A DNA stretch of 33,691 bases from a bacterium (GTDB lineage: Bacteria; SZUA-79; Acidulodesulfobacterales; Acidulodesulfobacteraceae), in the NCBI GenBank assembly GCA_021813525.1, contig JAKAKK010000040.1, forward strand, positions 1 through 33,691, in the 5' to 3' direction. A program made the translations under genes and the position numbers. The notes under the pieces are model-generated. The model was not told the DNA's origin and searched no databases. It was given only the letters and a program-made list of their open reading frames with translations. This document shows positions 1 through 33,691 of the stretch, piece after piece; the stretch's first letter is position 1, and each line of letters opens with the position of its first letter.

Positions 1-978
1 TGAAAAATCGGCGTTAAAAGCAGGGAAGTATCCGCTCGCCGCTTTTTTAACCGAAGCCTTTGACGCTTTTACCGCGTAAACCGCTTGCTTTAACTGAGGA
101 TTGTATTTTAAAGCCGTTTTCATAAGCCTTTCAAGTTTACTGTTAAACGGTTTAAATTTGAGCGTATTTATAAAACGGTATTTTTTCGAAGAAGAAAGCC
201 CTATGGAATTTAAAAGAGCAAGCCTTGCAATTTTTACATTGAATACCGAATTTATATAAGCCGCTTTTGCCGTCTCCATTGTTGCTTTAGCCGTTTCTGC
301 GTCTAAAAGGTCGCCTGTTCCGACTTTGTAAAACGCCTCAGCCGCTTTATACTGGATTTCATCGTTTTTAAGGTTTTCTTTATCCGCCTTCATCAGTTCC
401 TTATCGGCGAAATATTGGGCAAAATTGAGGATTACGTTATAAAGGTCGCTGTTGACGGCATAATTATAACCTGCGTTTGCCCCTTTCATTTGGTATTTTG
501 CGTTAAGATAGTTGTAATAGCGCGAACCGAAAGAATAAAGCGTATATGTCGCGTTTAAAGTTGCCGAGTAATTGTTCAGGGAGTAATTTATCCCCGGTTC
601 GTTATAAATCTGCCCCCCCGAAATTACGCCGTTATTGCTTACGTCCATAAAAGAATTTCTTGAGAATCCCGCTGTTCCGGAAATTTGCGGATAGTATTGG
701 GAAAGAGTTTGGTTTTTAGTATAGATAGATGAAATATAGGAATATTTGGAAGTCAATATCCCCGGATAAAGTTTAAGGGCAAGCCTCAAGGCGTCTTTTA
801 AAGTTACTGCTTGGACTGCGCCGTAAGAAATCGTCCCGCCGGTTTCGCCGGTTTTTGTCCCGGTTTCCGCAAAAGAGCGGCCGTTAGGCACGGCAATTAA
901 TAATATGAAAACAGCCAGGCAAAACGCCGCGGCAGCCGGATAATTAAGTTTATTCTTTTTTATGCCGTTTTTTTTCAT
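1..978 (-). CDS. TolC-family outer-membrane efflux protein (3' end cut by window)
   Basis: The minus strand reads open from an ATG at 978 to the window edge, giving 326 residues without a stop. The N-terminus has a basic start, a hydrophobic stretch (about residues 14-30) and an AFA-like signal-peptidase region (RSFAET). After it comes the typical TolC repeat opening, VTLKDALRLALKLYP, followed by long amphipathic helices with little Cys or Trp (for example KADKENLKNDEIQYKAAE and VGTGDLLDAETAKATMETA). A second repeat starts near LMKTALKYNPQLKQAV. Family knowledge: TolC proteins form trimeric outer-membrane channels with a periplasmic alpha-barrel for type I secretion or RND efflux. The C-terminal part of the gene and any partner pump lie outside the window, so the substrate is unknown. 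The gene is divergent from rimO and has its own promoter with a palindromic operator. Confidence 0.85.
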   Translation of the reverse strand, partial: MKKNGIKKNKLNYPAAAAFCLAVFILLIAVPNGRSFAETGTKTGETGGTISYGAVQAVTLKDALRLALKLYPGILTSKYSYISSIYTKNQTLSQYYPQISGTAGFSRNSFMDVSNNGVISGGQIYNEPGINYSLNNYSATLNATYTLYSFGSRYYNYLNAKYQMKGANAGYNYAVNSDLYNVILNFAQYFADKELMKADKENLKNDEIQYKAAEAFYKVGTGDLLDAETAKATMETAKAAYINSVFNVKIARLALLNSIGLSSSKKYRFINTLKFKPFNSKLERLMKTALKYNPQLKQAVYAVKASKASVKKAASGYFPAFNADFS

Positions 979-1046
979 TTTTTTCTGGCTTTAACCGCCA
1001 TTTTATATTATATTATACATTATATCCATAAACTATTATAAATATA

Positions 1047-1075
1047 AATATAATGACTTTAAAGTCATTTGTCAA
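1047..1075 (-). promoter_or_regulatory. Promoter of the tolC-like gene
   Basis: On the minus strand there is a perfect TTGACA -35 (positions 1075-1070), a 17-nt spacer and TATATT as -10 (1052-1047). The predicted leader to the ATG at 978 is about 60 nt. The spacer is filled almost exactly by an 18-bp palindrome. Confidence 0.6.
1052..1069. promoter_or_regulatory. Palindromic operator in the tolC promoter spacer
   Basis: AATGACTTTAAAGTCATT is a perfect 18-bp palindrome lying between the -35 and -10 elements of the tolC-like gene. This is the classical position for a dimeric repressor of the TetR, MarR or GntR type that blocks RNA polymerase. No regulator gene of that kind is visible nearby. 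The palindrome and its place are seen; the repressor role is inferred. Confidence 0.5.
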
Positions 1076-1114
1076 TATAAAAAATATTAAAATTAACCCT
1101 TCGCAAGAAAATAA

Positions 1115-2452
1115 ATGCCCTTCAGTTTTAATCTCATAAGTTTAGGATGTCCGAAAAATCAGGTGGATTCCGAAGCGATGTTTACCCGCCTTGAAAAATC
1201 GGATATAAAATTTACTTCCGATATAGATAACTGCGATATCTGCGTTATTAATACATGCGGATTTATCGAGGCGGCAAGGAAAGAATCCATAGGCGTGATT
1301 ATGGAAGCCGTCGGTAAAAAACAGGCTGGAAAAATCAGGTATATAGCGGTTGCGGGATGCATGGTAAACAATAATCTTAACGCGCTTAAAGAGGAGCTGC
1401 CCGAAGTAGATATATTCCTGCCTACTTTCGACGAAGAAAAGATAGTAGAAGAACTTGCCGCAATAGCCGGCAAAGAAATAACGCGCAAAAATCTAAATCG
1501 GCAAACGTCAGGAAAATATGAAAGGGAGCATTTTAATTTAAAAAGAACCGCATATCTTAAAATATCCGAAGGCTGCGGCAGAGCCTGCTCTTTTTGCACT
1601 ATCCCTTCGATAAGGGGAGATTACAAGTCTAAGCCTATAGAAGAAATTAAGAACGAAGCCTTATATTTAGCTTCGGCCGGCGTTAAAGAGCTTATAATAA
1701 TTTCCCAGGATACCTCGTATTACGGAATCGATTTAAATATAAAAAACGGGTTATACAGGCTATTGAGGGAACTTGCCGCAATAAAAGAAATAAAGTGGAT
1801 AAGGCTTATGTATTTATATCCTATGAAAACGTTATTTACGGACGAATTAATAAGCCTCATAAAAAACGAAGAAAAAATCCTGAAGTATATAGATATGCCC
1901 GTCCAGCATATAAGCGACCGCATCCTGAAGCTTATGAAGCGTGGGCAGACGAAAAAAGATATTATAAACCTGATTGAAAAATTAAAAAAAGAAATTCCCG
2001 GTTCGGCATTAAGGACTTCCCTTATAACCGGTTTTCCGGGCGAAACGGATGAAGATTTCAAAGAACTTTTAACTTTCGTCGAAGACGCCGAATTCGACAA
2101 TCTCGGAGTTTTTAAATATTCCGACGAAAGAGCAGCCGCTTCTTATAAATACGGCTCGAAAGTAAACGCAAAGACAAAATCCGAAAGGTATAAAATTTTA
2201 ATGGAAACCCAAAAAACCATTATGCCGCGCATATTATCCCGCCATATAGGGCGGACGTATGAAGCGATAATCGACGAAACAAACAATAAGACCGCAAAGC
2301 TGAGAACTTATTTTCAGGCACCCGATATAGACGGATGCGTTTATATGTACGAAACCGATTTAAAAAATAATTTTAGAAATAAATCCGATGAAGGTTTTAT
2401 GTCCGTTAAGATATTAAAAGCAAAGGATTACGATTTATTAGCCGCTCCGTAA
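1115..2452 (+). CDS. rimO: Ribosomal protein S12 methylthiotransferase RimO
   Basis: A 445-residue radical-SAM methylthiotransferase. The N-terminal UPF0004 domain begins with LGCPKNQVDSE, the RimO signature. Its three cluster cysteines are C12, C48 (INTCGF) and C82 (VAGCM). The radical-SAM motif is C154-x3-C158-x2-C161 (GCGRACSFCTIP). The C-terminus (about 375-445) matches a TRAM domain in position. Family role: RimO uses two [4Fe-4S] clusters and S-adenosylmethionine to add a methylthio group to the beta-carbon of an aspartate of ribosomal protein S12. CPKNQVDSE and the IRGDYKS region after the radical-SAM motif fit RimO better than the tRNA enzymes MiaB or MtaB. Length is normal. No strong Shine-Dalgarno sequence precedes the ATG. 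Confidence 0.93.
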   Translation: MPFSFNLISLGCPKNQVDSEAMFTRLEKSDIKFTSDIDNCDICVINTCGFIEAARKESIGVIMEAVGKKQAGKIRYIAVAGCMVNNNLNALKEELPEVDIFLPTFDEEKIVEELAAIAGKEITRKNLNRQTSGKYEREHFNLKRTAYLKISEGCGRACSFCTIPSIRGDYKSKPIEEIKNEALYLASAGVKELIIISQDTSYYGIDLNIKNGLYRLLRELAAIKEIKWIRLMYLYPMKTLFTDELISLIKNEEKILKYIDMPVQHISDRILKLMKRGQTKKDIINLIEKLKKEIPGSALRTSLITGFPGETDEDFKELLTFVEDAEFDNLGVFKYSDERAAASYKYGSKVNAKTKSERYKILMETQKTIMPRILSRHIGRTYEAIIDETNNKTAKLRTYFQAPDIDGCVYMYETDLKNNFRNKSDEGFMSVKILKAKDYDLLAAP

Positions 2453-2480
2453 AAACAATTAGTTTGCGGCTTAAAATTTC

Positions 2481-2509
2481 TTGACTAAAAACAGCGGATG
2501 AATTATAAT
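2481..2509 (+). promoter_or_regulatory. Promoter of the hdr-flx operon
   Basis: TTGACT at 2481-2486 and TATAAT at 2504-2509 are 17 nt apart, a near-consensus sigma-70 promoter in the 150-bp gap after rimO. It leaves an AT-rich leader of about 85 nt before hdrC. Confidence 0.65.
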
Positions 2510-2602
2510 AAAAAGACGTTTTTTAAAATTAATAAAAATTCATAAAAATATATATATAAATAATTAGATAATTTTAATTTTAAACTAATTCCGGTATACG
2601 AT

Positions 2603-3151
2603 ATGAAAACTGTCATAAACGAACAAAACAGGCGTAATTTTGCCGCGCAAGTCGAATCTATGCTCCACGACAAGCTGGCTAAATGCTATCAGTGCGGTAA
2701 ATGTTCGGCAGGATGCCCCGTCAACTTCGAGATGGATTATACCCCGAACCAGATTATAAAAATGACGGAACTAGGAATGGAAGATAAAGTGCTTAATTCC
2801 AAAACGATATGGCTGTGCGTCTCCTGCAATACCTGTTCTACCCGCTGCCCTAAGGGATTCGAGGTGACCGGAATTATGGACGTTCTTAGAGAAATAGCGG
2901 AGAAAAAAGGCGTCACGTCCAAGGTCGAAAAAGAAGTGCAGATGTTTCACGAAGTATTTCTCGACAACGTCAAGTCGAACGGCAGGATATTCGAGCTTGA
3001 GCTGGTCGGCAAATATAAGTTGAAGACGCGCCATTTATTCAGGGATATGTTTTTAGCGCCTAAAATGCTTGAGAAGGGCAAGCTTAAAATGCACGGAGAA
3101 AAAATAGCCGATTTAAATCAGATTGCTAAAATTTTTAAAGATTTCGAGTAA
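2603..3151 (+). CDS. hdrC: Heterodisulfide reductase-like subunit C (HdrC)
   Basis: A 182-residue soluble iron-sulfur protein with two classical [4Fe-4S] motifs: C28-x2-C31-x2-C34-x3-C38 (CYQCGKCSAGCP) and C72-x2-C75-x2-C78-x3-C82 (CVSCNTCSTRCP). This spacing and length match HdrC, which passes electrons between HdrA and the catalytic HdrB. No membrane segment is seen, so it is the cytoplasmic type, unlike DsrMK-type or HdrDE proteins. It is the first gene of an operon, 30 bp before hdrB. In bacteria the terminal acceptor of such complexes is probably not CoM-S-S-CoB; DsrC or another thiol/disulfide protein is the usual proposal. That substrate is inference here. Confidence 0.9.
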   Translation: MKTVINEQNRRNFAAQVESMLHDKLAKCYQCGKCSAGCPVNFEMDYTPNQIIKMTELGMEDKVLNSKTIWLCVSCNTCSTRCPKGFEVTGIMDVLREIAEKKGVTSKVEKEVQMFHEVFLDNVKSNGRIFELELVGKYKLKTRHLFRDMFLAPKMLEKGKLKMHGEKIADLNQIAKIFKDFE

Positions 3152-3181
3152 AAATTAAAATTATCTGGAGAAATATAATAT

Positions 3182-4066
3182 ATGAAATTAGCATATTACC
3201 CCGGCTGTTCGCTTAAAGGGACGTCTTTCGAATACGAAGTATCCCTGCTGAAGATACTCGAGGCGATGAATATCGAGATTAAAGAAATACCGGACTGGAA
3301 CTGTTGCGGAGCTTCCGCGGCGCACAGCATAAATCATAATTTATCGGTAGCCCTCCCAGCAAGAAATCTTGCGATAGCGGAAAAAGACGGTTACGAGTCC
3401 GTTCTAGCTCCTTGCGCGGCTTGTTCCAACAGGCTTAAAAATGCCGCTTACGAATTAAAAAACGACGATATTCTTAAAAAGAAAATAACGGATTCTTTAG
3501 AAATGCCTTACGATTCCGAAATGAGCATCAACAATATGCTCGAATTTCTTATCGGGACGGTAGGGAAAGACAAAATAAAATCTATGGTTAAAAAGCCTTT
3601 ATCCGGGCTTAAAGTCGCTTCATATTACGGATGTCTTTTAGTAAGGCCTCCCAAGGTTATGCAGTTCGACGACCCGGAAAATCCGGTTACTATGGACGAA
3701 CTGGTTGCGCTTACCGGAGCCGAACCGGTGGATTATTCTTTCAAAACCGAATGTTGCGGGGCTATTAACTCGCTTTCTAAGCCCGACGTAGTTATGGCTT
3801 TGACGGGCAACGTTCTTTACGATATCAAAAAACACGGAGCCGACCTTGTGGTAGTAGCATGTCCGCTCTGCCATTCCAATTTAGACGTCAGGCAGAGGGA
3901 AATAGAAAGGAAATATGATGAAAAACTGGGACTGCCGGTTCTATTCATAACGGAACTTTTAGGCCTTTCTTTCGGAATAGACCCCAAAGACCTTGCAATA
4001 GACGGCCATATGGTTGCCGCCGACAGGGTTTTAAAAAAAATAGAAGGATTAGCTAACCAACGATAG
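3182..4066 (+). CDS. hdrB: Heterodisulfide reductase-like subunit B (HdrB), two CCG domains
   Basis: A 294-residue protein with two complete CCG (DUF224) cysteine-rich domains. Domain 1 uses C9, C41-C42-G and C78-x2-C81. Domain 2 uses C151, C191-C192-G and C227-x2-C230. In methanogen HdrB these domains bind two non-cubane [4Fe-4S] clusters that cleave the disulfide. All ligand positions are kept, so a working disulfide-reducing or disulfide-forming site is expected. A good GGAG ribosome site precedes the ATG (TCTGGAGAAATATA). The gene lies between hdrC and hdrA. The physiological disulfide is not shown by the sequence. Confidence 0.92.
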   Translation: MKLAYYPGCSLKGTSFEYEVSLLKILEAMNIEIKEIPDWNCCGASAAHSINHNLSVALPARNLAIAEKDGYESVLAPCAACSNRLKNAAYELKNDDILKKKITDSLEMPYDSEMSINNMLEFLIGTVGKDKIKSMVKKPLSGLKVASYYGCLLVRPPKVMQFDDPENPVTMDELVALTGAEPVDYSFKTECCGAINSLSKPDVVMALTGNVLYDIKKHGADLVVVACPLCHSNLDVRQREIERKYDEKLGLPVLFITELLGLSFGIDPKDLAIDGHMVAADRVLKKIEGLANQR

Positions 4067-4088
4067 ATTAAAATATAGCTAAAAATTT

Positions 4089-4114
4089 GTCATTGCGGAC
4101 ATAGCGAAGCAATC
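4089..4114. repeat. Short REP-like dispersed-repeat remnant
   Basis: The 26-bp stretch in the hdrB-hdrA gap has the wording of the widespread intergenic repeat built on TCATTGCG...GCGAAGCAATC, known from many anaerobic and deltaproteobacterial genomes. It has imperfect inverted ends (ATTGC / GCAAT). Only one copy is visible in this window, so the repeat identity rests on recall of the motif. It could affect the hdrB/hdrA mRNA balance. Confidence 0.4.
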
Positions 4115-4168
4115 TTTTCGTACGTAAGCAATTAAAATAAAAATAGAGCGTTATACGAGGTATATATT

Positions 4169-6151
4169 ATGTCAAGAATAGGCGTATTTGTTTGCTGGTG
4201 CGGTTCCAATATCGCCGGAACGGTCGATGTCGAAAAAGTCAGGGAAGAAGCGGCTAAAATTCCGGGAGTAGTAAGCGCATTAGATTATAAATATATGTGT
4301 TCGGACCCGGGCCAGAACAGCTTAAGAAATATAATAAAAGAGAAAAATTTAACGGGCATAGTTCTTGCGGCATGTTCGCCCCATATGCACGAAAATACGT
4401 TCAGAAAAGCCGCTGCAAAGGAAGGTTTAAATCCGTATTTCGTGGAGATAGCCAATATCAGGGAACAGGTTTCCTGGGTTCACGAAGACAAAGAAAGGGC
4501 TACCGCAAAAGCCGTAGATTTAATGAAAATGATGGTCGAGAAGGTCAAAAGAGACAGGCCTATCGAAGACGTCAGGGTTCCCTTAAATAAAAAAGCTTTA
4601 GTTATCGGCGGAGGAATTGCCGGAATACAAGCGGCTCTCGATATCGCCAACGGCGGGGTAGAAGTTATACTTGTAGAGAAAGAACCCTCGATAGGCGGAA
4701 GAATGATACAGCTTGACGAAACTTTTCCGACTCTCGACTGTTCGAGCTGTATAATGACGCCTAAAATGGTCGAAGCAAACCAGCACCCTAATATAAAATT
4801 ATATACTTATTCCGAAGTTGAAGATATTTCCGGTTATATCGGAAATTTTAAAGTTAAAATAAAGAAAAAGGCGAGAAGCGTCGTCGAAAAAGACTGTACC
4901 GGATGCGGCGAATGCTGGAATGCCTGCCCTATGCATAAAAACGTCAAAAGCGAATTTAACGTAAACCTTTCCGAAAGGACGGCTATATATGTTCCGTTTC
5001 CTCAGGCGGTTCCGCTTGTTCCGGTACTGGACAGGTCTGTCTGCCTGCACTTTAAAAAGGGCGGAAAATGCCAGAAATGTTACGACGCATGCGGACCTAA
5101 ATGTATAAATTTCGATTTGCAGGATGAAATTATAGAAGAAACGGTTGGAGCAATCGTCGCTTCGACCGGATACGACCTAATGGATACCTCTATGTACGGC
5201 GAATACGGTTACGGAAAATATAAAGACGTAATATCCGGTTTGCAGTTTGAAAGGCTTCTGTCGGCTTCCGGTCCCACCGAAGGCGTTATTAAAAGGCCTT
5301 CAGATGGAAAAACTCCGCAGACGATTGTTTTCGTTCAGTGCGTAGGTTCAAGAGACCCTGAAAAAGGCGTCCCTTATTGTTCAAAGGTATGCTGTATGTA
5401 CACGGCAAAGCATGCTAAGTTATTCGCCCATAAAGTTCACGGTTCCCAGAGTTATGTTTTCTATATAGATATAAGGTCCACAAGCAAGGGGTACGAAGAG
5501 TTCGTCAGGGGCACTATGGAACAGGACGGCGCAATATATTTAAGAGGCAGGGTATCTAAAATATATGAAGACGAAGGAAAACTCATCGTTAAAGGCGCGG
5601 ACACTCTGTCCGGAAATCAGGTAGAGATTGCGGCCGATATGGTCGTTCTCGCTACCGGCGTAATTCCTAAAAAAGGCTCCGACAAACTCGCCCAGATGCT
5701 TGGAATCTCGTATGATAAATACGGGTTTTTCACGGAATCTCATCCTAAACTTCGTCCGGCGGAGTCTTCTACGGCCGGTATTTTTCTTGCCGGAATGGCG
5801 CAGGGACCAAGGGATATTCCCGAATCCGTCGTTTCAGGTTCTGCGGCCGCGTCTAAAATATTAGGACTTTTTTCAAAGAACGAATACGAGGTCGAAGGAA
5901 CCATAGCGAACGTCAACGAAGCGACTTGCGTTGCATGCTTTTACTGCCAGAGAGTATGCGCTTACAATGCTATAAGCAAAAAAGAAATTAAAGACAGGAG
6001 CGGGAAACTCATTAAGGTCGTAGCTAACGTTAATCCGGGGCTTTGCACCGGATGCGGAGCATGCGTAAATGCCTGTTTCTCTAAGTCTATCGACGTTAAA
6101 GGATTTATGGATGACCAGATATATGCGGAAATTAAGGCTTTAGCGGTATAA
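4169..6151 (+). CDS. hdrA: Heterodisulfide reductase-like subunit A (HdrA), FAD and iron-sulfur protein
   Basis: A 660-residue protein of normal HdrA length. The N-terminal cysteine-containing domain (about 1-130: CWCGSN, CSPHMHENTF) is followed by the FAD-binding Rossmann motif IGGGIAG (G147-x-G149-x2-G152). LDCSSC (C191, C194) follows. An inserted ferredoxin-like domain begins near 243 (CTGCGECWNACP, then KCQKCYDACGP). A second flavin-domain part contains YCSKVCCMYTAKHA. Two C-terminal [4Fe-4S] motifs end the protein (CVACFYCQRVC and CTGCGACVNAC). In known complexes the HdrA flavin bifurcates electrons between a low-potential acceptor (ferredoxin) and HdrB. All cysteines appear as Cys codons; there is no sign of selenocysteine. 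It is the core of the hdrCBA-flxDCBA operon. Confidence 0.93.
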   Translation: MSRIGVFVCWCGSNIAGTVDVEKVREEAAKIPGVVSALDYKYMCSDPGQNSLRNIIKEKNLTGIVLAACSPHMHENTFRKAAAKEGLNPYFVEIANIREQVSWVHEDKERATAKAVDLMKMMVEKVKRDRPIEDVRVPLNKKALVIGGGIAGIQAALDIANGGVEVILVEKEPSIGGRMIQLDETFPTLDCSSCIMTPKMVEANQHPNIKLYTYSEVEDISGYIGNFKVKIKKKARSVVEKDCTGCGECWNACPMHKNVKSEFNVNLSERTAIYVPFPQAVPLVPVLDRSVCLHFKKGGKCQKCYDACGPKCINFDLQDEIIEETVGAIVASTGYDLMDTSMYGEYGYGKYKDVISGLQFERLLSASGPTEGVIKRPSDGKTPQTIVFVQCVGSRDPEKGVPYCSKVCCMYTAKHAKLFAHKVHGSQSYVFYIDIRSTSKGYEEFVRGTMEQDGAIYLRGRVSKIYEDEGKLIVKGADTLSGNQVEIAADMVVLATGVIPKKGSDKLAQMLGISYDKYGFFTESHPKLRPAESSTAGIFLAGMAQGPRDIPESVVSGSAAASKILGLFSKNEYEVEGTIANVNEATCVACFYCQRVCAYNAISKKEIKDRSGKLIKVVANVNPGLCTGCGACVNACFSKSIDVKGFMDDQIYAEIKALAV

Positions 6152-6195
6152 AAAGAAGGTTTCACAAAATCGAAACAAAAAGGAGTCTTTCGGAA

Positions 6196-6672
6196 ATGGA
6201 AGATAAAGACGTAAAAAAGGAAGAACATAAAGCCCCGAAACACGGAGGAGACAATTCAAGCGACCCAAGAATAATAGCGTTTGTATGCAATTGGTGTACT
6301 TACAGCGGAGCAGACCTTGCCGGAACAAGCAGAATGAAATATTCGGATAATGTCAGAGTTATAAAACTTCCCTGCACGGGAAGGATAGACCCTCTTTTTA
6401 TAGTCGAAGCCTTTAAAAAAGGGGCAAAAGGGGTTTTGGTTTCGGGATGCCACCCGGGAGACTGCCATTATACGAGCGGCAATTATCATTCAAGAAGAAA
6501 ATATGCGACGTTCAGGGATTTACTCGGATATCTCGGAGTCGATTTGGACAGAGTCGAGTTTTCTTGGGTAAGCGCTTCCGAGGGAAACAAATGGGTTTCT
6601 ATAATAAACGAATTTACCGATAAAATTAAATCTCTGCCCGGTAAATCAACCGATATATTTACAAAAAAATAA
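6196..6672 (+). CDS. flxD: MvhD/FlxD-like iron-sulfur electron-transfer subunit
   Basis: A 158-residue protein of the MvhD (methyl-viologen hydrogenase delta) family. It has conserved cysteines C31 and C34 (FVCNWCTYSGAD), C60 (KLPCTGRIDP) and C85/C90 (SGCHPGDCHY), which hold a [2Fe-2S]-type cluster in the family. The first 24 residues are charged and poorly conserved. In methanogens MvhD links the hydrogenase to HdrA. In bacterial Flx-Hdr complexes the homologue FlxD links the NADH-oxidising FlxABC part to HdrA. Its place directly after hdrA (44-bp gap, AGGAG ribosome site) fits that linking role. Confidence 0.88.
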   Translation: MEDKDVKKEEHKAPKHGGDNSSDPRIIAFVCNWCTYSGADLAGTSRMKYSDNVRVIKLPCTGRIDPLFIVEAFKKGAKGVLVSGCHPGDCHYTSGNYHSRRKYATFRDLLGYLGVDLDRVEFSWVSASEGNKWVSIINEFTDKIKSLPGKSTDIFTKK

Positions 6673-6685
6673 AGGATATATATTT

Positions 6686-7591
6686 ATGGCGAATACAAAG
6701 ACCGACGAAAAACTGCAAAAAATTGCAAAAGACCTTTTAGAAAGCGGAGAGGTCAGCCTCGTAATAGGCTATGCGAAAGGTTCCAATCTCCAAAGAATGA
6801 GGCCAGTTTTTATTACAAAGGCGGAGGATGCCGGAAAGCTTTCTTTTAGTCCGCATGCCGTTCAAGACCTTGCGGTATTCTTAAAAAAGCCCGAAGTCAA
6901 AAAGTTCGGAAAAATAGGCATAGTCGTTAAAGGCTGCGACGAGAAAGCCGTTAACGCTTTAATTCAGGAATATCAGATTTCCAGGGATAATATAAAAATT
7001 ATCGGAATGGAATGCAACGGGGTAATAAGACAGAACATTGCCGATAAAGGCGAAACAAACGTATCGGAATCGGCAGTTTACGACAAATGCCTAATATGCG
7101 AAGAGCATATTCCGGTACTGTACGATTTTCTTATAGAATCGGAAGAGCCCAAACTTGTTTTGTCGGGAAACGTCAAGCCTTATTCCGGCATAGAAAAGCT
7201 CGAATCTATGAGCGCGGAAGAGAAAAATGCTTTCTGGGCTAAAGAATTCGATAAATGCATAAAATGCTATGCCTGCAGGCAGGCTTGCCCTCTATGCTAT
7301 TGCTCCAGATGCATAGTAGAAAAAAATATGCCGCAGTGGATAGATACGAATTCTGAAGAGACCGGCAATGCGCAGTGGAATCTTATCAGGGCATACCATC
7401 TTTCCGGAAGATGCATAGGCTGCGGAGAATGCGAAAGAGCTTGTCCGGTAAACATTCCGCTGATGCTGATTAACGAAAAAATGGCTAAGGACGTATATAA
7501 TCTATTCGGGTATAAATCCGGATTAGATATTAATGCAAAACCGGTTTTCGGAGTTTTCAGCGAAAGCGATTTCAACGACTTTATTAAATAA
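6686..7591 (+). CDS. flxC: Iron-sulfur electron-transfer subunit (FlxC-like)
   Basis: A 301-residue protein. The N-terminal 180 residues resemble the FrhB/FdhB-type region (IGYAKGSNLQRMRPVF, VVKGCDEKAVNALIQE). The C-terminus is a dicluster ferredoxin domain: C191-x2-C194-x2-C197-x3-C201, an extra cysteine group CYCSRC (C204-C209), and C243-x2-C246-x2-C249-x3-C253. Position between flxD and the AsrA-like gene matches the FlxC component of the NADH dehydrogenase/heterodisulfide reductase system described for Desulfovibrio. Role: wiring electrons between flavin sites. Which of the letters B and C belongs to which iron-sulfur protein is given from memory. The protein ends 27 bp before the next gene. 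Confidence 0.75.
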   Translation: MANTKTDEKLQKIAKDLLESGEVSLVIGYAKGSNLQRMRPVFITKAEDAGKLSFSPHAVQDLAVFLKKPEVKKFGKIGIVVKGCDEKAVNALIQEYQISRDNIKIIGMECNGVIRQNIADKGETNVSESAVYDKCLICEEHIPVLYDFLIESEEPKLVLSGNVKPYSGIEKLESMSAEEKNAFWAKEFDKCIKCYACRQACPLCYCSRCIVEKNMPQWIDTNSEETGNAQWNLIRAYHLSGRCIGCGECERACPVNIPLMLINEKMAKDVYNLFGYKSGLDINAKPVFGVFSESDFNDFIK

Positions 7592-7618
7592 GAAATAAGA
7601 TATTGGAGACGGTTCATA

Positions 7619-8641
7619 ATGGAAGAAAAATATTTTGAAATTTCGGCGGAAAATCTTAAAAAATTTGTGGATAGCATTATAGCCGATAACTTTGAGGTTA
7701 TAGCCCCCACAGATAAAGACGGCGACACTTTTTACGGAAAAATAAGCAGATTTGAAGAAGCAAACCTAGATATTCTTCTGCCCAAAATGTCTTATAAGGA
7801 ATATCTTCTTCCTAAAACCGAAACGCTTTTAGAATATTCTTTTTCCGGCGTCGATACCGAAATTAAAGACGGACTCGAAGCGGTTGCGGGGGCAAACGAA
7901 AAAAGAGTTATTTTCGGGGGGAGGCCGTGCGACGCGGGTGCCGGACCTATAATGGAAAAGGTTTTCAACTGGGATTATAAAGACGAATTTTTTAACGAAA
8001 GATTTAAGAATTTGACTATAGTTTCTATAGCCTGCGAAAAGCCGGACAACTATTGTTTCTGCACGGAAATGCAGCTTTCTCCGGAAAGCTCTTACGGTTC
8101 CGACATACTTCTTAAAAAAGCGGAAGGCAAATATTTTGCCGTCGTAACCAGCGAAAAAGGCTTAAATCTTATCGAACCCTATATAAATCTCTTTAAAGAA
8201 ACCGCAAAAGCTCAAGTTCCCGCGGACAAGGATTGGAAAAAGCTCTTTGAAATAGAAAGAACCAAAAGTTTTTTGGACAAAAACTTCGAACATAATTATT
8301 TTCAGGACAGATTTTTATCCTGTATAGGATGCGGCGTATGCACATACACCTGCCCGACCTGCCACTGTTTCGATATTCAGGATGAAGGAAATTTAAAAGA
8401 AGGCAGGAGGATTAGAAACTGGGATTCCTGCCAGTTCGGCGTATTTACCCTTCATACTTCCGGGCATAACCCAAGAGTCACGCAGGGCGACAGATACAGG
8501 CAGAGGCTTATGCACAAATTTAAAATATACAGCGAAAAGTTCGATAAATATCTATGCGTCGGATGCGGAAGATGCTCCAGGAACTGCCCCGAAGACATAG
8601 ATATTAAAGAAGTTGCAAAAGACTTAGCCGATATGGCTTAA
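7619..8641 (+). CDS. flxB: AsrA-like 4Fe-4S protein (FlxB-like)
   Basis: A 340-residue protein with the layout of anaerobic sulfite reductase subunit A and related hydrogenase subunits. The N-terminal domain contains FGGRPCDAGAG and CFCTEM, features of that family. It is followed by two [4Fe-4S] motifs, C235-x2-C238-x2-C241-x3-C245 (CIGCGVCTYTCP, then TCHC) and C313-x2-C316-x2-C319-x3-C323 (CVGCGRCSRNCP). No siroheme protein (AsrC/DsrAB) is nearby, so a sulfite reductase is unlikely. The neighbouring flavoprotein and MvhD-like gene point to the Flx module. A GGAG ribosome site stands about 10 bp before the ATG. Confidence 0.8.
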   Translation: MEEKYFEISAENLKKFVDSIIADNFEVIAPTDKDGDTFYGKISRFEEANLDILLPKMSYKEYLLPKTETLLEYSFSGVDTEIKDGLEAVAGANEKRVIFGGRPCDAGAGPIMEKVFNWDYKDEFFNERFKNLTIVSIACEKPDNYCFCTEMQLSPESSYGSDILLKKAEGKYFAVVTSEKGLNLIEPYINLFKETAKAQVPADKDWKKLFEIERTKSFLDKNFEHNYFQDRFLSCIGCGVCTYTCPTCHCFDIQDEGNLKEGRRIRNWDSCQFGVFTLHTSGHNPRVTQGDRYRQRLMHKFKIYSEKFDKYLCVGCGRCSRNCPEDIDIKEVAKDLADMA

Positions 8642-8736
8642 AAATTGCGTATCTTATGTATAACAGCTTTGGATTAACGCATGTGAAGGATTCGATTAAT
8701 TAAAATTTTTAACATATAGCAGGGAGCAGATAGTTA

Positions 8737-9561
8737 ATGGAAAATATTTATTTGCCGAAACTGGCTGAAATAAAAGAAATTATTCAGGAAACCGCGGATA
8801 CCAAAACTATACGTCTTACCATCGACGGCGGCAGCATAGATTTTCTGCCGGGTCAGTTCGGAGAGTTTTCTTTCATAGGCGAAGGAGAATCGACTTTCGG
8901 GTTTTCGTCGTCTCCTTTAAGAAAAGAATATTTTGAATTCAGTTTCAGGTCTTCGGGAAGAGCTACTACCGGCATAAACAGCCTTAATCAGGGGGATAAA
9001 ATAGCCTTCAGGGGCCCTTACGGAAATTATTTCGATACGTCAAAAATGAAAGGAAAAGACCTTGTTTTCGTAGGCGGCGGCATAGGCATGGCTCCGGTAA
9101 AATCGATTATGGAATACTGTCTCGACGAACGGGACGATTACGGCAAAATAACCATATTGTACGGCGCAAGGTCGGTAGGAGACCTTCTGTATAAAGGCAT
9201 ATTCGACGAATGGAAAAAATATAAAAACACCGAAGTAATTATTACGGTGGACCCGGGCGGAGAAACGCCGGACTGGACGGGAAAAGTAGGTTTCGTTCCG
9301 ACCATCCTCGAACAACTGCCTTTAAAAGGAGAAAACAGCGTTGCAATAGTGTGCGGCCCTCCAATTATGATAAAATTTGCCTTAAAATCGTTGGAGGAAA
9401 AAATGGGGTTCGACAAGAGCGATATTATTACTACGCTTGAAAACAGAATGAAATGCGGGCTGGGCAAATGCGGAAGGTGCAACGTAGGAAGCGTTTACGT
9501 ATGCAAAGACGGTCCGGTGTTTACCGCAAAGGAGCTTGAAAGTCTTCCAAACGACTTTTAA
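8737..9561 (+). CDS. flxA: FAD/NAD(P)-binding oxidoreductase with 2Fe-2S tail (FlxA-like)
   Basis: A 274-residue flavoprotein of the ferredoxin-NADP reductase superfamily (AsrB/PyrK/hydrogenase-gamma branch). The flavin domain has LPGQFGEF and the stacking region STFGFSSSP. The NAD(P) domain has VGGGIGMAP (residues 112-120) and IVCGPPIM. The C-terminus binds a [2Fe-2S] cluster through C240-x4-C245-x2-C248-x7-C256, as in PyrK. This would be the NADH entry site of the complex. A 95-bp gap separates it from flxB, but an AGGGAG ribosome site is present and no terminator is seen, so it is counted in the same operon. The choice between NADH and NADPH is not decided by the sequence. Confidence 0.83.
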   Translation: MENIYLPKLAEIKEIIQETADTKTIRLTIDGGSIDFLPGQFGEFSFIGEGESTFGFSSSPLRKEYFEFSFRSSGRATTGINSLNQGDKIAFRGPYGNYFDTSKMKGKDLVFVGGGIGMAPVKSIMEYCLDERDDYGKITILYGARSVGDLLYKGIFDEWKKYKNTEVIITVDPGGETPDWTGKVGFVPTILEQLPLKGENSVAIVCGPPIMIKFALKSLEEKMGFDKSDIITTLENRMKCGLGKCGRCNVGSVYVCKDGPVFTAKELESLPNDF

Positions 9562-9572
9562 TATATTATAAT

Positions 9573-11495
9573 ATGCAGCTATTAATAATCCACGCCGATG
9601 ATTTTAACTATTCTTTAACCGGAAAAACTCCAGTCGCAGAAGAAATAGACCCGAACCTCGTTAATGAAGCCGGAAATTTTTTTGAAGAACCTTTAGTAGT
9701 TTTCTGCACCGTCGAAAAAGAAGACGCAAAGAACACGGAAAATATCGTAAAACAGGCTTTTCGGGAAATTAAAGAAATTGCCGACAAATTAAAGCCCGGA
9801 ATATTAGTTTTATATCCTTACGCACATCTTTCCAGCAGTCTTGCCTCTCCATCCCTCGCCGTTTCGGCGCTTAACGCTTTAAAAACGGAGCTTGAGTCTT
9901 TCTATACGGTTTACAGGGCGCCTTTCGGGTGGTATAAAAGCTTTAAAATTTCCTGCAAAGGACATCCGTTAAGCGAATCATCGAGGCATATAACCGAATC
10001 TGCGGCAGCCGACGGAACAGCCGTTTCTTCAAAAAAAACGAGAGAAGACGTTGTAAAAGACGTAGAAAGCGAATTTTTCGTATTGAATCACGACGGCGTC
10101 GAAACGAAAATAGATTTAAAAAATGAAAGCATATTAGACGATAAAGTGTTTAAGGATTTCCCGTCCCTTAGAAAAGTCGTTGCGTATGAGGAATTTAAAA
10201 TAAAAGAGGGTGAAACTCCCCCGTCCGTTTCCGCTATGAGACGGCTTGAAATTGCGGACCACGAAGAAAATTCCGATTCCGGCCATCTAAGGTTTTATCC
10301 GAAGGGAACGCTTTTATATAAACTTCTGTCGGATTGGGCCGAAGATATCGCCTTAAATCGTTTGAAGTGCATGGAGATAGAAACCCCGCTGATTTATAAC
10401 TGGAATAAGCCGGAAATCAAGGGGCAGGGAGAGTCTTTTCACGAGCGTCATTATTCCGTTTTAGTGCCGGACGAAAAGTCAGATACCGGTGCATTTGCGC
10501 AGTCTAAAGAGTTTGTTTTAAGATTTGCCGGAGATTTCGGACTTTTTTCGATGCTTAAAGACGCTAAAATGAGTTATAAACAGCTTCCGCTCAGATTTTA
10601 CGAAATCTCAAAGAGCTTCAGATATGAAAAAAGCGGAGAGTTGTCGGGTTTAAGAAGGCTGAGAGGCTTTACTATGCCGGATATTCACAGTTTCTGCTTA
10701 AATTTAGAAGAAGGATTTAACGAATATCAGGTTCTTTACAGAACATACGCCGACCTCGCCGAGGGAACCGGCATCGAATACGCCGTAGTTTTCAGAATCG
10801 TAAAAGAGTATTACGACAAATATAAAGACAAGATAATAGAACTTTTAAAATATTCTAAAAAGCCCGCGCTTATCGAAGTCCTGTCCAAAATGAAGCATTA
10901 CTGGGCGCTTAAACACGAATTTCAAGGAGTTGATTCCGTAAACGGCTCCTGCCAGCTTTCTACGGTTCAGCTCGACGTCGAAGACGCTAAAAGGTACGGG
11001 CTGAATTATACGGCCGAAACAGGGGAAAAAACCGGCTGCATAATATGCCATTCGTCCGTAGGCGCAATTGAAAGATGGATGTATCTTATATTAGAAGAAG
11101 CGCTTAAAAAAAATATCCCCGTTTTTCCTTTATGGCTTAGTCCTACGCAGGTCAGGATAATTCCCGTATCGGATAAGTTTATGGATTTCGCCCTCAAGCT
11201 AAAGGAAGATATGTACAAGTCCGATATAAGAACAGATATAGACGACAGGGATTTCAGCCTCGGTAAAAAGATTATGTTTGCCGAAGAGGAATGGGTTCCG
11301 TATATTGCGGTAGTCGGACAGAAAGAGTCCGAAAGCGGAGTCCTTTCCGTTAGAAACAGGTATAAGGAAAGGAAGAATTTTAATTTTACGCCGCAGGAAT
11401 TTATAAAAGAAATAAAAGCCGGAACGGAGGGTATGCCGTACAGGAGACTCATTTTGCCCGATATGCTTTCAAAAAGGCCCATATTCGTCGGATAA
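9573..11495 (+). CDS. thrS: Threonyl-tRNA synthetase of archaeal type
   Basis: A 640-residue class II synthetase. Residues 1-140 are the archaeal ThrRS editing domain (D-aminoacyl-tRNA deacylase fold): LLIIHADDFNYS, YPYAHLSSSLASP, RAPFGWYKSFKISCKGHPLSE. Bacterial ThrRS has instead a TGS domain and an HxxxH editing domain, both absent here. The catalytic core shows HERHY (290-294), motif 2 at R350 (RYEKSGELSGLRRLRGF) and motif 3-like GCIICHSSVGAIERW. A C-terminal anticodon-binding domain contains LSPTQVRIIPVS. It charges tRNA-Thr and edits Ser-tRNA-Thr. The start is 11 bp after flxA with no clear Shine-Dalgarno sequence. The archaeal character suggests old interdomain transfer; whether a bacterial-type copy exists elsewhere cannot be seen. 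Confidence 0.92.
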   Translation: MQLLIIHADDFNYSLTGKTPVAEEIDPNLVNEAGNFFEEPLVVFCTVEKEDAKNTENIVKQAFREIKEIADKLKPGILVLYPYAHLSSSLASPSLAVSALNALKTELESFYTVYRAPFGWYKSFKISCKGHPLSESSRHITESAAADGTAVSSKKTREDVVKDVESEFFVLNHDGVETKIDLKNESILDDKVFKDFPSLRKVVAYEEFKIKEGETPPSVSAMRRLEIADHEENSDSGHLRFYPKGTLLYKLLSDWAEDIALNRLKCMEIETPLIYNWNKPEIKGQGESFHERHYSVLVPDEKSDTGAFAQSKEFVLRFAGDFGLFSMLKDAKMSYKQLPLRFYEISKSFRYEKSGELSGLRRLRGFTMPDIHSFCLNLEEGFNEYQVLYRTYADLAEGTGIEYAVVFRIVKEYYDKYKDKIIELLKYSKKPALIEVLSKMKHYWALKHEFQGVDSVNGSCQLSTVQLDVEDAKRYGLNYTAETGEKTGCIICHSSVGAIERWMYLILEEALKKNIPVFPLWLSPTQVRIIPVSDKFMDFALKLKEDMYKSDIRTDIDDRDFSLGKKIMFAEEEWVPYIAVVGQKESESGVLSVRNRYKERKNFNFTPQEFIKEIKAGTEGMPYRRLILPDMLSKRPIFVG

Positions 11496-11548
11496 AACAA
11501 GAAAAATATAATATAATATAAATATTAAAACAGGAGATAATCCGAGTT

Positions 11549-12793
11549 ATGGATAATGCATTAAACGAAGTTACAATAAAAGACGAGACTTCAGTCAGGA
11601 AAAGCGTTAATTTAAAATTGGACGAAACGAAGACGCAGGAACTTCTGCAAAAGAAGCTCGAAGCCGCCGCAAAAAAGGCTAACATAAAAGGTTTCAGGCC
11701 GGGCAAAGCGCCTGTTTCTATCATTAAAAAATATTACGAGCAGGAACTGCTCGAAGAAGCCGCCGCCGAGATTTTAAACGATGACTTCAGGAAAATCGTT
11801 TCGGAAAAAGGCATATATGTAATAGGAACCCCGACGCTCGAAAAGAAAACGGAAAACGAATATTCGATATCGTTCGACGTTATGCCGGAAGTCAAAAATT
11901 TAAATTTAAATATTAAGGTTAAAAAAAATAAAAAACGCGATATAACGGAAGAAGTTATCGAGGAAGAAATCAATTTCCTTCTTGAAAGGCTTGCGGACCA
12001 GGAAAAATTAGACGATTCGGCCGCCATAAACCGGAACGATAAATATTTCGTTAAAATAGATTACATAACCGTCGATGAAACCGGCAAAGAAGTTGACAGC
12101 GCAAAAGATTATTCGATAAGCCTTAATTCGAGCATTATAGACAAAACGTTCGAGTCTTCTTTTATAGGCAAAAAGAAAGGGGACAGCTTTGAATTCGACG
12201 ACAAAGAAAGAAAAGTCGTCGTTAAAGGTTTTATTAAAGAAATAGACAAAAAAATCCTGCCGGAGTTAAATACCGAAACTATTAAAAATTTCGGCGATTT
12301 CAAAGACGTTTCCGAATTCAGGAAATACGTAGAAAAAAGCCTTAACGAATATGAGGAAAAGAGATACAAGGATGCTCTGAGGGCTTCTATATCGGAAGAA
12401 CTTGTGAACCTGAATCCCGTCGAACTTCCCGAAAGCATGGTAGAGGAAGATGCTAAATCCAGACTCGAAGAAATGAAAAAACAGGGTAAATACAAAGATA
12501 TAAATGAAAAACAGGCAGGGGAGTTTATGGGCATATTACGAATTATGGCTAAACGGGATATCGCGCTGTATCTTCTGCTGTCCGAAATAGAAAAAACGGA
12601 AAATATAACGGTAACCGAATCGGATTTGGAAGAATTTTATAAACATACGGCCGCCCTGTCCAATATGAAAGAGGATGAAGTTAAAGGCTTTTATTCAGCT
12701 AAAGAAGCGCAGGAAAATTTGAAGCATGCCTTGCTTGAAGATAAGACGTTTGATTTTCTTATACAAAATAAGGTATCATATATTGAAGAATAA
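11549..12793 (+). CDS. tig: Trigger factor, ribosome-associated chaperone
   Basis: A 414-residue trigger factor. The N-terminal ribosome-binding domain carries the signature GFRPGKAP (48-55). A central FKBP-like PPIase region (about 150-235, with DKYFVKIDY and SFIGKKKGDSFEF) and a helical C-terminal chaperone domain follow. The PPIase part is divergent. Family role: binding nascent chains at the ribosome exit and assisting early folding. Length is slightly below the E. coli protein. A clear AGGAG ribosome site precedes the ATG, and tig is followed by clpP and clpX, a very common bacterial order. Confidence 0.93.
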   Translation: MDNALNEVTIKDETSVRKSVNLKLDETKTQELLQKKLEAAAKKANIKGFRPGKAPVSIIKKYYEQELLEEAAAEILNDDFRKIVSEKGIYVIGTPTLEKKTENEYSISFDVMPEVKNLNLNIKVKKNKKRDITEEVIEEEINFLLERLADQEKLDDSAAINRNDKYFVKIDYITVDETGKEVDSAKDYSISLNSSIIDKTFESSFIGKKKGDSFEFDDKERKVVVKGFIKEIDKKILPELNTETIKNFGDFKDVSEFRKYVEKSLNEYEEKRYKDALRASISEELVNLNPVELPESMVEEDAKSRLEEMKKQGKYKDINEKQAGEFMGILRIMAKRDIALYLLLSEIEKTENITVTESDLEEFYKHTAALSNMKEDEVKGFYSAKEAQENLKHALLEDKTFDFLIQNKVSYIEE

Positions 12794-12840
12794 TAAACTA
12801 ATGCAATAATTAATTGCCGACTAATACGGAGAATAATAAA

Positions 12841-13440
12841 ATGTCGCTTGTACCTATAGTAGTCGAACAAACGCACAGAGGGGAAAGGTCGTACGATATA
12901 TACTCCCGCCTTCTAAAAGACAGGATTATCTTTATAGGAGAAGCTATCGACGACACATTTGCCAATCTTATTATAGCACAGCTTTTGTTTCTCGAATCGG
13001 AAGACCCCGAAAAGGATATAAATATATATATTAATTCGCCTGGAGGCGTTATAACCGCCGGACTCGCCATTTACGATACTATCCAGTATATAAAGCCCGA
13101 CGTTTCGACGCTGTGTATGGGCCAGGCGGCAAGCATGGGGGCGGTTCTTCTGGCGGCGGGAGCGAAAGGAAAGAGATTTGCCCTGCCACATTCGAGGATT
13201 ATGATACATCAGCCTTTGGGCGGTTTTCAAGGGCAGGCTACGGATATAGATATTCAGGCGAGGGAAATTTTGAGAATGAGGGAAGAGCTTAATCAGATTT
13301 TGTCCTCTCATACCGGACAGTCGATAGATAAAATCAGGGTAGATACGGAAAGAGATTTTTTCATGAGCGGAGAACAATCGGTAGAGTATGGAATCATCGA
13401 TAAAGTTGTAGAGAAAAAAGAAATTAAAAATACAAAATAA
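12841..13440 (+). CDS. clpP: ATP-dependent Clp protease proteolytic subunit
   Basis: A 199-residue serine protease. The catalytic triad is in place: S98 (GQAASMG), H123 (IMIHQPLGG) and D172 (DTERDFFMS). It forms a double heptameric barrel with ClpX or ClpA. An in-frame TTG at 12814 would add nine residues, but ATG 12841 is preceded by GGAG at 12828-12831 with normal spacing and gives the usual [16 protein letters not shown] start, so it was preferred. It lies between tig and clpX. Confidence 0.95.
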
Positions 13441-13460
13441 TTATACAGAGGCAGTTAAAA

Positions 13461-14816
13461 ATGGCAAAAAAAAATAATAATAACAATAACGACGATAATT
13501 ACGGAAGAGAACTTTACTGCTCTTTTTGCGGAAAATCGCAGGACGAGGTCAGAAAACTTATTGCGGGACCGTCGGTTTATATATGCGATGAATGCATAAG
13601 CCTTTGCAACGATATCATATCGGATGAAGTACAGCCGGTTCCGGCAGAAGTAAAGGTTGAAAATTACCTTTATAAGCCGATAGAAATTAAGGCTTTTTTA
13701 GACCAATACGTCGTAGGGCAGGAAAGGGCTAAAAAAATTCTTTCCGTCGCCGTTTATAATCATTACAAAAGAATAGAGCATAATCTTTCATTCAAAAACG
13801 CGGAAAAACTTCATAATAATAAATCAGGCAAATCGAATACCGGCTATAATCTGCATGACAAGAGCAATAACGACGTAGAAATGCAAAAGAGCAATATTTT
13901 AATAATCGGCCCGACAGGAAGCGGAAAAACCCTCCTTGCGCAAACGCTTGCCAGAATGCTCGACCTGCCTTTCGCCATTGCCGACGCCACGACGCTTACC
14001 GAAGCCGGTTACGTCGGGGAAGACGTAGAAAGCATTTTGCTTTCTCTTTTACAGAATGCCGAATACGACGTGGAAAGAGCCCAGAAAGGCATAATATACA
14101 TAGATGAAATAGATAAGATAGCAAAGAAAACCGATAACGTTTCTATAACGAGAGACGTGTCCGGAGAAGGCGTTCAGCAGGCGCTTTTAAAAATTATAGA
14201 GGGAACCGTCGCAAACGTTCCGCCTAAGGGAGGCAGAAAGCATCCGCATCAGGAGTTTATAAGATTAGATACGAGCAATATTCTTTTTATATGCGGCGGC
14301 GCTTTTAACGGTCTCGATAAAATTATAGAAAAACGGATACATCAGCAGCCTATAGGTTTTAATGCGGGAGTTAAATCGGGCAAATCCGTCAGTCCTTACG
14401 AAATAATGAAACAGGTAGAGACTAAAGATTTATTGAAATATGGGCTTATTCCGGAATTTATCGGCAGGCTTCCGGTAACTGCCACGCTCGAAGAACTTGA
14501 CGAGAAAGCCCTCATAGAGATTTTAACGAAACCTAAAAATGCGTTAATTAAACAGTATCAAAAATTATTCGAGCTTGAGGACGTAAATTTAAGATTTACC
14601 GATTCCGCTATTAAGGAAATTACGAAAAAAGCCGTAAAACACGGATCGGGAGCAAGAGGCTTAAGAACCATCCTCGAATCCATAATGTTAGACGTTATGT
14701 ATGAAATACCGACTGACCCGACTATTAAAGAATGCGTAATAAATGACGATGTTATTATTAATAGCGGACAGCCTATTCTTCTTTACGAAAAGGATGCCGG
14801 AGCAAAATCGGTTTAA
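13461..14816 (+). CDS. clpX: ClpX, AAA+ unfoldase of the ClpXP protease
   Basis: A 451-residue protein. The N-terminal zinc-binding domain has C20-x2-C23 and C42-x2-C45 ([16 protein letters not shown]). The AAA+ module shows Walker A GPTGSGKT (150-157), Walker [10 protein letters not shown] (211-219), a GYVG pore loop (183-186) and the arginine-rich HGSGARGLR sensor region. Two oddities are an Asn-rich start (poly-Asn at 5-10) and a low-complexity insertion between HYKRIEH and the Walker A strand (about 108-140, rich in Asn, Lys and Ser). That insertion is at a site where ClpX proteins vary in length. It is 20 bp after clpP, probably in one operon. Confidence 0.95.
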
Positions 14817-14854
14817 GTATATTAAAAAAATGTTATAAAATATGATTTTTTTTG

Positions 14855-14883
14855 TTGACATCTTCATTAAAAACATATATATA
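14855..14883 (+). promoter_or_regulatory. Promoter of the HU gene
   Basis: TTGACA at 14855-14860 and TATATA at 14878-14883 are 17 nt apart, inside a TA alternating tract. The AT-rich region leaves a leader of about 95 nt before the HU start codon. Confidence 0.6.
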
Positions 14884-14982
14884 TTATATATACTTAAGTA
14901 AAGCACCTGCAAATGTAGCATTACAGAGATGCTTAACTAAAATTAAACCATTAAAACCTTAAAATGTAAGGAGGAAGTTGGT

Positions 14983-15264
14983 ATGACAAAAGCAGAATTG
15001 GTTGATGCAATTGCAAAATCGTCCAAGCTTACGAAAGCGGACAGCGAAAAAGCCCTTAGCGCGGCAATCAATGCCGTAATCAACGCTTTGAAAAAAGGCG
15101 ATGCGGTAAGGCTCGTCGGTTTCGGCACATTCGAAGTAACTAAGAGAGCGGCAAGAAAAGGCAGAAATCCGCAGACCGGAAAAGAAATTCAGATTAAAGC
15201 GTCTAAGTCGCCAAAGTTTAAAGCCGGTAAATCTTTTAAAGAAGCAGTCAATACCGGAAAGTAA
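14983..15264 (+). CDS. HU-family DNA-binding protein
   Basis: A 93-residue HU/IHF-family protein. MTKAELVDAIA begins the helical dimerisation part. VGFGTFEV marks the start of the beta-sheet saddle. The DNA-contacting arm carries RAARKGRNPQTGKEIQI, with the Arg-Asn-Pro turn that inserts into DNA. The end KFKAGKSFKEAVN is typical of HU rather than IHF. It compacts and bends DNA without strict sequence preference. AAGGAGG is a strong ribosome site 9-10 bp upstream. It has its own promoter and is followed by an intrinsic terminator. Confidence 0.95.
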   Translation: MTKAELVDAIAKSSKLTKADSEKALSAAINAVINALKKGDAVRLVGFGTFEVTKRAARKGRNPQTGKEIQIKASKSPKFKAGKSFKEAVNTGK

Positions 15265-15280
15265 ACTTATTTTTCATTCA

Positions 15281-15338
15281 AACCCTCATTTTATCGTTTC
15301 ACGGTTTTATCGATTTTTAAAAATGAGGGTTGTTTTTT
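15281..15338 (+). terminator. Intrinsic terminator of the HU gene
   Basis: AACCCTCATTTT (15281-15292) pairs perfectly with AAAATGAGGGTT (15320-15331) over 12 bp, with a 27-nt loop, followed by GTTTTTT. The tRNA-Val gene begins directly after the T-run. Confidence 0.75.
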
Positions 15339-15415
15339 GGGCGGATAGCTCAGCCGGTTAGAGCATCGGCTTTACAAGCCGGGGGTCACAGGTTCGAACC
15401 CTGTTCCGCCTACCA
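15339..15415 (+). tRNA. tRNA-Val (anticodon UAC)
   Basis: A full 77-nt cloverleaf. The acceptor stem GGGCGGA pairs with TCCGCCT and the genome-encoded ACCA end is present. The D arm is GCTCAGCCGGTTAGAGC. The anticodon stem TCGGC/GCCGG holds the loop TTTACAA, so the anticodon is TAC. The T arm is ACAGGTTCGAACCCTGT. Its 3' part is the target of an integrated element; because the attL sequence is identical over the overlap, this copy remains complete. No separate promoter is obvious between the HU terminator and the gene. Confidence 0.95.
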
Positions 15416-15417
15416 TT
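15368..15417 (+). repeat. attL: 50-bp direct repeat at the tRNA-Val 3' end
   Basis: These 50 bases, from the anticodon stem through CCA plus TT, recur without a mismatch at 31991-32040. The flanking bases differ at both sides (C/T before, C/G after). A tRNA 3' end repeated at the far side of a block that starts with a tyrosine integrase is the standard signature of site-specific integration. Confidence 0.95.
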
Positions 15418-15450
15418 CAAATACTCAGTAAATAAGCACTTCCAAGCCTC

Positions 15451-15479
15451 TTGACATTCCGCAATAAACTTGCTAAAAT
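15451..15479 (+). promoter_or_regulatory. Promoter of the integrase gene, just inside attL
   Basis: TTGACA (15451-15456) and TAAAAT (15474-15479) are spaced by 17 nt, with TG one base before the -10 (extended -10). It sits between attL and the integrase. After excision and circularisation it would stay with int. Confidence 0.55.
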
Positions 15480-15511
15480 CGCCATAAATGACACAAATTT
15501 TTATAAAATCC

Positions 15512-15528
15512 GTCACAAATCCGTCACA
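15512..15528. repeat. Terminal 17-bp repeat, left copy (candidate integrase arm site)
   Basis: GTCACAAATCCGTCACA occurs here and, in the same orientation, at 31914-31930, 78 bp from attR. Each copy holds two GTCACA boxes 11 bp apart, about one helical turn. Paired short repeats near both ends of an element fit arm-type binding sites for the integrase or excisionase. This copy also lies in the leader of int, so autoregulation is possible. Confidence 0.5.
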
Positions 15529-15545
15529 ATGAAAAAATCGCAAAA

Positions 15546-16586
15546 ATGTCAGATAAAATAAGACTCCGCGGCAAAATATGGCATTACGATATAACGATTG
15601 ATAATATCCGTTATCGCGGCAGCTGCCAAACAGAAGATAAAAACGAAGCAGAAAAAATCGCAAGCGCTATTAAAACCGACATTATCCGAAACAAGCACGA
15701 TATACCCACAAAAATCAATTATAACGATTATGATTTTAACGAACTTTGGGAAATGTATATACAATCCCAAGTTATAACTGAACGTGCGATAGAAAGAAAG
15801 ATAACAGCGCGAAAACATTTTGTGCAATTTAATAATAAATCTATTGGTAGTATAACCCGGGCGGATATTGAAAATTACCAGCTTAAAAGAAAATTAGAAA
15901 TAATTGCTATGCCTCGGAATCGGAATAAGCGGGAACAAGAAATATCATTCCGAACGGTAAATATTGAAACAAGCATACTCCATAACTTTTTTGAATTTTG
16001 CATTAATAAAGAATTAATAGATAAGAATCCTGCCGAAAAAATCAAGCAATTAAACGAATTATCCAGATTAAAAACCCTATCCGACGAAGATATCGAAAAG
16101 CTTATAGCCGCCGCTACAAATAAACTTACAAGAGACATCATTACATTTCTGATTTATACTGGCTGCCGGAAAGGCGAGGCCCTAAATCTTAAGTGGGACG
16201 ACGTGGACTTAAAAAACGACATAATAGCGATAAAAGGAACAAAAACAAAGTATGATAGATATATACCGATTAGCAAGCCCTTAAAAGCCCTTTTAAGCCG
16301 TATCGAAAAAAATCAGAACTGTTTATATGTATTTAATAGAAACGGAGTGAAATTGACCAATTTTAAGCGCTCCTTTCATACGGCTTGCAAAAACGCCGGA
16401 TTAAAAGATATACATATTCACGACTTAAGACATGTCTTCGCAAGCAAAATGGTTATGAACGGAACGTCGCTTTTTATAACCGGGGAGCTATTAGGACACC
16501 GAACAACCCAGATGACTAAGAGGTATTCTCATTTAGTTCCGGATACGTTAAGAAAAGCCGTTGACGACGTATTTTCTAAAAAATAA
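15546..16586 (+). CDS. int: Tyrosine-family integrase of the element
   Basis: A 346-residue phage-type integrase. The N-terminal part (about 1-60: GKIWHYDITIDNIRYRGSCQTEDKNEAEK) resembles the AP2-like arm-binding domain. A SAM-like core-binding domain (about 62-165) and the catalytic domain follow. The active site is complete: R208 (TGCRKGEAL), H292-x2-R295 (HDLRH), H318 (LGH) and the nucleophile Y327 (TKRYSH). It cuts and joins attP with attB in tRNA-Val. The upstream ATG at 15529 is in another frame and stops quickly, so 15546 is chosen, although no strong Shine-Dalgarno sequence is visible. The gene is oriented away from attL, about 130 bp inside it. Confidence 0.95.
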   Translation: MSDKIRLRGKIWHYDITIDNIRYRGSCQTEDKNEAEKIASAIKTDIIRNKHDIPTKINYNDYDFNELWEMYIQSQVITERAIERKITARKHFVQFNNKSIGSITRADIENYQLKRKLEIIAMPRNRNKREQEISFRTVNIETSILHNFFEFCINKELIDKNPAEKIKQLNELSRLKTLSDEDIEKLIAAATNKLTRDIITFLIYTGCRKGEALNLKWDDVDLKNDIIAIKGTKTKYDRYIPISKPLKALLSRIEKNQNCLYVFNRNGVKLTNFKRSFHTACKNAGLKDIHIHDLRHVFASKMVMNGTSLFITGELLGHRTTQMTKRYSHLVPDTLRKAVDDVFSKK

Positions 16587-16613
16587 GATAGACACAGCCC
16601 CCCTTCATATCCA

Positions 16614-16728
16614 TTGTGAATTTGTGAATTATCAATATTTTTATATTATATATATAGAATATATCTATATTTAAGATATATTAAATAATTCACAAAACAT
16701 ATGTGAATTAATGTGAATTGCGTGAATT
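16614..16728. repeat. Cluster of GTGAATT iteron-like repeats
   Basis: GTGAATT occurs at 16616, 16624, 16703, 16713 and 16722, and inverted (AATTCAC) at 16687. Close copies are 8-10 bp apart, around an AT-rich core of ATATAT runs. The first pair (16614-16633) has an exact 20-bp inverted counterpart at 31771-31790. The layout suits cooperative binding of a replication, excision or regulatory protein. Nothing codes for protein between 16587 and 17061. Confidence 0.5.
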
Positions 16729-16738
16729 ATTAAAAATA

Positions 16739-16787
16739 GGCGGTCAAAAAGAAAAAATCATATCATTTCTTTTTTTTCTTGGCCGCC
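16739..16787. terminator. Hairpin after the integrase, candidate terminator
   Basis: GGCGGTCAAAAAGAAAAAA (16739-16757) is a near-perfect inverted repeat of the arm ending CTTGGCCGCC at 16787. The A and T tracts lie inside the stem, so it could terminate transcription in both directions, but there is no long T-run after the plus-strand stem. Confidence 0.45.
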
Positions 16788-16858
16788 CTAACATATTAAA
16801 AAAAGCTTCTGAGACTATATAATATAATGAGTTAAAGGTATTTATTGTATTCATTTTT

Positions 16859-16896
16859 TAACCGTATCCTAAGGTCAAATTCGGTCAAATACCGTT
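16859..16896. repeat. GGTCAAAT repeat module, copy 1
   Basis: TAACCGTATCCTAAGGTCAAAT followed by a second TCGGTCAAAT and ACCGTT. The 22-bp head recurs at 27393-27415 and 27487-27509 with one base changed (CCTAAGG to CTTAAGG). The module contains direct repeats of GGTCAAAT about 10 bp apart. It lies about 170 bp before the RHH gene. Iteron or shared operator are both possible. Confidence 0.6.
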
Positions 16897-17027
16897 AAAA
16901 ATGTATGACAATATTGTGCACAAAGATGAATATTTATATAACTGTGTATAACTGCATATAACATATAATACAATAATTTAATGACATATTATAAATATAA
17001 TAAGTAAAAAAAAAATAAAAATAAAGG

Positions 17028-17055
17028 TTGACATATGTTTTTAATATGATACAAT
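17028..17055 (+). promoter_or_regulatory. Promoter of the RHH gene
   Basis: TTGACA at 17028-17033 and TACAAT at 17050-17055 are 16 nt apart. The ATG at 17062 begins only 7 nt after the -10, so transcription would start on or next to the start codon and the message may be leaderless. Confidence 0.55.
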
Positions 17056-17061
17056 GTAACT

Positions 17062-17253
17062 ATGACAACTACAAAAACAATTAAATCAGAACGAATGATG
17101 TTTAGACTTTCAAAAAACGAAAAAGAAACATTCGAGAAAATTATAAAAATACAAAATAAAAAAAAAGGTGAAATTTTACGGAATTATGTTCAAGGATATA
17201 TTAAGGCTTATTCGGATTTATTGATGAATAATAACAATAAAAACATTAAATAA
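17062..17253 (+). CDS. Small ribbon-helix-helix-like DNA-binding protein
   Basis: A 63-residue basic protein. The segment SERMMFRLSKNEKETFEKII followed by KKKGEILRNYVQGYI has the beta-strand/helix/helix rhythm of Arc/MetJ/CopG-type repressors: a short strand with alternating residues (MMFRLS), then two amphipathic helices. No database-level match can be claimed. It is a candidate copy-number, partition or transcription regulator of the element and stands between the first GGTCAAAT module and the excisionase-like gene. No Shine-Dalgarno sequence is seen before ATG 17062; an internal ATG at 17095 is the alternative start. Function is inferred from shape and context. Confidence 0.6.
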   Translation: MTTTKTIKSERMMFRLSKNEKETFEKIIKIQNKKKGEILRNYVQGYIKAYSDLLMNNNNKNIK

Positions 17254-17263
17254 AATTAATAGT

Positions 17264-17295
17264 GCGGTCAGTCTGATTGCAGTCGGACTGACCGC
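17264..17295. terminator. Strong hairpin after the RHH gene
   Basis: GCGGTCAGTC (17264-17273) and GACTGACCGC (17286-17295) pair perfectly. With G-T pairs the stem extends to 14 bp around a TGCA loop. No T-run follows, so it may act as an mRNA 3' stabiliser, a Rho-linked stop or a protein-binding palindrome rather than a classical terminator. Confidence 0.45.
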
Positions 17296-17430
17296 TTAAC
17301 AGTGTGTATTGGATATGAATAATATAACATCTTTATTCGTAATTGTCAATTATCGGCTAAAACCCGCAAAACCTGCGATACCGCTACTTCTACCGCTATC
17401 TTTTAATAATATATTGGGGGGTGTGTCATT

Positions 17431-17703
17431 ATGACTCAATCCATACAATCCCCATATTTATCTGTTTCGGAGGCGGCGGAATACATGCACATTTCAAAGT
17501 CTTATCTTCGCGCACTTGCTTATTCAAAAAAAATCAGACATTACAAAGTAGGCTCAAAGAGACTTTTCATTCTTGAAGATATCCAAGCGTTTCTCGATTC
17601 TTGTTCAATGCAACCAGACGATTCCAATAATTTCAGGAGAAAATATATAAATTTGCAAATAAATAATAGACGCATAAACATTATCAAAAAGGCGGTTTTA
17701 TGA
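17431..17703 (+). CDS. Excisionase-like helix-turn-helix protein
   Basis: A 90-residue protein. Residues 9-57 fit the HTH_17/excisionase (MerR-like winged helix) domain: YLSVSEAAEYMHISKSYLRAL for the helix-turn-helix and KVGSKRLFILEDIQAFL for the wing and last helix. The C-terminal 30 residues are basic (KYINLQINNRRINIIKK). In integrated elements such proteins bend att DNA and direct the integrase towards excision, or regulate int. The start is preceded by an unusual GGGGGGTGTGTC sequence that can serve as ribosome site and recurs elsewhere in the element. It is about 850 bp from int and not overlapping it. Confidence 0.8.
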   Translation: MTQSIQSPYLSVSEAAEYMHISKSYLRALAYSKKIRHYKVGSKRLFILEDIQAFLDSCSMQPDDSNNFRRKYINLQINNRRINIIKKAVL

Positions 17704-17795
17704 TTAATCCAGAAAAACTTAAAACGACGAAGGCGGAAAAGAAGCGGAAAATAAAATTATCCGGCAGATTAAAAGCGTTCCAATATATAAACTAA
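17700..17795 (+). CDS. Possible 31-residue basic peptide or gene remnant
   Basis: An ATG overlaps the stop of the excisionase-like gene (ATGA) and opens 31 codons rich in Lys and Arg, ending at TAA 17793-17795. A second frame through the same DNA continues further (to the TGA at about 17838) and reads IKSVPIYKLTFKAKDLNEAL, which looks more like a folded protein. The two frames together suggest a frameshifted remnant of a small gene. No function can be given. Confidence 0.25.
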   Translation: MINPEKLKTTKAEKKRKIKLSGRLKAFQYIN

Positions 17796-17873
17796 CCTTT
17801 AAAGCAAAAGACCTAAATGAAGCACTAATACTTAAATGAAAAAATAAAAATAATAAAAATAAAATAAAAAAAA

Positions 17874-17900
17874 GACATTACAACGGTCAATTGTAATGTC
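17874..17900. promoter_or_regulatory. Perfect 10-bp inverted repeat upstream of the DUF3987 gene
   Basis: GACATTACAA (17874-17883) and TTGTAATGTC (17891-17900) flank a 7-nt loop. On the minus strand it is followed by a long T-rich run, so it would be a good terminator for minus-strand transcripts, though no minus gene is nearby. On the plus strand it may be an operator or leader hairpin. Confidence 0.45.
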
Positions 17901-17910
17901 AAAAATTTTT

Positions 17911-17933
17911 AATATACTATAGGAGAGTATATT
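17911..17933 (+). promoter_or_regulatory. Hairpin presenting the ribosome site of the DUF3987 gene
   Basis: AATATACT (17911-17918) pairs perfectly with AGTATATT (17926-17933). The 7-nt loop ATAGGAG holds the Shine-Dalgarno GGAG (17922-17925). The start codon follows at 17935. The weak AU stem could tune initiation by temperature or protein binding. Confidence 0.45.
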
Positions 17934-17934
17934 T

Positions 17935-19350
17935 ATGATTAATATATCGCAAAATAACGAAAATGTCAATAATAATTTCAAAATTGTTAATAAAAACAAA
18001 AACAATAAGGATGAAGGCGTTTTCTGCCCAATTACTATGAAAAAAGATAATTGCGAGTTAGCAAATAATTCCGAAAGATTTTGCAATAAAAATATTAAAG
18101 ATAAAATAAATTGTGCAAAGATATTTCGTGAAAATGGCTATAATAATAAGGTAAATATTTATGGCCTTATTCCTCACGAAAGTTTTTTATATCATTTCGT
18201 TAAGTATTGCAATAATATGACGGACGCGCCTGATAGTTTTGGTTATGCAACAGGATTAGTTATTCTATCTACTGTTGTCCAACGAAATATTTTTATTTTT
18301 TGGACAGGTCGAAAACTTTACGCTAATCTTTATGTTTTGCTCATTGCAAAGTCTGGCGGAAGAAAAGGCACAACCTTGGGACTTGCAAAACAATTGCTCA
18401 ATAAACTTGAGGAAAATAATACTGACAATTTTCTTGTTTTTCCGGACGACATAACGCCTGAGAGCTTATTTTCGCTAACTCAAAATCAAACCCATGGGAC
18501 TTTTTTTCATGGCGAATTTGGTGGATTTTTAAAGGGCCTTGATAGAAGTTACAATAAAGGATTAAAAGAGCTCTTAACGGATATTTTCGACAATTTCTCC
18601 CATAAAAAATTTATCAAAGGAAAAGAAGGAACAGGAGAAATGTTCGAATTAGTTGAACCGGCGATTAATATTTTGGGCGCCTCGACGGTTGCTTGGCTTT
18701 CGGAAAATTTAAAAGAATCGGATTTTAAGAGTGGTTTTATGCAGCGTTTTGTTTTTTTTCCGGGAGAATTGGATAAAAAAGAAATTGCTTTACCGGTTAA
18801 ATCGATCACTTCAATTAATGATGACATTATCGATAACTTATATTCAATGCTTTCGGAGATTTCGGGAATATCTGGCGAAATTGTTTTATCTAAGGATGCA
18901 ATTCAAGCTTATGAATCTTTCTACTACTCTGATGAGGAATTTAAAAAAAGACAATCTGAAGTTTACGGTAGCTTCCATACTCGACTTTATACGTTTGTCA
19001 TTAAACTTTCGATGTTATATTGTGCGATGAGAATGGATAAAACAATTTCAAAAGAAGACATTGAATATGGAATAAAAGCAAAATTATTAGTTGAGACTCA
19101 ACTTTATAGCGTATTTGACAGACTATTAAGTAATGATGTTCAGGATAGGCTCGAAAAAATTAAAAATATAATTGCAGAAAATGGCGGAATAATAGATAGA
19201 AGTAAATTATTACGTTATAGTCATATGCTTGCTAAGGATTTTGATAATTATATTATGACATTAGAAGAGAATGGAACAATATTTAAAAAGACTGAAACAA
19301 AAACAAATAAAACCAAACCAACAATTCATTATTGTTTAGTGGACGCGTAA
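17935..19350 (+). CDS. DUF3987-type helicase-like protein
   Basis: A 471-residue protein. Residues 80-400 follow the DUF3987 pattern found in plasmid and phage primase-helicase proteins: FATGLVILSTVVQRNIFI-like core (about 103-121), a phosphate-loop-like LLIAKSGGRKGTT (135-147), GTFFHGEFGGFL, EPAINILGASTVAWL and FKSGFMQRFVFFPGE. The loop is atypical for Walker A. The N-terminal 60 residues are Asn/Lys-rich and carry four evenly spaced cysteines (C31, C40, C50, C60), perhaps a zinc site. A likely role is replicative helicase of the element, working with the RepB-like primase at 28098. Base composition is clearly AT-richer than the tra genes that follow. It ends 17 bp before traH. Confidence 0.72.
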   Translation: MINISQNNENVNNNFKIVNKNKNNKDEGVFCPITMKKDNCELANNSERFCNKNIKDKINCAKIFRENGYNNKVNIYGLIPHESFLYHFVKYCNNMTDAPDSFGYATGLVILSTVVQRNIFIFWTGRKLYANLYVLLIAKSGGRKGTTLGLAKQLLNKLEENNTDNFLVFPDDITPESLFSLTQNQTHGTFFHGEFGGFLKGLDRSYNKGLKELLTDIFDNFSHKKFIKGKEGTGEMFELVEPAINILGASTVAWLSENLKESDFKSGFMQRFVFFPGELDKKEIALPVKSITSINDDIIDNLYSMLSEISGISGEIVLSKDAIQAYESFYYSDEEFKKRQSEVYGSFHTRLYTFVIKLSMLYCAMRMDKTISKEDIEYGIKAKLLVETQLYSVFDRLLSNDVQDRLEKIKNIIAENGGIIDRSKLLRYSHMLAKDFDNYIMTLEENGTIFKKTETKTNKTKPTIHYCLVDA

Positions 19351-19367
19351 TTAGGAAGGAGGTTATT

Positions 19368-20870
19368 ATGAAACTTAAAATTTCTACTGTTGTAGATATA
19401 ATTATCGCTCTTTTTATATTTTTCGCGGTATCGTCTTTTGCCGTCAAAAGTGCTTCCGCCGATATGTCCTCTTTTTTATCTACGGTAGTATCGCAGGCGC
19501 AGAATCTTGCTCCACAGGCGTATCAAGCCCAGCAAAGGGGATTTTTCGTTGGCGGTTCGATGACTATACCGCCTCAGGGAGTATCGCTTCAACCTATATC
19601 GTTTACTCCCCCTTCGCTTTCCATGAACGGCTGCGGGGCTATCAACCTGACTATGGGCGGATTTTCCTATATGAATCCACAATACTTGATGCAGAAACTT
19701 CAGGGCATAATTCAAATGGCGCCGTCATTCGCTCTTGAAATAGCCATTAAGATTTTATCCGAACAGGCCGGAAACGTAATGAATTTTCTCGAGCATATGT
19801 CGGATTTTATAAACAGCTTAAACGTTAATTCTTGTCATGCTATGTCCACTATAGCGGCAAACATCCTGCCAAGCTCTATGGATACCAAACTCGGTATCGA
19901 AAAAGACAATGCAGCGGCGTCGCAAGCTAACGGCGGCTCGGGCTGGTTCGGAGGAGTAACCGCCGCTTATAGCAACGCCGGTTCTGCTCTTTCTAACTGG
20001 TGGGCTAATACCGCTCCGCCTTCAGGGCAGAGCCTCGTAGATTTCGAGGACGAAAACTGCGCGATTGCTAACGGTGCGTCCGGGGTTTTACGAACCGCCG
20101 CAAATAGTGTAAATATGGGTTCTATCCCGCCGGATTTTATCGACTTCATAAGGGCTTATGTGGGAGATGTGGTTCCTGCTTCAAATTCTAACGTGCAGAA
20201 TGGATGTTACACTTCTATCGTTTACCTTTCCGGACCTATTTCAATTACTGAACTGCAAAAAGATTTTTCGGCCGGTGGGAGTATCGAAGAAATATCGGGG
20301 ACGGGATTAGCGAGTGGCGGTCAGCCTACCGCCGTTCCGTTCACGTCCTTTCAAACGCAGGTTGAGGCAACATTGCAGGATATTTTAAATAATTTACAGC
20401 CCGGTATCGGTAACGGTTCGCTATCAACGGGCGATATACAACTCATAAATGAATCGAGCATTCCTCTTTATCCGTTCCTGAAAAACGCCGTTCTTGTGAA
20501 TAATTCCGCTGCAGCAGGTTCTATTATCGAGGAACTATCTAAACCGGTTGCGATTAATATTGCGTATAACATTCTAACGAACTACATTCATCAGGTTGGA
20601 ATAATGCTGACATACGAAGAAAGCAATTTACAGCAGGGAACTCTTTCCCCTGGTTCTACCGGAGGGGTCGGAGCCATTAAGGAATTACTGAATAATCTGT
20701 TAATAGCCCAAAGAGAAATATACCAGACTTATTATATTTCACTCACTAAAATGCAAGAAAGCGAGGGTAATTTCAGTTCTCAATATGCAGAATTACAAAA
20801 CGAGGTCAATAACGAACTTAAAAAAACCGGCTACGGAGAATATCTGTCCAAAATAAACGGCGGAATGTGA
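19368..20870 (+). CDS. traH: TraH, F-type conjugative pilus assembly protein
   Basis: A 500-residue exported protein. The signal peptide covers 1-31 with an ASA cleavage site. The TraH hallmarks follow: RGFFVGGSMTIPP, NGCGAINLTMGGFSYMN, QKLQGIIQMAPSFALEIAIKI, NSCHAMSTIAANI, and later NGCYTSIVYLSG. Family role: TraH is a periplasmic/outer-membrane associated component of F-type T4SS needed for pilus assembly and mating-pair stabilisation. The start ATG 19368 has a strong AGGAAGGAGG ribosome site; a TTG at 19332 would overlap the previous gene and lengthen the signal peptide unnaturally. It heads the traH-x-x-traU-traG row. TraH is one of the subunits that SGI1 also carries. Confidence 0.9.
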   Translation: MKLKISTVVDIIIALFIFFAVSSFAVKSASADMSSFLSTVVSQAQNLAPQAYQAQQRGFFVGGSMTIPPQGVSLQPISFTPPSLSMNGCGAINLTMGGFSYMNPQYLMQKLQGIIQMAPSFALEIAIKILSEQAGNVMNFLEHMSDFINSLNVNSCHAMSTIAANILPSSMDTKLGIEKDNAAASQANGGSGWFGGVTAAYSNAGSALSNWWANTAPPSGQSLVDFEDENCAIANGASGVLRTAANSVNMGSIPPDFIDFIRAYVGDVVPASNSNVQNGCYTSIVYLSGPISITELQKDFSAGGSIEEISGTGLASGGQPTAVPFTSFQTQVEATLQDILNNLQPGIGNGSLSTGDIQLINESSIPLYPFLKNAVLVNNSAAAGSIIEELSKPVAINIAYNILTNYIHQVGIMLTYEESNLQQGTLSPGSTGGVGAIKELLNNLLIAQREIYQTYYISLTKMQESEGNFSSQYAELQNEVNNELKKTGYGEYLSKINGGM

Positions 20871-20897
20871 CCGTGACTATAACAGGAGGATTAAACT

Positions 20898-21257
20898 ATG
20901 AATAAGAAAAGAATTGTGATTTTTCTGATTTTTTTAGCGGCGGTCGTCGTTTCTGTTTCAATTCCATATTTTTTAACGAAACGGCAAAAAACTTCCGGCG
21001 TAAACAGCAAAACTAATTTAACAGAACTTAAAAAAATAAAAACGATACAGCCTAAATTACAACCTAATCCCGCGGTATTAAACGCTTTTGACACTTGCTC
21101 TAAAAAATTTACTACCGGCATTAAGGCACTTAATTCAACCTTTAAGAAGTCCAAAAAAATAGAATTAAAAAAGTTAGATGCCATAGTTGCGGCAAAGCTT
21201 AAATGCGATTCAATGGTTCTAAAAAAATATTACTCTAAACTTCCGCCGCAAAAATAA
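20898..21257 (+). CDS. Unknown single-pass envelope protein in the tra cluster
   Basis: A 119-residue protein not recognised. One N-terminal membrane segment (about 5-25, IVIFLIFLAAVVVSVSIPYF) is followed by a very basic, Lys-rich helical domain, so it is probably anchored in the inner membrane with the rest in the periplasm. Two cysteines (FDTCSKKF and LKCDSM) could form a disulfide. Between traH and traU, with an AGGAGG ribosome site and 27-bp spacing, it is very likely co-expressed with the pore proteins. A mating-pore accessory or an entry-exclusion protein is conceivable but not shown. Confidence 0.65.
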   Translation: MNKKRIVIFLIFLAAVVVSVSIPYFLTKRQKTSGVNSKTNLTELKKIKTIQPKLQPNPAVLNAFDTCSKKFTTGIKALNSTFKKSKKIELKKLDAIVAAKLKCDSMVLKKYYSKLPPQK

Positions 21258-21278
21258 AAATAAAATGAGGAATTAGTT

Positions 21279-21764
21279 ATGAAAATAAAAAATATAAAAA
21301 TTATTGTAGCTATATCGATAGTGTTATTTTTTCAGCTTTTGTCGGGATTTTATCTTATACCTTTACATTCAATGCATTCAATATCTATGATAACGCTCAA
21401 CATAGCTATCAGCCTGTTATTGCCTCTGCTTATTATTGCTTTTTATAATTCTTATTCTGCATACAACAAAAAAGTAAATATTTTAGAGCTTGAAGATGAG
21501 GATGAATCTATTAGGATGTCTAAGTATGCGCCATTGCCGGCATCTGTCGCATCGTTAATTTCTGTAATTATATATTTTGCTTATTTTATTGCTGCAATAA
21601 TTAATTTTAATCTATTCTTTTATTTTCATCCGTCTGTCTTTAGTTTATTAATTCAAGTTGTGGTTTACATATTAATCGTCTTAATCGGTGTTTTTATAAC
21701 GATCATAAATATAATTCCAAAAACTGTTTTTAATAAACTTCAAAAAATTATAAAAACGAAGTAG
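21279..21764 (+). CDS. Unknown polytopic membrane protein in the tra cluster
   Basis: A 161-residue protein with four predicted membrane segments (about 6-27, 36-57, 86-110 and 118-145) and a short acidic cytoplasmic loop (ELEDEDESIRMSKYAP) between the second and third. No family recognised. It lies 21 bp after the previous gene and 8 bp before traU, with a GAGGAA ribosome site. A role in the conjugative pore or in entry exclusion (as for small inner-membrane proteins encoded next to traG in F-type systems) is possible by position only. Confidence 0.65.
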   Translation: MKIKNIKIIVAISIVLFFQLLSGFYLIPLHSMHSISMITLNIAISLLLPLLIIAFYNSYSAYNKKVNILELEDEDESIRMSKYAPLPASVASLISVIIYFAYFIAAIINFNLFFYFHPSVFSLLIQVVVYILIVLIGVFITIINIIPKTVFNKLQKIIKTK

Positions 21765-21772
21765 GAGTTAAA

Positions 21773-22822
21773 ATGTTTAAAAAATCCTTATTTATATTAA
21801 TATTTTTCGTTTTTATATTTCTCGGTTCAGTAAACAGTTCTTACGCTCTGTCCGCAGGTTGCGACGCTTCCCCCGCATCGTTAATTCAGATATTAACCGA
21901 ATCGCTTACGACTTTATATAATATATTTCCTATTCAGGTCGGTAACGTAAACATAATGCCGTTTGGCACTCCAAACGCTGGCGAATCTGACGTTGAATCA
22001 GCCAGTTGCGATGCAGTTCCTGTATGCGAGTGCTTAACTCCAGTTCCCCGCATCGGTATTCATGTCGCTTTCTGGGAGCCGGTATTCGATATCGAAACCG
22101 TTAAATCTCCTTTCTGCTTTCCGGCTTTAGGCGTAAGCCTTGCCGGAGTTTCATCTTTTTTTAATCCCGGCAGGAATGCTTCTATGGGTAACGGGCGGGA
22201 AGGAGTAGCGGCTAATATCCATTTAATAGATTATCCCGTATTCGCTCTGGCGCAGATAGCCTTGACGGGCGATTCCTGTCCCGACGGATTAGAATCGGCT
22301 TTGAACGTTAGTTATATTTCCGAATTAGACCCCACTTGGAAAGACGACGAAACATCGGTTATTCTTAATCCTGAATCTTTGCTCGTCGCAAATCCTATAG
22401 CTCAGCTTGCCTGTATAGCCGATTCCGTCGCTTCCTCGGTGGGATATCCGATAGACGCTTTATTCTGGTGTCAGGGCGATTGGGGCAATACTTATCCTCA
22501 GAGCGCGGAGAAAGGGAGCGAAGGGCTTGTATCCGGCGCATGGGGTCTTGCTTCGCGCGGGCTTTTTAAAGCCTGCACCGTTCCGCTATTTTTGTTGTGG
22601 GATACTACTTCATGCGACGCTGAATGCGGACCGTTACCCCTGCCTATGTGGAAAAAATCGCAGTTCGGCATATACGAGGCGTTTCCAAGCCTCTGGCCTT
22701 TTAGAACGGCTATAGGGCAGACGGGAATGGTATGGGATCACGCCATGAATCCGCCGATACCTTTAAACGACGATAATTTCGATTTTTTCGTATATCAGCA
22801 TATAAACTGCTGTTTATTATGA
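21773..22822 (+). CDS. traU: TraU, F-type conjugation mating-pore protein
   Basis: A 349-residue exported protein. The signal peptide is 1-25 (SSYA). Diagnostic TraU features are CECLTPVPRIGIHVAFWEP, DYPVFALAQIALTG, NPIAQLACIADSVASSVGYPIDALFWCQGDWGNTYP, LPLPMWKKSQFGIY and PSLWPFRTAIGQT. It is rich in cysteine, as the family is, implying periplasmic disulfides. Family role: TraU is a periplasmic protein essential for DNA transfer but less so for pilus formation. Length equals that of known TraU. It is followed directly by traG (17 bp). Confidence 0.93.
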   Translation: MFKKSLFILIFFVFIFLGSVNSSYALSAGCDASPASLIQILTESLTTLYNIFPIQVGNVNIMPFGTPNAGESDVESASCDAVPVCECLTPVPRIGIHVAFWEPVFDIETVKSPFCFPALGVSLAGVSSFFNPGRNASMGNGREGVAANIHLIDYPVFALAQIALTGDSCPDGLESALNVSYISELDPTWKDDETSVILNPESLLVANPIAQLACIADSVASSVGYPIDALFWCQGDWGNTYPQSAEKGSEGLVSGAWGLASRGLFKACTVPLFLLWDTTSCDAECGPLPLPMWKKSQFGIYEAFPSLWPFRTAIGQTGMVWDHAMNPPIPLNDDNFDFFVYQHINCCLL

Positions 22823-22839
22823 CCCAAGAGGAGTAAACT

Positions 22840-25800
22840 ATGCCTTTACAAATTACAACCTACGGAAACGGTCCGATAATAACCGGCATATTGCAAGGTA
22901 TTGCCAATATCACGTCATCATCGGATTATTCGCTTATGGTTTCGTCTATTCTGGCTATCGGTATTGTTTTAGGTATTTTTGGATATCATAAGTCCTTGCA
23001 TCAGGCTGGTTCCGCCGCTCACGGCGAATGGATTCCGAAAGTCGTTGCAAGTCTTGCAATTTTCTGGATGCTTACAGGCGCAAGTTTAAACGTATTTGTC
23101 TATGACCCTCTAAATTCTTATACGGGCGTGGCAAAGAACGTTCCGTTAGGTATAGCCGTACCCTATTATTTACAAAACCAGATTTCAGAAAATCTCTCGA
23201 CTTTGTATGGCGAATGGCTCGCTCCGTCGGGTTACGCATCTGAATTTTCATACGACAACCCGAATAACGGCGCCGGATTTTATAATCCGGGCATGGCTTC
23301 GCCGCTTCAGGCAATTAACGAGGCTATGAAAGCTAATCCCCCAGATATGTATTTTCAAGAAACTATGACCGGTTTCGGTAAGGATTGCATGGTTCCTGCC
23401 CTACTCCTCGGCGTAGTTAATCCAAACGACCTTTACGCTTCGTCCGACATAGAGGATTTAATATCTACCGATATGCCTAATTTGCCCCAGGCGTGGACTA
23501 CCGAGATTTACAGTTCCTCAAGCCCCGGCGGAACGACTTATCCATGCTCTCAGGCTTGGACGGGATTTATTAAACCCGATATCGATAATTTTTCCGGACA
23601 ATCTTCGGGGTCTAACGGTTCGCTTAATAATGTCTTCGCTGACAAGTTTAATACCGCTACAAACTCAAGCCAGAACGCATTGGCCGATACGCTTCTTTTA
23701 GGTAACGCAGCAAGTTATATGTTTAACTTATCCATTACAGGACAACAAATGTTAGCGCAGGCGGCCATGATGAACTCGATAGGCAAAGGCATTATGCAGT
23801 TTTCGGAATCTACCGGCACGTCCAGCACCGCACAGGGTTACGCTCTTACGCAAGCTATGAGCCAGTCGCAGAGTTCGTGGACTACGTCCGCCATAATGGC
23901 ATCGAAAATGCTTCCGATATTTCATTTAATAATGGAGGTTATCGTAATAGCCTTATTCCCGTTATTTTTTGCCTTAGCCGTTATCCCTACGATGACCGGC
24001 AAATATTTAAAGCTGTTATTCGAACTTCTTATGTGGCTCGCTATGTGGAGTCCCATAGCGTCTATTCTTAACTATGCCGTTAATTCCTATATACAGGCTA
24101 AAGTTTTTGTGAATATAAGTAATCCCTTATCCGGCACGGCGGGTTTTAATCTTGCCAACTACAACTTTATCGCGCAGAACTCTTATATCTACACCGCCGT
24201 TACCGGCGCTATGATGTGGATGATACCCGTGCTTAGTTTCGGTCTCGTTACCGGTTCCGCTTACGTCATATCCGGAGCGATATCCGCCGCGCAGGGAACG
24301 GCGCACGGAGCCGCTCAACAGCAGGGCGCGCAGACGGGAACGTCAAGCGGGTTGCAGGGAATAGGCTCTCAGGCGGGAAGCCTTGCCGGTATGCAGTCGG
24401 AAGAGAAACAGGGCTATAATCCCGCCGCCGCGGCGGAAAAAATTGCGGGAATGGGAGCTTTGGATAATCTATCTAACGCTTCCGCTTTCGGAAATAACTT
24501 GCAGACGAACGGCTTGCAGAATATGATAAACGCTAAAACCAATAATATGGCCTCAACATTAGGCTCAGGCAATGCTTATTCATCGCCGCAACAGGCGTAT
24601 CAGACTGGTATGAACTCGACATTCGATAAACTTGCCCAACAGGGAATAACTAATGATTGGGCAAAAATGGCGGGAATAAATTATTCGGAAGCCGCTAACC
24701 AACTTGCCCAAGGAAAAGGTTTTGACGTATCGGGTATGTATGAAATGGGCAAAAACGGACCTATAAAAATATCCGATAATGGACATACGCATTTTACTCT
24801 TAATCCTGATGGTAAAGGTATTCTTGCTTCGGCTACAGGGCAAAGGACTTTAGACGGACAACAGGTAAAAACCGATATATTATCCGACAAAAACGGAATA
24901 TCCATGCAAGTTTACAAAGGAGAGCATTTAGAAAGTATCTCTGCAACGGGGAATATGGCATTATCGTCTATTCATAACGATACTCCTCTCGGACAAGTTA
25001 TAGGTAATTCTTTTGACGGCAAATATTCCGAAGGCGGTGGTAAGTTTGAACTTAATGGAATTTTAAATAAAGCGCAGGCGCAGAGATTAATTGATAGCGG
25101 TCTTATTAAAGGTCAGGCATCCGCCGAATTACAGAGCACTATAAACTCCGGCGAACAGTCATTTAATATCGTTGCAACCGGAAATAAAAACAGCATAACC
25201 GGACTCGACATTACCAATAAGCAAGGGGCTACTATCGCCACCGACGGGAATATGAGTAATCTAATGAAAGTTGCCACTGGATATAGTGGTCGCAGCGGTT
25301 ACGACCAGAAAAATTATCATGGCGTCGTAGAAAATAAATACGGTCCGAGTTATGATTACGGCAATGTGGCAACTTCAGGACTTGCCGGATATATTGCGTC
25401 TAAAGTGGGAACGCCCATAAGCGAGTTCATGGATAAAAACAGCATTGCCCAGTATAACAACGGTTTGGTGTCCAAAAGCGGGGGGCAAGTTCAATATACT
25501 CGCTCTCAGATAATAGACGCGGGGGCAAAGGTTTTCGGGCAATCGTTTAAACAATCGACCGGTTCTATGACGCAACTCGCAGGAGAACTCGGCATTGCAT
25601 TTAAAAATGAAACCGAACTCGGCTTTAAGATTTTCGGAAGCGGCGACAAAGCAAAAATAGAGGTTACGGCAGGCGGTAAGATTGTAGGATCAATTGATCA
25701 AAGAGACTTATCAGAAGCGTCTATAGATTTATACAAGCAGAAAGCGTATGATAGTTTTGCGAAATATAATCCTACTACAGTTCAGCAGGCAAAAGGATTA

Positions 25801-25956
25801 CTTCTTGCAAATCAAGCAGGCGCGAACGTGACTATGCTTACAAGCGCCGAAGGAATAATAAAAAGAATGTTAAGTGAAAAAGGTAACTTGCCTAGTGGCG
25901 AAAAAGGAGAGACCCCTTATGTAGCAGGACGTTTTGGTCCGATTCCTAAAAATTAA
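22840..25956 (+). CDS. traG: TraG, F-type mating-pair stabilisation protein
   Basis: A 1038-residue inner-membrane protein. The TraG N-domain begins ITTYGNGPIITGILQGIANI, with membrane segments near 36-52, 68-88, 358-385, 390-412 and 455-485. A large region after about 490 is soluble, rich in Gly, Ala, Gln, Asn and Ser and full of short repeats typical of TraG C-domains. Family role: the N-part is needed for pilus assembly; the C-part acts in mating-pair stabilisation and, in F, in entry exclusion by contacting TraS of the recipient. It is slightly longer than F TraG. In SGI1 a TraG variant replaces the helper plasmid's subunit and helps evade exclusion. The gene overlaps the next, convergent gene by 4 bp. 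Confidence 0.9.
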   Translation: MPLQITTYGNGPIITGILQGIANITSSSDYSLMVSSILAIGIVLGIFGYHKSLHQAGSAAHGEWIPKVVASLAIFWMLTGASLNVFVYDPLNSYTGVAKNVPLGIAVPYYLQNQISENLSTLYGEWLAPSGYASEFSYDNPNNGAGFYNPGMASPLQAINEAMKANPPDMYFQETMTGFGKDCMVPALLLGVVNPNDLYASSDIEDLISTDMPNLPQAWTTEIYSSSSPGGTTYPCSQAWTGFIKPDIDNFSGQSSGSNGSLNNVFADKFNTATNSSQNALADTLLLGNAASYMFNLSITGQQMLAQAAMMNSIGKGIMQFSESTGTSSTAQGYALTQAMSQSQSSWTTSAIMASKMLPIFHLIMEVIVIALFPLFFALAVIPTMTGKYLKLLFELLMWLAMWSPIASILNYAVNSYIQAKVFVNISNPLSGTAGFNLANYNFIAQNSYIYTAVTGAMMWMIPVLSFGLVTGSAYVISGAISAAQGTAHGAAQQQGAQTGTSSGLQGIGSQAGSLAGMQSEEKQGYNPAAAAEKIAGMGALDNLSNASAFGNNLQTNGLQNMINAKTNNMASTLGSGNAYSSPQQAYQTGMNSTFDKLAQQGITNDWAKMAGINYSEAANQLAQGKGFDVSGMYEMGKNGPIKISDNGHTHFTLNPDGKGILASATGQRTLDGQQVKTDILSDKNGISMQVYKGEHLESISATGNMALSSIHNDTPLGQVIGNSFDGKYSEGGGKFELNGILNKAQAQRLIDSGLIKGQASAELQSTINSGEQSFNIVATGNKNSITGLDITNKQGATIATDGNMSNLMKVATGYSGRSGYDQKNYHGVVENKYGPSYDYGNVATSGLAGYIASKVGTPISEFMDKNSIAQYNNGLVSKSGGQVQYTRSQIIDAGAKVFGQSFKQSTGSMTQLAGELGIAFKNETELGFKIFGSGDKAKIEVTAGGKIVGSIDQRDLSEASIDLYKQKAYDSFAKYNPTTVQQAKGLLLANQAGANVTMLTSAEGIIKRMLSEKGNLPSGEKGETPYVAGRFGPIPKN

Positions 25957-26204
25957 TGACCCCAAATTCCGCCGTCTATATCGTTGCTTATGTTTACGCC
26001 GGGACCGCTGTCAAAGTAAGAGGCAGAGAAGTTAGTGGCAGAGGTTCCCCAATTATCATCAAATACAGACTCGCTTTTTTGGGATTTAAACCTTTTAACA
26101 TCTTCGGCGGAAGGCGGGAACATTTTAACTAACAACCTGCCGATGCCCACGGCTAATATCCCAAAGGCTATAAATAAAACTATTGTCGTCAATAACATAT
26201 TCAT
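25953..26204 (-). CDS. Unknown small single-pass membrane protein
   Basis: An 83-residue protein, convergent with traG and overlapping its end by 4 bp. One strong membrane segment (about 3-25, LLTTIVLFIAFGILAVGIGRLLV) is followed by a polar tail with many Ser, Asp and Asn and a PPSAEDVKRFKSQKSES stretch. A good GAGGAG ribosome site stands about 8 bp before the ATG at 26204. No family recognised. A small membrane protein next to traG could serve in entry exclusion, but there is only positional support. Confidence 0.55.
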   Translation of the reverse strand: MNMLLTTIVLFIAFGILAVGIGRLLVKMFPPSAEDVKRFKSQKSESVFDDNWGTSATNFSASYFDSGPGVNISNDIDGGIWGH

Positions 26205-26336
26205 ATAATCTCTCCTCTGCCCTTACCTCTCCGTGCATATTAATTTTACTGCCCCTATAGTCTTGATAGAGGCTTTCAGTTCTATTTATACTACCAAACA
26301 TATTAAAAGTCAAATCGGGGGGGTAAATTGTGAAAT

Positions 26337-26783
26337 TTAATTGCGATCCTTTTTAACTGGTGCAGTTCCAATTAAATGAAAGTTAAAGGTTGTGCTATTA
26401 TCACCTTTAGCTAATCCTATATCCTTCCGGATAGCTAAAAGTAGCTTTTTAAGTAATTCATCGTGTTCTTCCGGCGATTTAGCCCGGTTTTCCCTATTAG
26501 AGAACTTTACCCAACCATGAAATGCCATGAGGGCTTCAATCACGTATTGGGGCGCAACGAGGGCTATTGTGTTAGCCGCAAGAGAGAATCGTCTGTTTGC
26601 ATCTTCTTTGTCCATTCCATCCACGGCAAGATCAGAAAGAGCCGTTAAAAGCATTTTATAGTGATTTATTTTTTCATTCCGCAAATCAACAAAGAGCTGA
26701 TAACGCTTGGTTAGATAATAAGATAACGCTATACTAAATATACTTACAGAACCGCCTATAATAGCCACTAAGATAATATTCAT
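26337..26783 (-). CDS. Unknown membrane-anchored helical protein
   Basis: A 148-residue protein with one N-terminal membrane segment (about 4-24) and a cytoplasmic helical domain (NEKINHYKMLLTALSDLA, ANTIALVAPQYVIEALMAFH, SPEEHDELLKKLLLAIRKDIGL). This pattern is familiar from scattered hypothetical proteins on bacterial chromosomes and mobile elements, where a cytoplasmic helix bundle follows one anchor, but no function is known to me. The gene stands alone between two minus-strand and plus-strand units and is probably accessory cargo. Confidence 0.6.
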   Translation of the reverse strand: MNIILVAIIGGSVSIFSIALSYYLTKRYQLFVDLRNEKINHYKMLLTALSDLAVDGMDKEDANRRFSLAANTIALVAPQYVIEALMAFHGWVKFSNRENRAKSPEEHDELLKKLLLAIRKDIGLAKGDNSTTFNFHLIGTAPVKKDRN

Positions 26784-26883
26784 ATTAAAATATTTAGATA
26801 AATATACTCTTGTTTTTAAAAGTTAATAATTTTAGTTTCAATTATGAGTATTGTTATAATAAATTTTAATATTAATTGTCAAT

Positions 26884-26913
26884 AAAAATCCTTTTAAATT
26901 TGCGTTTTAAGGC
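26884..26913. repeat. 30-bp repeat, copy 1 of 2
   Basis: AAAAATCCTTTTAAATTTGC and the following ten bases recur at 31606-31635 with 28 of 30 identical. Both copies stand in non-coding DNA beside a gene start or end. Function unknown; a duplicated control region is the simplest idea. Confidence 0.5.
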
Positions 26914-26944
26914 GCTAAACTTGACAAAGATAAATTACAATGTT

Positions 26945-26966
26945 AAGTTAAAATAATATTTAACTT
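26945..26966. promoter_or_regulatory. Inverted repeat at the -35 of the 27036 promoter
   Basis: AAGTTAAA (26945-26952) is mirrored by TTTAACTT (26959-26966), which overlaps the -35 hexamer. The 19 bases AAGTTAAAATAATATTTAA recur at 27765-27783, just before the primase promoter. The shared element is a candidate common operator for the two transcription units. Confidence 0.5.
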
Positions 26967-26994
26967 GACAATATTTTTACATATATGTTATGAT
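26965..26994 (+). promoter_or_regulatory. Promoter of the small gene at 27036
   Basis: TTGACA (26965-26970) and TATGAT (26989-26994) are 18 nt apart. A leader of about 35 nt follows, with a consensus AAAGGAGGTGA ribosome site. Confidence 0.6.
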
Positions 26995-27035
26995 AAATAG
27001 AACTCAAGATATTATATAAAGGAGGTGAAAAGAAA

Positions 27036-27245
27036 ATGAAAACAATTAAGAAAAAAGCTACGCCCACTCAGATTTCTATCTTAAAGGACTTATGTTCCGA
27101 TATGGGCGTAAAAAATCTTGCCGATTTTATTATTTTCGCCGCAGAGAATAATGTTAAAACCGACGGATTTGAAGATTTATCTTTCGACGGTGCGACAAAA
27201 TTAATAGTCTGTAGTCTTGCCGTTTCCTCCCGCCCTACAAATTAA
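27036..27245 (+). CDS. Unknown 69-residue protein
   Basis: A 69-residue protein with a basic start (MKTIKKKATPTQISILKDLC) and helical middle (VKNLADFIIFAAENN). Not recognised. The excellent ribosome site (AAAGGAGGTGAAAAGAAA) and promoter say it is a real, well-expressed gene. A short hairpin (GCTTGCC 27262-27268 / GGCAAGC 27275-27281) follows without a T-run. It stands just before the iteron-like repeats and might be a small regulator of replication or transfer; this is only positional reasoning. Confidence 0.6.
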   Translation: MKTIKKKATPTQISILKDLCSDMGVKNLADFIIFAAENNVKTDGFEDLSFDGATKLIVCSLAVSSRPTN

Positions 27246-27392
27246 TAAAGAAATTGCTTAAGCTTGCCATTTTCGGCAAGCCCATTCCCCTAACTTGACA
27301 AATATAAAATATAACGTTAAATAATCCACATTTTTTTACATTTAATATTTATCAATAACTCCAATATTTTAGCCGATTAAAAGTTAATTTGC

Positions 27393-27545
27393 ATAACCGT
27401 ATCTTAAGGTCAAATACCGTCTTAATTCGGTCAAACTCAGTCAAATGCCGTTTATTTTTGTGTTATTTAATTTTTTTAGACGCTATATAACCGTATCTTA
27501 AGGTCAAATTCGGTCAAACAAGGTAATAATTCGGTCAAATGCGGT
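27393..27545. repeat. GGTCAAAT repeat modules, copies 2 and 3 (iteron-like)
   Basis: The 23 bases beginning ATAACCGTATCTTAAGGTCAA occur at 27393-27415 and again, identical, at 27487-27509. Each is followed by more TTCGGTCAAA and GTCAAATGCSGT units spaced by 10-22 bp. Together with the copy at 16859 they form a family of imperfect direct repeats. The surrounding 850-bp gap (27246-28097) has no credible gene, is AT-rich, and leads to the primase. These are features of an iteron-type replication origin; a set of activator boxes is the alternative. Confidence 0.55.
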
Positions 27546-27790
27546 ATAGGCTTAACGCCTTATAACATATGGCGTTGATGAGAAAAATAACGTCGAAAAT
27601 ATCCCCACCGCGCATTGTCTTGATAGGTTGGAAAATAGATAATAAATTTATTGAATAATATAAGTATATCTTTTTTGGCATTTATTTGTCAATCGGGGGG
27701 GGGGCTGTGTCATGCAAGTAGTTTTTATTTTATTAATAACTTAACAATTTAAAAAGGATATGTCAAGTTAAAATAATATTTAATTCTTCC

Positions 27791-27819
27791 TTGACAAACC
27801 TAAAATACAAAGATATAAT
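27791..27819 (+). promoter_or_regulatory. Promoter with long leader upstream of the primase
   Basis: TTGACA (27791-27796), 17-nt spacer, TATAAT (27814-27819): a full-consensus sigma-70 promoter. The next gene on this strand starts only at 28098, so the transcript would have about 270 nt of leader. Confidence 0.65.
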
Positions 27820-27840
27820 ATATTTATCTTTCTCGGATGT

Positions 27841-27955
27841 GCCGTATTTTCTTTATTTAAGGCTTTTAAGCCTCGATATGGCATATTAATTACTTTAATA
27901 AGAAGAAATTATTAAAGACGTATTTTATAACCTCACGGGGTTAAACCGGTTATAA
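27841..27955 (+). promoter_or_regulatory. Structured leader of the primase mRNA
   Basis: Two hairpins are visible. GCCGTAT (27841-27847) pairs with ATATGGC (27876-27882) around an inner stem AGGCTT/AAGCCT (27860-27873). TTATAACC (27925-27932) pairs with GGTTATAA (27948-27955). Such leaders often control replication genes by attenuation or antisense RNA. It is not a riboswitch class that I recognise. Confidence 0.4.
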
Positions 27956-28097
27956 TCTCAATCTCCCCCCGAACGTGCCGCTTCAGTGCGACCTTTCCAA
28001 ACTATTCATATGAGGACATCTCGTCTCCGTCCCCAATAATATTCCATTTTTTTAGTTAATTTTTTATATATATTTCATTTAATTCCGGGAGGTATTT

Positions 28098-28850
28098 ATG
28101 TCAGAAATCTATCAGATTCTAAGCCTATACAAATCAATTCAACTTTGCTTGATAAACGAAAAAGGACGTATTCTCCTGAATTTCGCTACTTGTTTAGACG
28201 ATATTGATTTTAAAAGGCTTACAAAAAGAAATCTTAATAATGGAATTTATTTTATGCCGGCGGTCGAATCTAATGTTTTATTTTTAGACGATTTGACGGC
28301 AATAGATGTAATTCCTTATCGTTCAATTATAGTGCAAACAAGCTCAAAAAAGTTCCAGGCACATATTTTTATTGATAAAATTATGTCTGCCGAACAAAGA
28401 ACAAAGTTGCAGCGTATTTTGGTTAGGCGATTTAATGCTGATGTTGGGGCGACGTCGGGAATGCAACCAAGACGTCTGCCCGAATTCACAAATCAGAAAT
28501 ATCCAGAACGACCGTTAGTGAAGATTGCTAAAAATACAATAGCTAATTCTAATGTGCCTGTTCTTGATATTTCGAAAATAATTTGTGAAGAACCTAAAGT
28601 AAGTCAGCCTACTTATTTACCAAAACCAAACTACTCAAAAAAATCAAAATCTTGGAACGACTTTTTTACCGGCGACGCTTCGAGCGCAGACATGAGGTAT
28701 GTTTTATATCTCTGCCGGCAGGGTTGGACGGATGAAGCTATTAAAGCTCAACTTCTCTTAGAAAGTAATAATCTTTATAAGAGAAAATCCGGACATGTCG
28801 AAGATTATCTCGATCGTACAATTTTAAAGGCTCGTTCTTATTTCGTTTAA
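28098..28850 (+). CDS. RepB-like DNA primase
   Basis: A 250-residue protein. Residues 48-135 match the RepB-like/archaeo-eukaryotic primase pattern of mobile elements: VLFLDDLTA (60-68, acidic metal-binding pair), YRSIIVQTSSKKFQAHIFI (74-92), RRFNADVGAT and RRLPEFTNQKYPER (125-138). The last part (about 190-250) has a helical primase C-terminal look (SSADMRYVLYLCRQGWTDEAIKAQLL). It would make primers for replication of the element or of the transferred strand. A GGGAGG ribosome site precedes the ATG. It is over 9 kb away from the DUF3987 helicase-like gene, although the two kinds of protein often act together. Confidence 0.78.
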   Translation: MSEIYQILSLYKSIQLCLINEKGRILLNFATCLDDIDFKRLTKRNLNNGIYFMPAVESNVLFLDDLTAIDVIPYRSIIVQTSSKKFQAHIFIDKIMSAEQRTKLQRILVRRFNADVGATSGMQPRRLPEFTNQKYPERPLVKIAKNTIANSNVPVLDISKIICEEPKVSQPTYLPKPNYSKKSKSWNDFFTGDASSADMRYVLYLCRQGWTDEAIKAQLLLESNNLYKRKSGHVEDYLDRTILKARSYFV

Positions 28851-29489
28851 AGGTTGTGTTTGGCTTTTTTCCGCTGCCGGAAGAAAGACAAGCACAACCC
28901 CCTTCCTAAAATAAAAATCCGCCGGAGTTTTTTACGCCGAAGCGCGTAAAAAACGGAGCAAGGATTTTTCCTCCCCCCACGGTAATCTTGCAACGTCCCT
29001 TCAGTATAAGCAAAGAAGTTGCGTCATTTTTTTTGACAAAAAAAAATGAATACTGAAGGGGCGGGCGAAAACCGCTAAAAAGATTAACATCTCAAAAAAA
29101 ATTGAAAAAATGACAGGCAAAAAGTATTAGTGAGAGCGTTAATACTGCCGTAAAAAAATCAAAAACAGACGTCAAACTTTCGCCTGTTTTCATGTCTTAT
29201 TGTGGCGCATTACAAATTTTCGACACCTCTTTTTATTTTTTTGACCGCGCCACGAAGGTGTCTAAGGTTCTACTTGACCGAGTAGTATCCTAATCTAAAG
29301 TTACGGTCACTAAAGCTCTTGCACCATCGGGGTTACAAAGTTCCCATTTTAAAAACTTTTACGAACTGATATTTTTGCTCAGATTGGGCTTGCTACACTA
29401 CAATCTCCGGGGGCGATCCGGTATAAAGGCGCAGATGATAGGGTTGCGTTTACAATAAACGAAACAACAAAATTGGAGGGCAAATAATA
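28851..29489. other. Hairpin-rich non-coding region, candidate oriT or regulatory RNA
   Basis: The 639-bp gap between the primase and the second recombinase has no credible gene. It contains a 22-bp imperfect stem at 28852-28899; a stem AAAAATCC/GGATTTTT enclosing an 11-bp perfect stem at 28913-28969; a 14-bp stem CGTCCCTTCAGTAT / ATACTGAAGGGGCG at 28994-29063, with a competing GCAAC/GTTGC pairing; AGTATTA/TAATACT at 29123-29146; and two interleaved 7-bp pairs at 29202-29262 that make a pseudoknot order. The density of strong inverted repeats directly before a recombinase-like protein fits an origin of transfer. A structured RNA is the other option. Confidence 0.5.
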
Positions 29490-30443
29490 ATGTCTTTGAA
29501 AAATAATTTACGTTTTTACGCTGGGCAAGTTTCTAACAGACTTGAAGACCCGATGAAAGTATTATCCGAAAAATCAAAATTTAATATCCGAAGCGAGAGT
29601 GTTTCCATCGCTGAAGATTTTAAGCGCGCTGGGGTAAAAACCAAACTTGTTAAACAGTTAAATTTAGAAGATTTTAAAAAGGTTGCAGAATATTGGAAAT
29701 CTAAGGGCTATACAGCAGGAACAATGCAAAATAAGGCTTCAGCATTACGCGCGATTTGCAATGCGGCAGGAAACGAAAATATAAAAAATATAAATAACGG
29801 TGAACTCGGTATTGTGTCAAGGAATGTTCTGAATCCAAATAACCTAAACGGAGCAGCCGTTATATCCGAAAAATCGCTTAAAAAAATCAAAAATCCCGAG
29901 GTTTCAGCTGCTTTGCGCCTCGAAGCCGCTTACGGACTCCGCCGAGAAGAATCGGCTCACGTTGTTTTCGAATTGACGAAGGGGCATGTAGTCACAGCCC
30001 CCGGAAAAGAAAATATTCTAACGATGAAAGGAAGCTGGTGTAAAAACGGCCGCCAAAGAGGAAAAATCACATTCAACGGAAGGCCGAACGGGGAATTGAT
30101 TTTACGCGACGGCGGGGCGCTATTAAAGCAGGTTGCTGAATCCGTTAAAGGAATACGTATTGATTATCGCGTTGAGCAATTTCAGCGGAAAATAAATTAT
30201 GCGGCCGACAAATGCAAAAAATTGGACAATAACCCCGATATACATCCTCATGCTTTAAGGCATAATTATGCGCATGAGCGGTATCACGAAATAACCGGCA
30301 GGGATTGTCCTGCTGCTGGAGGTATAAAATATTCCGAGATGAGTTCTAAAGAGCAGAAACAATATCATTCTGCCGCAAAAATAATCTCGGAAGAACTGGG
30401 GCATAGCCGGGAAACGATAAGCAGGACATATATTGGAAAATAA
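29490..30443 (+). CDS. Second tyrosine recombinase, possible MpsA-like mobilization protein
   Basis: A 317-residue protein unlike the integrase at the left end. The N-terminal half (1-115) is a SAM-like DNA-binding region (AEYWKSKGYTAGTMQNKASALRAIC). The catalytic half has R151/R152 (YGLRREES), H254-x2-R257 (HPHALRHNYAHERY), H305 (LGHSRETI) and Y314 (SRTYIG), so the active site is complete. The C-terminus ends three residues after the tyrosine, shorter than in typical integrases. It fits the family annotated as integrase-domain proteins on plasmids and islands. SGI1's MpsA, an atypical relaxase related to tyrosine recombinases, is the attractive parallel because no other relaxase exists here and a hairpin-rich region precedes it. 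A GGAGGG ribosome site supports the start. Confidence 0.85.
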   Translation: MSLKNNLRFYAGQVSNRLEDPMKVLSEKSKFNIRSESVSIAEDFKRAGVKTKLVKQLNLEDFKKVAEYWKSKGYTAGTMQNKASALRAICNAAGNENIKNINNGELGIVSRNVLNPNNLNGAAVISEKSLKKIKNPEVSAALRLEAAYGLRREESAHVVFELTKGHVVTAPGKENILTMKGSWCKNGRQRGKITFNGRPNGELILRDGGALLKQVAESVKGIRIDYRVEQFQRKINYAADKCKKLDNNPDIHPHALRHNYAHERYHEITGRDCPAAGGIKYSEMSSKEQKQYHSAAKIISEELGHSRETISRTYIGK

Positions 30444-30447
30444 GGTA

Positions 30448-30479
30448 AATAGACACTAAACTTTTCAATTAGGTCTATT
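30448..30479. terminator. Convergent terminator between the second recombinase and the secreted protein
   Basis: AATAGAC-A-CTAA (30448-30459) pairs with TTAG-GTCTATT (30469-30479), an 11-bp stem with one bulge and a CTTTTCAA-like loop. It lies exactly between two converging genes. T-runs are weak. Confidence 0.45.
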
Positions 30480-30764
30480 ATCTATGAGCCAGCTCGTCTT
30501 TAATGCTGTTTTTATGCCTTTAAGACATTGTTCAATTAAATAGTTCTGATTTTTTTGACTCATTTTTTTTGCGGCAGCCTGGCAAAATGGAAATATCGTA
30601 TTAACATAAACTCCTTTATACCATGCTTCTTTCCATCCTATGACATATATTTTAGCGCCTAATTTTTTCAAATTATTAGTTTTATGATTATTTCCGGCAT
30701 AAGCCATTGTCGGTATCGAAACAAACATAACTACGAACGATAAGATTATAACGAACTTATTCAT
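30465..30764 (-). CDS. Unknown small exported protein
   Basis: A 99-residue protein with a clear signal peptide (1-23: MNKFVIILSFVVMFVSIPTMAYA, cleavage AYA before GN). The mature part of about 76 residues is basic, with aromatic residues (GWKEAWYKGVYVNTIFPF) and two cysteines (FCQAA, EQCLKG) that could pair. Not recognised. A strong AAAGGAGG ribosome site precedes the ATG at 30764. It is convergent with the second recombinase. As an element-encoded periplasmic protein it could belong to transfer, exclusion or a host-interaction function; the sequence does not tell which. Confidence 0.6.
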   Translation of the reverse strand: MNKFVIILSFVVMFVSIPTMAYAGNNHKTNNLKKLGAKIYVIGWKEAWYKGVYVNTIFPFCQAAAKKMSQKNQNYLIEQCLKGIKTALKTSWLIDNRPN

Positions 30765-30950
30765 AATAAAAGCCTCCTTTAAATACCCTGAAGGGCGTTA
30801 ATGATATTATTGCCAATTATATAAAATTATATAGAAAGTTTCCGGAAATTCAAGCGAGTTAAAATAATCTATTTCATTAAATAAATTATCGTGCAAGCTC
30901 GTTTAAAATAACTAATCTTGTTATCTGTTCATTATTGCCCAAAACATAAC

Positions 30951-30979
30951 TTGATTATCTTTCCGTATAGTGCTATATT
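30951..30979 (+). promoter_or_regulatory. Promoter of the DUF5678/retropepsin pair
   Basis: TTGATT (30951-30956) and TATATT (30974-30979) with a 17-nt spacer, about 30 nt before the start of the pair. Confidence 0.5.
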
Positions 30980-31016
30980 TTACGTATAGAGTAATTAATT
31001 TTTATGAGAGGCTAAA

Positions 31017-31205
31017 ATGATACAAGTTTTAATTAAAAATAACGACCTTGCCGGAAAATACGTGGCATTGAAAAGTTTTGAAGACTCTACGGTAATCGGT
31101 TCAGGCGACAGCCCAAAAGAAGCATACGATGAAGCGCAAAGAGAGGGACATAAAGAACCCGTCATTACGTATATTCCAGTTAAAGATATGGTGCAGATTT
31201 ACTGA
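31017..31205 (+). CDS. DUF5678-family small protein
   Basis: A 62-residue protein with the DUF5678 pattern: NNDLAGKYVALKSFEDSTVIGSGDSPKEAYDEAQREGHKEPVI, that is a GKYVA strand, a SG-x2-P-x-EA turn and helix, and a terminal strand with a YIP motif. The family is small, cytoplasmic and of unknown function. Its stop overlaps the start of the next gene by one base (TGATG), so the two are translationally coupled. Small DUF5678 proteins next to retropepsin-like proteases recur in bacterial genomes as far as I recall, which suggests that they work as a pair. Confidence 0.75.
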   Translation: MIQVLIKNNDLAGKYVALKSFEDSTVIGSGDSPKEAYDEAQREGHKEPVITYIPVKDMVQIY

Positions 31206-31606
31206 TGACTGCTGCCGAAATTCCTTTTACAAAATTTAACGATAACGATATAGCCCGGCCATGGCTGCCGGTTACAATTCATAATCCGCATACAAAACTA
31301 TCCATAAAAGTATATGGCTTAATCGATACGGGCGCAGATGAATGCGCTATTCCGGCAGAATACGCTCCGCTGCTCGGTCATAATTTGCAAGCCGGTATCC
31401 GCAAAACAATTAGCACCGGCAATGGCGCAACTACCGCTTATGCGCATACATTATGCTTTAAAACCGACAGCATAGAAATAAACGACGTATTAATAGATTT
31501 TATGCCAAACTTGCACGTCGTATTATTGGGAGTTAAAAGTTTTCTAAGCAACTTTATTCTTACTGTTAATTATAAAAATTCCACTTTTAGCTTGAATAAA
31601 CCTTAA
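31205..31606 (+). CDS. Retropepsin-like aspartic protease
   Basis: A 133-residue clan-AA aspartic protease fold of about the size of one retropepsin subunit. The active-site loop is LIDTGADECAIP (D41-T42-G43, strands IKVYG before it). The flap region is rich in Gly, Thr and Asn (ISTGNGATTAY), and the second conserved psi-loop is VVLLGVKSFL. It should act as a homodimer in the cytoplasm, as no signal peptide is seen. The substrate is unknown. The start overlaps the stop of the DUF5678 gene. This pair lies at the far right end of the element, a usual place for accessory cargo. Confidence 0.8.
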   Translation: MTAAEIPFTKFNDNDIARPWLPVTIHNPHTKLSIKVYGLIDTGADECAIPAEYAPLLGHNLQAGIRKTISTGNGATTAYAHTLCFKTDSIEINDVLIDFMPNLHVVLLGVKSFLSNFILTVNYKNSTFSLNKP

Positions 31607-31635
31607 AAAATCCTTTCAAATTTGCGTTTTATGGC
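31606..31635. repeat. 30-bp repeat, copy 2 of 2
   Basis: Same 30 bases as at 26884-26913 with two differences. It begins at the stop codon of the retropepsin gene. Confidence 0.5.
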
Positions 31636-31705
31636 TCGGAAACAGTCGGGTAGACATAAAACATTAACCGTTTTTATTATTTCTTTAATAGTTTTTTTTA
31701 AAGAT

Positions 31706-31790
31706 AATTCACCAATGGTTCGCAAAACTTTTGCGAACCATTAACCGCATATAAATAAAGGCGTTGCGGGGATAATTCACAAATTCACAA
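31706..31790. repeat. Right-end AATTCAC repeats and inverted counterpart of the left cluster
   Basis: AATTCAC occurs at 31706, 31774 and 31782. The 20 bases at 31771-31790 are the exact reverse complement of 16614-16633. The same binding protein could thus act at both ends of the element, in opposite orientation. The 384-bp gap 31607-31990 contains no credible gene, only this cluster, a long palindrome and the terminal repeat. Confidence 0.55.
31714..31742. terminator. Perfect 14-bp inverted repeat near attR
   Basis: AATGGTTCGCAAAA (31714-31727) and TTTTGCGAACCATT (31729-31742) are perfect complements around a single C, so the real loop uses a few of the inner A-T pairs. It can stop transcripts of the retropepsin operon or form a cruciform. 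No T-run follows. Confidence 0.45.
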
Positions 31791-31913
31791 CAGTTTTTAC
31801 CATATAAAAATAAATTTTAAAAATAGCATTCCAATCTTGACATATTTTATATATTAAGTTATAAATATATAACTTGTTTTAATGATAAAAATCTGAGACT
31901 AAATAGATATTTT

Positions 31914-31930
31914 GTCACAAATCCGTCACA
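31914..31930. repeat. Terminal 17-bp repeat, right copy (candidate integrase arm site)
   Basis: GTCACAAATCCGTCACA, identical to 15512-15528 and in the same direction, 61 bp before attR. Confidence 0.5.
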
Positions 31931-31990
31931 TTGGATTTTGAATAATCTTAAAAGTTAAGTAATATTAATAAGTTATGGTTTATGGTGTTT

Positions 31991-32040
31991 GGCTTTACAA
32001 GCCGGGGGTCACAGGTTCGAACCCTGTTCCGCCTACCATT
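31991..32040 (+). repeat. attR: 50-bp repeat of the tRNA-Val 3' half
   Basis: Exact repeat of 15368-15417, from the anticodon stem through CCATT. The 5' half of a tRNA is missing in front of it (the preceding bases TATGGTGTTT do not form a D arm), so this is the attachment-site remnant and not a second tRNA gene. Confidence 0.95.
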
Positions 32041-32077
32041 GCCCCAATTTAAGCATGCGGTCAAATTTAGAATTCCC

Positions 32078-32106
32078 TTGACTTTTTCCTCTTATTTGTT
32101 TATCAT
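32078..32106 (+). promoter_or_regulatory. Promoter of tRNA-Asp just outside attR
   Basis: TTGACT (32078-32083) and TATCAT (32101-32106) with a 17-nt spacer. It lies on the host side of attR, so the downstream tRNA genes stay expressed when the element is inserted. Confidence 0.55.
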
Positions 32107-32134
32107 TAAACAATCTTATATCTTGCAATTATAC

Positions 32135-32211
32135 GGGGCTGTAGTTCAGACGGTTAGAACGCCGGCCTGTCACGCCGGAGGTCGCGGGTTCGATCCCCGT
32201 CGGCCCCGCCA
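32135..32211 (+). tRNA. tRNA-Asp (anticodon GUC)
   Basis: A 77-nt cloverleaf. The acceptor GGGGCTG pairs with CGGCCCC and GCCA ends the gene. The anticodon arm is GCCGGCCTGTCACGCCGG with GTC in the loop. The T arm is CGCGGGTTCGATCCCCG. It is the second gene of the tRNA cluster split by the element. Confidence 0.95.
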
Positions 32212-32257
32212 CTTTTTAAAATCCCTTATTTAAAAATTTCCACTTTTAATTAATTTT

Positions 32258-32266
32258 TGGTATAAT
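32258..32266 (+). promoter_or_regulatory. Extended -10 element before tRNA-Leu
   Basis: TGGTATAAT contains a TG one base before a consensus TATAAT (32261-32266). No convincing -35 is seen 17 bp upstream. It could drive tRNA-Leu and perhaps yebC-ruvC. Confidence 0.45.
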
Positions 32267-32309
32267 TATAAAATTTAAAAGGGATTAATTCATAATTTTT
32301 TCGAACTTT

Positions 32310-32394
32310 GCGAGAGTGGCGAAACTGGTATACGCACTGGACTTAGAATCCAGCGGAGCAATCCTTGGGGGTTCGAGTCCCCCCTTTCGCACCA
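32310..32394 (+). tRNA. tRNA-Leu (anticodon UAG)
   Basis: An 85-nt class II tRNA. The acceptor GCGAGAG pairs with CTTTCGC and ACCA is encoded. The anticodon stem CTGGA/TCCAG holds the loop CTTAGAA (anticodon TAG). A long variable arm (GCGGAGCAATCCTTG region) and the T arm GGGGGTTCGAGTCCCCC follow. It stands 34 bp before yebC. Confidence 0.94.
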
Positions 32395-32428
32395 CATATT
32401 TATTATTTTACTTTAGGAGGATTATTTT

Positions 32429-33163
32429 ATGTCCGGTCACAGCAAGTGGAGCACTATTAAAAGAAAAAAAGGCGCTTTAGACGCAAAAAGAGGCAGGATT
32501 TTTACCAATATCATACGCGAAATTATCACAAGCACCAGAATTGGCGGAAAAGATATTTCGTCTAATCCGCGTCTCAGGCTTGCCGTCGATGAAGCAAAAG
32601 CGGCGAATATGCCTAAGGAAAATATAGAAAGGGCAATTAAGAAAGGCGCCGGCGAACTCGAAGGCGAAACTTACGAAGAGATAATATATGAAGGATACGG
32701 ACCTGCAGGAGTAGCCCTCCTTATCGAAACACTAACGGATAACAGAAACAGGACGGTTTCGGAAGTAAGGCACGCTCTTTCGAGACACGGCGGAAGTCTC
32801 GGCGAATCGGGCTGCGTTATGTGGATGTTCAATAAAAAAGGCGTAATAGGATTCGATGCGGCATCCAATACCGAGGACGCTATAATGGAAATTGCCTTAG
32901 AGGCGGGAGCCGAAGACGTAAAAACCGAAGAAGACGAAATTTTAGTTTACAGCGACGTTAAAGATTTCGAGAGCGTAAAATCCGCTTTCGAGGCTAAAGG
33001 TACAAAGGAAAAATTTTCAGAAATTTCATATATTCCCCAGACAAATATCGAACTTAAAGGAAAAGAAGCCGACCAAATGGTAAGGCTCATGGACGCGCTC
33101 GAAGAAATCGAAGGAATTCAGAACGTTTACGCAAATTTCGACATACAGGAAGCCGAAAGTTAA
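32429..33163 (+). CDS. yebC: YebC/PmpR-family protein
   Basis: A 244-residue protein with the YebC opening MSGHSKWSTIKRKKGALDAKRGRIFT. The typical motifs follow: NIERAIKKGAGE, YEGYGPAGVALLIETLTDNRNRT, HGGSLGESGCVMWMFNKKG. The C-terminal domain is intact (LMDALEEIEGIQNVYANFDI). The family (TACO1 in mitochondria) was long described as transcription regulators; more recent work links some members to relief of ribosome stalling. A TAGGAGG ribosome site supports the start. It is followed by ruvC, a classical yebC-ruvC arrangement. Confidence 0.95.
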   Translation: MSGHSKWSTIKRKKGALDAKRGRIFTNIIREIITSTRIGGKDISSNPRLRLAVDEAKAANMPKENIERAIKKGAGELEGETYEEIIYEGYGPAGVALLIETLTDNRNRTVSEVRHALSRHGGSLGESGCVMWMFNKKGVIGFDAASNTEDAIMEIALEAGAEDVKTEEDEILVYSDVKDFESVKSAFEAKGTKEKFSEISYIPQTNIELKGKEADQMVRLMDALEEIEGIQNVYANFDIQEAES

Positions 33164-33221
33164 GCCGGCTATATATAAATATTTGCCTTGAACCGGAATT
33201 ATTTATGCAGGGTTTTGAGTT

Positions 33222-33691
33222 ATGGGCTATAGAATTTTAGGGGTTGACCCCGGGTCGAGATTGACCGGATGGGCTGTTTTAGATATCCCTTCTTTCGGCA
33301 AACCGTTCGAAATTATATCCTGCGGTTTGATAGATGCCGGGAAGAACAAGTTTCCTTCAAATCTAGGCAAAATTTACGATGAACTTAAGGAAGTCGCACT
33401 TCAATATCCGCCGGACTTTATGTCTTTAGAATCGGTCTTTTCGGGCGTAAATCCATCGTCTTTAATTAAACTGTCGCAGGCAAGAGGAGTTATATGCCTG
33501 CTCTCGTCGGCTTTGAACATAAAACTCAAAGAATATTCTCCGAGATTCGTTAAAAAAAGCATCTCCGGTTATGGAGATGCCGATAAAAGCCAGATGAAAG
33601 ATGCCCTGAAGCTTATTTGCGCCTCTAACGGCGCTAACGTAACGGAGTTTTTAAACCAAAATCTTGACGATAATATATCGGATGCGCTTTC
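33222..33691 (+). CDS. ruvC: Holliday-junction endonuclease RuvC (3' end cut by window)
   Basis: The first 156 codons of RuvC. The RNase H-fold active-site acids are visible: D9 (LGVDPGSRLTGWAV), E70 (MSLESVF) and the C-terminal pair near D151 and D154 (LDDNISDAL). The stretch EYSPRFVKKSISGYGDADKSQM matches the junction-binding region. RuvC resolves Holliday junctions together with RuvAB. Start ATG 33222 gives the normal N-terminus MGYRILGVDPG; the ribosome site is weak. The last residues and any ruvAB lie beyond the window. Confidence 0.93.
   Translation, partial: MGYRILGVDPGSRLTGWAVLDIPSFGKPFEIISCGLIDAGKNKFPSNLGKIYDELKEVALQYPPDFMSLESVFSGVNPSSLIKLSQARGVICLLSSALNIKLKEYSPRFVKKSISGYGDADKSQMKDALKLICASNGANVTEFLNQNLDDNISDAL

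Follow-up and report, generated by a model that had tools for sequence, protein, structure and literature searches.

How does a genomic island that encodes parts of a conjugation apparatus and lacks a classical relaxase start its transfer to another cell? The island in question, of ~16.6 kb, lies complete within the window, the stretch of 33,691 nucleotides analysed here, and its two att repeats are 16,623 bp apart, which is the length of the element (Table 1). No classical relaxase was found when its larger ORFs were scanned with Pfam and NCBIfam profiles (a few ORFs shorter than 90 aa lay outside the scan), in agreement with the initial annotation, which had proposed that a second tyrosine recombinase, TR2, and the DNA preceding its gene form an oriT and relaxase module resembling MpsA of SGI1. 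The element also encodes a DUF3987 protein, and the ORF after TR2 (30465-30764, opposite strand) has a signal-peptide-like start. A single-domain retroviral-type aspartyl protease (clan AA) is encoded near attR (window 31205-31606), and a PADLOC search found nothing. Iteron-like repeats of the form CCGTATCYTAAGGTCAAA...CGGTCAAA are located near the DUF3987 and RepB-primase genes (window 16839-16900, 27374-27435 and 27468-27529), on the basis of which the excised element, like SGI1, may replicate.

Table 1. Features of the integrative element and of the TR2 locus (window coordinates)
Feature	Position	Strand	Remarks
attL	15368..15417	+	3' end of tRNA-Val(tac), 50-bp direct repeat
Element integrase, Phage_integrase	15546..16586	+	PF00589; adjoins attL
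HTH_17 / excisionase-like protein	17431..17703	+	profile match
TraH (F-type mating pair formation)	19332..20870	+	PF06122, E 2.7e-51
TraU	21773..22822	+	PF06834, E 3.6e-62
TraG N-terminal domain protein	22840..25956	+	PF07916, E 2.1e-59
RepB-type primase (RepB_primase + RepB_primase_C)	28098..28850	+	profile match; abuts non-coding region
Non-coding region, candidate oriT and possible structured RNA	28851..29489	+	between primase and TR2; blocks conserved in relatives
Conserved covarying hairpin, candidate oriT core	28994..29063	+	arms CGTCCCTTCAGTAT / ATACTGAAGGGGCG
Second conserved non-coding block, GGGTTA-N-TTCCC...TTTACGAA	29330..29365	+	common to G018, G019, G020, G023, G026
TR2, tyrosine-recombinase-like putative relaxase, Y314	29490..30443	+	intact 317-aa ORF
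attR	31991..32040	+	perfect copy of attL 50-bp repeat

TR2 contains the complete RK(H)R(H)Y catalytic set of a tyrosine recombinase (R151, K185, H254, R257, H305 and Y314), and, as initially described, the protein ends right after its nucleophile, with three residues beyond Y314. It matches Phage_int_SAM_2 (PF12834) at residues 40-97 with 23.5 bits against a cut-off of 22 and falls 0.9 bit short of the cut-off for Integrase_1 (PF12835; 22.1 bits against 23), and its homologue on pSIO1 lies far above both cut-offs. Judged by these profiles, TR2 is a member of the Integrase_1/Phage_int_SAM_2 group, the proteins of which are direct homologues with 27–34% identity over most of their length. The distinction drawn earlier between TR2 and the integrase of the element, which belongs to PF00589, was borne out: the two stand apart in the tree, where long branches make the placement only indicative. 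The HxxR arginine and the tyrosine nucleophile are 57 residues apart in 37 of the 41 members measured (alignment A4) and 32 apart in the integrase, as read from its sequence. The AlphaFold2 model of TR2 is confident (pLDDT 90) and predicts a full two-domain recombinase fold closest to Tn1549 Int, XerH and Cre, which together with an integron integrase (2a3v) are its best PDB matches. Integration does not require TR2, for the element carries att sites and an integrase of its own.

Within the host family, TR2 copies are present in G008, G018, G019, G023 and G026 (47–53% identical), with fragments elsewhere, and a classical relaxase was not observed next to any of them; G023 and G026 retain the order of primase, ~620 bp of non-coding DNA and TR2. 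The wider family comprises 446 candidate loci in GTDB genomes and 112–266 plasmid records, depending on the search, and MOB-suite typed 180 of the 266 plasmid records as non-mobilizable. The Integrase_1 homologues have the same catalytic set and 57-residue spacing as TR2, and in most loci the same hairpin upstream. At many chromosomal loci the TR2 homologue adjoins a true integrase, as would be expected for mobilizable elements that borrow the coupling protein of a helper, and on the small plasmids integration functions are not evident. The viral contigs that were scanned contained no relatives of TR2.

The 639-bp gap preceding TR2 contains no ORF longer than 48 aa and is rich in inverted repeats, its folding energy reaching z = -5.7 relative to dinucleotide shuffles. 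The initial annotation was correct in describing this richness, but richness in itself is not special, as another intergenic region of the element (16587-17430; z = -5.3) is equally structured, and we therefore rejected general hairpin or palindrome content as evidence. What is special is one hairpin, located about 430–490 nt upstream of the TR2 start, for which DNA folding gives z = -7.7. At eight host-family loci, this hairpin (CTTMAGTAT...ATACTGAAG or a variant) is situated 240–490 nt upstream of TR2, where its inner stem pairs are held by compensatory changes and an A-G mismatch recurs at one position. A search of 61 genomes for the exact host-family pattern gave four occurrences, all situated just 5' of TR2.

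A hairpin linked to TR2 is also observed in the wider family across Proteobacteria. An unbiased inverted-repeat search of 700-nt flanks returned repeats with a shuffle p <= 0.05 upstream of 49 of 95 TR2 genes versus downstream of 20 of 93, and the upstream repeats share the core CGTCACT(A/G)...(T/C)AGTGACG. The strict form of this hairpin is present within 1.5 kb upstream at 49 of 83 loci, with 51 copies in 117 kb upstream of TR2 compared with 5 in 788 kb elsewhere (~68-fold enrichment), and a relaxed scan recovered it in 14 of 30 remaining upstream regions but in none of 30 downstream regions. Together, the two scans place the hairpin at 63 of 83 wider-family loci, 130–1150 nt upstream of TR2, and about a quarter of the loci, including L053 and L135, which are linked to a coupling-protein (T4CP) gene, have no recognisable copy. 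The 3' arm AGTGAC is intact in 13 of the 14 relaxed copies, pointing to this arm as the one that is recognised, whereas the 5' arm is variable, often where the window's group has its A-G mismatch. We note that many loci (L072, L073, L083, L096, L097 and L117) contain a further half-arm, AAGTGACG or close to it, ~45 nt 3' of the hairpin, which is possibly a second binding site or a nic marker.

As variable loops defeated MAFFT, the hairpin arms were aligned instead of whole hairpins, and pairs were counted on 29 diverse sequences. The family-wide stem is paired in 96% of cells, both partners have changed at eight of its 12 pairs, and covariation is seen at every outer pair. Double-sided changes number 93 where 25 are expected, and the covariation score of 0.703 compares with 0.147 for shuffled controls and no more than 0.18 on sliding, indicating that the stem is selected as a stem. 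The loop ranges from 2 to 38 nt, and the wobble pairs on the coding strand comprise 11 G-T and no A-C, a count that is only indicative as the sequences are related and non-independent. The variable loop and the G-T-only wobbles suggest that the hairpin acts as a folded single strand.

The family is also linked to transfer genes. A gene for a T4SS coupling protein is located near a TR2 homologue in six separate lineages, directly after it or past one short ORF in pSIO1, A. johnsonii, Pleionea and L135, and a few genes away in the others; this linkage was counted as separate lineages, and the groups in the tree set T4CP-linked TR2 against integrases only. At most chromosomal homologues, no T4CP gene is close by. 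A relative and a canonical relaxase occur together on two alphaproteobacterial plasmids and one Klebsiella ICE, with a MOBQ relaxase in L027 and L054 and a TraI-domain protein in L189, so that TR2 is not always the sole relaxase candidate. Apart from the element's own TraH, no helper T4SS was detected in the 86%-complete assembly. The host genome has a MOBF gene, and F-type conjugation clusters (L153, L160) and MOBF relaxases occur elsewhere in the genus, which makes helpers plausible. The two clusters, which lie in sister genomes, appear near-complete and are possible helpers.

On this comparative evidence, we consider it fairly likely that TR2 is a relaxase of the tyrosine-recombinase type whose oriT includes the hairpin, by analogy with MpsA in SGI1, and the pair probably starts conjugative transfer. 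The element would then be an integrative mobilizable element (IME) that exploits an F-type (MPF_F) helper. Its own integrase would first excise it, and TR2, acting as relaxase at an oriT within the non-coding region, would recognise the hairpin upstream of its gene. Tyrosine recombinases join DNA through a 3'-phosphotyrosine link, and TR2 would form such a link through Tyr314 on cutting one strand near the hairpin. The strand would be exported by the coupling protein and T4SS of the helper, modified by the element's TraH, TraU and TraG, while the RepB-type primase encoded alongside may provide primers for the new strand.

The main rival to a role in transfer is that TR2 and the hairpin form a multimer-resolution or single-site recombination system, comparable to Xer/dif, Cre/loxP or TnpI, which keeps plasmids and excised elements monomeric. 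Such a system would account for the complete active site and for the two-domain fold nearest to Tn1549 Int, XerH and Cre, and it would suit the single site seen in most complete small-plasmid records examined as well as the presence of TR2 on plasmids and possibly replicating IMEs, where multimers matter. However, the core sites of recombinases need a fixed overlap of 6–8 bp, and arms that lie 2–38 nt apart do not fit an ordinary double-stranded core site of fixed spacing. Conservation, moreover, covers the pairing of the stem and not the arm sequence alone, the site is separated from the TR2 gene by 130–1150 nt that include conserved non-coding DNA, and the coupling-protein linkage also speaks for transfer. 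We consider the resolution system unlikely.

Two further explanations turn on what else the non-coding region might do. RepB' of RSF1010 uses single-strand initiation (ssi) sites, and the hairpins could be such sites for the upstream RepB-type primase, in which case TR2 would be an accessory recombinase or have no part in the process; the primase gene lies immediately before the hairpin region in the window, G023 and G026, and the iteron-like repeats suggest that the element replicates. Yet the hairpin is kept in G008 and G018, where a primase was not detected next to TR2, and at dozens of primase-less loci, so that it tracks TR2 rather than the primase, and we regard this function as very improbable. 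Alternatively, the region may make a structured RNA that controls or assists TR2, the hairpin being part of this RNA rather than of a DNA nic region. SGI1 requires an RNA of this kind, the sgm-sRNA (PMC9299015), and the conserved and structured non-coding stretch that separates hairpin from gene, the wobble asymmetry in favour of the coding strand, and G-U-preserving and compensatory changes in a second recombinase subfamily would agree with it. The oriT hairpins of SGI1, however, lie outside its sRNA core, the only Rfam matches above threshold were tRNAs, none of them in the region, which also has no site resembling a terminator and matches promoters only weakly. Although compatible with TR2 being a relaxase, this reading of the hairpin appears highly improbable.

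The second subfamily just mentioned occurs in the same hosts and is about 35% identical (L044:8108-9752, with relatives in L037, L039, L041, L045, L046 and L047). A perfect hairpin, CTTCAGTTTG...CAAACTGAAG, lies 590–750 nt upstream of its recombinase genes and is followed by ~700 nt of non-coding DNA that is highly conserved and appears to be structured; this is a candidate for a new structured RNA. A third, more distant type is encoded by small V. parahaemolyticus and Aeromonas plasmids (L187, L188), with a conserved upstream hairpin CGCTATGT...ACATAGCG; the L188 recombinase has no match to the Integrase_1 profile, and L187, typed non-mobilizable, bears the genes qnrVC5 and dfrA31. In the Klebsiella ICE, which has the TraI-domain gene, the hairpin GCGTCACTTG/CAAGTGACGC is located ~510 nt upstream of the gene for its Integrase_1 protein.

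More tentatively, we propose that Integrase_1-type proteins and their upstream CGTCACT...AGTGACG hairpins constitute a class of conjugation origins that is widespread on small plasmids and IMEs of many Proteobacteria and has so far gone unrecognised; in this class, a full-length two-domain tyrosine recombinase would serve as relaxase and recognise a folded single strand whose 3' arm is invariant. Many plasmids and islands held to be non-mobilizable would then be mobile, and mobility predictions would change for many small plasmids, some with resistance genes. Family members are annotated as 'phage integrase N-terminal domain-containing protein', that is, as prophage integrases, and these genes would have to be reinterpreted, for instance the neighbour of mcr-4.3 in Shewanella. 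A text search of the literature found PF12835 proteins nowhere named as relaxases. They have been counted among the nucleases in relaxase-less conjugative elements (PMC11104534), and one such protein was called a phage integrase and read as mobilizing mcr-4.3, with relaxase function unmentioned (PMC9769806). A family of hundreds with a recognisable cognate hairpin would provide a signature by which transfer origins of this kind could be found in sequence data.

The comparison with SGI1 that was drawn at the outset is upheld in architecture. In SGI1, oriT lies upstream of mpsA, the gene of a recombinase-type relaxase, with an essential sRNA between them, and TraG and TraH serve with the helper apparatus (PMC6414798, PMC9299015). 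TR2 and MpsA are both tyrosine-recombinase-like, of 317 and 321 aa, with the nucleophile two to three residues from the end, and XerH and Cre were reported as best templates for MpsA too (PMC6414798). Both loci have a hairpin-bearing region 5' of the recombinase gene with a non-coding stretch between, and both elements, the present one by proposal, are helper-dependent IMEs with an integrase, traG and traH and no classical relaxase. The family-wide TR2-linked hairpin and the coupling-protein genes add to this likeness, whereas the coexistence of some relatives with canonical relaxases detracts from it, as do the absence of an MpsB-like gene after TR2 and the presence in TR2 of its own PF12834 core-binding domain. 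In addition, the HxxR-Tyr spacing is 57 in TR2 versus 69 in MpsA (from published positions), the proteins being likened by description and not by sequence; the att site is at tRNA-Val rather than trmE, dusA or yicC as in the SGI1 family; and the element also has traU. SGI1 was not recognised among plasmid matches to the TR2-family consensus (tblastn), nor among the matches listed in a search of E. coli genomes with the traG sequence of IncC, where most of the 126 records were IncC plasmids, and SGI1 junction primers matched nothing.

The literature found describes three proven or proposed recombinase-type relaxases, MpsA, MobK and TcpM, said to be without significant mutual similarity. TR2 shares the tyrosine-recombinase catalytic domain with MobK of pIGRK and TcpM of pCW3, which act as relaxases at an oriT upstream of their genes, but unlike all three it retains the N-terminal core-binding domain that is reported absent from them, a comparison made by description only (PMC8152469). 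In SGI1, every attempt to map the nic site was unsuccessful, and the TR2 family would give a comparative handle on this site and a testable model substrate. Integron integrases are tyrosine recombinases that act on a folded attC hairpin with unpaired bases. Their likeness to TR2, which includes the fold match to 2a3v, is one of principle only, as sequence and context differ.
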